From Rhododendron vialii (Eukaryota > Streptophyta > Magnoliopsida > Ericales > Ericaceae), in the NCBI RefSeq assembly GCF_030253575.1, contig NC_080560.1, forward strand, positions 42,547,001 to 42,611,000: a stretch of DNA of 64,000 nt, read 5' to 3'. Both the position numbers and the translations under genes were made by a program. This document shows, piece after piece, positions 1 to 64,000 of the stretch. The first letter of the stretch is position 1. Each line of letters begins with the position of its first letter. Under the pieces are notes generated by a model. That model was not told the DNA's origin. It did not search any database and saw only the letters and a program-made list of their open reading frames with translations.

Positions 1-59
1 TCTTTCAAGCTCGTAGGTTTCACTCTTGTCCCACCAACCAAAAACCCGAATGATATTAT

Positions 60-1000
60 AAGTTTGGCCGATAATTAATTAATTTCAAAACTTCAAAATA
101 TATTGATGGTAAGTATAAACTAACCTCCCAAGGTCAGCCCAGGCAAATTAGCCCAGCACAACACGAAGGGCCAAGTAGAGGGCCTAATAACACAGAGCCA
201 GCCCAGGGGCAGAGGTCAACCTATCAGCACAGCTCATATCCAGCTTAGCCAAGGAGCTAAGCTCAGAAAATGTTACATCCAACTTGGTTTAAGAGATAGG
301 AGAGCAAGAGAAGTGGTAAGTCAACCACCTCAAACTAATCACTATAAAGTACTCTACGGAGGGAATTCATATCATCTAAAGGACTCCTGAAACAACCAAG
401 GTCTAATCCACCAGTAAAGGATAAGGACCAAAGATCCCAACGGATAAACCTCTATATGTCACAAGGACTCTTGATCTAGATACGAATCAAAGAGTCCTAA
501 GCTAGGGAGGACACTCCAAAGCTCATCAATCTCATTATGATACGGATAAACCCAAAAGGCCCCAGTTCCAATAGAAATTTTTGCACCGTGAGGACTCACA
601 ATAGCAATTCCAGAGTCCAGAGGTGAAGGGATTCTCCAAATCTGATAAAGGTTAGGAGAATCCTAAGGTGAGGAGGACACTCCAAACACCTATCTACACC
701 CGCCACGAGCGGATGAGACTTAAGAGTCCCAATCCTAAGGGATTCCTCCCAAGATGCCTATATAAAGATCACATCTCCATATCATAAAGGTACGAGACTC
801 ATACACAATAAACTCGACTCTCACCATATCTTTAATGACTTAGACATCGGAGGGGTGATGGCGACCCTTTTCTATTTTGCAAGTCATTAATTGAGTCCGT
901 CGGAAACCACCTCACCCCAATTGGAGGATCAGGTGAGCGGCCGAAAGACCTCTTTTCCGAAGATGCTGAAAACCGCTTCATCAATTGAGTTACACATAAA
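60..1000 (+). mobile_element. Ty3/gypsy (Tat-like) LTR fragment, solo or truncated
   Basis: No gene is seen here. The stretch reads like the promoter half of a Tat/Ogre-type gypsy LTR. It has repeated short GGACTC/GAGTCC blocks, a TATATAAAG box at 759-767, then a transcript-start-like pyrimidine and CA-rich stretch. About 75 bases below the TATA box comes the sequence CTTAGACATCGGAGGGG (839-855), a motif typical of the R region of these LTRs. No primer-binding site or polyprotein follows, so this is a solo LTR or a broken copy. Exact ends and target duplication were not found. Confidence 0.5.
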
Positions 1001-1300
1001 TTGACCCGATATCCGATCGCTGAAGAAAAGTTTTCCTAGAAACCAGGCTAGATGTGTAGCAATGTGATGCGAGCTGTAAAAGTGAAAGTGTAAAACGTGT
1101 CGGTGATCATCCTTTTGAAAAAACAGTGGTATTCTCACTTTTCCCCTTTCTTTTTTCCTTTGCGTTTCTTCATCTCGTTAATAATCATCTCCAAAGATAA
1201 ATAGTGAAGCATTCAAAGACAAAAGATAGACTACCCTATCCCCCCACCACTTCCACTACCAGGGTACCCCCAATAACGCTCCCTACCAACTTTACTTCTC

Positions 1301-1383
1301 CTCTCTCTCTCTCTCTCTCTCTCCAAAACCTTCTACTCTCTCTCTAAAACAACCTTCTCTCTCTCTCTCTCCCTCTCTCTCTC
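1301..1383 (+). repeat. CT-rich microsatellite in the 5' leader of the proline-rich gene
   Basis: Interrupted (CT)n tracts lie 90 to 170 bases before the start codon at 1474, most likely in the 5' UTR. The same sense-strand CT bias is seen in front of most genes in this window. Confidence 0.8.
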
Positions 1384-1473
1384 ACCCATCTCCAAATTCA
1401 CCAAACCATTGCCTTCCAATTCTCTTGAAATTCACACGATCAACCACCCCACATCTCTCAATTACATGAGAGA

Positions 1474-1998
1474 ATGAGAAGAACCCACAAAATGTTTCTC
1501 CACTTGCTCACACTTCTCATCATCTTAGAATCTTCAGAACTACCAAGAGTGACATCAACTTCATGGGCCGGATCAAAGTACCAGATTGAATGCACAATGT
1601 GCTCCGCATGTGACAACCCATGCAACAGCCCCTCACCTCCACCACCTTCTCCGCCTCCGCCGCCGTCGGACCCATCACCGCCCCCGCCGTCCCCACCGTC
1701 GAGTTCCTCCCCCAATTGTCCTCCGCCGCCGTCCGCTTACCCTTACTCCTCCCCGCCGCCGCCGTCGCAGCCCACTTACTACGCGCCGCCTCGGCCACCG
1801 ACTACCGGAGGCTATTACTTCCCACCGGCGCCGTACAAGAATTATCCGGGACCGCCGCCGCCGAACCCAATTGTGCCCTACTTCCCGTTTTACTATTACA
1901 GCCCTCCGCCGCCATCTATGTCTGAATCTGTGCACTTAGCCACTTGCTCTGTTTACACAATTGCTCTGTTTCTTGTTAGCTTGCTCTGTTTCTTCTGA
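1474..1998 (+). CDS. Extensin-like proline-rich secreted protein, possibly GPI-anchored
   Basis: A single-exon gene for a 174-residue hydroxyproline-rich cell-wall type protein. An N-terminal hydrophobic segment (about residues 7-19) is a likely signal peptide. A cysteine cluster follows (C40, C43, C46, C50), then a proline-rich body (about 52-150) with several SPPPP-type blocks, which in extensins are hydroxylated and arabinosylated, interleaved with YY/FYYY tyrosines that could cross-link. The last 16 residues are strongly hydrophobic (about 159-174), as in GPI-anchored proteins. A second in-frame ATG (1492) lies right before the signal peptide and could also be the start. The gene is GC-rich (CCG/CCT proline codons) against AT-rich surroundings, which creates long antisense ORFs that are not genes. 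Resembles small plant 'proline-rich family' proteins with a CTMCSACDNPC-type motif. The role is inferred from composition. Confidence 0.85.
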   Translation: MRRTHKMFLHLLTLLIILESSELPRVTSTSWAGSKYQIECTMCSACDNPCNSPSPPPPSPPPPPSDPSPPPPSPPSSSSPNCPPPPSAYPYSSPPPPSQPTYYAPPRPPTTGGYYFPPAPYKNYPGPPPPNPIVPYFPFYYYSPPPPSMSESVHLATCSVYTIALFLVSLLCFF

Positions 1999-4780
1999 AG
2001 TAGGCACAACTTGGGGGGCAAAAATGGAATGAAAGTTCAGTTCAGAATAAAGTTGCAGATTTGCAGATCCACAACTACAAGCAGAATTGGGAGAGAGATA
2101 TGAGGAGGGTGGTGGGGAATTTCTTTAGTTTCCGAAAATACCCTCCTAAAGAGAGCAGAGGAGAGAAAGAAAGGAGCTTTTTTTGGGGGAGGCTGAAAGC
2201 AAGAATTGTTGAAAGTAATGATTCTCTCTCATCACTCTTTTATCTTTCTTACTTTTATGCTGTGGAGCAATCTGTAATTTGTATTTGTTTTTCCCATTGA
2301 TGTAGAAGGAGCTTTAGTATATTGTCATGGATAATGATGTTAATTAGTCAGACCCAAAAACTGTCTTTTTGCATTTTCTTTTGTTTGATTCTTGATGTCG
2401 TCAAGTATAAAGTTTGATTACAACAATTAGAATATTGATTGATATAGTTTCTAGTTGCGCAGCGAATTGAATTGGACATGATCAATACCCATGCGTTCTT
2501 ATGAAAAATCTTATGCAATTCCAGCTTTTACTATATGTATATCAGCCGATACGTAACGGTTTTTTGCCCTTTCGAATTTTATTACACTCCGATAAACGGT
2601 GATATGAAAAATCGTGAGCAGATTGGCTGGTTTCCTTTGGGTATTGGTCAGTTTCTGATTCACGAACCGGTTCACGGCTATTATGGCGGATACTCGACCC
2701 GTTATGAGTGATTTTTAGGCACTAATTTCTTCTTCTTCTTCATCTTGTTATCAGAAATGAATTTCAAGAATTCACACAAAAAAGCATTGCAATCGATACC
2801 CGTCTTGCATTGTTCAATACTCTCGATACCGTTCTACCGCGACCATTCCGTTCATCTTATTTTCGGTGGAGAAAGCGCTTCCATTGGTTTCCAGGCACAA
2901 CCGAATAATAAACTAAACTTTTGCTGGGAAAAAAACACTTGCGTTTTGGGAGTATCTCTATTCTTTCTACTACCCATACCATTTGGCGCTCAGTATTTAT
3001 GAGCTTCTCAACCATTTGTGAAATTGCGGACTTGGAGAAAAAAACCAACCACCAACTAGGCAACCACTATGGTCAGACGAATCAATTTGGGGATGGGTTC
3101 TTCTTCTTCTTCCAACTAGAGGAGATAAAGAGATAACTGTGTCAGTATTTTTACAGACTTGCATGTATTTGTACATCATGGAAGCATCTAGGAAAAGGTT
3201 CACGTTTTACACGTGGACAGGCCTAATACGTTGAAACCACGTTCTCAATATTCCCTCGAACCCATCTGGTTTTGCAATTGAGCCGCCCATGTCGGCCCAT
3301 CTCCAATTCACTCCACACGTATATAGTACATGTTAGTACCAGCATCATCGATGTTGTTCCATTAGTTCGATTCGATGAGCCCCGCGTGATCACGAGATGT
3401 CAACTGCTTTGGTCTGTTGTGGTACTCTGTTTTCTACTCGAACGCTCAATTCTCAAAGGAGTCTTGTTAGCATGGATCTTCGACAATGCGCATTCTATTT
3501 GGGGTTCAACGATAAGCGAGAATTTAAGAGAAAGCGGGGATCACTTTTTCTTGTTTGCGTGAACGTTACATACCCTGTAAAGCATATTTGAGTAACTCCT
3601 TTAAAGGATTTATTCACCACATAAATTAGCACACACTTTGTTTAAAAAAAAAAAATTTTGAGTTTTATACGAGCCACATTTTTTGCCAACTCAGAAAGAA
3701 GCCAGAAGAGATATTCTTAGCCTAGAATGCTGTTTGTTATCATGGCGAACGGGACAATGACTGGGCTTTTGTTTCTTCTTTTGTGACTCATCCTTTACTT
3801 TCACGATCGAAGAATGTTGGTACTTGGTAGTGGTGATTGAGCAAGGAGTGCTTTGGCCCTTCTTCACAAACAAAACAAAAATGTTACGGATACACGCGAA
3901 AATGAACAGATTCGAAAATAAATGTATTCTGAATCGTCTAATATGTGTGACCCGCAACAACCAGACTTGCGTAAATCAAATAGTTCCGGATACATCTGTG
4001 TCGTCTACATCGTTATTTTCACAACTCCATCACTTTAACTGATTCCTTTTATCCTTCAATGGCCTCTTAATTTATTCATCAGACTTGAATTTCTGATTAT
4101 GGGAACTTAATAACAACATTTTTGTTTAACTTTAATAGAATCATGTTGAATTCAAATCAAGCCTTTTGAACAGTTCCTTTCTTCCCCATAACAGAAGAAA
4201 TTTCCCTAACCTTGATGGTTCTTTTGTGACGTGATTATCTACCTATCAAGATTTATTTGGACCACCCAATCTCTGAAGCTGGAGTGCTGGAGGATTGGAT
4301 TGGTGTTAGCCTTTTTTTTTTATGGTCAGAGGTGTCCGAGCCAATTTACAAGAACCTTAACTAATTAATCTCTTTTTCTGTTTCCTAGTTTGGTCATGCA
4401 CTCCGAGACAAAAATAAAAAATTCGCAAGAATTTTTTTCTTACGGACTGATTTCAGTAATCAAACCTTGATCAATTATATGGGGAGCAAACCTAACAACT
4501 AATAACTAGACCAATTGGTGTTAGCAACCTAGCATGTCTTTACTTTCAACCTTTATACATAATTTTTTTTGTTGTGTATACCCCTTTTGGGTTTTAAACA
4601 GCGATGTTCAGAGTCTAAAAATAAATGGCTGTGCAGTGTGATGATATATTAAAGAGAGGCTCAGAGACATGTGGGTGTGTGTTATTAGCTGGGTGCCATG
4701 CATCTTTGTTCCTGTGGGGCCTAATCAAAATTGGCAGCAATACCAAAGGTGTCCAAAGAGGAAACGTCACGGGTCTACCA
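1999..4780. other. Intergenic; 3' UTR of the proline-rich gene, then no gene seen
   Basis: The first 300 bases are probably the 3' UTR of the proline-rich gene. The rest is AT-rich, with short poly-A/T runs and only short random ORFs (longest about 96 codons). No family was recognised on either strand. Confidence 0.5.
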
Positions 4781-4790
4781 CCACTTTGGT

Positions 4791-5014
4791 CCCCATTAGA
4801 GCGGGTGTTGTGCAATGGTGTGCACAAAATCATGTTGCATACCTCTGAACAGTTGGATTGTGCATTCGACGGCTTAGATCTCAACTCGACAATGAACGGT
4901 TCTCGATCGTTGGTTGTCGAGATGAGATTCGAGCCGTCAGATACACAATCCGATGACTCGGAGATGCGCATCACGGTGCTGTGCACCTCACTACACAACA
5001 CCAAACCGAAGTCC
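4791..5014. mobile_element. MITE, 224 bp, 9-bp TSD (family A, copy 1)
   Basis: Ends carry inverted repeats around GGTGTTGTGCAATGGTGTGCAC on the left; the right end, reverse-complemented, reads GGTGTTGTGTAGTGAGGTGCAC. The flanks are CACTTTGGT (4782-4790) and CACTTTGGC (5015-5023), a 9-bp target duplication with one mismatch, as for Mutator-like elements. The middle has a secondary palindrome (GAACGGTTCTCGATCG...). A second copy is at 23049-23203 in the opposite orientation. Apparent ORFs through it on both strands are not genes. Confidence 0.75.
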
Positions 5015-5023
5015 CACTTTGGC

Positions 5024-5872
5024 CCCATTCATTTACGTGAAAATGATTAGAAAAATGATAAAATTAACTTTTATGTAACTTTTTATATGTTCAGTTATTA
5101 GAAAAATTGTAGGATCTACAACTTCAATTTTCTCATTCTTGCAAAATAGGTCTTGTCAAAAGTAAGAAATTTAAGTTTTCCTATAAGATTTCTTATCAAG
5201 AGAACACACAAAAAATAAATAAATTTTCTTTTCTTTTACTTCATCTCACTTCACTTCTCCTGAGAACCGATTTTCCACATAACATTATCGACAACATAAC
5301 GAATTTGACTATAAAGGTGTAGTGCGTAAATTGAGTCATTTATTTCTGTAATCAATAATCTAGATTTCAAAAGTATCTTATCGATAAAGTACATGTAGGA
5401 TACTTATTAAAAATAGTTTTGAACAACTCAAATTGTGTACTACACAATTATAGTGCACACCTGTAGTATTACAGAGTCCCCTATGCCATATGGGACACTG
5501 GAGGGATTGTGTCCTTCGAATGGATCTCGTTCCGATTTATGAGTGTGACTCGAATCATTAACCATAAGAAAGTTATAGCATCTCTGGTATAACCCACCAA
5601 TTTTTTTCTGCAATGGTATGGTTCACTAGTTTTTTTTTTTTTGGGTAAAAAAAAAAAGGTACCAATTTTTTTCTTATAATTTAATTTTTGATAAAAGTTT
5701 TTTTTTTTTAACTCCAAAACTTTAGTCGACCTATTTTTCTAGCTTTTTCTGATACTCTAATCGAGACAAACGGAACCAAAGATGAAAAAACCTCGTTAAA
5801 AATTATAAAAAAGCTTCTTTTAAAAAATGGACTATTTCAAAGAAACCAAACATAGCCTATAAGAAGCACGTG

Positions 5873-5921
<49 letters not shown>

Positions 5922-6320
5922 GAGGAGCATAGTCATATGGTGTGCAGGGGTGTTTGTTTGGGATCACATTCTTAAAGGAATGAAATGGGCCTCCCCGGCA
6001 AGCCTCATCTGGCCCATCTTTTAAATTCTCAACTGCCCTAACAAGATTTTCTCTTGTCTAATAACAGCAATCCACAATCCTGTCAGGCTTCTTTTTATCC
6101 TTGCTGGACCTTGCATATTCATTCTATGCAACCAAACCCATCTTCATGACTTGTCCTCGTTAACAGATCGTGGTCTGTCTATCTGCTTGTTTTACTTCTG
6201 AGATTGTGGGTTCGAGCTGATAGAGTATCGTCAGTCAATCATATGTACTAGTAATTTAACATACTAAAACTTACATGGTGTGGCAAAAAAAAACCAATGT
6301 CCTTGTGACCACTCAAACAA
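5024..6320. other. Intergenic, no gene seen; (CT)n microsatellite at 5874-5916
   Basis: AT-rich DNA with several poly-T runs and about 21 CT dinucleotides at 5874-5916. Near 6170-6300 there is a weak SINE-like piece (a GGGTTCGAGC B-box-like motif, then an A-rich tail), too poor to call. No coding signal. Confidence 0.5.
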
Positions 6321-6324
6321 ACAC

Positions 6325-6504
6325 AATCTGTGTTTTTTTAATCGGCAAAATAACATTTTATTAATGGTGGAAAGGGTAAAAGGAGATTTCAGCTAAGGGT
6401 TGGAAATTACAGGCCAGTAAGAACTAAGCCCAAACACTTGTAGAAAGATGAAGCCCAAAACACTAGTGGGCTTAAAATGCCCAGATAATACAATAAACAC
6501 ATAA
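6325..6504 (-). mobile_element. 3' tail of a retroelement (LINE-like), interrupted by a Mutator-like element
   Basis: Read on the minus strand, this ends in ...AATAAAATGTTATTTTGCCGATT followed by a poly-A run, the style of plant LINE 3' ends. The sequence appears to continue at 8887 on the other side of the Mutator-like element, because the duplicated target AAAATCCTA is shared. Classification as a LINE rests on the tail only. Confidence 0.4.
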
Positions 6505-6513
6505 AAAATCCTA
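6505..6513. repeat. Target-site duplication AAAATCCTA (left)
   Basis: The exact 9-bp match is at 8878-8886. Together they bound the Mutator-like element. Confidence 0.75.
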
Positions 6514-6740
6514 GGGGTTCTTACTGGCCGGCCCTCTTTTGTCATTGTTTGCCCATCCAAACCCATCACATGTCAAGTCCATCCCACACAAGCCCGGTTT
6601 TAAGTAAACAGCCGAAAATACCCTCACCTCGTCTCTTAGCTCATACGCCGACCAAATACGTTCCACCCAAAAGGCGAGCTTCAGATCCGCCTCATCTCTC
6701 TACCTTTCTGCGTCCTTCCCCCCTTAAAACCTCTTTACGC

Positions 6741-7092
6741 TTACATCACTGGCTTCCGATCCCACGTGGTGCCTGACAAGCTGCTGATGGCGGCGGACTT
6801 GAAGAGCTTGGCGGTAGGGATGGCGTTGGCGACGCTAGAGCCGGGGAAGTAGCTGGGGGTGACGAACGTCAAGTCGATGATCAGTATCAACAACGTGAAG
6901 ATCAGAAAAAGAGCTTTGATTTGGCGTATAACCCCAAGGTCGTGGTTCATGGACTGTCGGCACCGTTTCCGCACGTTCACGGGATTTTGGTGCGGTTAAA
7001 AATGACGGTCCGTATTTTCCGTCGACAAATATAGGCGTGATGTGGCGGCACCTACACTGGTGGTTGAGTCGGTGGAGATTGAGGATCACCAT
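6741..7092 (-). pseudogene. Gene-like fragment inside the Mutator-like element, unidentified
   Basis: GC-rich block with two overlapping reading frames on the minus strand. One encodes a basic stretch followed by a strongly hydrophobic helix (about 20 residues, IKALFLIFTLLILIIDL) and then a Ser/Ala-rich segment, the look of a type II membrane anchor. The other frame upstream (7092-6835) may be the same captured sequence after a frameshift. I do not recognise the parent gene. Start codons here would be non-AUG in part, so it is probably not translated as such. Confidence 0.3.
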
Positions 7093-7244
7093 GGCCTATG
7101 AGATCTGTAATTGAAGTTTTACTCTGTTTCTATTGATTGGAATAAAACCCTCACGTACAGTTGTAGCTTTACATGGTTTACGGTACATGCTTGTTCTCGC
7201 CAGCGGTAAGAAATTAGGCTTTTTAAGTGTGAGGGTTTGTTCAA

Positions 7245-7735
7245 GGTGTGAATTGTATAATTTGGGGTGTGAATTCTAGAGTCTGACAGTGCAATTTGAG
7301 GGTGTGAATTCTGGAGTCTGACAGTGCACTTGAGGCGTGAATTCTAGTGTTTGTTTTGGTGGCTGAAATTTAAGGTTTTTGGTGTTTGTTTGTTTTTTTT
7401 TTTTCTAAGCATCTGGTGTTTGTTGTTGACGACGGGGCGTTGGGACTTTTTTGTAATTTAGTGGTGTGAATTCTGCATTTAGAGGTTTGAATTGTGTCGA
7501 TGAATGTGAATTTTGAGGTGTATGAATTATGAGGCGTGAATTCTATAAAAGCGTGTGAATTCTGGTAGTGTGAATTCTCTTGATGTGAATAATATAGATG
7601 GGGTGTGAATTCTGTAAAGAGGTGTAATAGTGCATATATGGTGTAAATTCTATGGGTGTGAATTATGTGTGAATGTGAATTCTATGGGTGTGAATTTTGT
7701 AAAGGTGTGAATTCTGTGGGTGTGAATCCTAGAGA
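7245..7735 (+). repeat. Dispersed GTGTGAATTCT motif array, block 1
   Basis: Many near-copies of (G)GTGTGAATTCT, each containing an EcoRI-like GAATTC, spaced about 10 to 50 bases apart and all in one orientation. At 7260-7345 longer units containing GAGTCTGACAGTGCA are repeated about every 50 bases, so the array seems to have grown by tandem duplication followed by decay. Confidence 0.8.
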
Positions 7736-7752
7736 TGAAAGCTTGATCCGTC

Positions 7753-7863
7753 GGCAGAGACTACGGTGGTAGAGGCGGCAGGAACTACGGAGGCTGTGAC
7801 GGTTATGGTGGAAGAGGTGGTGGAGATTACGGAGGCAGCGGTGGCTGCACACCGAATATGTAA
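7753..7863 (+). pseudogene. Glycine-rich protein C-terminal fragment captured in the element
   Basis: An open stretch encodes a Gly/Arg/Tyr-rich tail (GRDYGGRGGRNYGG...) of about 36 residues that ends in a stop at 7861-7863. The RGG/YGG pattern matches the C-termini of glycine-rich RNA-binding or cold-shock domain proteins. There is no RNA-binding domain upstream, so this is a fragment and not a complete gene. Confidence 0.5.
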
Positions 7864-8014
7864 GATGCAGCTGTAACCTGGAAAGGAGAAATGGAAGAAT
7901 TAGTGGAAAGGAGAAAGGGAAGAGTCAGTGGAAGGCAGGGGAGATTAATTTTTTATTTTTTTTGAATTCATAGCTTTTCGTTTTTTTTTTTTTGTTTTTT
8001 TGGTGGTATGTTTT

Positions 8015-8755
8015 TTTTTTGAAAGGTGTAAATTCTTAATTTGGTGATGTGAATTTTTTTTTTTTGAGGATGTGAATTCTTTTTTTTTTTTAAAGTGAAT
8101 TTTTTTTTTCCAAGAGTGTGAATTCTTAATTTGGTGATGTGAATTCTGGATTTGTGCTCCGGAGGCGTTGTTTTCTGATCATGAATTGATGGAACACAGC
8201 GCCATTCTTGGCGACGAAGATAGATAGAACGTATCGAAAACAGAATTCACCTCGTTGTGAAAGTTGCTGATGGGAGCCATTGAGACACGGTTGTTTTCGG
8301 AGATTAACCAACCTTGAAAATCTTTGATTATGTTTATTATTACTAGTATAAAGTAGAACCAGTAGATGCAGTTTATTATTTTTCTTATGCACTTGGTTAT
8401 ATATGTAGAATGACTAGAATTAATTTTAAAAAGTTATTCGGTGAATTCTTACTTTTTCGAAGGTGTGAATTTTTAATTTGGTGTGAATTTTTAATTTTTC
8501 ATTTGGGTATGAATTCTCTCTTTTTCAACTGTGTGAATTCTGCAAATGTTTGTGAATTCTGTAAATGGTGTAAATTCTAAAAAGACGTGTGAATTCTGGA
8601 GGTGTGAATTCTACGAATGAATGTGAATTTTGGGGAGTGTGAATTCTGCAAATGAATGTGAATTCTGAGAAATGTGAATTTTGGGAGGTGTGAATTCTTG
8701 GAGGTGTGAATTCTTGGGGCTTGAATTCTTCAAAGGGATGTGAATTCTGAGGGAG
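8015..8755 (+). repeat. GTGTGAATTCT motif array, block 2, with poly-T tracts
   Basis: The second cluster of the same motif lies at 8040-8150 and 8435-8750, split by about 280 bases of non-repetitive sequence. The minus-strand ORF at 8525-8788 is merely the motif translated (recurring QNSH / EFT / IHT) and is not a gene. Confidence 0.8.
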
Positions 8756-8886
8756 TAAAAAGTGACCAGGGCAAAATAGTAAAAACATTTTTAAAAAGGG
8801 TCTAGATTGAATAGCACTACAAAAAAGAGTTTAGAGGGGATAGGAGGAAAAAAACAGGGCCGGCCGGTAATTTCCTGAAAATCCTA

Positions 8887-9350
8887 ACCCACAAAAGTAG
8901 ATTTGGCCCAGCCCAAAAAAAACCAAAACAAAGCTCTAAACTAATGAAAAAAATTCAGCACAGCCGTCCAAACCACCGCCCACCAATCCAGACTGATGAC
9001 CACCACCATCACCGCACAGCCACCTCCATCAGCCCCAAAACCGCCACTGGTTAACCGAAATGGAGGGACACACAGTGCACCGAACAACCGAGTTGCCGTG
9101 GAAGCTCAACCCATGCCACTAGGCGAGCACCGTGGCACCCAACAGTAACCACGGCGGGAGCCACGCCGACCCAGCCGCCCAACCCACTCGATCCCCTTGC
9201 CGTTAGGCCAAATATCAGAAACCCAAGAGTAAAACCAACCGGATATCGAGCAAGATAGAGGACCACAGCCGAGAAAGGAAGCGGAGGGGAGAGATGCCGG
9301 AAAAGAATAGATCCAACAGAAACCTTGATCACACGGCATTCGCTCGAGCG
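8887..9350 (-). mobile_element. Retroelement (LINE-like) fragment, right-hand part
   Basis: Continuation of the element whose 3' tail lies at 6325-6504. On the minus strand it has GGT/GTGG-rich sequence like the leader or linker of plant retroelements, then reads toward GGGCTGGGCCAAATC. No reverse-transcriptase motif is legible, so the assignment is by continuity and composition only. Confidence 0.35.
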
Positions 9351-10755
9351 TCAGTAAGTAGTCCATAAATTTTGTTCTGCTCGCTTGATCTCATGACATT
9401 CGCTCAATTCGAAAATACCAGTTTCGGTATCACTACCACCTTCCTGAGTGGAATATACACGAGCTCTAAACAACTTACTACAGATTAGTAGAGGGGATAC
9501 ACTCAAGTGTTCGACGAACTGTATTGCCAATTTACAATAAGGGACCTTTACGGCTTAACAAATAATTGTAATTATGAGTTGCGACGAAGATCCAGGCCAT
9601 GCTTGTTTTGGGATTCTAGACCCAAACTTTTCTCTCTACGCACCGCTCAATAAATTTTATATCTCATTTCTCTCTCTCTCTCTCAAAAACTACCTCGAAA
9701 CCCAAAACGAACATGGTCTGATCTCAATAATCTGCAACGATTATGGACACAACATATTGAATTCTTTTCCCCATTCCTAAACTTGGCAGTTTTTCATTGA
9801 AGAGGGAGGGCTATATAACCAGAGGGTGTTGAATAGATTGGATAGCTAGGGTGGCTGTATAAGTAAAGATAATGGCTGTGGAGGGCTTACGGAAGTTAAT
9901 TAGATGGGGGGGACTACTACCATAACACAAGATGACAAGGACTAATTAGCTTCAATTATGGACAAATATGCATTTAGTGCAAACAGTTTGAACTCAACCT
10001 AACCGCACTTACGCTAGCCTTTGGTCAGTCTGTCTCGGCAGTAACGTGTTGAGAACTTTGTACTCGCGATTAGGACTTAAGACATTAATTTGCCTCTTTG
10101 TGCTTATTGTTTATCCTTAGTTTTCCGGATTGGCTTACTCTCCTTATCTTTTGTATTTAGATGAAAATCATGTAGATGCCGTATGACTTTTACCAGTGAA
10201 GTTTCTACTTCAGATATAAATAAATAAAAAAACACGCATCTAAGTCCATTTTTTTAATTTTCTTTGGCAAGGGATGAAATTGCAGTGTACGACTAGTTCT
10301 TCGTCCAACTTTGTGGGGGTATCTTCCTAGAGAAAGTTAAAATCAACTAAACATAATTCAAAGAATGAGACCTCTTGGCTAATTAGGGGTTACCTATGAA
10401 CCTAGCAAAACTTACTTTCCTACTTGAAGACCCATGAATTTAGCTTCAATAAAGTATGGCCTAAATGTCTAATAGAGTACAAACATTTTTCTGCAAGAGT
10501 GTATTGCGCGATTCGAACTGTCTGTTTCGACAATCAGTTGTTAAGATATTATCTCGGCAATGAACAACTCATATCTACGGGAATCGAGATGAAATCTGAT
10601 CTATTAATAATTGCTGAGGTAGACGTCTCAGATCACGCATAGCCTTATAATGCACCCATGCCTCATAGGTCCCAGTTCCTTTTTTTACCCTTTGCCAATC
10701 CTTCACTCATCATGACATATACTGGCATTTTACTTTTTCTTTGGCCAAGTGAGAC
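9351..10755. other. Intergenic, no gene seen
   Basis: AT-rich sequence with short ORFs only. Nothing recognisable on either strand. Confidence 0.5.
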
Positions 10756-10764
10756 CAGTGATTG

Positions 10765-10999
10765 TGAAAAAAAATTCAGTGCCGAGCGGGTACCACGTGG
10801 TGTCCGTTCGCGCATCTGAGCCGTCTATTTCATTTTTGAACGGCTCAGTTTTGGAGAGAAAAAATGAGAGAGAAAGTATTGGGGTGAGAGGAGAGAGAGA
10901 GAGTTTCAATCCGAGCCGTCCAAAAGTGTATTGGACGGCTCGAATGCGCCGAACAGATACCACGTGAGATATATATCTACTCAGCACTGAAAAATCTCT
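10765..10999. mobile_element. MITE with G-box ends, 235 bp (family B, copy 1)
   Basis: Terminal inverted repeats run about 60 bases: TTCAGTGCCGAG at the left matches TTCAGTGCTGAG from the right end. Next come TACCACGTGG (left) and CTCACGTGGTATC (right, reversed), then GAGCCGTC. The flanks are CAGTGATTG (10756-10764) and CAATGATTG (11000-11008), an imperfect 8-9 bp target duplication. The interior is GA-rich. Related copies lie at 13515-13756 and, more divergent, at 13785-14001 and around 44205-44660. Confidence 0.75.
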
Positions 11000-11008
11000 C
11001 AATGATTG

Positions 11009-11778
11009 CACAATAACAACACTACTTTGGTATTCTATCAAATGATTCATGTACACATAAGATTCAAACACTCTCCAGATTGTGAAAACCAATTTCATAT
11101 TAAAACATGTTCTCTCAAGTTTTTGAAATGGACTCGAGAGAATCAGTGCCTGTGGCACAGTCTCGTTTCATTTATACAGGGTTTTTATAGTATGTCATTC
11201 ACGTAAAAAATTCTTTTGATCAAATTATGTAAATTTCATTATGTCACATTCATGGGCGGAGGGAGAAGAGGTCACAAACTTTCAAATTTCCTCATTTGTC
11301 CAATGAAATATTGTTCTGTTTTGAGAATTTGAATTCTGTGAAGAAACTGCAACAGGAATGAAGCATTTCAGAAAAACTGAATTATAGTGTTGTCTCCTTT
11401 TAGATCTACAATTTTGCTAGTTATCATACAATAAGAATGGATAATACAAACACGTTTTTCAGATTTCAATGCGGGTACAGAGGTTTCATGTACTGTTCAT
11501 AGATACTGAACTCTTTTTTTACAGGAACGTGAGGTCTAAGATTCGACTCCTTTGAACAATAACTCAATAAGTTTGCTCTCGTAATAATCCAAAAAATACT
11601 ACTACCATCTTATTGCCTGGCAGGGGAAAAAAATAGAACTCTTTTTGCACATTAACACAGTCCCTAAATGTAATTGTTACTGTACTATTTTCTATTATTA
11701 ATACATATTAGTTTTGCTATTAGCAAATAGGAAAAATCCAATTAGTTAGGCATTGACCCTATGTCTCGAAAATCCTAA
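11009..11778. other. Intergenic, no gene seen
   Basis: AT-rich stretch between a MITE and an LTR element. No coding or RNA signal. Confidence 0.5.
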
Positions 11779-11783
11779 CTATG

Positions 11784-12182
11784 TGATGCAGGGAGGCGTG
11801 TCGAAATAGAAGAACGCGTAACAAGGATAATCACGAATAAGTTTGAACTAAAGATACTCTCTCTACGAACAAACGATATTGAGAAACTTCTCAATTTTTC
11901 ATTAATCAAATCATAAAACAACTCTCTTAGCCCTAAGGCTTACAACTCAATTTATAATAAACTAAAAATACTAAAAAGGAAACCTAAATAAGGGAAAACT
12001 AAATCTACGTCATATAGAGCAAGAAAACAATAAAGAGGAAATAGAATCAACCTAATTAAAAAAAACCCCATATCCTAGACAATTTATGCTAAAACGGAAA
12101 GATTCCCAGTAAAATACTAATTGCAAAATAATAAACTAAAATTCCTATATTTCTTAAATAATTAAAATATTGGCCTGCATCA
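11784..12182 (-). repeat. 3' LTR of the gypsy element, 399 bp
   Basis: Shares its termini and many internal blocks with the other LTR, for example CAATTTTTC...AATCA and CTTACAACT...TTATA. It is 37 bases shorter and clearly diverged, so the insertion is not recent. Confidence 0.85.
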
Positions 12183-12370
12183 TTCTTCCCGTCTTGAAGA
12201 AACTCGTCCTCGAGTTTATAAAGTTGGATTCGTTGTAATTTGTCTGCATCAATCTTGTACCTCAAATTAATTTTTCGGACCCCAAACTGGAAAGATGAGT
12301 CAAGAAATATAAAAGCAATATTGTTTGACACAACTTGCTCTAAGTACGCAATCCAAATATTCTTCTTCAC
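12183..12370 (-). pseudogene. Gypsy polyprotein C-terminal remnant
   Basis: Minus-strand reading gives NLRYKIDADKLQRIQLYKLEDEFLQDGKNDAGQ (split here: NLRYKIDADK, then KLEDEFLQDGKNDAGQ). It resembles the end of plant gypsy integrase polyproteins (the NxxYKxxADKxRR block and the LxxxxLQxGxNDA tail just before the 3' LTR). The middle of the domain is missing, so the protein cannot work. Confidence 0.55.
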
Positions 12371-12388
12371 AACAGCTTCAATATATTT

Positions 12389-12886
12389 TCAAAAAGAATC
12401 CTCAAATTGATTACCCCAACCAATCTCACCACCTTCAAGCATGGTAACAACTTTTTTTTCCAATATTTTTTGATTTTTTCCTTTTGCAATTTTTTCCACC
12501 GGTTTTTCGTCAAAAACTGGCGGTTTACTCCAATCCACAATTGGATTTGGAATAATATTTGATGTGAACGGCCACTCAATGGTAGCTTCATTCACCATTG
12601 TCCTTCCCCTCGTCTGATGATTACCAGCCAAAGGTTTGGTGATAGAAACGTCATCCGACACCTCCTCCTCTTTCGGAAACCGAGGTTGAACTGGACGATG
12701 GCGAGATGGGATTGCAACTTCAAAAGCCTCCATGGGTTGGGTAAGTGACCCAATTGCCGCCAAGACTTGCTGCAACCTTTCCTCCATTCGAGCATCTCGA
12801 GCAACCTCATCTCGCTCATAGACTTCATCAACACTAGCTGTATGACCTCCTCTTCCACCTCGACCTCCAGCACGTCCTCCGGCCAT
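12389..12886 (-). CDS. Gag-like ORF of the internally deleted gypsy element
   Basis: A 165-codon ORF that starts 19 bases after the primer-binding site, the usual place for gag. It opens with a Gly/Arg-rich stretch (MAGGRAGGRGGRGG), continues with a probable amphipathic helix (MEERLQQVLAAIGSLTQP, about residues 35-52), then a Lys/Glu-rich linker. It lacks a CCHC zinc knuckle and runs into the deletion. It is open but probably not a functional capsid protein. Host function is not suggested. Confidence 0.6.
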   Translation of the reverse strand: MAGGRAGGRGGRGGHTASVDEVYERDEVARDARMEERLQQVLAAIGSLTQPMEAFEVAIPSRHRPVQPRFPKEEEVSDDVSITKPLAGNHQTRGRTMVNEATIEWPFTSNIIPNPIVDWSKPPVFDEKPVEKIAKGKNQKILEKKVVTMLEGGEIGWGNQFEDSF

Positions 12887-12905
12887 AGTCAGGATTGGAA
12901 CGAAA

Positions 12906-12917
12906 GCTCTGATACCA
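12906..12917 (-). other. Primer-binding site for initiator tRNA-Met
   Basis: In sense (minus strand) it reads TGGTATCAGAGC, two bases inside the 5' LTR end. This is the standard plant LTR-element site complementary to the 3' end of initiator methionine tRNA. Confidence 0.9.
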
Positions 12918-12919
12918 AC

Positions 12920-13355
12920 TGATGCAGCACAGCCTCCTTTTACGAAACTATTTGCAAGAAAAGATCACGAACTTGCTTATGTTAAAGATTCTCTCTTTAA
13001 AACATAAACACAAATATGTATGAACTAGAGGTACTCCCTCTTTGAACATACAATAATGAGAAACTCTCAATTTTTCTTTAATTCAAAAAAACAACTCCCT
13101 CAGCCTGAAGGCTTACAACTTATTATATAGGAAAAAACCCTAACCCTAATTGATTCGTCCGAAAAGGAAGCAAAATCAATTAATTAACAAAAATTACCAA
13201 AAGCAAAATTTCTACTTTAGCTAGGAAATCAAATACTAGAAAGAAATATAAGATTGCCAAAACAAAAGGCAACTAAAACAGAATTTCTTAACAAAATAAT
13301 AAACTCAAAATAATGCATAATTAATCTATATTATTCATTTTTCTGTTCTGCATCA
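12920..13355 (-). repeat. 5' LTR of the gypsy element, 436 bp
   Basis: Starts TGATGCAG and ends CTGCATCA on the plus strand, so the ends are inverted copies. It contains a short telomere-like ACCCTAACCCTAA at about 13137. Confidence 0.85.
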
Positions 13356-13514
13356 CTATGCCCGGAAAACATGTGTTTTTCATGGATACTTTCAGGTACC
13401 CTAATACATTTGTATTTGTTTTGTACAAATTATACAATCAATTTCTGAGCACCTACTTTTTCAAGAAATGTGTACGTAATAGGTGAAAGGGATAGTGTAA
13501 AAGTCACTGTAGGC

Positions 13515-13756
13515 TGAGAATTTTTTGGGTGCCTAGTATATATCACGTGGTGTCCGTTCGACACATTTCAACCGTTCATTTCAATTTTAGACGGCTCGAA
13601 TTCGAAGAGAAAAAAAGGAGAGAAAATAGTGGGGTAAGAGAAGAAAGAAAAATTCAATCTAAACCATCCAACACACTTTTAAAACATCTAAATAGGCTGA
13701 TCAAGTATCAAGTGGGCACAGACACGTATACCCACCTAGCACTCAAAAATTTCTCA
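13515..13756. mobile_element. MITE with G-box end (family B, copy 2), about 242 bp
   Basis: Left end TGAGAATTTTTTGGGTGCCTAG matches the reversed right end TGAGAAATTTTTGAGTGCTAG. A TCACGTGGTG block sits 25-30 bases inside the left end, and GACGGCTCGAA lies inside. The flanks TGTAGGC and GGTAGGC suggest a degraded 7-8 bp duplication. Confidence 0.7.
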
Positions 13757-13784
13757 GGTAGGCTGTAGCCAAAATAATAAAAAC

Positions 13785-14001
13785 GGACCCGGGGACCCTG
13801 CCGAGCGGGTGCCGAGCGGCCAATCCGGCCGTTCATCTCGGAATCAACGGCCCGAATCGAAACATCTTTTTCCTTTTCTTTTTCTTTTTTTTTAAATCCG
13901 TTCGGTACCTTTACATCCGGGCCATCCAAAACACTTTTGGACGGCCGAGATGCACTCGGCACCGCTGCCAAGCACCTCTGCTTGGCAGCATCTCCCAATC
14001 C
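13785..14001. mobile_element. MITE, 217 bp, perfect 9-bp TSD AATAAAAAC
   Basis: The flanks AATAAAAAC at 13776-13784 and 14002-14010 match exactly. Left end GGACCCGGGGACCCTGCCGA, right end reversed GGATTGGGAGATGCTGCCAA. Inner blocks GTGCCGAG and GGCCGTC are shared with the G-box MITEs nearby, so it may be a distant relative. The CT-rich centre (13860-13890) splits the arms. It ends about 235 bases from the stop codon of the GATA gene. Confidence 0.8.
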
Positions 14002-14236
14002 AATAAAAACAGGGGAAATCAGAATTAATTAACCATTCTTACATTCCTCTCAATTTTTCCCCTCTCGAACACAATTTAGACGATGATTCCAACTGACCCA
14101 CATAAATGGTGATAACAAATTAAAGAACACAAAATTCACTTAGAAAGATACTACTAGAAGCTAGATTACAATAGATCTTAAATCTTCTTTCTCATCTTAG
14201 ATTTCCAAGATTTAACAAACAATCTACTACTAAAGA

Positions 14237-15184
14237 TTAAGCATAAACAGAGCCACAAGACAGAGCCATCAACAGCACAGCCGCTTGTTCTTCCTCCCCC
14301 AACTTCCTGTGCCGCCGCAGCTTCGCCGCCGCCGATCTCTGCCACACCACCTCCCTCCCCAACGCCATCATCTTCCTCTTAAACGAATCCCCCAATTTAT
14401 TGTTGATGGGATTATTGTTGTTGTTTGCTCTCTTTGATTTCTTGTCTTCCGATGTAGTTGATCCTTTGTTGATACCCAGAAGTGCCCTTCTCTTCTTCCT
14501 GCTTCTGATCCCACAAGCATTGCACAATGACTGCAGTAAACAAAAACCCAGATCACACAATCGAAATCAGACCCAAATAACCAAACATAGCTCGAACAAG
14601 CTATTACTCAACTCGTTTGACTAACAATGTATAAAAAGATTAAGCTGTTTGAGATCAGCTCAAGTTCAACTAAATTAAAGATCATTCGGGATCGATTCTT
14701 CTCGTAAACAAGATAAAGGCTTGAACAGGCTTTGAAGTCCGTTAAGTTATCAAACCGAGCTGGAACAACCAACCGGTCAGCTCGTTCAGCTCTGCCTACT
14801 TTTTAGAGATACGGATCAGACCCAAAATACCTAAATACTAACTGATCAGTGATCAATTTTACCCATTGGGTAGATATGTATGTACAGGTTGTATGGATAT
14901 TGACCAGACCTTAGGGCCAGCTGGGCCGCCCCTCCAGAGTGGGGTTTTGGTGGTCCCACAATCAGCACAGGTCTTCACATAGCTTCCTTCCGATAAGCAA
15001 CCCCCATCCGATCCTTTGCTACTCATCTCTTCAGACTCCGATCCCTGCATCACACAATCCAAAATCAATCTCTTAAATCACATTATATATGTACATGTAG
15101 GTAATATCAACTGTCAAATGAGAAAACAAGAAATAAGCTGGTGATCAGGCGATCAACACTCACTTTATCGGTCAGATCCATCAT
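14237..15184 (-). CDS. B-class GATA transcription factor with C-terminal LLM motif
   Basis: Three coding exons on the minus strand: 15164-15184, 14910-15044 and 14237-14530 (450 bp, 149 aa), all with GT-AG introns. A short N-terminus (MMDLTDK) is followed by one GATA-type finger, CADC-X18-CNAC (C33, C36, C55, C58), with LWRGG in the loop. A basic tail (RKKRR) and an Asn/Lys-rich linker come next, and the protein ends EEEQAAVLLMALSCGSVYA. The X18 loop and the LLM ending match the Arabidopsis GATA15/16/17 group, nuclear factors known to act in greening, branching and light or hormone responses. An intron splits the finger right after GPK, as is common in the family. A likely 5' UTR intron ends at about 15208 (TTGTTCCAG). 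ATG 15182-15184 or the next codon may be used. Which paralogue is not decided. Confidence 0.93.
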
Positions 15185-15720
15185 CGGAATCACCAAACTT
15201 GAAGATCTGGAACAAACCCAGAAAGAATTGATAGCTCAATCGACTTAAACAATGCCCAAGTGATTCTGAAACTTCAAGAAATAATCAGAACCCAGTAAGA
15301 CCAGACCTACTGTGATCACGAAACCCAGTAAAGGAAGGAGCTAGAGAGAGATCTGAGTTCCAAAAAAGAAAAAAAGGCAAATCAGATGAACAGAGTGGAG
15401 TGATCAATGAGATACCCTGATCAAATATGAAGCAGAGTATTCAGGTATCCAAGATATATAGATATAAATAGAGAGAGAGAGGACTGGAATGAGATGGATT
15501 TGAACGGATTTTGGGGTATTTGGGAGAGTGTAGGAATTTGGCTGAGAGAGAGGGAGAGAGTGAACCGACAGAGAGCCACCCGTGGCCGATCCGGGAAAAA
15601 ACCCTGCGGTTTATAAGCGATTCGAGAAAACCCTAGGGGGATCTTGGCGTGAAATGACGAGAATACCCTTGGTGAGGAGACTTTTTTTGGATCATCCAAA
15701 ACACCCGCCAAAAAGATTCT
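15185..15720 (-). promoter_or_regulatory. 5' UTR and proximal promoter region of the GATA gene
   Basis: Holds a probable 5' UTR exon with CT-rich sense sequence (AGAGAGAGAG on the plus strand at 15470-15482 and 15544-15562) and a probable donor GATCAGGGTATCT near 15420. No clear TATA box was chosen. The ORF at 15421-15711 is not coding. Confidence 0.5.
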
Positions 15721-16620
15721 GTGAAATGGAAAAGGGCGCCATCTGAAAATTGCATTTTGGATTTTGGGAAATTGATGGAAGTGATTTTGGTTTTGCCGCT
15801 AAGAATAAGGGCGGTTTTTTTTGGAATAATAAGATCTGCACCGTTGGCTTACCATTCAAAAATGGCTGAGGTTGTTTGAACTTTGAAGTAGGTTTGATTT
15901 ATTTTTTGGGTGCAAAAACTAAAAAAAATTCATGTTTATACTATATTAGTACTTGTAATTGTATGTGTTGGGTTAAGGTTGTGGATCCCGTACCATATCG
16001 GCTGGTATTTACCAAATTTGTAACCCTAAACCTTTAATTTCGTTCTGACTCGAATACTGGACAGTACCAGATTACTAAGGTACCAACTGGTACAGGTCTG
16101 TATCGATCTATTTATACCGGTTAATATCAGACTACTTTAAATGCATTTTTTAAGAATAAATGTGTGTGTTATGCTGAATTTTTGTATGTGGGAAAATAAT
16201 AGTATTAATAGTGGTAAATCCAAAACGGTACCCAATATCTCACTGTTGCCGATACATACCGTATCAGTAGGAAAATCATGTACTTTAGTCAGTACGGTAT
16301 TCAGAACCTTCGTCGGGGTAACACTCGATTCTACGTCAGATACCTACATTGGTGAATTTGAAAATTGGTTAACGACCAGTAGTGTCCGCTTTTATTGTAC
16401 TGTTTTCTTATATATAATATCTGCATTTTCTGGTTGATAGAAAAAATTAGTTAACGATTGTGAAGGCGAAGAAAGTCTAGTACTAGTTGTTTGTTGTTAG
16501 ATCATCTCCAATCCATCTATAAAACTCTAAAATGGAGAATGGATGTAACATATTGAAGGGAAATTTTGTAATTTATTTTCATTTTTTACACTTTATATGA
16601 GAGAATCTAGGAGGGACTCA
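15721..16620. other. Intergenic, no gene seen
   Basis: AT-rich sequence. A piece of 15960-16340 has repeated GGTACC/TACCG words (ACCGTATC, GGTACC, TACGGTAT) as in decayed repeats, but no ends could be placed. Confidence 0.4.
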
Positions 16621-16624
16621 TAGT

Positions 16625-16761
16625 CACCTTGTTTGGTTCAACTTTTTGAAAGTTATTTTGATGTAATAAATGGTAATGAGTAGAAGGAAAAAGAAAAAAA
16701 GGTATTGAGAAATGTGTTGAGAGAAAAATGAGATGAGATGAGAGTTGAACCGAACAAGGTG
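16625..16761. mobile_element. Small MITE, 137 bp, AGT direct repeat
   Basis: Ends CACCTTGTTTGGTTCAAC and GTTGAACCGAACAAGGTG are inverted copies with one mismatch, and AGT flanks both sides (16622-16624 and 16762-16764). Related ends occur at 49117-49260 and, more loosely, at 47221-47398. Confidence 0.7.
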
Positions 16762-16861
16762 AGTACTTTTTAAAAAATTTATCTCCAAAATGTGAGTAAG
16801 ATCTCCATATTTGGAGAACCAGAGGCAATTTGAAAATCCATATATCTAAAAAGTACTAGTT

Positions 16862-17018
16862 AGAGCATGTACATCAAGCATAGGTAAAATACCTACTAAA
16901 AAAGCTACAATTTCTACTTTACTTATCCATTTTTTCTTCCACACCACAACAGTCTCTTCATAATTTTCTCTCTATCCATTAAATTATAGAAAAAAATAAA
17001 ATTGCAGTATATATTTAC

Positions 17019-17052
<34 letters not shown>

Positions 17053-17398
17053 ATGTATGTGTGTGTATATATATAAATACGTTCATATGTACTGTATATA
17101 ACATGTATATTGCACACCTCCATGGTCGCCGGTTGAGATCGAGGTCGAGGTTGCCGTCAAGATCGAGGTTGCCCGGTGAGGTTGAGATCGCCGTCAAGAT
17201 CGAGGTCACCCGGTGAGGTCGAGATCGCCTTCAAGATCGAGTCGCAGTCGAGATCGAGATCTTCGTCGTCGCCGGACCCTAGCCTTTATTCATTGCAGAC
17301 CTCTGCTGTCGCCGACCTCCGCCGTCGCCGCTGACCCAAATCTTCACTGTCAAGATCGTTCTTGCAGAGGTGTTCTTCGTTGAAGGGAGGGAGGGAGG

Positions 17399-17448
<50 letters not shown>

Positions 17449-17613
17449 TAAAAAATTGGGTACCGATGAATAGTACCTCGTTAAATTTTTAGAGGTTTTT
17501 CCACAAATGTAAAATACATGTGGGTTTACCTAGGCTGGTGCAAGCTTATTTTTGTGTCTTTTCTAGCCAAAATTGCCAAAAGAGCAGGTATATCTAGACT
17601 GGTGTACATGCCC
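16862..17613. mobile_element. Probable MITE-like element containing simple repeats and a minisatellite
   Basis: Left end GAGCATGTACATCA and right end TGGTGTACATGCCC are inverted repeats; both flank AGGTAWA/TATACCT-like words. Inside are (TA)n(TG)n at 17019-17075, a GATCGAGGT-rich minisatellite (17118-17250) and (GA)n at 17403-17446. I found no target duplication, so the ends are tentative. Confidence 0.45.
17118..17250 (+). repeat. GATCGAG minisatellite
   Basis: Units of roughly 40 bases built from TCAAGATCGAGGT and CCCGGTGAGGT are repeated about three times with drift, giving a GC-rich island in AT-rich DNA. No protein is encoded. Confidence 0.65.
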
Positions 17614-18600
17614 TGATCAACCTTGCAAGTTGCAAGGATGGAAGAGTATAAGATGAAGAGATTGTCACACTAGGTTCTACATTGGCGATATTGGGAATGT
17701 AATGAACCTCGTAAACTACTACTACTAGTAATTTGGGTTTAAATATTTTGGTATGTAATTAGGCTCCGACTAAATTTTGAGTTCACAGGTTGACACTTTT
17801 ATAGTCTTATTCTTATATAGATACTCTAGTATTAGGTAATTATTGAGGCCGCTACCGATTCTCTACAAAGAAAAATAGCTAGTTTATTTTTCCTTTTTAA
17901 TGTGGTATTAAGCATTATAAATCAACTAATCTGAGCGATCAATTCTACCTTTTATTGGCAGGCATGCCGAACAGAAAAAAAAGGCAAAGTTTTTGATTGT
18001 CAAGTAACTGTCATTACAACTACTTAAAAAAACGTAGTAGTAGTAGTAGCAGCTAGTTTCATAATTAACTGGCTTCTCAAGATCAACTACAGTGATGGCA
18101 GTTTAAATCTTTCTACCAATTATTCTCTCACCATCTTGTTTTGTATAATCTCACCATCTTGTTTTGTATAATACAATATTAAAGAGTGTCAAGGATTTTA
18201 GATTTTCAATTTAAGTGGCAACAATAAATGATAAATCTGAGGTTGACTTCTCAAGACTGCAGTCCTTTTTTTTTTTTTTTAAGTAGTAACCATTATGGCT
18301 ATAAAAGTTGCAGCTATACCATGCACGTGCACAGTACGTGCTACATGCTGCTCTTTTTTCAGAAAAAAAGGTCGAGCTATTTAATATAAACTTCTCTTTC
18401 ACTTTAATTGGCACAAAACTTACTATAAATGTATTTGCTGAGCCAGCTGTTAGAATCCTTGGCCAGCACTTTTGCCATTTCCACTTAGATTTGTTAAGTT
18501 TCAGGAAGGAAATTAACTGTTAAATTTATCCCCCATGGATTACCTAGATCACCATATATATTGATAAATATTCTTTAGAGGCTATCAGATTTAGCTATTG
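17614..18600. other. Intergenic, no gene seen
   Basis: AT-rich. There is a tandem doublet of CTCACCATCTTGTTTTGTATAA at 18126-18172. No coding signal. Confidence 0.45.
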
Positions 18601-18790
18601 GGTGACCTCGCCTCACTTGGTCAAGTTTAATTGCGTCCAAACCAATTCCCTCACCTCTTAAATACATGCTTTCACATGCTACGTACCGAGTTGCACGTGA
18701 GGGGAGAGTAGACGTTATATCACGTTACTTACTTAAGCCATCTAAGCTTGATAAATACAATATATAGTCTACTTCACAATTCTTTTAAAT
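18601..18790 (+). mobile_element. Degenerate TRIM-like element remnant
   Basis: GCACGTGAGGGGAGAGT (18693-18709) looks like the purine tract plus LTR junction seen in the TRIM at 53901-53913, and the following 100 bases echo its LTR in outline. No primer-binding site or first LTR is legible. Confidence 0.3.
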
Positions 18791-18999
18791 CTAGAAAATC
18801 CTAATGTATACCTTCATCGGGGAAGGGAAGTCGGGGTTAGGTTTGAACTCCTCACCAAATGAAGCGTTCATTACTTGTTTTACCAAGGAGGCAACTTCGT
18901 ACACTTCACCTATTGTCAATGAAAGTGTAGATTAGACCCTTAACAAGATCTCTAGCAAAAGATAAAACAAATTATCGGCTAGGTCACAGAATCTTTGGT

Positions 19000-19440
19000 A
19001 GAACCCAGGGCATAAGCCCACCAGGCGACCGCCTAAGGCCTCCCGTTTTGGGCCTAATAATAGGGCCCCAAAATAGTTGAATGTATTAAATATTATGTAT
19101 GCAAATTATTTTACAAATAGGTTGATGTAATACGGTGGTAGAGGTGTGCGTGTTTTGACCAAGGGATCACGAGTTTGATCCTTGGCAACTTCAATTTTGA
19201 AGACCATTTTTTGTTACCCGTACCAAAAAACGATTTCAAAACACAGTTGTCTTGGCTCGCACTCTTGGCTCGCACTCGCGACCTAAGGTACCAATGTAAG
19301 TGGTACAACCACTTTACCACCAAGCTACAGAGCTGGTTTGTTCCTAATAGTGAATAACAAATTTTTATACTAACAAATGAGAGGCCCCATTTTCGACACT
19401 TCGCCTTGGGCCTTGAAAATCTCAAGGTCGGGCCTGGTAG
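19000..19440. mobile_element. Decayed repeat with possible SINE inside
   Basis: The outer parts (GCCTAAGGCCTCCCGTTTTGGGCC at left; GAGGCCCCATTTTCG...GGGCCTTGAAA at right) look like ends of one repeat. Between them TGGTAGAGGTGTGCG and GAGTTTGATCC resemble the A and B boxes of a tRNA-derived SINE. It is too divergent to name. Confidence 0.35.
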
Positions 19441-20089
19441 AATGGGTCAACTCTCAAAGCCTTGTTCACATTTTCGCTCTCAATTATGGCTCTTGCAAGT
19501 TTTAGTATTTTAAAATATATTTCAAAGACGCTTTTATACTCTTGCTCACACACTTGTACTGTGTGACTTATCATAGGTGCTTTATGTTTTGTTAGTTAAT
19601 CATAGGTTTTCTTTTCTAAAAAAAAAAAAAGAAGGCAAGATATACGCTACAATATATATTAAAATTGTTCAAACACACTGATCTTATGCCGCAACTATTT
19701 GTGCAGTTCAATTTTGTACACTAATAGAATAAAGGCTTTTTATTTTATTTTATCCCTAGCTATCTCCTAATATAAATTTATGGAGCCGCCACTGTAATCT
19801 GAGTAACTACCCAGCATGCATGTACACGAGTGACTCGTTGGAGAAAATTTCTCAAATACCCTCGACTCGAGAGGGACTAAAAGAAACCCACATGGGGATG
19901 GATCCAAATTGATTTGTGAGTGGTATTCAATTACACAAGTAGCTCAATGAAAACCATAAAAAACAGCTAAGTTTTTTGAGGTAGATATATTGTTACTAAT
20001 CATGTTATAAGTTAATCACATGACATCACACGAATTGCATGCTTGGATATATGTGAGACAAAAGTACAACAATTGACATGCAAACTAAG

Positions 20090-20441
20090 GTTATCTTTAG
20101 TAATTCAAGGGGTTTGTCGAGTACTGAGAACAAAACAGCGAGGGGCCAGGGCTTAGTGGAATTAGAGAAGTTTTCAAGGAAAGAAAGAAGTTATTTTTGG
20201 TGTCTTGTGGGTCCCTTATGGAAGAGTTTGAAGCGGTGGCTATCAAACATGTCTATCGAGAAGTTAACCGGTGTGTAGATACATTGGCAAATAATGCTTC
20301 GGTTTCGGTTGGAGATTACTATGTTTATCTTTATTTTCCAAGTTGTATTGCGGATGTATTTCGTGCGGATTTATCAGGGGTTATATACCCTAAAACTGTA
20401 AACACTTAATTTAATGCATTTCCATTTTACCAAAAAAAAAA
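20090..20441 (+). mobile_element. LINE 3' fragment encoding the end of an RNase H domain
   Basis: The frame ending at 20409 reads ...AVAIKHVYREVNRCVDTLAN...FRADLSGVIYP, the C-terminal block of the plant LINE ORF2 RNase H domain (HVYREVNxxxDxLAN). A stop, 20 bases of 3' UTR and a poly-A run (20431-20440) follow. It is a 5'-truncated, dead insertion. ORF2 reverse transcriptase is absent. Confidence 0.7.
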
Positions 20442-20565
20442 CGAAGAGAGATGGATGCGAGTACTAGACATACTTTTGTGGTGGAGAGAGGTCTCCTCTG
20501 AAACATGTAAGTTACAAATAGAAGGAGACATTAGAGGGAGATAGATACAATATACAGATCACAAA

Positions 20566-20777
20566 GTTTGCTCAATGGTAGTGCAGTTGGTTGATCAGTC
20601 AGGACGGAGGGGCTTACCATTCCGAGGTCTCAGATTTGACTTTCCTGCATTGCGAAAAGCTCTTGGAGCCACCCAATTCGTAAAGCAAAGGCTAGTGGGG
20701 GGCTGGGGGCTAGAGAATTAGTCTTGTGGTGCGTGCAAACAGACCCGGGAACCACTCTTCATTACAAAAAAAAAAAA
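20566..20777 (+). mobile_element. tRNA-derived SINE (copy 1)
   Basis: The A-box-like TGCTCAATGGTAGTGCAGTTGG comes first, then a decayed B-box (GAGGTCTCAGATTTGACTTT). The tail GAATTAGTC...GTGCGTGCAAACAGACCCGG precedes a 12-base poly-A run. This tail recurs in the other SINEs of this window. Confidence 0.6.
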
Positions 20778-20812
20778 TTTGTTCAAAAATTGTTATAATT
20801 AATGAACGGAAT

Positions 20813-21000
20813 TTGGTCAAGTGAATATGAGAAAGTAATAAGTGTTCTTCATGATCAGGTCGCATGTTTGAATCTCACGGAGATCAAATATTCCGAAACC
20901 TTGAGGCCACTTTGGTTTGTCAGGTCGTTAACTTCAGCTTCGCGAAATTAGTCGATCTGTGAGCAAGCTAACCCGGACGTCCGGTTAAAAAAAAAAAAAA
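20813..21000 (+). mobile_element. tRNA-derived SINE (copy 2)
   Basis: B-box-like GCATGTTTGAATCTCA, tail AAATTAGTCGATCTGTGAGC then AAGCTAACCCGG, and a 14-base poly-A run. Same family as the copy at 20566-20777, which lies head to tail with it. Confidence 0.65.
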
Positions 21001-21254
21001 CAATTGTGACTGTGGACGGAAAATGATGGCTCATGTGACCAAAAAAGAGAAAAACGCGAAAAGGATGGCTCATGTGACAATATTGTTTTGTCACCGAGAC
21101 AAGACAAGGAGTGAGGACCACTTTATTGAAATGATAATTCACAACATCAAAAACTTTTCTCTCTTATTTCACTTTAATAACTGTTTCTACTGCAGGCAAA
21201 TATTGCAGAGAACTGTAAAATTCCAACTGCTTGGCAGCATAAATTCATGTTAGA

Positions 21255-21730
21255 GATCATCACAGGCGATGGGTTGCAGGTTTTTCCGGCGTAGAATTCA
21301 TGTTAAGTTCTAGCTTTGCGGCGAAAATCTGGGCTACCCATGATGGCCTATCCGTGGCGGTGTCGGGCGATATCAAAAAACTCGAGATAGAAACAGATGC
21401 AACAAGCTGCATTAGTCTCTAGAGGGAAGACAAGACATCAAACCACCCTCTCAGTTCGATATTGCTTGACGATTGTAGGTACCCCATGAGATCCTTAATT
21501 TGATCGGACGAAGATTCAGCATATTTTTCGGGAAGCGAACAAGTGTGCATATGTATTAGCTAACGGCTCTATTGTCGTACTTGAAGGACTTCATTTCCAT
21601 GCTTCAATTCCGTAGTTGAATTCGTCTTTCTTGGACAAGGATTCGAAAACCGGGCTAGGTGCCCGCGTGTTGTAAGCTCTTTAATATTTCATTCCATTTA
21701 ATGCACCTTTGTTTACCAAGAAAACAAATA
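21255..21730 (+). mobile_element. LINE 3' fragment, decayed RNase H region
   Basis: Broken reading frames give VAVSGDIKKLEIETDATSCI and HPLSSILLDDCRY, the RNase H core of plant LINEs (an EIETD motif with catalytic acidic residues), but with stops and frameshifts. It ends in CATTCCATTTAATGCACC, similar to the 3' UTR of the LINE at 20090-20441. Confidence 0.6.
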
Positions 21731-21738
21731 CTATAGGT

Positions 21739-22008
21739 CAGTGTTCTAAAACTTGCTACTCGGTACTCGCTCGGCCAGGCACCTTGGAGCAAGTACTCGG
21801 CGTTAGTCGGCAAGTACTCAGCGAGTAATGCCCACCGAGTAGGGGATTAGTCCTCTCGGCCAGACACCTTGGAGCAAGTACTCGGCGTTAGTCGGCAAGT
21901 ACTCGGCGAGTAATGCCCATCGAGTAGGGAATTAGTCCTCTCGGCCAGACACCTTGGAGCAAATACTCGCTGAGTACTTGGCGAAAAATATTGAATTTTA
22001 GAACACTG
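21739..22008. mobile_element. hAT-type MITE, 270 bp, perfect 8-bp TSD CTATAGGT
   Basis: CTATAGGT lies at 21731-21738 and 22009-22016. The ends CAGTGTTCTAAAA and TTTTAGAACACTG are perfect 13-bp inverted repeats starting with CAG, as in hAT elements. Inside, an 85-bp unit (beginning ACCTTGGAGC at 21781, 21866 and 21951) is repeated about 2.2 times. No transposase. Confidence 0.9.
21781..21960 (+). repeat. 85-bp tandem repeat inside the hAT MITE
   Basis: Two near-identical 85-bp units plus a partial third, rich in GAGTA/TACTCG words that can pair within each unit. Confidence 0.85.
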
Positions 22009-22139
22009 CTATAGGTATATATACGTCGAGGACAGAATGATGTTCCTGCATCTTGCAAAATTTGTTTCAATTTGACCACTACGACTCCAATTGGTGGCTC
22101 AATTTGGCCATTTAATTTAAACATTTGTCTCCGCTTGGT

Positions 22140-22440
22140 TCAGGTTTTTATTTTTATTTTTATTTTTTATGAACAAAAAATTTATTAAAACTCGACAAAA
22201 GGTACATCAAAGATTCAATCAAAGATTGGACAAAACACCTAACGGACAAAAGCACGAAAACACCTGGGCGCATGACGCCGGAAGACCCAGTTGACAACTA
22301 GCGGTAATTTTTTCGCGTTCCATCTCGTCGCCTCTTCTCCATGTGTCCTTGCTCGCAGGGCATTGAATAACTCTTCGGCAGACAGACAGTGGTAGTTGGC
22401 AGGAAAAAAATTATGCATGCAGTACACTACTTTGCCCCTA
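22140..22440 (-). mobile_element. Antisense LINE-like 3' tail
   Basis: On the minus strand the sequence ends TTTTAATAAATTTTTTGTTCATAAAAAAT and then A/T-rich tail, typical of plant LINE 3' ends. A short open frame upstream (22427-22239) has no recognised domain. Confidence 0.4.
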
Positions 22441-22721
22441 AAAAGGACAAAAAGATGGACACGAAATCTCTTTTATAATTGACTAAGAAATTCTAACTCC
22501 ATTTCAATTCAACAAAATTGACAAAACTAGTAGAATAAGGGTCCAAATCGAAGTTGTAGACATCAAATTGAGACAAACGAAATCACAGGAACGACTGCTA
22601 TGATTTATGTTGTGCAGTATGTTTTTTTAATACTCCCAATGTCCCATAATATTTGTTCGACCTGCAAAATAAGAACGTAAAAATAATACAATTTTGGAAT
22701 GGAGACTCGGCAGTGGGCTTA

Positions 22722-22952
22722 GTTCACCCAAGGGGTTAGCGTGATGATCAAGGCGGCCTAGGACTCAGAGTTTGCTACTTTCTAAGGTCTCAAATTCAAA
22801 ACCTCTCAAGTTCTACTCTTTTGAGACTAGTTCATAAGGAGCAATTGTTCCGGCTTTAATTAGACTGCACGCAAGTGGGCAGTGAGATTGAACTTCAAAG
22901 ATTAGTCGGAGTGTGCATAAACTGAGTCCGAATATTTGAGTTATAAAAAATT
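22722..22952 (+). mobile_element. tRNA-derived SINE (copy 3)
   Basis: A-box-like AAGGGGTTAGCGTGATGATC, B-box-like GGTCTCAAATTCAAAACC, tail AGATTAGTCGGAGTGTGCATAAACTGAGTCCG and a short poly-A run. Same tail family as copies 1 and 2 but more decayed. Confidence 0.55.
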
Positions 22953-23048
22953 TAGAGATTCATCACATCGTTCCCCAGCGGGGCCAACGAAACTGTTTTC
23001 AAAACATCCTGACTGAACAAGCACATGCTTAACTTCAACCATTTTTTG

Positions 23049-23203
23049 GGACTTCAGGTTGGTGAGGTGCACACCTCTTAGCCGTTGGATCTCATCTTGA
23101 CAACCAACGATCGAGAGCCGTTCATTATCGAGATAAGATTCGACGGCTCGGAGGTACGCAGCACGGTACTGCACACACCACTGCACAACACCATCTCCAA
23201 TTG
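23049..23203. mobile_element. MITE, 155 bp, 9-bp TSD CATTTTTTG (family A, copy 2)
   Basis: Exact flanks CATTTTTTG at 23040-23048 and 23204-23212. The left end GGACTTCAGGTTGGTGAGGT corresponds to the reversed right end of the copy at 4791-5014 (GGACTTCGGTTTGGTG), with an internal 10-base deletion. The right end CTGCACAACACCATCTCC is the other terminus. The insertion is therefore in the opposite orientation. Confidence 0.8.
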
Positions 23204-23581
23204 CATTTTTTGGAGTACAAATTGAAAAGCAAGAAGCTAAATCTCAGGTTGGGCAAAGGGGACAACAAAGCAAGTTCAGGGCAGGCTACTATTTAATAAT
23301 GTGTATAAAGTAGGCATTCATTGGCGCATCATTGCTGGGGTCAAGAATTAAAACAAAGCTTCTGCATTCATTCATTCGGAAACACAAGTACTAGAGGAGT
23401 AATTTATTTTCTCTTATGGGAGAGGAGACGTGTAGTTTATGTTGGAGAGAGAGGGGGGGCCGTTATGTAAAAAGGATGGTAAATAATATCTAGCTTTTCA
23501 GCAGTTGGACTACCGATAAATCTATGTTGTTGAATCTCGATTATCTATCTCGGCAACTAATAGTCTAGATTTTAAAATATA

Positions 23582-23824
23582 TTCCTTCCATCTCATGTTA
23601 AGTGTTCAGTTTCATAATTTCAACTTATTAAAAAGATATCATTACATATTTTACATTAACTTTTATCTCCACTTTGCAAAACTATCATCTACCTTTACCC
23701 ATTAACTTTTCAAAAGTACAAATGGCAATTGTACAAATTTCTACCCATTAACTGGTCAAAACGGACATTTATTAAGAAACATTCTAAAATGGAATACTTG
23801 ACTCTTATTTGGGGACGGAGAGAG
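23582..23824. mobile_element. Stowaway-like MITE, about 243 bp
   Basis: The ends are TTCCTTCCATCTCA and GGGGACGGAGAGAG, variants of the Stowaway (CTCCCTCCGTCC) terminus, with TA on both sides. Confidence 0.65.
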
Positions 23825-25029
23825 TATTACGGAAATATTCTTTCGACAAATTTGAACCATTGAAAATACTTTTGGTTGGTCGAGATAGCACCGACTACTC
23901 TCTGTAGTCGAACCTCAAACGACATAGAAGCCTTAAATACAACGTGTCATTACGCAGTCCCTAACGATTAATCATGTTCTGAGTCATCCCCGCCCATACT
24001 CCCACCGACTGGGGATTCCATGATACTGTGATTAGTTTTGTTTAGTACCATAAAACTGCGCCTCAAAAACTAGTTCTAAGCATCACGAAAATGCGTCCTG
24101 CACAATCTTTTCAGTGCCAATCATTTCCCAACTGTTTTTGGTTACACAATCCCACATTTAGCAAAAAAAAGCTACCATTCTGAAATAGATAGACAAGTGG
24201 GTGCCATTTGGGCATGTCATAAAGGCATACGTGAAACTCTTCCTGTCAAATCCATGATCCAAACTTTTCATTCGAGAAAACTCTACTTCTCTCCCAATGG
24301 AGAAGCTAAACCATCTTCACCACATCAAAAGAAAGATCAAGAAAGTTGCTTTTAAGAGTACATGAGACGAGGTAGGACTCACAAGAAACATCCATCCAGA
24401 CAAATCTTAATTAGCTCACTGCTCAATTATTAGACTAAGAAAGGTTATGTCGTCAATTACGGATATGGGCACACTACATAAGGTAAACTCCAGGTTTTCC
24501 TTCTTTTCTCGAATAAAGAGGAAGCAGTCCTCCTTCCAAAAATGGCAGAATATCAAACAAGAGGTTAAAAAGATTCAAGTTCAGCTAACAAGTTCTCATA
24601 ATCTTCTTTGTTGTTAGTCACAAGCATATAGATATGGTGGTTGCGAAGGGCTTGTGCATTACTACCGGTGCTTTAGTATCGCTGCAAATGACAAAAAACA
24701 GATTCCTGCATGGCAGATAGGATACGTTTGATATTCAAGATGAGGCAAGACCCAAAGAATCTACCTGCAAAAGTCCAGATCTCAACAAAATCCCCAACAC
24801 TGGTATATCCTTCCAAACAAAGACTAAAAGCAACCCCATACAACTAAATTTTGCAACCCAAAATTGCTCCGTAACCCGGTAGTACACATTAAAACAGTAC
24901 ATATTCCAAACTTCGTACAACTAAACTTCTTCACCAGGCCAATCATCAAAAACTAGATGATGATTGCATGTGTTACAAACTAGATGTCCGTCCTGAGTCC
25001 TGACATCGGCATAATAGCTGTCTTTCAAC
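23825..25029. other. Intergenic; right part is probably the 3' UTR and flank of CCT2
   Basis: No gene seen. The last few hundred bases before 25030 are likely transcribed as the 3' UTR of the CCT2 gene on the minus strand. Confidence 0.5.
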
Positions 25030-28000
25030 TCACATTCTATCTTCTCTCTTACGCGGGGCACAGGTTATGATTTCATCAACTCTGAGAATCATCTCAGCAG
25101 CCTCAGTGGCAGAGAGCAACACAGCCTGTTTAACTTTGAATGCTTCACAGATCCCACGCTCTGCCATATCTCCCACCTGTGGAAAGACTCGAAGAGTTGA
25201 AGCAAATACGGAATAGCACAAGTAAATCACAAGCAAAAGCACAAGGTGATACAAAGAGTTGGTATCACCTTGTGCTTAACTACAAAAAGCAGAAGGTGAT
25301 ACGCTTGTGTTACAGCCCCATTACTTTGTCCCTCCCGCTCTTGTTTCCTCTTTTCGGTTGAAAACTTTGACGCTGAAAATCCCACAAAATATGTGATATA
25401 TAGTACCTTAGCCCTTAGGAGATGTAATAGTGTTAATTCCCTCTCTGGCAATTTAATAAGGGAAACCAAGCCCTTGAATTAGTTTTCTTATCCTATATTC
25501 CTATGTGATTATCTACCCTTTTGCTATTAATACAGCCAAACAAACAGGGCCAACGAATAATCTCTAACTAGGTATTTGAATTGCATCACTTACAGCTCCA
25601 CTAATGACATCTATTCCTGCAGTGCTTCCTTCCTTGTGGTGCTCTGCTCGGAGCTGAGCAACCAAGTCAGCGCTGTCCAAACCAGCATTGTCAGCAATGA
25701 TTGTTGGAATTGCAATGAGTGCCCGGGAGAAAGCTTCAATAGCATGAGATTTTTTCCCAGGAGTCTTACGGGCCAACTCATCCACTGCCTTTGCCATAAC
25801 CATCTCAGGCCATCCGCCACCAAGCAAAACCCTACTGTCATTTACAGTCTGAGACAGAACACACAAGGCATCATGCAGAGACCTTTCAGCTTCATCGAGC
25901 ACGTGATTGCTGCCGAAAAAGAGAGCCACAAAAACATCAGCACATAATAAGTAAAACAATAGAATGGAAGGCTCGATATTGGAAGGTTAAATGTATGACC
26001 CAAACACAACTGCTGGGAATTAGGAGCAAGACGAAGCCCCACTAAACAAGTGTTGAAAGCCACATATACTTTTTTGCCCTTTATGGCAAGATGATGCAAT
26101 TCTAGTGATCAGAGTTCTTAAACAAACATCAAAATCGTTGCAATATCAGCTTCACAGTCAAATGCCAAATTGAAAAGTAACAGCTTGATTACACCTCAAG
26201 ATTGGAAAAGGTAAAGTAGATTGGAAAACATTTTAATCCCAAAACTCAACCCTCAATCCAAAACTACTTCCATGTCTAACTTGACCAAACAACAGACAGA
26301 GGCACCAGGTGTTAAGGACCTCCTTTACAGTTGGCATTTTACAAATCAGACTAGCCGAGGGATGATAATAAATTAGTTGGTGATAGCGCTCAATGTAAAG
26401 AAACAAATGAAGAGAATTAAAACAAAAGACTACAAAATAATGTACCTTGCACCTCTCAATACAATTGTGCATGCCTGGCCCATTTCGACACCAGAAAATT
26501 TGATCAACCTGTCCTCACCAATCATAATTTCTTCAATGAGCTGGCAATGTCCAAGCTTAACTGAATCTGGATTGTCAAAAGTAGAGGCAATATCACCCCC
26601 TGTAACTAGAGCCAAGCGCTCAATACCATCAAAATCAGCATGCTCAATTGCAAGAATTCCTGCATCGGCAAATAGCTCCTCTGGGAAATTGTAAATGAGC
26701 TGTCGGTTCACAAAGCAGTTAATCCCATGAGCTAAGATCTTTTGCACCTTCTCCCTCATCTTCTCCTTCTCAGCCGTTTCAATCTCAGCAACCCTAGACA
26801 TGGAATCAACACGAACTCGGGCACCATAAATTTTCACTTTATCCGTGTCCATTGCAGTATTTGCCACCAAGATCTTTGCATTTTCAATGCGTTTAGGTTG
26901 GCCAATACCGATTTTCTTGTCTAGAATGAACCTGCCACACATACAACGCCAGGTACAACAGCAAACAGTTCAGGATAACCAAAACTTATTTTCGTGGTCA
27001 GGAGCGAAGAAAAAAGAAACATGAAAGCAAAACACGACTACAACTTGGAACTATTCCCATTTGGGAAGATAACCAACTTCGCAAAGCCACAGTTAGCTAG
27101 AATGAGGTCAGGGAGGTTTTGATGGGCTCAAAATCTCAGACTAAGAAAACAATAAGATCGAAGATTCAAAGTGTTGATGTTATCCTAATTCCAAATGATC
27201 CGAAAGGATCATTGGCATAAAGCTTCTACACCATTGCAGACATGCCAAAACAATATCAGCAAAAAACAAACAAATCTTCTAGTAGTCCAAGAACTTTTAT
27301 AATGCCAAAATAAGCATAAAGGAAACATCTGAGCTGAAGGCAAGAGAAAGCACAATGAATGCCTCAATATTAGGTATGCAAACACTCCTATTGTATCACA
27401 TCTAAGGACCAAACTTCTAGTTGTCCAAGAACTTTTAGAATGCCAAATTAAGCATAAAAAGAAACATCTGAGCCGAGAGGACAGAGAAAGCGGAATGAAT
27501 GCTCTATAGGTATGCAAGCACTCCTATTGTATCACATCTAGGGAATTACAAGTTCAGATGTCCCACCCTTCATCCAAAAAGGAATCAATCAAAGATCCAC
27601 CAGGCTTCTTAATAATTTGAATGGCCTCCAAGTTTGTGCTGCCCTGCCATTTTAACAAAAATGATTAATGCCGACAATTAACGAATATATACTAACTAGA
27701 AGAACTGGCCAAATGCACGAAGGGTATTATGCATCAACGCTAATCCTTCAGAATCAACGGAAAAAAAAAAAAAAACAAAAAAAAAACAAACAAACGATAC
27801 AGAAACGAACACCACCTATACTCGAAACAATTGAATTGTACATAAAATACAGTACGGAGGAAAACTTCAAGAGGAGCACACAATTGGATTCTCAAAGAAA
27901 GTTCATCGCTGCAGATACTAGATGGAACCATCAAAAGGATAATCATATGGGCCTGTATTGAAAAGTAAGAAAGACAAAATATTCCAAAAGCCAGCTCAGC

Positions 28001-30597
28001 AGCAGAGCCAGAATTCTTGTGGTGAACGTTGGGAAGCAAGGACCATGGTTCATAGTTGGATCCATCCTTGGGCCAACCTTCTCGAGGGCAAAAACTGGAA
28101 CTAATACTCATGATTCATTCTTATTCACAAAAAATTTAAGAAGAGGATCCATCTAACAAAACTGCCTTTCCATAGATGGTCCTGAAATGAAAGGTTAAAA
28201 TATAGCCCATGGCTATGGATGAAGGACCTGTTAAGTCATAATTGTCAACCAAACCAAATCATCTAGGCAGTACCAATAGAAGAACTTGATCTTGACTTGT
28301 ATGGACGGGTGCATTTTGCACTTTGTAATCAGACGGTTCAAACAACGACACCTCTCCAAATTAATCCTGCAATGGAACCTGCATTCTTATTGTTGGAAAT
28401 TGTCCCACATTGTTTAATTATCAACTCGAAAACTAGTATATGAGCCTAGGCGGCCTCTCCTCTCATTGCCAATTGGTTTTGAGGTGGATGCTTTAACATA
28501 AAGTATCAGAGCTAGATTTTCGGAAGATTTTTCCCTTTGTTTGTGCCATAGTTGCACTTTATTTCGTTGTGATCCGTGTGTTCCGGATCCTTCATTGACC
28601 TCTCCATGTGCGAGTCGGGGGTCGCACGTGCGGGGGAGTGTTGGAAATTGTCCCACATCGGTTAATTATCACCTCGAAAACTAGTATATGAGCCTAAGCG
28701 GCCTCTCCTCTCATTGCCAATTGGTTTTAAGGTGGATGCTTTAACACTTGTAAAATTTCCAAACTAAAGACAACTAAATATGTGTCACCTCCTCACCTTT
28801 AGCCTCATCACAGCATCAACAGCCAGTTTTGCAAAATGTTCCTTATCCTGAGAGAGGATTTTAGAGCTCAAAGTAGTCATTGCAATCTTCATTAAGTCAG
28901 CCTTGAATTTCTCTGCATTAATGTAGAGTGTTATATCTCATTCTCCATAATAAATGCCAATGAAAGTAGGATCTTCATACAATGAGAATCATAGAGATGC
29001 AAATGCAAGGATGAAGGATAACTACCTACCAAACCCGAAAAAAGAAACCTAAGGGGAAATTGCAAGAAGGAAACAAGGTCTCAATGTTAAGCCTTAAATT
29101 ACCCTCCAACAGACAAAACTCATCCATCCCGAAACTTGTCAAAAATGACACGAGGTTCATTATATGAATCTATAGTAAATCTAGAGGAGACAAGCCACCA
29201 ATTACCATCTAATACTCAGATATACTAAAAGGTACCTGCATCCTCCTTATTATCCATCACCCTCTGCAGTAAAGCCTCACGAGCACACTCAGCAGCCATC
29301 CGGAAACCTAAGGAAAAAAAAAAAAGCAACGTACGGAAAAACATTAAAAAAAACCCACAATGGTGACTACAAATCAAAAAAGGACAAATTACAGTGACAC
29401 TAAACAATTAGGGACACCCCTCCGCTGTTTGAAACTACAACAACACTCGTACTTATGTAAACTCATATATAGGAATACCCACGTTAACTGTTTATCAATG
29501 AGTCACACAGATTAATTGAAATTACAACCTTATCTGGAATGACCAATGAGTAATTATCTATAGGTATGTTCATATTTTATTCTTGTAGAAAGTAGTTACT
29601 TTAACTATCAATCATGTTTTGCAACATGGATATGTTACGATGAGGTACAACAGACTGACTTGCAAACTACCCATCTTCAACTTCCACCCACGATATTCAA
29701 GATATTGAAACACCAAATGCCACCGTTAGTGACACCCAAAATCTCACCTTCTTCACACAAAATGTCCTTGACAATCGACCCCATTCCAACTCCTACCACC
29801 ACCTACAAACTTATGGGCCAACCCGACCACTCACATAACTTCTTTGAATCACTCCTCACTCTTTCTCAGTCTTCATTGTTCAGTTGATGATTTTTGTGCT
29901 TTGGCTATTGAGGGAGTTGACGTGATTAGAAAATTGGAGAAAAAACTAAGTCAGATACCAAGTGTAGCAATAAAATCTTCCAAACTTCAACTAAAGGAAG
30001 TAACTTGCCCCAAAAAGAATAGGCCAGTTTCGCCTACAGTGCATGTTGAGCCATAAGCAGTTAGAAAAAAATACTCGCACAAACCACAAAGAAAACTTGG
30101 CAATATAGATCAACTTCGAAATAAGAATAGCTACTTTCTAAGGAAAAAATTCCTTTATAGCAGCAGTTCACAAATTCTCCTAAAATGATTATGCAAAAAC
30201 CAAACTGGTTCTAAAGGCAAGTTGGCACAGGTGTAAATGTCTTTGAGCTTCAAAACAAATACTCCCTCCGTCCTAATTTACTTGTTTCAGTTCTATTCTA
30301 ACTGGATAAAAAAAACTAGTTATATCTTTTAATTGGTAATGAATTTTATATCCAATATGAATCTTGTTTGACAGATCTCGATTTGTTCTATAATACAATG
30401 TTTTTTAAATCACCTAAAACATTATAAATTACAAGATATAATCAATTGAAAAGTGGCACGAACTCCCAAAAAGGGCAATTAAATTAGGACAGAGGGAGTA
30501 TGTGGAAATCAAAAGAAAGGTACGTAGAACGTGGATCGGAATCAAGGTTTTGGTTGCCTAGTGAGTGGAAATCTACATATAACACCACAGGCCTGAA

Positions 30598-30632
<35 letters not shown>

Positions 30633-33600
30633 CACACACACAGAGGAGGGGGCAAGGCCTTACAAATTGATGAATGGGTATGCAATTCTTGACCAGAGTC
30701 AAGGAGTCTGAAGCTCTATAGAAGGTCACATGGGCCTTGCCTAACCATCTTGTGATCATAGAGTCTTACTTTGATGCATCCTAAGAGTAAGTAGCCTCTC
30801 TCCCAGCTGCAGGTCGCAGTCAATGTTGCACCACAGGTTGACAACCTAACGAAACCTTCCTCCCTACCCTCCAAGCCACATTTTTTTTTTGGTACATCTC
30901 TACAAGCCACAAATACCCAATGTACCGTGGTGCTGGCACTAAGCCCAAATCCTGACTCATAGGAGTTAGGTTTTTCTGAACGTCTTGGGCCTCCTATTGG
31001 GGAGGTAGGAGGCAAACCGCTGCAGTGCGTCCAAGTTGATGCTTATGGTCGCGGTACCTCTTCCACAGACAGCGCCATAACTAGATTCATATGTGGGTCC
31101 TTATAAGGTGGTGGTATGGCCTGGGCCACGGTGTAGGGTCCTATGGAGTTGGTGACATGGCCTGCGCCATGTCCATTTCTAATTTGAAAACTATTAGTTC
31201 ATCTTCTCTAATCCTCACCGTCATCTTATTAGCATGATATCATCTAACACTGCATAACAAGCCACATGAACAAATTCCTTGCATATTTTACATGGAACGA
31301 CAAGGCATCTAGAGAAATACTGCTACATCATATCGAAATGGAAAAGGGATACAAGGGGTACATTATAAGACGATTTAGTCACCAAACATTAGCATATGGA
31401 ATATAATAGATCAAAAAGTCCAATAAGAATGGACAAAAGCACATCTGGACATCAGTGAAACTGAAGAAAAAAATCACTGGAAGAACTTTCAAAACGTCGT
31501 CATCACAAACATTAGAAGGTCACAGCTGAAGCGGATGGACTTCTCCTCCCCTACTAAGAAGAAATCATGGGGAAAAATGCTAAGTGAAGCTTATAACAGA
31601 CCTGCAATTATGGTCATTGGATGAATTTTTGTTGCTACCAACTTTTCCGCCTCCCTCAAAAGCTCGCCAGCCAAAACAACTACAGAGGTAGTCCCATCTC
31701 CAACTTCATCATCTTGAACTTTGGAAATATCTGCAATGATTTAAGGATATGACATTATGTCGAATGAGAACTGTTTTTCAGAGCTCAACTAGAGGCATCA
31801 ACATTTTTACAATTGATAGAAGAGTTAGATATCATTCCAAAAGTACCCATATAGGTGGAAGATTAGCTCTAGAAATATAACTTACAAGGACATACAAGTT
31901 TCGTAGTCATAAATTGCTAACCACCAACTCATTTCATGATGTTGAATTTTAACCAGCAACTCACTTCATAGTGTTGATTTTTTACCACCAGCTCATCTAA
32001 AAATCTTAAGATCTTACAGAGGGGTAACTTTGTCATTCAATACATGTGGTAGCAGGCACGCAAAACAGAAGTAAAAACACCAAACTAAGACCAAAACACA
32101 AGAAGAGAGGATACCAACAAGGACTTTAGCAGCTGGATTATCAATATGAAGTGACTTTAATATTGTAGCACCATCATTTGTCACAGTAACACTGTGTCCC
32201 CTGCCTGTTGACTGTAAAATTTTATCCTGCAGAGGAATTACATGCATGAAAAGCTGGTTAAGTTGACGAAAAGAAAGAGACCAAAATCATAAAGAGCAGG
32301 AACTTCTGATTTTCCAGCAAAGTGAGAAAACAATAAGGTTACCATTCCCTTGGGCCCTAAGGTTGTCTTGACCAAATCAGCAATTGCCATTGCACCAATA
32401 AAGGATGCCTAAACAGAAGAATCATAATGCTTAGTCAATGGCATAAAGAGCAAACTAGATTATGATTTGACGTTCTATAAGGAATACAGCTCTCAGACAA
32501 GGAAAAGTCCTTCCTAAGGCTAACAAGAAAGAACGGGAAAACAATAATCCAACATCTGTAATACTGGTACAGAACTAGCTCAAACTTGCAACTGTCAAAA
32601 TACAGGCACCACCAGATAGCCCAGTGACTATAATATACTGTAAACTGGACTAGATTAGACGTATGCTAGTACATACATGCAATTGATGCAGGATGATAAA
32701 GGGAGATAGATAAGCAAAGATAAAACCGTAGGATTAGATGTATGCTAGTACATGCATGCAATTGATGCAGGATGATAAAGGGAGATAGATAAGCAAAGAT
32801 AAAACCCTTGGACTCCACACCCAAGGAACCCTATAATTCTGAATCTAGGGGTTGAAAACACAGATCCACACTGATACCAAAAGAAATCAAATTCAATGCA
32901 TCAGCTACATTTCTAAGATTACCTGTAGAGTCCTTTAAAGGGTTCTTCTACAGTATAAATACAAATCAAGACAAGCTAACCGAACAATATTATCTAAGGG
33001 ATAAATACTAACACACAAACTAAATAAACGAATAATATGCTTGGGATCAACAACTATTACACATAAATACTCTATAGGATCAAATACAAATAGCATGTCC
33101 TGTACCCTAACGGTAATACTTTATCACAGCATCGAAAACACAGTACACAGCGGAGATGGACTGCCATAACATTAATATCCAGCATTATTTACGCCTGACG
33201 GTCTAAACTCACCATTCTGGCACGTTCACCCTTTTCTTCTGTAGCTTCATCTTTAAAAAGCCTCTCCACCTAGAGAAAAATAACCATGACAGAAAAATTA
33301 AAATATCAACCAAAACAAGGAGAAACAAATTCTAATAACTTTATAGGAGTGATAAACGAGCCGACCGAGTGGAGCAGTTAATTGTCCAAGCAACATGTTC
33401 AAGCTTTAGCTTGTTTATGAGACAAGCCAATCTCGAACCGACCATTAGTTGAAGCAAAACTCAAGTAGCTTGAAATTTTTTATACATCATAAGCTGGTTT
33501 AAAAACGTAACGTCGTGTGTCAAAACATGTTCATGCTTTAGCTTTTCATGAGACGAGCCATATCGAGCAGCTTGAAGTTTTTATAAATCGAAAGCTGAAC

Positions 33601-33795
33601 AAGCCGAGTGGTAGCTTGTTCGAACTCGGTTGGAAAGCCTAACGAGCTTCAAAAAATGTTCAATCTTAGTTTGTTTACGTAGCAAACTGATCTCTAACGA
33701 CCTTTTAACAAACAAACACAAGCTCAAACTCGAGTGTTCGCATAACAGCCCTAATTATAACTTCAAGTCATCATCAGTGTATAACATACCGCCAT
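25030..33795 (-). CDS. CCT2: T-complex protein 1 subunit beta (chaperonin CCT2)
   Basis: Beta subunit of the eukaryotic cytosolic chaperonin TRiC/CCT, an ATP-driven double ring that folds actin, tubulin and other proteins. Eleven coding exons on the minus strand: 33790-33795, 33213-33269, 32343-32408, 32115-32226, 31602-31730, 29236-29307, 28797-28912, 27567-27643, 26446-26931, 25594-25909 and 25030-25176. They join in frame to 1584 bp, 527 aa, the length of plant CCT2. The first coding exon holds only ATG GCG. Group II chaperonin signatures are intact: [21 protein letters not shown] (about residues 91-95, ATP site) and LLGGGWPE near the C-terminus. Two noncoding 5' exons are suggested (33796-33856; one ending at 34028). 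The introns hold a TRIM, a Stowaway MITE and local duplications, yet all splice sites are GT-AG. There is no sign of decay. Confidence 0.97.
25237..25277. repeat. Perfect 16-bp inverted repeat in CCT2 intron 10
   Basis: AAGCACAAGGTGATAC, a 9-base loop, then GTATCACCTTGTGCTT. A third partial copy (AGAAGGTGATACGC) follows at about 25290. It lies 60 to 100 bases upstream of the last exon. Confidence 0.85.
27276..27540. repeat. Tandem duplication (about 138-bp period) in CCT2 intron 8
   Basis: The block from CTTCTAGTAGTCCAAGAAC to TATCACATCTA is present twice (27276-27404 and 27414-27540) with about 10 percent drift. Confidence 0.85.
28391..28746 (+). mobile_element. TRIM retrotransposon, 356 bp, in CCT2 intron 7
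   Basis: Two 108-bp LTRs (28391-28498 and 28639-28746) begin TGTTGGAAATTGTCCCACAT and end GCTTTAACA. They flank only 140 bases. A primer-binding remnant (GTATCAGAGC, 28503-28512) lies 4 bases after the first LTR, and a purine tract (GTGCGGGGGAG) lies directly before the second. The flanks CTTAT and CTTGT fit a 5-bp duplication with one mismatch. No ORF. It is inserted antisense to CCT2, about 50 bases below the donor site of exon 7. Confidence 0.9.
30262..30498. mobile_element. Stowaway MITE, 237 bp, in CCT2 intron 5
   Basis: Ends CTCCCTCCGTCCTAATTTA and TAAATTAGGACAGAGGGAG, flanked by TA on both sides. This is the classic Stowaway (Tc1/mariner) pattern, with a long inverted repeat. Confidence 0.9.
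32653..32808. repeat. 79-bp tandem duplication in CCT2 intron 3
   Basis: GATTAGACGTATGCTAGTAC... is repeated at 32732 with very few mismatches, so the duplication is recent. It lies between coding exons 2 and 3. Confidence 0.9.
33340..33760. mobile_element. Decayed MITE rich in GAGC/AGCTCG words, CCT2 intron
   Basis: The left end AGGAGTGATAAACGAGCCGA roughly inverts the right end CTCGAGTGTTCGCATAACAGCCCTA. The interior repeats CAAGC/GCTTG words. Ends and target duplication are uncertain. A similar GCTCG-rich stretch lies at 43640-43790. Confidence 0.4.
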
Positions 33796-33974
33796 CAGAA
33801 ACACGTAAACGAGACGGAGCCGGACGCCGAGTGCTAAGGCAGGCTTTAATTAATACCTGAAACAGAGAGATCGAAAAACAATTCTTCGTCAAATGCAGAA
33901 CGAACGGCCAAGATCTAACAAGATGACGTACAGTCACCGAGTATGATGATTAGCGCAAATGAAGTCACCAACAC

Positions 33975-33977
<3 letters not shown>

Positions 33978-34021
<44 letters not shown>
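33978..34021 (+). repeat. (GA)n microsatellite, CT in CCT2 sense
   Basis: About 21 GA units inside the first 5' UTR intron of CCT2, just below the donor at 34028. Confidence 0.9.
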
Positions 34022-34023
<2 letters not shown>

Positions 34024-34359
34024 GTACCTGTTGGATTTGCGATTTGGGCTGTGTTGCTGATTACGTAGAAAACCCTAGGTTGGGGAGAGAGAAGGAGACA
34101 ACCGATGGTGTTCTCTTCCCGCCGAGAGGAGGCGATTTGCTTTACTCACTGCTTGAGGCAGTGTAATAATCAGGTGTTTCTAGAGGTTACGGTGATCTGT
34201 GTGGACTTTACATATACGCAACCGTTGGATTATGCCATTAGGGTCCACTAATCGCTGTCGACCATAGGGGATAGGTCCCACAATTCAAACAGCAATTAGG
34301 GCGAAACATGCTGAACCAACTAGAACCGAAAGAGCCAAGGCCACCGCCCGGGGAGACCG

Positions 34360-34690
34360 ACGGTGGAAGCCGACGGCCCCGGAGGCCCACCACTCTGGAC
34401 CTGCACGGATGATTAGAGTCATTCATTTTAAAAAGAAATCGATTGTGCCCGAGAGAAGAGAAATAAGCTCTGATATGTGTAGGTGCTTGATTCAATCTTC
34501 TATTTTTCATTCACATTTCGGATCCGTGAAAAAATAGAAGATTGGATTGAGCACCTACACATTTCGAATTGAGCTGATTTTACAAAGCCACTCGATTTTT
34601 TTAAAAGAATTATTTAACGGCTCGAATCATTTGTACATGGTCCGGAGTGGGTCCTGCGTGGCCGTCAGTATGCGCCGTTGGTGCTCCTCG
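34360..34690. mobile_element. Foldback MITE between CCT2 and importin alpha
   Basis: The core is a hairpin: ATGTGTAGGTGCTTGATTCAATCTTCTATTTTT (34480-34512, arms about 33 bases) pairs with its inverse at 34530-34562 around a 17-base loop. Weaker pairing extends outward (CCACTCTGGACC against GGTCCGGAGTGGG; GATTAGAGTCATTCATTTTAAAAA against its inverse). The outer ends are uncertain. Confidence 0.6.
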
Positions 34691-34829
34691 TCTATTTTGG
34701 TAGCAGTGTTCAACTAGAACATTGATGTTAAAAAAAAAAAAATACTGTAGTACTACATTTCAATTTTCCAGGGGCATTTTCAATTTATTTTTCTGTTTCT
34801 GATTGTTAGGTAAATCTATGGGTTTTTTT

Positions 34830-35018
34830 CTCCCTCCGCCCCAAATGAAAATTTAAAAAAAATGGTTTTTTTGTTGAAAATTCTAAATAATATGTCACAA
34901 TTTGAAAGAACTCATTAATATCTATTAACTTGTAATAAATTTTTAATTTTTTGACAAAACCACTTTTTTAATGCTTACTGTATTTTGCATGTAAAAATAA
35001 TATTTTGGCTCGGAGGTA
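34830..35018. mobile_element. Stowaway-like MITE, about 189 bp
   Basis: Left end CTCCCTCCGCCCCAAATGAAAA; right end TTTTGGCTCGGAGGTAG, then TA. Arms are diverged. Confidence 0.6.
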
Positions 35019-35019
35019 G

Positions 35020-36516
35020 TAATAAGTTTACAAAATCTATAAGCCGTTCTAAAAAAAAAGTTTTACAAATTACAAATATGTTTGCTAGTTTTTTTTTTTT
35101 ATAAGGTAGCTATCAATTTTGTTTAACATCCATGAGATCAGAAAAAGGTGGTTTCTTTTACCAAAAAAAAGAAAAGAAAAGAAAAAGATGGTTCATTTGT
35201 TTTCAAAATAAATACTACTTATTCTCTCCTCCCTCTTGGCCTGTTCCACCACATCAACCATCGCCTTCGGAACATGTTTCCACTAGTAATTATTAAGTGC
35301 TCTTGTAGCACCGCCACAAAATACTCTAGGAATCAAAATCCCGTACCAATATCTAAATTTTATTCGCAGCCCACCATTACCGATTGCCGGCGCAACCTAC
35401 TGCACCCCACACTCACTATACCTGTGGTGTGGGATTTATTGAAAACATCCATTTGTATCATGAGCAACAAGTCACGTAAATCCAACACTAAAAGAATAAT
35501 CCAATGAGCACGAAGAAGTTTGCAACTGTTGTGATCCATCAGTCCTTTCAAAATGTCAAAAACTCAGCCAGCCAATACAACCATGAAATGCAGGTTTTAT
35601 AGAAGACCTTTAGCAATATACATATGCAACCACAAATTTCCATTCAAAGAGAAATAACGGATTTTCCTTTCTCCTTTCTCGCAATACACCAGGCAATAAA
35701 AAGACTCCCAAAAACTATATTTCACCAATTGAACACCCAGTGTATACAAAACAAAACGCCGAGTCTACAATGAATACTAGTAATGCAAGACTCAAGTCAC
35801 TCAAAAAACAGAGAGACGACTCCGGGCATATAAAACCCCCCGCACCAAAATCCCTTCAACAATGCCTTAACTTCTGGCTAATTCCAAGCTCGGCAAAAAA
35901 TCAAACCACCACCAGGCATCTTTTTCACCATTAGACAGGCGGAGTGCAGAACCCATATTATTTGACCCCTGAAGCAACATTGCCCCAGCTTAGCACCACT
36001 TCGACACCGATGGACACTGAACCTGACCTGACTGTGACTAGACACGGTGAGCTGCCCTGACCAGACTCTACACCGTGCACCTTGTAGGCCCCTGCATGAA
36101 ATGCTTCATCCACAACCTTCTGAAATTCTGTTAAATTATAGGACTTGGTCAGAACAAAAAAAAAAAATGAGCATAGAAGAAATTCCATCTACGTTTGTAG
36201 GCGGTTAGCTTTTGGGGAGGAGATCTCCGAGTCTGCCACCTAGGAGACTGTGTTTGTCATGCTCTTTCCTTCTGCTTTTGGGTTGAGAACAAAATCAAAA
36301 ACCGTTTAAGTTGATTATGAGAAGCATCAATTTTGATGGTTTTCCATTCTGATGATCTACGGAATGATTGTTTCTTGAAATGCATACATTCTAAATGTGG
36401 ATGTAAAATGCAAACCCAGGGGCCAGACAATGGGTCAACTTACAAAGCTAGCTTATGATAGAGTTCACATTCCTATTTGAAGAGAGCAAGTCTTGAAGTA
36501 GATGAGCTACATACCT
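35020..36516. other. Intergenic and 3' UTR of the importin alpha gene
   Basis: No separate gene. The bases next to 36517 are the 3' UTR of importin alpha. The minus-strand ORF 35958-36188 falls there and shows no domain. Poly-A/GAAAA runs near 35160-35185 suggest small retro-insertions. Confidence 0.5.
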
Positions 36517-39500
36517 TCAGCTGAAACTGAATCCACCAGATGGAAGTTGAACATCACTTCCACCAAAGTTGAAGCCAGGCTGGGAAGCACCATCACCTGG
36601 AGGTAAAGTCTCATCCTCCTCCTCCAACCAATAAGTCTCGAGAATCTTGACAGCCTTCTCATAAATTTCATTGTTGTCGTGACTCTGGAGATTTTCTATC
36701 TTTTCCAACCCATCAGCTTCATCTATCAACTGGGCATAGTAGTTAACATCTCCAATGCTTCCCACGTTCTTCTCAACTTCCCCAACCTTCAAGATATTTT
36801 CCAGCCCTTCCAAGCAGACAATTATGATCCTTGGATCAGGGCATACAAGGAGATCACATAAAGGCTTTATACAGCCTTGACTGACTAAGTACCTGCCACC
36901 AACATGACAGCCAATCATTAAAAAGTCAAAACTAAATTCTACACCTGAAATTAAGCTAAGAAAATTCAGGAACTAGCAGAAAACATACTTGACTTGCTCA
37001 TGAGTACCACCAGAAGTAGCATTTGATATTGACCAAGCAGCCTCTTTCTTTATATCAAACTCAGCTGTTTGGAGCAGATTGACAAGAGGAGCTATTAAAC
37101 CAGCCTCGATGACAGCCTGTTACACCAACTTTATGCAGTAAGGATGATTTCTACTTTAAGGACTTCTGGTAGCCAAAGAATCTACATAGAGATTTACGCA
37201 TTGAAACTAGCAACCATTCTGCACCATACACCTTAAAAAAAAGGGTGTAAAGCACTCTATAGGGCACAGGGAACACTGGAAAGTGCAAGATCCATCAGAA
37301 GACACAGAAACAAATTATTTTCTTTTTTTTGACCCTAGAGAAAATTAATACCTCCAGGAACATTTGGCAGCAGGTCTGCCATGTAAGTGGTGTTTTGACA
37401 CCACAACACAATTGGGATGCTGAAACCTCGTGGCTCATTGGAGAATTTAGTGGTAAATGATTTGGCAACATAGTTAGAAAGCTTGCTTGGGCTGCCATGA
37501 TATCTCTATTATAAAACAGAAAGGTGTGGGGACAAGTTGTTGGAACGACTTAGATTCATTTGATCCAAAGGCTGTAGTGCATCCTCCTACTTTCTGGTTA
37601 AGTGTCAACGGTTTTCACCTAAATCACACAACTGCCATCCTCTTTCAACCGGGATGCGAAATGCTGTAGGTACGGGCTAGCACTAGTACTACATATGGCA
37701 AGATAGGAATTATAGAGCTTTCCAAGGCATTCATCGACCTTTTCCCACTGTTTTGGATAAGATTTGTTTTGATGCATGTATCAGGAGCTCCCAATTTTTC
37801 AGTAGAGCAAACTCCATTTAACACCATGCTTTAAAGCCATTGGCAAATGCCCCCAATAGGATTTTTGCCTCAGCTTAGCTGAGTTTTTGCTTTTTTGGAA
37901 GATATGCCTTCTTGATTCTTGTGAGATTGTTTTCCTTAATGAATTTCTCATTCATCCAAAAAAAAAAAAAAATTTGTCACGAAATCATGACACTCGAATG
38001 ACTTGAGTGGAACCCATTAACTGTTTGATCCCAAATAAACACAATAACCCACATGTATGTTGAAGCCTATAACTTGTCCACCAAAACCTTTTGACTGGAG
38101 GTCAGAACAATATGAGCAAATGAACAATGCCACCAAAGAATCCTCAAGATTAAAAATGCAGCCTACTGTGGCACTCGAAACATTTCACTTGCAAAAAATT
38201 ATATTCACTATAATGTGGAGCTTGAAATAACAGTTACAACCCTTTAATATAGTTGTAAAAAGATTACCTGTATCTGTTCCCGGTTTCCAGCAGTAATGTT
38301 TGAGATTGTCCAGCATGCTTCTTTCTTGATGCTTTTCTTATGATTATTTGTCAACAAACTCAGCAAGCACGCAAGTGCACCATGTTGAATCATGCACTGT
38401 AGAAAAGAGGTTCTCATTATTGGATAAAAAATATCGCACAACACTGAAAAGTCTGAAACATATACCAAAATCATGAAGCGTGGGAGAATGAATACTATTT
38501 TATGATACTCCATACTAGTCATGGAAAGACACACAAAGAGACACACACATTATGTTTCTAATGATAGCTTCTATTTTCAACAAATGAGCAAAAAACCACA
38601 TGGAGAATATCAATCTCACGTTTGGTTTTCCAATTTTTTTAGCATGTTCACTATCAAAATGTTCAGGAGTTAATGATGCGGCAAAATCAAAAAGAAAACA
38701 CATATCATCTTCACAAGCTCAGACCTGAGTTTGAATATCATCTCCCGTGACAATATTGCCCACAGTACGAAGCGCTGGAATGAGCACAGTTGGGGATGGA
38801 TGACTGAAATATATAAAAAAAGTAAAAAATTGGCTCAAGAGAGCAAGGTGTTAATTGAAAATCCAGATTTAACGGAAGAAGTAAAATGATACTTACAAGA
38901 GGAGGTCAACAAGTCGTTGACAGACACCTGCCTCAATCACAGCTTGGATTTTGTCATTCGTTCCATCAGATAGGTACGAAAGAGCCCAACATGCATCTGT
39001 AAGCACTTCTTCATCATTTGAATGAACAAGTCGCTCAAGAGCTGGAAGAGCAGGCCTTGTCTGCCATGAAATTTCAAAAATTACTCAAATAATGTACTGA
39101 AGAATAAAGATGGAATCAATGATCATATTTCGTTTAGAGTCCACTAAGAAATTCCTTAACAACAAGGATTATGTGAAATTACTTACAGCCACAGATCAAG
39201 ATACTCACCTGTTCAAATGGTGGCTGCGGTTTGCCCCTGCAAAAGTTTGATAATGTCCATGTGGCATTTCTCAGCATTGAAAGTTTGGCATGCTCGTTCA
39301 ACTGCTCCAGCAAAGGAATCAAAGCTCCACTGGTGAGCACAAGATCACGACACCTAGGAGAGTCACCAGCAACATTACCTAGTGCCCACACAGCCTAAGA
39401 CCAAAAATCATGTGTTAGTTTTGCTTGCAGATGGTATGCAGCTTCTGCTGAGCAATGGATAATAAACACTGTTTGTATCTTACCTGCTCACGAACATCAT

Positions 39501-41735
39501 CACTAGGAGAAGACAGAAGCTTGACAAAAATGGGGACCGCTCCATGGTCAATAACCACCTTGGTATTTTCCGAGGTACCAGAAGCAACATTTGTCAACGC
39601 CCAAGCAGCCTCAAACTGTAGAAAATCAAAATACCGGCGATGTTATGTACTAAATCAAGTATCCAAAAGAACAACCCGGTAAAAAGTATACATAGCTACT
39701 TCAAACCTGAAGCGGTGGGAAATCCTCCCTCACAAGAAATTCTACAAAGCGAGGAACAACACCAGACTGTATAACTTCTTCAATTGGTGGGCTTCGCTCT
39801 GGAAATCATTTTCAACAATTAGTAGAAAACAAATATAGGAAAAAGTAAAATGGAAGAAACAAACCCCTATAACACTACTACAAAGGTCCTACCTATTGAA
39901 AGCAATTTACGAAATTGTGTAGTAGCCTCCAGCTGCAAATTGTTATCACTTGACCAAACACCAGCAACCATGGCAGGTAGACTCTCTAGCTGCAGCACAA
40001 TAAACGACAATCAAAACCTCAAAAATAAAGAAAAGAAAAGAAAAGAAGAAAAAGTGCAATCATATCCCAAACCCTACAAAACCCTAATTGAAACAAGCGA
40101 TCCATCCCCAAATCACCAAGGCCAAACACACACAATCAAAATTTACAGTATCAATCTTGGTTCCTTGTTGAGTGATGAACCAAACACACACAAAAGCACC
40201 AAGAAACAATCAATCACAAAGAAACTAATACATAGCTATACATGTATCAGCGAGAATTATCATGGAAAAAAGAAGAGTCCAACATCGGCTACTATGGTAG
40301 CCAAGCATTATATAAGCTCGCATTTAAATCAAAGACTTACTGTTCCACCCTAAGTACTCAAACGCGCAATGAGTTATAAAAATGTTGGTTAGATCAAAGA
40401 CATCAATGGTTCACAGCAGTTACCACTATATCACCGAAGAAGAAGGGCACAACATCACCTCTTAGAGTAGCCAAGCGTTATATCTACACATTGATTTACA
40501 ACAATCTAAGACCGTAACATCCTTACTCAGAAGGCAAGGCATGCACAAATCATCTTTTTTGCAACTCATGTATCTGGGCCAGCTTTTCTGCACATTGTCT
40601 AATCCTAGGGATCAATCCCACTATCCACTAGTAGAGGCCCAATTAAAACCGGAGCAAAGCCCCGTATGGACAAGTCCTAATGGAGTTTTAGCACCTGGAA
40701 GGTTTCAAACCTGAAACCTTATGAGGGAGCAAACCCCTCAGTCTCGACCTAAACAACCAAGCCAACCCCTTTGAAACAAATCATGCGCCATAAACCAACA
40801 TAAACCTCAATTGAGATGAAGTAATTCCATAAATACGTAATCAATTTCCCGAAAAAACACTCATTCATACCCAACCAATGAACCCATCACGCTCCATAAA
40901 CCAAACATAAACCTTGATTGACATGTAATAAATTCACAAATACGGAATCCCTAGTCCCGAAAACTAGTCATTCATACACAACCAATCCCCTAAATTCTCA
41001 ATAAATTTGAAAAGCGCCCCAAAAGTGCATCGACAAAGACTATCCAGTACCAAAATGCAACTGGAGAGATTAACAGTAATCCACGAGAGCAAGATTATTA
41101 CCGATGTGCAAAAAAAAAAAAACTACCACGTAAACATACAGCTAAAAAGAGTTTACAGTTTTCTAAACCGTATTTATCGTCATTTCCTCCCAAATCCCAC
41201 ACGCACGTCGTTAAACACAATTTTTCTGTATGTTTACTTGGTAGTAATCCTCTATATTTTTGTTTTTTCTGAACATCGGTAGTAATCGTACACTTTTGCT
41301 CTCATGGATAACTGTTAACCAATCTGAATCCCAGGGTTTTAAATAGCAGTATCAAAAAACGTAATCCTGTCAGATATACGGCGATATATCAGCCAATACA
41401 TAGGTAAATAACGGTATTGGAGGTCTAAGACTGTACTACACGTAACCACCTTTATTTAAACCCTGCATCTGAATATACACGTAGAGTGAGAAATCGGGGA
41501 GAAACGATACGTATACCTTTTTCTCAACGGTGCTAATGATGTTGTTGGCAGTACTACCGAATAGGGGGCCCTGTTGAAGTCCCTCGCGACGCTTCTTAAG
41601 CAAGCTCTCTTCTCTCTTACTCTTTCGGATCTCGACCATGTTGTCCTCCCTCCTCCGCCGGCCCTCCTCCGCATCGACGGCGACCTTGTACTTGTTGCGG
41701 CGAACCTCGGTTCTCGCGCTTGGCCTTAGCGACAT
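36517..41735 (-). CDS. Importin subunit alpha (karyopherin alpha)
   Basis: Nuclear import adaptor that binds classical nuclear localisation signals and hands cargo to importin beta. Ten coding exons on the minus strand: 41517-41735, 39893-39989, 39707-39798, 39484-39615, 39209-39394, 38897-39060, 38725-38803, 38268-38396, 36989-37116 and 36517-36892 (1602 bp, 533 aa, normal length). The basic importin-beta-binding domain ([20 protein letters not shown], then KSKREE and KKRREG) is intact in exon 1. The ARM repeats follow with the NLS-pocket Trp/Asn motifs ([66 protein letters not shown]). The acidic C-terminal linker and Gly/Phe-rich tail (FNFGG...GGFSFS) match plant family members. A 5' UTR intron (about 41778-41893) is suggested. 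An uncommon Phe occurs in the exon 6/7 junction (LLFHPSP, where Leu is usual). The IMPA paralogue is not decided. Confidence 0.97.
37330..37975 (+). mobile_element. LINE 3' fragment in importin alpha intron 9
   Basis: Antisense to the gene. Broken frames give [11 protein letters not shown] and later [13 protein letters not shown], like the zinc-binding region at the end of plant LINE ORF2. The element ends ...AATGAATTTCTCATTCATCC plus a 14-base poly-A run. The left boundary and target duplication are not clear. Confidence 0.6.
40550..40795 (-). mobile_element. tRNA-derived SINE in importin alpha intron 1
   Basis: On the minus strand: GGTTGGCTTGGTTGTTTAGG (A-box region), GGTTTCAGGTTTGAAACC (B-box region), tail GGATTAGACAATGTGCAGAA then AAGCTGGCCC, and a short A run. 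The tail matches the SINEs at 20566-21000. It lies in the same orientation as the gene. Confidence 0.6.
40776..40990. repeat. Imperfect tandem duplication in importin alpha intron 1
   Basis: CCATAAACCAACATAAACCT...CATTCATACCCAACCAAT is repeated after about 100 bases with about 15 percent drift. Confidence 0.7.
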
Positions 41736-41894
41736 GATGATTGTTTTGCTTCTCACTCCACTCAAAACCCTAACACACTGTACATCCAAACACAATATAT
41801 ACATGAGCAGATATATACAAATACATGTACTACGTTAGAGACGAAATCGAATAAGCGATGTAGCAGAATCCACAAACAAAAGCTTGAACATACC

Positions 41895-41900
<6 letters not shown>

Positions 41901-41931
<31 letters not shown>
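41901..41931 (+). repeat. (GA)n microsatellite, CT in importin alpha sense
   Basis: About 15 units directly upstream of the suggested 5' UTR donor (41894), so in the transcribed leader. Confidence 0.85.
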
Positions 41932-41934
<3 letters not shown>

Positions 41935-43195
41935 GGGGGAAAACTGATGAGTGAGAGAGAGGGTTTTGGTATTTTAATTTTGCTTATAAAGTGGGGGTTA
42001 TTGTCACTTTTATCCCTTATATTATTTTGAAACTTTTAATGTTGTGTTCTCTTTACAAGTCAAACAAAATTTTTCAAAAAATTCCTCATAGATTCTCTCT
42101 ACTTCTAACATTTCTCTCTTTATCTCTTTTCAATTATTATCCCTACTATTTTTCAAAAACTAATCCAAACAGAGCATAAATCAGCCTAACATGTTGTTGA
42201 GATAGTTACAGTTATGTCGAAGAGATACGGTTTCTATTATATGTGTGCTTGTACTGTCGAAATGGATGGCGGAAATGACTTTTCACTGGACCAGTTACGA
42301 AGGAGAAAATCTCAACTCATCGACGTTGGGAATAAAATAAATCAATGAGAAAAGAAAAAGGGAAATAGAGGAAGACGAAAGCACAAGTAATTAAAACATT
42401 ATGGATTGTTTTGTAACCTCGTTACCTAATTTCACTGACCACACTCTCAAAAGAGAAAACTTTCAATTGCTAACTTAAGAACCCTAAATCATGAATCTCG
42501 ATTAATTAGTTAAAAAATAGAAACACTACCGTAGGCATTTCAGTAAAAGTAGGGAAATTGATAGTAATTGATAAACTATATTTACGGTACAAGTCTTGCT
42601 TTTGTGACAAAAACCCGTGTAGTACTTAAGAGCAAATGATATGAATTGGACTTGATTGCGGCTCTCTCAATAGTTTAGAGATGAAATAAGTCGGTTTCAA
42701 AGCTTGGTGACAGTATAAACATAGTATTTCGCATAGATTAGGGGATGAAAATAAACTAGCCCTATAAATTGGGTTTAAAAGAGTCTTTTAATTAGGGTTT
42801 GGTTTGGGGGTTATTTGCAGTTGGACCGCACTAACTTTTGAATTTGAAATTGCACTGACGAGGACGAACTCAAAAGTAATTAATTTAATGAGGAAAAAAG
42901 TCTAATTAAAGAAGCTGATGATGTGGCGTAGTACCTTCTGGGAAATTCATTGCTGTAATCCTCCAACGGTCCATTCAATATTATTCCAACCTCGGCCATT
43001 GATGTGTTGGCAAAATAGTGTGCCAGCTTATAGCTTTCGAGTGGAGTAATTAATTTCCTTCCCAAATCTAATAGTACTATTTAATTTCCTCTGAATCATG
43101 AATCATCTGCCTAAAACGATGATGTTTGCATTATCTAGATGTATCTTTCTCCCTCCGTAGGTCTGCAAACGAACCAAGCAATTCGCGAGTTTGGA
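41932..43195. other. Intergenic; importin alpha promoter side, no gene seen
   Basis: The left few hundred bases are the upstream region of importin alpha. The rest is AT-rich with no coding signal. A lone Stowaway-like end (CTCCCTCCGTAGG) is at 43151. Confidence 0.5.
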
Positions 43196-43198
43196 TTG

Positions 43199-43642
43199 TT
43201 AGAGCATCCACATTGTAATAAGTAAATTGGTATGGATAAACAAACTTAACAACAATGCTAAAAAAACACCTCACATTGTAATAAGCAAAGTTACAAGTCT
43301 TTTAGCAAATAATCAAATTCCATCCATTCCATAACCAAACTTTACAACTTTTACCAATAACCAAACCCAATAACCAAACTCAAAAACTAAAAAACTCCCC
43401 ACATTAGAATCGTCTCATCGAGACGAATAATTTGGTGTGGTTGAGTGTGTGATTAAAACTCGTTTGCAATTGGACATAGGTGCATTGCGTATTGTGGGGG
43501 TTTTTTTTATAGGGATGCAAAAATAACCAATATGGAGGTAAAGTTTGTTAAGTTTGATTATAAACTAAATGGATAATCAAATGCTGACGTGACACATTTT
43601 AGTTATTGAATTTGATTATTTCCATTGCGGATGCTCTTAATG
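43199..43642. mobile_element. hAT-like MITE, about 444 bp
   Basis: TTAGAGCATCCACATTGTAA at the left inverts CATTGCGGATGCTCTTAA at the right. The centre has GTCTCATCGAGAC. The AGAGCATCC end style is common in plant hAT MITEs. No clear 8-bp duplication was found. Confidence 0.6.
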
Positions 43643-44204
43643 CGCGGTATAGCTCGTCTCGGTTAGTAAACGAGCTAAGTTTCGGTTCGTTAAAGAAGAC
43701 TCGACTCGATTAAAGAAGCTCGTTTAGTAAATGATTAAGCTCGGCTCGTTAAGGCTCGAACTCGACAAAGTTCGGCTCGGTTCGAATCATTTACAACACT
43801 ATCCTTTTATCGCAAAATTATGAACACATCACACATCAAGAAGTATTGCGCGCTTCTAATGCGGTATGCCCACATCAACTATTTGGCAACTTTGGTATGA
43901 ATCGAACACATTGTGATTGTATTGTCGAATGACGTAGGATTATAATTAAACTTTTAAAAAGAGAAAAAGCCTAAGAAAAGCCTCCGGAGAAGAAAAAGGC
44001 TCAACGCTTGATGAAGAAAACCTAAGAGCATTGCCTTTGTAAGATGCGGCACAGGATGATGACTACTCGCTCCTTCCCAAAAAAAAAAGAGAAGAAGACT
44101 GCTTGCTCGATCTATCCATACAGTCAATGGTCGATGTCTTGATGATGATGGTTGTTTGATTGTCGGTCACCCAAGATAAAGGAGAAGACAAAAGAAACTT
44201 TTGA

Positions 44205-44660
44205 ATGCCGAACAGATATCACGTGGTAGTGCTCGTTGGCGACTCCAGCCATCTAACCTTGTCATTGCTCTTCCATTTTAGACACTTGAAGAAGTTACAA
44301 GAATTGTTCCGATGGAAATTCCAGGTGACAATTGAAAAATATTCTGAATTAAACAACAATGATGTCCTTCCGAGAAACATTCTTTGCACTTTTCAATTTT
44401 GTCATTTGCCTCTCGTAAAATTCAATGTCATGGTACACAATATCCAACTCTTGTCAAGTCAAAATGTATTTACAAAACTACATGTGTTACAAACGAGATA
44501 AACTTATTCACGGACCGGCACAATCTCAGCCATTCATTCACGCGATCAATGGTTGAGATTTGTTTTCAATTGTGACCGGTCACAATTGTGACCGGTCATA
44601 ATTGATTTTCAATCCAGACCGTCCAAAAATACATTGGACGTGCGCGATTAACCTCCGTAA
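44205..44660. mobile_element. Composite MITE remnant with G-box end
   Basis: The left part GCCGAACAGATATCACGTGGT matches the G-box MITE ends at 10765 and 13515, and CCAGACCGTCC...ATTGGACG at the right matches their inner blocks. Between them lies a duplicated palindrome (44572-44602: TTGTGACCGGTCACAA, then again GTGACCGGTCA). Boundaries are unsure. Confidence 0.5.
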
Positions 44661-44739
44661 AACCTTCTTTACCGGATGATCCGCGAATAAGATTTTTTTA
44701 TTATTACAAATACCGTTTTCCACATCTCCCATTTTTGCC

Positions 44740-46244
44740 TTATGCCAAACTTGACTGCTTACTGAAAACTGACAAGTAATCGCCCAATGTCCTCTCATCC
44801 CGGGGACCTCTGATCACCACCGGATTCTCATTCGAAACAGACGCGATTCGACGTGGTGGCGACCGAGGCGGGGACGCGTGGAACATGGCAGCTTCCATCA
44901 CTTCTCGCCGGACGTTTTCTTGATCTTGCAACAAACATTGTGCGCGTAACGCGGTTATGTACAAGCCGGCGGCAAGGAAAACGGTGACGAGACTAAAAAC
45001 TCCGGCAGCGGAGAAAACGCCCTGATTAAGTACGAGGCAACTGGGTCTTGGTGTGGAGTAGTCTTTGAGATGGCCTGATTCGATGCTTAGTGCTATTAGC
45101 AACAAGATCTCTCCAACTGCAAATGACATCCTGTGAACAATGAAAAGGTGATTCACATGTTGGTATTCCACCATATTGAATTTGTGTAATTTATCCTTGA
45201 CCAAACTTACGGACACAAATGTGTTCGGAGCCGTTAAATGGATGCCAACCCCACATGATGCATGTAAGACTCACACACACTGAACGACTATGAACACATT
45301 ACACATCTGTACAAAATTGATTTTGCAAACAATAGGACTTAGATAGTGTGGGGCTAGGTGTGTTAATTAATTGTGCATTTGGTAGTGAAGAATTCAAGCA
45401 AAATTAAAATTCCTGAGGCAATTGGAATTTTGTGCAAACGAAAGGACTTTCAGAATAAGGATGCAATGAACTCTGCGATTACCAAGTTGTGATGAAGAAA
45501 AATCCGGCTTGCCATGTGAGCGTTTGGGTAGTGGCAGAGTCAGGATCCCAAATAACTGAAGCTGGAGGTGGTGATTTACTCACAGCCACCATCAGATACA
45601 CATGAGCCACCACCATGGCAATCGCCAGACCCAAAAATGCCCCAGTGGCGCACAGCAACGGTGTCTTCCCGCTACCGCTATACGTGCATTCGTATCTCTT
45701 TCCTTTCCCTTCGTCACCTGTGGTCACCCATGTCGCCTGCAACATTATCACCCACATTAAAAACATAAAGAAAACAGCACTGGTTTATAAGAAAAGAGAC
45801 ATAAGCCCAAACCGCAAGAATGGGTTCACTAGTTCACCATTTAATGGTAATTCAACACATTAGTCACTTCCGTACCGAACTTCAAGAGGCTTTGATATCA
45901 CCCGATGCTGTTCTCTAGAAAGAGGCGGTTAATGGTGAGATGGAATCGCTAATGTCCAATAAAACTTAACAATCATTTTTCAGTTTACAAGGGTAGGCGT
46001 TTATGCTGAACGGGTAGACGTATCGACACGCACTTTCTAAGGCATTCGTTCCTGCTTACTGATGTGAATTATAGTTATTCACGTGAGAAAGAATTACCTC
46101 AGTGCGGGTAGCTTCGGCTATGAGACAGAGGATGAAACACAATAGGCCAAACAGTATCGACAAGACAATGATAAACGCACCGGTCTTGCTGCCCAAATCC
46201 GTGCTCCGACGACTTGGTGCAAGATCAGCATGTGTCACCGCCAT
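44740..46244 (-). CDS. DUF1218 membrane protein (VCC/MWL-like)
   Basis: Three exons on the minus strand, 46098-46244, 45483-45736 and 44740-45130 (792 bp, 263 aa). Four hydrophobic helices are visible: about residues 23-42 (FIIVLSILFGLLCFILCLI), 78-99, 126-149 and 170-193. The WQAGFFFITTW-MSFAVGEILLLIALSIESGHL block and the Cys in the first loop (YECTYSGSG) are characteristic of DUF1218 proteins. Some Arabidopsis members (VCC, MWL1/2) affect vein patterning or wall lignin; a role here is only inferred. The last 60 residues are a cytosol-type Arg/Ser/Pro-rich tail (FHASPPRSPPRR). Splice junctions all keep frame, including TG|G for Trp at the exon 2/3 join. Start: first ATG of exon 1, no better upstream one. 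Confidence 0.93.
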
Positions 46245-47220
46245 TGTCGATGAAGCGAAAAAGGAGTTGTGCAGAGGATCAGCATGAATCGGAGAAGAGG
46301 ATTTTGTGGCTCTTTAAAAATTTTCCCACCAGAGGGAGAGAAAGAGAGGGTTTTAGAATTGCTTGGAACAAAGATTGCTTAAAGGCAAGAGATTCCCAGG
46401 GCATCGGACTAGTAAATTCCTAAACAAGGACGGCTTTTGGTTATATTTTGCTTGCTTTTCAAGGTGCCTTGAGGATCGAACAAAAAAGAGATTTTCTTGG
46501 TTTGTTAATTGTTGATTGATAAAGGCAGTCTTTATTCCAGGCAATACAGATACTTTAGACAATGTTGTAGTCTAAGTGTGGTTGATACAGGAATGGCCTA
46601 GTACTGCTTGATTCAAAAGTTTACCCACAAGCTTACTGCAGGATTCACACATGTACAGGGTCATCGAAAATGTCTACAGGACAGTGTTTCCACGAGAACT
46701 TCTACCAAATTACGTGGCGAAAAATTTTACGGGCGAGATAGTCACACACATTTTTGTTGGGTTGTTGGAAGAAAAGGAATGATGCACATGATGTGTGTTA
46801 GTAGCGGTAACTCAGCGGCCGGGTACCACGTAAGCAATGTCACGTGCTCCTTTGAAAATATACAATAGTTAGTCTAGTATAGGTCACTGTACATGGTACC
46901 CCACATCATTTACGAACCAACACATGATCATCGGTTCGTTAGTAGATCCAACTTTTGAGTCACAAACAGTTATATGGAATAAAACGTTTGAGCTACAGTC
47001 GTCCAAATATTTTGAGTTATGCTATTAGGATCTTCATAAGTTAGGACCCGATGTACTGACAGTAGCTACGGATCTCTCCGTATGTTATGTGTCAACTAAT
47101 GATTGATGTACATTTGGAACCAAGAATCATTTTTCAAAACGCACTCACATCACATTGATGTGGGTTCGTACACTTAGTCTTAGGCCCCACATCAACGTCC
47201 GGTGAAGGAGGAGACATTTC
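46245..47220. other. Upstream region of the DUF1218 gene, then no gene seen
   Basis: The first about 300 bases are leader and promoter side of the DUF1218 gene. A GGTACCACGT/GTCACGTGC pair near 46822-46850 again carries CACGTG-like cores. No coding signal. Confidence 0.45.
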
Positions 47221-47398
47221 GACCCCGTTCATTTTAGGGTTTTGGATTTTAGATTCTAATCATTATCCTATTTCTCTCCATACATTATTTTCATTTTTCT
47301 CTTTATCTCTCTGCAATCATTACCCATATTTCTAATCATTACTTTATTTCTTTTTGCACTCATTACCTATAAATCCAAAATCTCAAAACGAACGGGGC
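47221..47398. mobile_element. Small MITE, about 178 bp
   Basis: CCCCGTTCATTTTAGGGTTTTGGATTT at the left inverts AAATCCAAAATCTCAAAACGAACGGGG at the right. The pyrimidine-rich centre holds (A/T)TCATTA words. Relative of the copy at 49117-49260. Confidence 0.65.
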
Positions 47399-48090
47399 CG
47401 GACGGTGTCCCAGGAACACTTGGGCAATTTTTTTCCAGTTACCTGGGCATATCATGATGAAAGTACTTGGAGAGGGTCATACGCTAGTGCAGTTAATTTC
47501 CATGTACTTGGGGCTCTACTACTGAGCATAGAGTACATGAATGAATTGATGGTACAAATCTCACAACAAAGGACATATATAGATGGGGCAACTGATGAAG
47601 TTAAGGGACCACAAAAAGCTGGGAATTCACCTAAAATTTGATGTTTTAACACAATAAGGCATAATGGGTGAAGAAAACTTAGAAAAAAAGGTTTTAATAA
47701 CTGCTAGGGGATAAGAACTAAAGAACTAACTACAGAATGTCAGGTTGCTCATTGTGGCCCTGCTCGTTTGGTCACTCAACAACATTAACAACAACAACAA
47801 CAATGGTACAAGTATAGTATGATTCTCGCATAATCATATTCGGTAATGATCTAGAACTCGGGTTATAGGAATTGTCGATGTTATCACCGGACCTTGTCGA
47901 GACGAATGAAGTAAGGTGAAGGTGTCGGTGAAGCGTGTGCAGTGACATGCATTAGCAACTTTGAATATTCGATGTACGGACGCATTGTAAAAGCAAACAA
48001 TGCACTAATGCAGTATAAACAGGGTATCTCTATTCTGTTGCATATCTGCTTTCCCCACTTAATGGTAGGCCAAAGGCAGAAAGTGAACCT
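47399..48090. other. Intergenic, no gene seen
   Basis: AT-rich with an (AAC)n short run at 47785-47805. Nothing coding. Confidence 0.45.
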
Positions 48091-48093
48091 GTA

Positions 48094-48486
48094 ATGGTGC
48101 TGCCATTTTCAAAAAATCCTGTGCTTTTCTTGCAAGTTCAAAAATTGTTTTCTCATCTTATCAAATGTAAGCACAACATTATGGAAAAAGGAACAATTAA
48201 GTCAATACCAATCTTCTTTTTCAAGCTTTTGGATTCGAAGGACAAAAAGATGGATAATTTCTTGGGTGCATCTTTGTTTTCTTCAAACAAACGAAAACTA
48301 TTTAACTTTTTCCCATGGACAAGAATTTTGCAAGGAGCTACTACATCCATTCACCCTAAATCTATGCCAAGATTAATGTTGTTTACAGTAACCCATACAA
48401 AATTGATTCCAGCATTTTTTCAACCAGCAGCAGCCTTGCATGAACTTAAATTCTTCAATATTTATGCTATTTTATCTCAATTATAA
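48094..48486 (+). other. Unexplained 130-codon open frame
   Basis: Open frame, ATG to stop, with Lys/Phe/Leu-rich AT-biased composition. No domain, signal peptide or relative recognised. No splice sites or neighbours support it, and the minus strand is open for part of the same stretch. It may be a chance ORF or a relic of a repeat. Confidence 0.15.
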
Positions 48487-48489
48487 ATT

Positions 48490-49110
48490 TTCCTTTTCGA
48501 ATCATCTTTCTATTACTTATCTCGGGTTCAATCCACATCCGATTTAGTGGTTTCAAAGAAGATCAATGTCACCGTTGACGATGCATGTCTCAGAGCTTAT
48601 TTTTTTACTCGAAAACTCGAACAATTAAGTTTTACAAAAATAAACGGATCTAATCATCGAAATAGAAGTAGAATCCGGTTTGGGGCCCTACATAGTGGCT
48701 AGTGTACACCAACTTTATAGGTAGGTAAAAGCAGAGGAACATCGATCCTTTTTATGAGGGTGAATAGCACTCTCACAACGACAAAATATTTATTGCCCCC
48801 CCGAAGGATCTTACAGATATGCACATGATCTCATAGTTCCAAGTTTTGAGTTGATGCATATTACTGTTAGGCTACGAACAAAATAAGCACATTGCACCAA
48901 GAATAAAGATCAATCCGAATAAGAAAGCATGGCATGAAAATTTACGTGATCGGTGATTCGACTAGACTGTCTACATCCACGGCTCATTCCAACTTTTGAA
49001 CATTTCAACATGTCCTTGAACGAAGACTAACGATGTATATGTGGTAAGGTTTGCAAACAACGATGTGGGATCTTTGAGTCGAGTACTAATAAAGTTTTTC
49101 AAACCCAAAA
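48490..49110. other. Intergenic, no gene seen
   Basis: AT-rich. No coding or RNA signal. Confidence 0.45.
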
Positions 49111-49116
49111 GCTATG

Positions 49117-49260
49117 ACCTTGTTCGTTTTGGTATTTGGATTTTAGATTTTGAGTGGAGAGAGATAGAGAGAGAAATGAGAGTAATGATTGAGAAAAAAC
49201 TTATTGGGGACCGTGCGCTGAGAGAAAGTCCAAAACCCAAATACCAAACCGAACAAGGTT
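49117..49260. mobile_element. Small MITE, about 144 bp
   Basis: ACCTTGTTCGTTTTGGTATTTGG at the left inverts CCAAATACCAAACCGAACAAGGT at the right with few mismatches. The GA-rich centre includes GAGAGAGATAGAGAGAGA. Confidence 0.75.
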
Positions 49261-51059
49261 TGACCTTGTACCATAACCCATAACTCACAACCCGAAGAGG
49301 TTGGTTGAGTATGCATGGCCACAGGTAGCGGATTTATTCACCCAAACTAGTAGGTTACACTACAGCCGCAAACAGGTAGCCGGTAGGGGATTCGCAGCAT
49401 TTGCTCTCCCCAAACTTGCACGTCCTACTTCTATCGTCGGCAAAAAAAAAACTACTTGAACCCTTGGAGATATGTCTGGCTTTTACCTTCAGAGCCTCGG
49501 ATTAGTTAAAATGAGTACAAGCTAGTCCGGACTGTCGATTTATATATAAAAAGAAACTATCATCTCCATGCATGAACCATGGTACAAATATGAAGCACAT
49601 GAACCAAATAAGTTCAATCAAGTAAGTACATTAAAACAGGGCTCCCAAGTGGGAAACATGCATAAGCTAGATCCAAACAAAGTGACATGTCCAGCTTTTG
49701 TTTTAGCTGACTTCTTTCACCATATCAAACAATACTTCTCACACTTATTTCGAATTTTTTTTTTTACAACTTTTTGTTTAGCTTTTTGTCATAATTTATG
49801 GGGTTAATCGTTCGTCTCGACAAGATGAATTGGAAAAGTATAAAATTATGGACCGATGTTGAAAAAATTCAAATAATTAAAATGGCACTTTAGACAAATA
49901 AGATGCTTTTTGATAATTTTTTCGATTTTAATAAACTTTTTTTCCATTTTCTGTCATAATTTTTACTTTTTAGACTCCTCCCACCTAGGTGGATGATTAA
50001 TTCAAAAAATATGACACGAATCTACTAAAAATTCAAAAAAGACAAACAAAATACACAAAACGAAGAAGAAAAATAAATTTACATCACATGTTGGAGATGG
50101 GGCCCTCCAGCAGGATGTGGTGCCCTCCAATTGGATTTATCAGCCTGGATGGAATTGTTGATTTCGTTTGGTTCGTTTGTTTATGGCAAAAAAGTTCTAT
50201 GATTGATTGGGCAAATCAACAATGATATGATGAACGAAACACATTTTTGTTTTATAAGTTTATTCTTAAAACCATCGGTATAACCTTTTTCCAAGGTAAA
50301 AAGTTCACGTGTAAGTGCTAATGTCCGATCAATCTTATTTCAGCAAGGATGACAAACTCGACGACCGAATGAACAATTCAGATCACACTAACAAGTTCGG
50401 GATGGGGACAAATCGAAGGGCAGCCATGGCCCATGACAAGTCCATTTACATATAAGAAAAGGAGTAAGTGATGGACCAATCCCTTCGATTCTGCAATCTT
50501 TTGATGTTACTCTCGACACAACTATGTCTAAATTTGGCTCAAGATTGATCCACCACTTTTGGTGGCTAATTCGACTATCGAAAAACCTGTATAGATAGTA
50601 TAGTATTGTGTTGTGACAAATAGCACAATCGAGAAGTACTAGAAAACAGAGCAATCAAACAAGATGTAATAACGATTTAAGGGCACCAGGTCTGGTTACA
50701 TACTTTTATACGATTTTGCGGATGAAAGTACAAACAGAGGTATAGAGGGGATCTGTACAGGCGATTTGACCTCCGATTTATATGGTTTGGCTTTAAGTCT
50801 ACGGAAGTTGCGATTAAAAAAAGAGAATACTTTGTAATGAGTCAAGTCTCTCACATGATTAAATCTAAAGCCCCAGAACCTCTTTTTACAGAAAACTATA
50901 GAATACGAACCAGGTTGGAAGGCAGATAATGCTAGCAAATGGGTCGGCTTTGTGGTCATGAATGAAATGAATTATGAACATCAAACCGATGGAATTTGAA
51001 ACATGGTTGAGCCCTTAGTCCCATAATTCTTCACTAGGTCACCAGGGTCTTCTGTTTCT
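49261..51059. other. Intergenic, no gene seen
   Basis: AT-rich, several poly-T runs. Short ORFs only on either strand. Confidence 0.45.
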
Positions 51060-51150
51060 TTTTATTTTATTTTTATCAGAAAAGAAAGTACCATTATATT
51101 GATAATATCAAAACAATAGAACATTACAAAACAGAGTGAGAGAAACTAGC
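51060..51150 (-). mobile_element. Short antisense LINE-like 3' tail
   Basis: Minus strand ends ...ATTATCAATATAATGGTACTTTC and then an A-rich tail (TTTTTATTTTATTTTT on plus), the style of plant LINE ends. Very short. Confidence 0.35.
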
Positions 51151-51966
51151 TAGGGTCTTCCGTTGGCACTCTCAAACCTCGCCTTGTCGAATTTTAGTGT
51201 TCTAAAATAATTTTAAAAGACGCTTTCACGCTTCCACTCTTACTCACGCACGTGCATTCAGATTATGTGACTTAAGTTGAGCCTCCACCTCTAGAGAGTT
51301 TCTCACCTTTTATCTTGTTCTCAATTGTTGGAGAAGGAAATGTCTTTGTTGTCTTAGCCTTCTAGCCACTACATTGAATCATGATCATGCCTTAAAAGAA
51401 AATAAAGCATAAATGATATGCTATGCCCTACAGATAATTTCGAATCCAGGCTTAGAAATCCATAAAACTATTCCTTGTTGTCATTGAATGTAGCTAAGCT
51501 TCCACACACACAAAAAAAAAAAAAGTCTGAAAACTGTCCCCTAAGCTTTGTCATTATCCTAGGGAATTAAGGGTTTTGCAATTTTTTTTTTCCAAATTGA
51601 TTAGTTGTGGTCAAGGATTCTGAGGCGCCACGCGACCATATCCCAAGAGCACCTAATTATTTTCCAAACTGGCAAGGGAGAGAGTTTGAGCTAGTTTGGC
51701 GGAAAGATCCTTCCCCATGTTAATTAGGATAGAAATTGTAGGTATAGATCGATGATATATTCATATACCGGATTTGGTCAATACAAACATGTATCTGGCT
51801 ATCTGCTAGTATGGTACGAAATTCAAAATCTTACTCGAGCAGTTCTTCAAATAAAATTAAAAAAGAACGGTTCGAATACCGACTAGGGGGGCCATGCACT
51901 GGTTTATGGGTCATATTATTTGTGCAAAGTACTTGATTGCACGGTAGACAATGACCTTTTTAATAG

Positions 51967-52532
51967 GGGCAAATTTTCGTAGTCGTCCCTGTAGTTTTAC
52001 GGTTGTCTCACTTTCGTCCTTCTAGTTTCAAAGTGCTCCAATTTCGTTTCTGTAGTTTGTTTTACGTTCCAAATTGGTAAAATCGTTAACACCGTTAACG
52101 AAACTAACGGAAAACAAAAAGTGTTCCAATTTTCAATCCGTTTGAACCGGTGCAAATATCTTATTTTTCTGATCATTTTATCTTAAATGGTCACAATGGA
52201 TTTTTGGCTCTAAGGCTTTTCAATGAGTATCCTAAGAGAGCCTTGAAACTAAATAAGAAGTCTTCGGGTGCTTGTTGAAAGGCCTTAGAGCCAAAAATTC
52301 ATTACGACCATTTAGGATAAAATGATCAAAAAAATAAGACCTTCGCACCGGTTCAAACGGATTGAAAATTGGAACACATTTTTTTTTTCCGTTAGTTTCG
52401 TTAACGGTGTTAACGATTTTACCAATTTGGAATGAAAAACAAACTACAGGGACGAAATTGGAGCACTTTGAAACTAGAGGGACGAAAGTGAGACAACCGT
52501 AAAACTACATGGATGACTACGAAAATTTGCCC
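51967..52532. mobile_element. Foldback Mutator-like MITE, 566 bp, perfect 9-bp TSD
   Basis: TTTTAATAG lies at 51958-51966 and at 52533-52541. The ends GGGCAAATTTTCGTAGTCGT and its inverse match perfectly over the first 18 bases. Arms of about 250 bases pair along nearly the whole element (for example CAATTTTCAATCCGTTTGAACC against its inverse), leaving a loop of about 60-70 bases around 52225-52285. No ORF. Confidence 0.9.
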
Positions 52533-52739
52533 TTTTAATAGTGCCAAATCCCGTTTCTGCCTATCAAATTCACTCATTACAAAGAGCCTAAAAAATTTGC
52601 AGTACTCTTCTAGGCGTGATTTGCTACAGAAGGAAAAAGGATTATTGGAAATGGATAAGCTATAGGGAGGGAAAAGACTTGTCCTTTGACACTTTGGATG
52701 GCTCTTAAGGTTTTGAAGCTATATTGAGAAACCACTGCA

Positions 52740-52911
52740 AGAACAATTGGTCGTCTCTTTTTCCTCTTTAGTGGAGGCCTCGATTCGAGCCCACGAGGGG
52801 CAGGCTCTGGGGGTTAAGGTTATGGATAGTCTTTGGACTTCTTTGTCTAACTCTAACACACCACTAACCCCCGCTAATATATACAATATTGTCAAAAAAA
52901 AAAAAAAAAGT
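52740..52911 (+). mobile_element. SINE with poly-A tail
   Basis: B-box-like CTCGATTCGAGCCCACGAGG, then CTCTGGGGGTTAAGGTTATGG and CTAACTCTAACACACC, ending in a 16-base poly-A run (52896-52911). The 3' part differs from the other SINEs in this window, so it is a second family. Confidence 0.55.
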
Positions 52912-53715
52912 TTTGAAGTTATAGCCTAGAGAAGAAGTTAAATTTAGATAGCTTGGATGGTAATAGACATATGTATTATATGGTCATCATTGTAGGAGAC
53001 CAGAAAGATTGTATTACAGATCTTCAGCAGGTGGATGCACCCTAAGCTATAGCTGATAGGAACCTACAAAATTTTTGTATCCTAGTCCGTGTGTATATGT
53101 TGATGTGCAGTATTGGAGTTTTTGTTTTTGATAATCAAGTATCCGGATCATCATACGCTCAAATTGGCTAATCTTGGAGATTGAATCCCACCGTCACGCT
53201 AGTGGGGTGCAATATTGATGAGTTACACCATTGATCTATTGTTTGACACAATTCGAAAACAAGCCCCTTAGCCCTGATTGGATGCCACTAAAACACCCCT
53301 CCTTAGCTCATCCTCCCGGATTAGGGTTTGAAGTGACAGCTTTGGCTTGCTTTGGATGCCATGCATTCACTAGCTCGTGTTAGTGATGATGTTCGAAATC
53401 GACATGTTGATTACAGTTCAAATCTTTTTACCAATGCAAAATAAAATAAGGGACCAAAGTAAGATTTGGAATTTGGTGAGGGAATAGGACAAAAAAAACA
53501 TGAAATTTTGACAGAAGTTCAAAAGCGTAATTAACCCTTCCCAAAAGGAAAAGAATGAAGATGGGTGTCCAAGGGCATTGAATTCTTGTAAAAAGTTTTT
53601 TACAACTAATCTTTAATTCTTGAGAAACTTTTCTTGAGGACTCGAATGTATAGGCTAGTTGTCATCGCACAAAATCACTTTGCCATGCTAGATTGCTAGG
53701 TAATGATACTACGTC
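52912..53715. other. Intergenic, no gene seen
   Basis: AT-rich. No coding signal. Confidence 0.45.
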
Positions 53716-53726
53716 ATTTCTTTTTT

Positions 53727-54030
53727 CTAACATGGTATCAGAATTAGGTCTTAGATGACTTCACTTCGCGTGGTCAGGTCTCCTTCGCCTGAGTCAATTG
53801 CCTAATCACCTCATCCTGCATCCGGGCTGCACGTGTTGGATTGCTCGAGTCAAATCTTCTGGTTTCCTCAATTCGTACTTCCATATGCATCCGGATTGCA
53901 CGTGAGGGCGAGTGTTAAACTTAATCTCACATCGCTCATCTGAGCCACCCAAACTTGGTTAATATATTCTAGAGGTTACTTTACATATTGCCAATTAATT
54001 TTAGGTTGGAACCTTCCAAAAAACCTAACA
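53727..54030 (+). mobile_element. 5'-truncated TRIM retrotransposon
   Basis: The last six bases of a first LTR (CTAACA, 53727-53732) run into a clear primer-binding site (TGGTATCAGA, 53733-53742), then about 160 bases, a purine tract (CGTGAGGGCGAG, 53901-53912) and one 118-bp LTR (53913-54030, TGTTAAACTT...CCTAACA). The rest of the first LTR is missing. Different family from the TRIM in CCT2 but the same layout. Confidence 0.75.
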
Positions 54031-54690
54031 CACGCATACAAATGCCGTCATAATAACAAGAGCTTGAGCTTGTTGGTGGTGAGAGTTCAAATAGGGTCCG
54101 GTGTTATCAAATCCCAAGTTAACCTGTTGAGTAATAAGGTAGCTCGCGCAAAGAAATCAGATTGAGCGGGCATTGATAGTCACATGATTGGAGTGCTTTT
54201 AATCACGAAGTTATCGATATTCATTTGAGCTGGTATTTAATTAGCATGAACGTTTAGAGCGACGTGCTTACCAGATGGACGATTCAGATCGAATCAAGCG
54301 AACGGAGTGCGGCCCCTATCCGAACTCGACTTAGGTCACGACACGCACACAATACGGAGTGGGTTTGGGGTTGACAGCAATTGAAAAGCTGCAAGGAATG
54401 AACACCTAGCGGTACTTCTCATTTTCTCTCTCTAGAGATAAAGATGAAAGTTGAATATCCAGAGGGAATCCAGAAGGAGATTTTGAAGATCTAGCTCCTA
54501 ACCTTCTTTTTCGCAGATACACTTTTGTTTTTGGATTTTTGTATATGCCACTATCACATTAATGGGACCAAAATACCCAACAGTGTAAAGCAATATGTAT
54601 CTCTGCCTACATTGTATTTGAGCTTACTTTTTCATCCCAGCGTTCAGGGTATATGTGTCCACAAGCAACAAATTACGTCACTATGTTACA
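54031..54690. other. Intergenic; promoter side of the zinc-finger gene
   Basis: A weak SINE-like piece lies at 54057-54190 (GTGGTGAGAGTTCAAATAGG). No gene. The right end is the upstream region of the C2H2 gene. Confidence 0.4.
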
Positions 54691-54696
54691 CATTCC

Positions 54697-54705
54697 CTAT
54701 AAATA
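54697..54705 (+). promoter_or_regulatory. TATA box of the C2H2 zinc-finger gene
   Basis: CTATAAATA, 83 bases before the ATG at 54788 and the only good TATA box close upstream. This implies a leader of about 50 bases. Confidence 0.65.
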
Positions 54706-54787
54706 CTTGCTTGAGGTACTTCAGGTCATGTGAATTGGCATTGCTCAAAATACACACCTAGAGCGGCAGAGAAAAAACTATCGAGCA

Positions 54788-55255
54788 ATGAAGCTATTCG
54801 GTTTCCCGGTGACCGGCCGCGACGAGTACCCCGTCGCGGCGCCACGAGACGATGACACCAAAAGGTTTTTGTGCCAATACTGTGACCGGGGATTCTCCAA
54901 TTCTCAGGCATTGGGCGGCCATCAAAACGCGCACAAGAAAGAAAGGCAGAGACTGAGGACGGCCCAGTTTGAAAGTTGTCAGCGAAACCAACGGTTCAGA
55001 ATGGTTGTTCCGGTCATCCAATGTCATGCAGCTCGATCAAGACCATTGGTTTGTTCGGATGGACCCACAAGTACTATCGCTGATTCATGTGGCTGCTGTG
55101 TATATACACCACAGACATTGGGAAGGCTATCTCCAAAATCACCTCGTTGGGTCTATGCAGGGCCACGTCAAGCAGCCCAGATGGGCCCTCGTTATGACAT
55201 GGGCCCTTCGCAGTCGCTTACGAGTGATAATGTGGATGTTGATCTCCATCTCTAA
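54788..55255 (+). CDS. Single C2H2 zinc-finger protein with EAR motif (GIS/ZFP5/6/8-like)
   Basis: Single-exon gene, 155 aa. The KLFGFPVTG start is typical of the small plant ZFP group. One plant-type finger, C29-X2-C32-X12-H45-X3-H49, holds the QALGGH signature ([17 protein letters not shown]). The protein ends DVDLHL, an EAR-like DLxL repressor motif that recruits TOPLESS-type co-repressors. This layout fits the GIS/ZFP5/ZFP6/ZFP8 group, which act in gibberellin or cytokinin control of trichomes and root hairs in Arabidopsis; the exact orthologue is not clear. The middle (about 60-145) is low in structure. A second frame (54969-55259) overlaps but is a shadow. Confidence 0.92.
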
Positions 55256-55259
55256 CTAG

Positions 55260-56080
55260 TGTGTCATCATCAACCTTAAAATTAGCCACAGTGCATGCAG
55301 AAGACTTAGCTTATGTGTGTATGTTGTTATTTGTTACTGGTAAACTATTATGATAAAGTTAACCAATCAAAAGAAAAAAAAAATTGAGTTACAATTTGTT
55401 TAGAAGCCGTAAGATAGGATCCGTAAGTCACCATAAACAAGACTCGCTTCTTCTCTTTGAAGAACTATTTACTACTCACGTGGTGCCAAACCCTCCTAAT
55501 ATCACATATTGGTATGGGGCTAAAGACCGAAGTGCATGAGATCCCAAATTAATGTGTGGTGGTAGAGAAGACCGTGACACCACGTAACGATAAGCCAGAG
55601 TCCGGTGGCATGAAATAATCTCTCCTTCTCCCTTTACCCCATCCTTTGACTAAGCTGGACTAGAGCATGTTGTCTATCTAATGTCAAAAGAACATGAAAA
55701 AAAGGAAGGAGAGAGAGAGAAAGCGCACTTGTTGATCAATGCCTATCCATCAATTTGTATCCATCAATTTATTCTAAAACAGTCAAATTTCACCCAAAAA
55801 AAGCGGATAGAATTCATAAATTTCAGGATGTCCACACAAACACCTCTCCTTATATCATGGAAAAATTCACAAAAAAGAGAGAGTCTCTTTTGTTCTTTTC
55901 TTCCCATTTCTATGCTTCAATTCCTGTTCTTCTCCTTACAATTAATAAGAACACAATCCCAATTCTTATTTCTTACAAGATTTGTCACCATGTCTATATC
56001 GTAATCTAATACTCTCTCTTTTTCGCTAACACGTATACTCTCTTTCTCTCTCTCCCTTTCCAACGAGAAAGACGAAGGAG
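55260..56080. other. 3' flank of the zinc-finger gene and promoter/leader of the DUF3511 gene
   Basis: No gene. At 56011-56060, CT-rich sense sequence (ACTCTCTCTTTTTC, CTCTCTTTCTCTCTCTCCC) directly precedes the DUF3511 ATG. Small ORFs at 55681-56009 look like chance. Confidence 0.5.
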
Positions 56081-56404
56081 ATGGAGGAAAACCGACCGGC
56101 CTATTGGTCCTACACAGCTAATAAGAGATTTGAGCCGGTTAAAGCCATCAAGACACAAAATCCTAGCCCGGTCTACCATATCCCTGAGCCACCACGCACA
56201 TCATCTAGGGCGATTGCAACCGCCCCAATGTCATCATCGACGTATGCGCTATCGACGTGGCGTGCAGGCGATCGGGAGATCAAGAGAAAGAAGCGAGTCG
56301 CTACGTACAAAGCCTACACCGTGGAAGGCAAAGTGAAGGCTTCGATACGTAGCAGCTTTCGTTGGGTGAAGAACAAGTACTCCTCGCTAGTACATGGTTG
56401 TTAG
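56081..56404 (+). CDS. DUF3511 family protein
   Basis: Single-exon gene for a 107-residue basic protein. The conserved DUF3511 block occupies about residues 61-105: DREIKRKKRVATYKAYTVEG, then KVKASIRSSFRWVKNKYSSL. This is a plant-specific domain of unknown function, usually at the C-terminus of 80-120 aa proteins. The first 60 residues are poorly conserved and Ser/Pro/Thr-rich. The ATG is in a good context (GGAGATGGAGG). No signal peptide or membrane helix. Function is unknown. Confidence 0.88.
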   Translation: MEENRPAYWSYTANKRFEPVKAIKTQNPSPVYHIPEPPRTSSRAIATAPMSSSTYALSTWRAGDREIKRKKRVATYKAYTVEGKVKASIRSSFRWVKNKYSSLVHGC

Positions 56405-57701
56405 CCATATACACTCCAAAATGAGATTTTCCTTCCTTGTGCCATTTTTTTTTTGTTTTTGTTTTTGTTTTGTTCCCTTTTTCTTTCACTTAATTTATCT
56501 TTCCATTCTCCACCATGTAATTGGGGTTCAAATCAATTGCTCGTGATGTAATGAAAATTGACCTCTGTCCCCTTCCTCTGAGATATGGACATATGATTAT
56601 CATTCGAACATTGTGTTTTTTCATGGGACTTGGTTGACCGAAGATAAAGTTTTGAATCTTGATGAATCTAACTTTGAAAAACTTCTTTAATTTCGAGACG
56701 TAATTGCAACAGGTATAGTCAATATCATTCTGTATACAATCCATCTATTCGAGATCGGGATGATCAGTTGTCATCGCCTTCTAGTGAGTATATCAATTGA
56801 CTTTATTGTATCTTCCTGATAAAACCTATTCCATTTCAAGACTTCCCACGAGGCATACTACTAGGATTAATTCGAAACAATCTCCAATTAAACCTGTAAC
56901 AGGAATTTCTAAATTCAAAGAGAATTTTATGAAGTGAAAGAACCATTCAAGCAAGACATTCACAACCACCATCATTTAGCAAATTAGCTTTTGGTCTTTT
57001 AAAGCTTGGATTGGGCCAATCTAAAGAAAAAATGCCGGCTTGAAACTTAAAAAACAGGTGGGCAGGCTTAAATATTTGGGCCCCTGTTTAAGAACTTTTG
57101 GGGTAAAATCATGGCTTTTCGGGCTTCCGTTTAAAGCCGGCTCTATTTATTTTTGATTCTTCATTAGAAAGGGGACGAGGGGGTCGTCAACTTAATAGAA
57201 AAGTGGGTAAACGCGTGAAACTACCGGGAGAGAAATTGCATAGATTAATCTAAAGTGCACGCAAGCTGACACGAGACATTCTGCATCATCACTGAAATGA
57301 ATGCATTTTCCTTCTTCTTCTTTTTTGTTGGTTTTTTTGTTTGTTCTACATCTCAAGATTCTCAACTGGTACCACTGAACAGATGTGAAAGGAACCACAC
57401 AACGTACAGCCATGTCGAAGCCATTACTTCCCCTTTGCCCGTGGTCCACACAGTGTTTCTCGTTTAGTTGACTTTTTTTATTTTATTTCCAAAACCACTC
57501 TGTAACGACTCTTTGGAAGTTTTTTAGTGGGGAGTATTGATATCGATATCCTAACAAAAGGAAACATTCGCTTTTACGCGCAGTTTGGATAGCAGGAATC
57601 TTGAGAAGGAATGTGAATGTAATGTCATAGTTTCAGGATTCCGAAATGTGATGCTATGCTTTCTGAATTTCCACGTTTAAAAAAGACATGAATAAGATTG
57701 T
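56405..57701. other. Intergenic, no gene seen
   Basis: 3' flank of the DUF3511 gene, then AT-rich sequence with no coding signal. Confidence 0.45.
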
Positions 57702-57710
57702 GATTTCTTA

Positions 57711-58122
57711 GGACTGGGGGAGTGTGCTGCACAGCTACGTGTTGTGCGGCCGCCGGCGTCACCTTGCCAGCATTGGTCCGACGATCGGAGACATCCACTA
57801 TGTAGAGCTTGTCGAGTACTACAAATGTACCCAAAAATCAACCCAATCAAATATCGTTAAGTACTTCATCGGAATACATATAACTTGGAAAAAAATGAAT
57901 CCTAATGGATATGAAACACTCGATCAAAACCATTGAATCCATTCTTTTCGAATTATATGTGTTCCAAAGAGGCACTTAACGATATTTGATTGGGTTGATT
58001 TTTGGTACACTTGTAATACTTGATGAGCTCTACGCAGTGAATGTCTCCGATCGTCAGGCCGATGCCGGCGGCCGCACAGTACGCTGCACAACACGTAACT
58101 GTGTAGCACACTCTCCCTGTCC
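57711..58122. mobile_element. Foldback MITE, 412 bp, perfect 9-bp TSD GATTTCTTA
   Basis: GATTTCTTA lies at 57702-57710 and 58123-58131. The ends GGACTGGGGGAGTGTGCT and, reversed, GGACAGGGAGAGTGTGCT begin arms of about 190 bases. The arms include GCGGCCGCCGGC, GACGATCGGAGACAT and AATCAACCCAATCAAATATC. They differ by two small compensating indels. The 9-bp duplication suggests Mutator-type mobilisation. No ORF. Confidence 0.9.
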
Positions 58123-58131
58123 GATTTCTTA

Positions 58132-58954
58132 TGGCACGTCCAACTAGGAATCATATTCTCAGATTGAGTGAGAATCTAATCTCTCTTACCTCATAGGAAT
58201 CTAGATTTCTGACTCAATCAATTAAAAAAAATTGATCTTAATAAATTTATGAAATAATTAATTATTGTATAAGATTATTGAATTAATTATTGCATAAGAA
58301 ATTTTGTTAAGAATTGACTACCCAACAAAAATAGTTATTGATATCTCACTCACAAATTTATCGTTACAACTTTTTTTTAGGAGTAACTTTTTTTGACATA
58401 CAGGAGTGGAGGTATTCTCATATCCAAACACGATGAGACTAATTCACTTAAGGTCGGTCACAGAAAACTAACGTCCACAAAAAGCCGTTAGAAGCAGCTA
58501 GGAAGGGAACCACCAGACTCGCTCATGAGACGGTGTCTTGTGGCAACCCTCACGATGTCAAACAAAAAATGTGCGATGAAAAATGAGACTGAGGTATCAC
58601 ATGTCGGTATCTCAGGAACACGGAAGAAATTTCCTTACACGTGTGGGTAATACAAATAGGTAAACACCGATCACAACCCAACGGTAAGCACAAGATCGCT
58701 GCTCTCGAGGACCCACAGCCCCCGTTTGGAATTTGAAACCGCTCCCTCTCTCTAAAGAGACGTTATAAACTTTTTTTTGACCTTTTCTCTTCTCCCCAGT
58801 CCCCACTAATTACTCTTTGTTTTTTCTAGCAACATTTTCTAAAAAACAAAACTCCTTCCTCATTAGTGGAGTAGTATTTTTTTCCCTTCTGTCTCCATTT
58901 ATTGCGTGAACTAAGCGACCACTTGTACTCATCACTCTTCGCTGTACACAAGAC

Positions 58955-58955
<1 letters not shown>
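58132..58955. other. Intergenic; promoter side of the TRM-like gene
   Basis: No gene seen. AT-rich with poly-A/T runs. The right end is upstream of the CT-rich leader of the TRM-like gene. Confidence 0.45.

Positions 58956-58957
<2 letters not shown>

Positions 58958-58993
<36 letters not shown>
58958..58993 (+). repeat. (CT)n microsatellite in the TRM-like gene leader
   Basis: About 17 CT units some 100 bases before the suggested 5' UTR donor at 59091. Confidence 0.85.
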
Positions 58994-58998
<5 letters not shown>

Positions 58999-59134
58999 TG
59001 TATAGCCCTAAGTCTTGAAGATTACTAGCTGCATTGGGTGGAAACACATGGAAAAAAAAGAGACTTTGAGAATCTTGGGAAGTCGTTCTTGTAAGTTTCT
59101 TTTATTTTTTATTTTGATGGCATTAAATTGATGA

Positions 59135-60110
59135 TCTTTGAGTTGAGGGTGGAATCTATGATTTTTGGTGATTTGGGTTTCATTGATTGCGATTATAGGA
59201 ATGATTTGATCATGGGTTTTGATGTTGGGATGTTTGTGGAGTGAGTGAGTCAATTGAAGAGGTTGACCCTGTTTGGTTGCTGAGAAAATGCAGGAAAACA
59301 CTTGCCAGAAAACAAATATTGTTAGAAAAATGAGTAAAATGCATAAATTTTGAAACTTCGTAAGATTTTTCGTTCTTTAGGAGCCAAAAGTAAGTTTTTT
59401 TTCCCCACACCTGTCACTAGTTATGCAATGTGGCTTAATTGGAGGCTTGATTGTGGAACCTGTGATTTTGTTGATTAGGGTTTCTGTGTTTGTGATTATA
59501 GGGAGTGAATTGATTTTGGGTTTTAGGATGTTTTGGTGTTTGTGGGGTGAGTTGGTCAAATGAAGAAGTTGTTTCTGTTTGGTTGCTGAGACAATGCGGG
59601 AAAACACTTGCAAGAAAAGTGCCATTGTTAGAAGAATGAATACAATGCATAATATTAATGTTTTTTTTTCCACCACCGTCTCTCGTTCTGCAATGTGGCT
59701 TATTTGAGGCTTGTCACTTCGTTTTTGGAGATTAGGTGTTGTTTTTCTTTGGTGCTTGGGTTTTCTGTGATCTGCTGATTAGATGGGTGGTTTGGTTATC
59801 GGTTTTGATGTTTTGTTGTTTAGGGAGTGAGTGAGTCAAATGAAGAAGCTACACAATGGCAAGTGATGGAAAAGGGTTACAATAAGTAGTAAAAAAAGGT
59901 TCTACGGAGAATTGAGCTCTCCTCCAAAATTTAGTGTTAGGAAAGAGGATTCACGATAAAATTCTTACTATGAAAATTAAGTTCTGAAACTTCATATGGT
60001 TTTTCTTTCCTTAGGAGCCCAGAATAATATTTTCTGCCCAAAATTGAAGCAACAATGGCAACATGACTTATTTGAGGCTCGTCACCTCGTCTGTCTTCAA
60101 GTTCGGTTTT
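59135..60110. repeat. Three diverged copies of a roughly 290-bp unit in the 5' UTR intron
   Basis: Blocks such as GGGTTTTGATGTTGGGATGTTTG, TTTGGTTGCTGAGAMAATGC, GGAAAACACTTGC and GCAATGTGGCTTATTTGAGG recur in order at about 59135-59437, 59440-59710 and 59711-60110, with the third copy most diverged. Confidence 0.7.
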
Positions 60111-61310
60111 TAGTTTTCTTGTGAACCAAACTTAGAGGAATTGCTATTGGTCTTTGTTTTTAAATTAATTGTTTGAATTTATTGCTTATACAATCTATGT
60201 ATGAAATCCACAAGCAATGGAGATTAGGAGTTTGGAACGAGATATGAAATGTACAAACATGGGTCAGGCTTTATTGTTGATTAGTGCCTACACTGATGGA
60301 GAGTGTGCTTGTTTTATTAACTATCTAAAAAGTAAGCGAGAATTTTTCTCTAATTATCTTAATCCTTTTGTGCCTGTTATTCATTGTACTAAGTGCATAG
60401 AAGTATGTTTCCCTTTATCGTTCCCCACATTGTTACATTCTATAAATGATCAGACCCGCTTGCATATCCCCTATATTCACATTATACAGGCTAGAAGCTT
60501 AATAGGGTCTTCTTTATTCAGTCAAATAAGCAGTCCCACCAGCTTGATTATCTCCTTTTCAAGGCATCGCACCATGGATACTGAATAGATGGTAGGAGGT
60601 GACAGAATTAAGAGATCGCAGCGACAGCAAAGAGATTACAATACGAAGCCAATAATCAACCAATGACTACGTAGCCAAGGATTGGGCTTGGTCAGGAGAG
60701 GGAGGTCTTGTGTTAGCCTCTACATATGAAACTAGTATAAGAGAGGAAAATAAACTTTCAAACTTTATGGTATGGCTAGGAGGGAGAAAGCAAATGACGT
60801 CCCTTCTGCTATCACGGTAGCAGAGAGTTCAAAGTTCAGATGAGGCATCCAAGAACAGAAACTTGCGCATTAGATATTGTACTGGATTACGATTCCTGTG
60901 GGACTACATTTCTAGCATTTGGATGTGACATTGGTTGGTAAAGGGATTATATATTTGTTGGCCAACAAATCACATAATTATGGCATACCCATCCCTCGGT
61001 GGCCGTATGTGGTACTAGTTATCCCCTCAGTCCGGTGGGATTACCCATCCTATTGGTACATAATTCCCCTCACTGTTGGATGCTTGGGAGTGGTACAAAG
61101 TTGCTTAAATAGTTCGTCTCCATATGTTTACATAAGATTGCAGTGTATAAACCTTTGCAATTTGGAATGCTGTTTCCTGTTTCATTGCAGAAACCGCTCA
61201 ATATGGTACTTCTACCATCAATTATGTATGAAACCATGCCGTGTTTTTCAATAATTTGAAAAACTGAAAGAGGTTTGTCATTGAATTTTCAGTACTTGAT
61301 TAACTTGCAG
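60111..61310. other. Remainder of the TRM-like 5' UTR intron
   Basis: No gene. The open frames at 60217-60588 and 60919-61254 have no recognised domain and lie inside the inferred intron. Confidence 0.4.
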
Positions 61311-61400
61311 ATGGACTTTGTGAATCAGAATAGTGTTTTCCTACACTCTGGTTTCTTGTACTCATAAAACCAAAGTGGGCTTGATTTTTGGATTGAGAAG

Positions 61401-64000
61401 ATGGGGGGTGAGAAACATGGTTCCAAGGGTGGAGGTTATGTTGGTGGCTTACTCCAGCTCTTTGACTGGAATGCAAAAGCACGGAAGAAGTTGTCCTGGA
61501 CCAAATCTGATTTATCAGGTACAACTGAACTCAAATTGTTTAAATCATCATGTCATTTAATACTGACTTGTTAGGTGGATTTTTATGCATTGCCTTTATC
61601 TGTATGTATGCGTGTGTCTGCGTGTTCAACCTCTCTTTCTAATTAGTTAAGCATCATCTTTGTTCATTTCTTGCAGAGCCATCAAAACAGAAGAAGAGAA
61701 GTGACGGGAATCTGCCTATGACACGGTTTAATCTGGTGGGAATATGCATTTGCCTTTATCTCTCTTCTTTTTTTCTTTTTTTCCTGTTCTTTTCTTGTAA
61801 CCAGGGTCCTATGTCCAGATGAATGAGGATGAACTTGTAGCGGGTTCAAGTATCAAAGGAAGTAGCGACTATAGTTGTGCTTCATCAGTGACCGATGATG
61901 AAGGCTATGGAAATAGGGCTCCAGGTGTCGTTGCCAGGCTTATGGGATTGGATTCCATGCCACAATCATCCAATGTTTCAGAGCCCTTCTCTACCCCACT
62001 TTTTGATTCACAATCCCTCGATTCACATTCCCTCCGAGACGCTCCCTACCATAGAAGAAACCTCAACTTCTACCAAGAACGCCAACCCTTGCATTCCGGC
62101 AATCTGCACAATAAAGTGGACATCCCTAATCAGAAGGCAACAGAGCCAAAGCCTCAGAAAATGGTAAATAGGCCAATTGAGAAGTTCCAAACAGAGATTT
62201 TACCTCCTAAATCGGCTAAGTCAATTCCAACGACCCACCATAAGCTTTTATCTCCCATCAAAAGCCCTGGTTTCATTCCATATAGAAATGCCGCTCACAT
62301 AATGGAAGCAGCAGCTAAAATTATCGAACAAGGACCTCAGGCTAGTACCAATGCCAAAATGCCTTCGTTAGGGACTTCCTCAATTCCCTTGAAAGTTAGA
62401 GACTTGAAAGAGAGAGTGGAAAGTGCACAAAAACCATTAAGGCTTGCGGAAGCTTCTGGTTCCATAAGACCAGTTGAATCAAATGCTGCCAAGTTTCTCA
62501 AAGGGCAGTCGATGAATAAAAGTTTGAACGGATCAATGCATGTGATGTCTGATTCAGGAGATTCTTCTGGTACAAAAACTACTGGAAAATCGGTTTCACT
62601 TGCGCTCCAAGCTAAAGTCAACGTTCAGAGAAGAGAAGGGTTGAATCAAAGTGACAGCAGGAGCTTATTTGGCCAGAAAGAACAAGGTGAGGTGACGTCA
62701 GGCCAGCAGTTCTTTAAAAGTCAACCGAATAGCCAAAAGAGGACACAGAAGAAATCTTCTGCACATAGTTCTTCCACTGTGCTACGGCAGAATAATCAGA
62801 AACAGAATTCTGCCAATGATAAAGAGAAGGTACCCTCAAAATCCTTGCTCTCTAATTCCCAAGGTAGAAAAGTGTTGTCCGGAGATTCACGACACAAGAG
62901 CTCCGGTAAATTTGGTGGGACCTCAAAAACTGGTTTGAGGAAGTCAGTGCCTGAAGCGACAGAGTGTGAAAAAGAAGTCTCAAATTCCAGCACAAAAAAT
63001 GTTCCACGCAAGAAACGATCAATAGATGGGAATTTTCACCATGATAACACTGAGAAATCTCTTCGATCTAGTGCAGTTGAGGATAGACAATTTACCTGGA
63101 CAGAGGATAGAAAAAGGAAAGGCAGTGATGTTGTTTCTTTTACATTCACAGCTCCATTGACTCGATCAGTACCTGCTCGTGAGTTCTCAGCACAAGTGGC
63201 GGAGGAAAATTATGGCTTTCGTGGAGATGGAAGAGGTAAAACTATTATATTCAACTCAGATAGTCCAAATAACCGAAATCTGTCTTCACTTGGATGCAAT
63301 GTGCTAGGAGCGGATGCCTTGAGTATCCTGTTGGAGCGAAAGCTAAAGGAATTGACTCATGGAGTTGAGTCTCCCAGCTATAGAGCTGGGGTGGCTGGTG
63401 ATTCGACTTCGTTTGATCAAGATTTGGTACCCAATTCTAAAGCAGTGTTCACCACACCTATGTCCCACAATGGAAAGAGACAAGATGCGATGCTCATGGA
63501 CAAAGTGGGTGGTGATTATGGCTCTATTTTTTCTTCCACTGATTCTATGGGACTCATGGCGAAACTCAAGCTTCAGGTATGCTTTCTTCCCTCTGCTCAT
63601 CATTATTCTTGCCTTTGTTTCCTTTCTTGCATATTTGACAGTTGCTACTTGCCAGCAATTTGGACTGTTTTTCATGAGACTGACTGAATCCGTTCGAGTC
63701 AAGTTGCCCTTTCTTGTCAACCCATGTCAATGTTCTACTAAACAGAGTTTGCAAGTTTTTTGTGAATGTTTGTATAGGGAACAGTAGAAAGTGCTCGAAA
63801 GCAAGCCAGCTACTCCAACAGCTTATATAGTGGAGTTTACAGGGCAGTGATATTATAGTAGTCCCTTTCATGTGAACTATATCTTCACAATTCTTAACTT
63901 TTTCAGTGGATTTCAAGTTTGTGTTGCCTTGGATTTCAAATGTGGCCAGCAAAATAGTGCTATTTGACACTGACTTTTTTGTGCTTCTTATTGAACCAGA
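61401..64000 (+). CDS. TRM/LONGIFOLIA-like protein (VARLMGL motif), 5' part, truncated by the window
   Basis: Coding exons 61401-61518, 61677-61735 and 61819-63576 join in frame (645 codons); the next acceptor is probably ...TATTGAACCAG at 63989-63999, so the window ends one base into exon 4. The N-terminus MGGEKHGSKGGGYVGGLLQL then FDWNAKARKKL is typical of the TRM6/7/8-type clade. VARLMGLD (residues 97-104) is the DUF3741 motif shared by TON1-recruiting and LONGIFOLIA proteins, and LLSPIKSPGF and AAHIMEAAAKIIE blocks follow. The rest is Ser/Lys/Asn-rich and likely disordered. The C-terminal DUF4378 and the TON1-binding motif would lie beyond the window. Known family members bind cortical microtubules and guide cell shape and division plane; the role here is inferred. 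An ORF starting at 61819 alone misses the first two exons. Confidence 0.88.

Follow-up and report, generated by a model that had tools for sequence, protein, structure and literature searches.

A probable Pack-MULE-type element family with conserved motif arrays in Rhododendron vialii

In the portions of the literature drawn on here, VANC proteins are described as anti-silencing proteins of Arabidopsis VANDAL elements that target motif arrays (PMC5735166), and the inverted repeats of VANDAL elements are described as short and degenerate or as lacking altogether (PMC6446971). According to a passage in a review, VANC-like genes that carry Ulp1 and reside in non-TIR MULEs are strongly conserved in eudicots (PMC13317346). 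How Pack-MULEs, which shuffle gene pieces, evade silencing for long enough is not settled. The VANC domain DUF1985 has the Pfam accession PF09331.

The element studied here lies in a window of DNA from Rhododendron vialii, that is, the whole stretch of 64,000 nucleotides that was analysed. It is probably a non-autonomous, gene-capturing Mutator-like element of the Pack-MULE type, derived by fusion and furnished with the arrays described below, and it belongs to a large family in the genome of this plant. A preliminary description of the locus as a Pack-MULE-like insertion is mostly correct, and had missed the arrays of TGTGAATTCT. In this family, gene cargo that varies stands together with motif arrays that are conserved, a combination that offers a concrete test of escape from silencing.

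Borders, inverted ends and the interrupted repeat

The insertion and its flanks comprise the following features.

6331-6513, minus strand: left part of the interrupted older repeat (genome matches; strand inferred from the A-rich end)
6505-6513, unstranded: left target site duplication AAAATCCTA (exact copy)
6514-6627, plus strand: left terminal region, which starts GGGGTTCTTACTGGCCGGCCCT and recurs in other copies (copy comparison)
8856-8877, plus strand: right end AGGGCCGGCCGGTAATTTCCTG, found in diverged form in other copies (inverted-end pairing and copy comparison)
8878-8886, unstranded: right target site duplication AAAATCCTA (exact copy)
8887-9298, minus strand: continuation of that older repeat on the right, over the extent matched by the repeat copy L093 (flank comparison)

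The borders of the element were confirmed at window positions 6514-8877 (2.36 kb), where the preliminary description had placed them. Its claim of a Mutator-type insertion with exact 9-bp duplications and 15-bp inverted ends is borne out by the two copies of AAAATCCTA and by the GC-rich ends, in which TTACTGGCCGGCCCT (6521-6535) and the stretch 8856-8870 form a 15-bp inverted pair with a single mismatch. Further out, the terminal 7 bp of one element end do not match those of the other, and the inverted ends of this element are short and degenerate. An exact 9-bp duplication falls within the 8-11 bp that define a MULE, and the ends, which have similar counterparts in other copies, agree with the TIRs or VANDAL-like degenerate ends of that class. 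The element had been described as lacking a transposase, and indeed no ORF of at least 120 aa was found inside it and none of the 8 interior pieces submitted to Pfam gave a match, which agrees with the Pack-MULE definition of an element without an internal transposase gene; Pfam and PDB searches with interior and cargo pieces returned no accepted family.

As a control, the window was searched for 15-bp inverted pairs that have no more than one mismatch, whose arms are separated by 300-6000 bp and which are accompanied, no more than 10 bp outside, by an exact 9-mer. Three loci in the real window have this arrangement compared with 0 of 20 dinucleotide shuffles, a lenient control in which each shuffle held a mean of 30.6 inverted pairs vs 167 in the real window. 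Because the shuffles contain fewer inverted pairs, the ends common to other copies are the stronger proof of an element. Elsewhere in the window, long inverted ends starting GGGCAAATTTTCGTAGTCGTCC with exact 9-bp repeats TTTTAATAG at 51967-52532 mark what is likely a second Mutator-type element, and a third inverted-repeat locus at 57720-58114 has exact 9-bp repeats GATTTCTTA directly outside its arms.

Both flanks belong to one older repeat interrupted by the element, because other copies of this repeat run on across the site, as had been supposed from the window itself. The left flank (6331-6513) has matches in at least 40 genomic rows, one of them the window itself (81 candidates, of which 40 were scored), and six loci from these 40 rows, the window's own among them, were compared. 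Three of the five other repeat copies (L091, L093 and L094) also match the right flank from 8887, after 3-6 intervening bases; in L092 and L095 the repeat matches end before the insertion site. L091 has a single AAAATCCAA where the window has AAAATCCTA twice, and L093 and L094 are more diverged at this position. The preliminary description had called for an empty site with a single AAAATCCTA; L091, L093 and L094 are paralogous, not allelic, empty sites. The repeat itself is presumably LINE-like, and its strand is likewise assumed from the A-rich end.

Within the interrupted repeat, positions 6402-6424 match, in inverted orientation and at 22 of 23 bases, the outer parts of the two element ends placed together (hairpin z -2.23). 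Initially read as a remnant or filler, an interpretation that was set aside, this stretch has a diverged form in related repeats, and the copy in the window differs from the majority base of these repeats at 5 of the 12 positions scored within the stretch, compared with 18 of 156 elsewhere (p 0.013). The inverted element end, some 90 bp distant, possibly served as the template for the change, but the case is weak.

A family of copies and the origin of its cargo

The genome searched comprises 532.6 Mb in 13 contigs. The element has matches in at least 105 rows (40 of 346 candidates scored), and a 20-base pattern of the left end, allowing up to three mismatches, was found 222 times genome-wide vs 41 times for the reversed control, with 8 matches exact and 30 carrying one mismatch. 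From the 105 matched rows, 20 stretches were examined; 12 contain both ends and, together with the window, give 13 complete copies of 1,410-3,209 bp, so the expectation that other copies with the same ends would exist in the host genome was confirmed. Outside these counts stand L074, a gene-like locus, and L075, L077, L079, L081, L085, L088 and L089.

All 13 complete copies share one plan, in which the left end is followed by variable gene-like cargo, motif arrays and the right end. An exact, flush 9-bp duplication borders five of them (the window, L070, L078, L082 and L083), and a 9-bp duplication with one mismatch borders L080 and L086. The duplication of L073 measures 8 bp and is displaced by one base, that of L084 measures 9 bp and is displaced by 4, and no target site duplication was found in 4 of the 13 complete copies (L071, L072, L076 and L087). 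Movement of the element would have been by cut and paste, and very probably relied on a MULE transposase that was encoded elsewhere in the genome and acted in trans.

Two copies have neighbours of a different kind. About 1.8 kb from one copy, L076:2126-3232 contains a MuDR-type transposase N-terminal frame (PF03108, PF00564), followed at 3649-3930 by a frame that we take to be transposase-like; the locus is possibly a trace of an autonomous relative. Beside another copy, open frames at L083:7535-9899 match a viral movement protein (PF01107) and DUF7746/DUF7588 and are probably an endogenous plant-virus relic. In viral contigs, the motif-array pattern had 0 matches; the end pattern had 61, none of them similar beyond the short GC-rich ends (best E 0.024).

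The cargo of the window element consists of two pieces that meet at a junction.

6736-7133, plus strand: captured gene fragment, 81% identical to L074 (match to gene-like locus)
7730-7734, unstranded: junction of an L071-type left part and an L072/L073-type right part (copy comparison)
7753-7863, plus strand: glycine-rich coding-like block with a stop codon (also in L070, L072 and L073)

The first piece is 81% identical to L074, on contig 9, with its sense on the plus strand of the element; this match supplies the host gene fragment by which a Pack-MULE is recognised. Neither family ends nor motif clusters were found in L074, whose open frame extends upstream of the shared part and is broken within it. 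Because it is without the ends and clusters and its frame continues upstream, L074 is the likelier source of the captured fragment, or a relative of that source. The L074 ORF matches the Pfam fasciclin domain with an E of 0.055 (14.1 bits vs a cut-off of 22) in the part of the ORF that adjoins the captured one. The captured fragment is accordingly, and tentatively, taken to be fasciclin-like, a weak assignment. A stop codon within the fragment is common to the window, L070 and L071.

The preliminary description had proposed a captured gene block here, and the L074 match upholds it, but the membrane-anchor-like frame assigned to that block lies on the wrong strand, antisense to the plus-strand fragment. 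The minus frame includes a hydrophobic stretch, is open and has high third-position GC, which 0 of 500 shuffles attained. A coding reading of the minus strand, built on 3-base periodicity and codon-position GC, was dropped because the L074 match puts the sense on the plus strand; the minus frame is a mirror of the plus-strand codons. The glycine-rich block, also described earlier, proved real, and the word at its start occurs in the window, L070, L072 and L073 and is absent from the other nine complete copies.

Across the 13 copies the cargo forms nine groups: the window with L070 and L071, L072 with L073, L083 with L084, and L076, L078, L080, L082, L086 and L087 as single members. The sole cargo match between groups is a stretch of approximately 117-119 bp common to L083/L084 and L086. 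The cargo of L086 includes an EF-hand-like piece (E 8.4e-4) and that of L080 a DnaJ-like piece on the minus strand (E 5.7e-4), both under the Pfam cut-off, and eight other cargo pieces gave nothing credible against Pfam.

Positions 1-1018 of the element match L071 at 94%, and positions 1216-2362 match L072 and L073 at 84-86%. The junction (7730-7734) coincides with the motif that closes array 1; in L070, the words to either side of the junction share an overlap of a few bases. At a different site, L070 repeats the composition of the window element and is flanked by an exact duplication of its own. From these alignments, fusion of an L071-type with an L072/L073-type element is the best explanation for the two cargo pieces, and the fused element would have moved later, because L070 has this composition elsewhere with a separate duplication. 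The arrays would supply short homology where sister elements exchange cargo. The earlier suggestion was that at least two host genes may have been sampled; one piece matches the gene-like L074, and the presence of two pieces is best explained by the fusion of sister elements. Separately, the sister copy L070 contains an insert of about 936 bp (L070:4131-5066), with TGTAACACCCCGTCC at one edge and the reverse complement of this word at the other.

Two other accounts of the element's structure can be set against the copies. If the two-cargo form were ancestral and the L071-type and L072/L073-type elements had been derived from it by loss, the shared ends and arrays would follow, but this is improbable; L072 and L073 have a different cargo stretch to the left of the glycine-rich block, the right part of L071 is only about 71% like that of the window, and loss alone can produce neither of these. 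The other account denies that the element is a MULE and takes the exact direct 8-mer copies of GGCCGGCC, at 6526 and 8858, for the 8-bp duplication of a hAT-like insert within older sequence. It is very improbable, since the 8-mers sit within ends that are common to copies at other sites, and since 9-bp repeats are flush outside the ends in the five copies named above; GGCCGGCC was rejected as the true duplication on these two grounds.

Motif arrays and their possible role

Three arrays were located in the window element.

7247-7730, plus strand: TGTGAATTCT motif array 1 (motif scan)
8027-8147, plus strand: TGTGAATTCT motif array 2 (motif scan)
8440-8748, plus strand: TGTGAATTCT motif array 3, with its last motif starting 138 bp before the right end (motif scan)

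With up to two mismatches, TGTGAATTCT occurs 43 times on the plus strand of the window element vs twice on the minus strand, and one of the two minus matches overlaps a plus match at a near-palindrome. Most spacings between motifs (35 of 42) are 14-26 bp, and the density, with both strands counted, is 19 per kb in the element vs 1.4 in the remainder of the window. Plus bias is present in 13 of 13 complete copies (23-43 plus vs 0-10 minus), and in all of them the last motif starts 138-140 bp before the right end. The exceptions in orientation among complete copies are L082, with 10 minus motifs, and L086, with 7. The incomplete L085 has 17 minus vs 13 plus motifs, and in the incomplete L089 a cluster of 16 minus motifs adjoins one of 26 plus motifs.

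Each motif consists of a conserved core set between variable linkers. Around the GAAT anchor in the window (44 sites), the neighbouring core positions carry 0.98-1.79 bits, a C/T position 0.47 and the linkers 0.04-0.64; when the 13 copies are pooled (348 TGAAT anchors), the core carries 1.15-1.52 bits, the C/T position 0.55 and the linkers 0.03-0.59, with 0.82 bits for the G directly before the core. Units paired by their linkers are 83% identical in the core and 68% in the linker. In each of the 10 pairs compared, the core had diverged less than the linkers, in 6 of them with p<0.05, with the limits that the pairs are not independent and that array units may be misaligned. The remaining 4 pairs, the two closest among them, had no significant difference between core and linker, and in the pairs window element/L071 and L083/L084 the core is no less diverged than the DNA outside the arrays.

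On balance, the arrays are somewhat more likely than not to bind a protein with sequence specificity, which an autonomous relative would encode. That protein may be an anti-silencing factor of the VANC kind, acting as VANC does in Arabidopsis to keep copies unmethylated and mobile, to which we give clearly less than an even chance. A VANC-like partner in R. vialii is plausible because VANC-like genes are conserved in eudicots, as a passage of the review has it (PMC13317346). A broader and more doubtful proposal is that anti-silencing of the VANC kind extends outside crucifers and is exploited by gene-capturing MULEs, with a TGTGAATTCT landing array, ending about 140 bp from the right end, that would keep the cargo open and mobile, and with arrays that would double as the seam for cargo swaps. 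If a protein of this plant that binds the TGTGAATTCT arrays were to strip methylation from the elements and their cargo, sequence-specific anti-silencing would reach beyond the Arabidopsis elements.

The arrays might have come about, or might be used, in other ways. They could be a neutral minisatellite grown by slippage and riding along with the element, a possibility that we consider less likely than not. The arrays do contain tandem higher-order units of 32-35 bp with 77-87% matches, and the two closest pairs are without a core-linker difference, both of which favour such an origin, but a 10-bp core bounded by variable linkers does not, nor does the fact that none of the 13 complete copies has lost the arrays, the prevailing orientation or the spacing of 138-140 bp. 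Subterminal motifs in CACTA elements serve as binding sites for transposition. Binding of the arrays by the transposase, or by a helper, in transposition itself is our next guess after anti-silencing, and an unlikely one; the constant spacing between the last motif and the right end agrees with it, but there is no comparable array beside the left end and the arrays extend more than 1 kb into the element.

Comparison with Pack-MULE and VANDAL elements

The motif letters were also searched in papers, and among the matches listed none is on transposons by title. Among the papers listed in literature searches on these themes, no description was found of a MULE family that unites gene capture, conserved motif arrays and cargo fusion.

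The likeness to the VANDAL/VANC target arrays of Arabidopsis, as the excerpts of two papers describe them (PMC5735166, PMC10398659), lies in degenerate ends, growth by tandem duplication, and densely arrayed words of 8-10 bp that mostly share one orientation and lie in noncoding DNA. Dense same-orientation arrays of a short motif in noncoding DNA are what we find here, with minus motifs in some copies. Unlike VANDAL elements, the window family has a different motif and carries gene fragments, no van genes were seen in it, and its host is probably no crucifer. Set beside the VANC21 and VANC6 motifs given in the published excerpts, TGTGAATTCT has no sequence in common with either, and the likeness to VANC targets appears to be one of layout, not of motif sequence.

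Composite MULEs that are still mobile are also described, in a portion of the work on MULEs with multiple TIRs (PMC3310237), and resemble the window element in this respect. The difference from what is described there is that the seam of the window element is a short-motif array and that the fusion would join two types of cargo.

With Pack-MULEs, as portrayed in parts of the published accounts (PMC8903248, PMC3310237), the family has in common that it is non-autonomous, has a 9-bp MULE-like TSD, has no transposase found inside, contains host gene fragments and carries cargo that differs between copies. Compared with the Pack-MULEs of those accounts, the window family has very short, degenerate inverted ends and an organisation common to its members, running from the left end through cargo and motif arrays to the right end. 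The element is of a known kind, in a variant that joins gene capture by MULEs to conserved motif arrays and to signs of cargo fusion.
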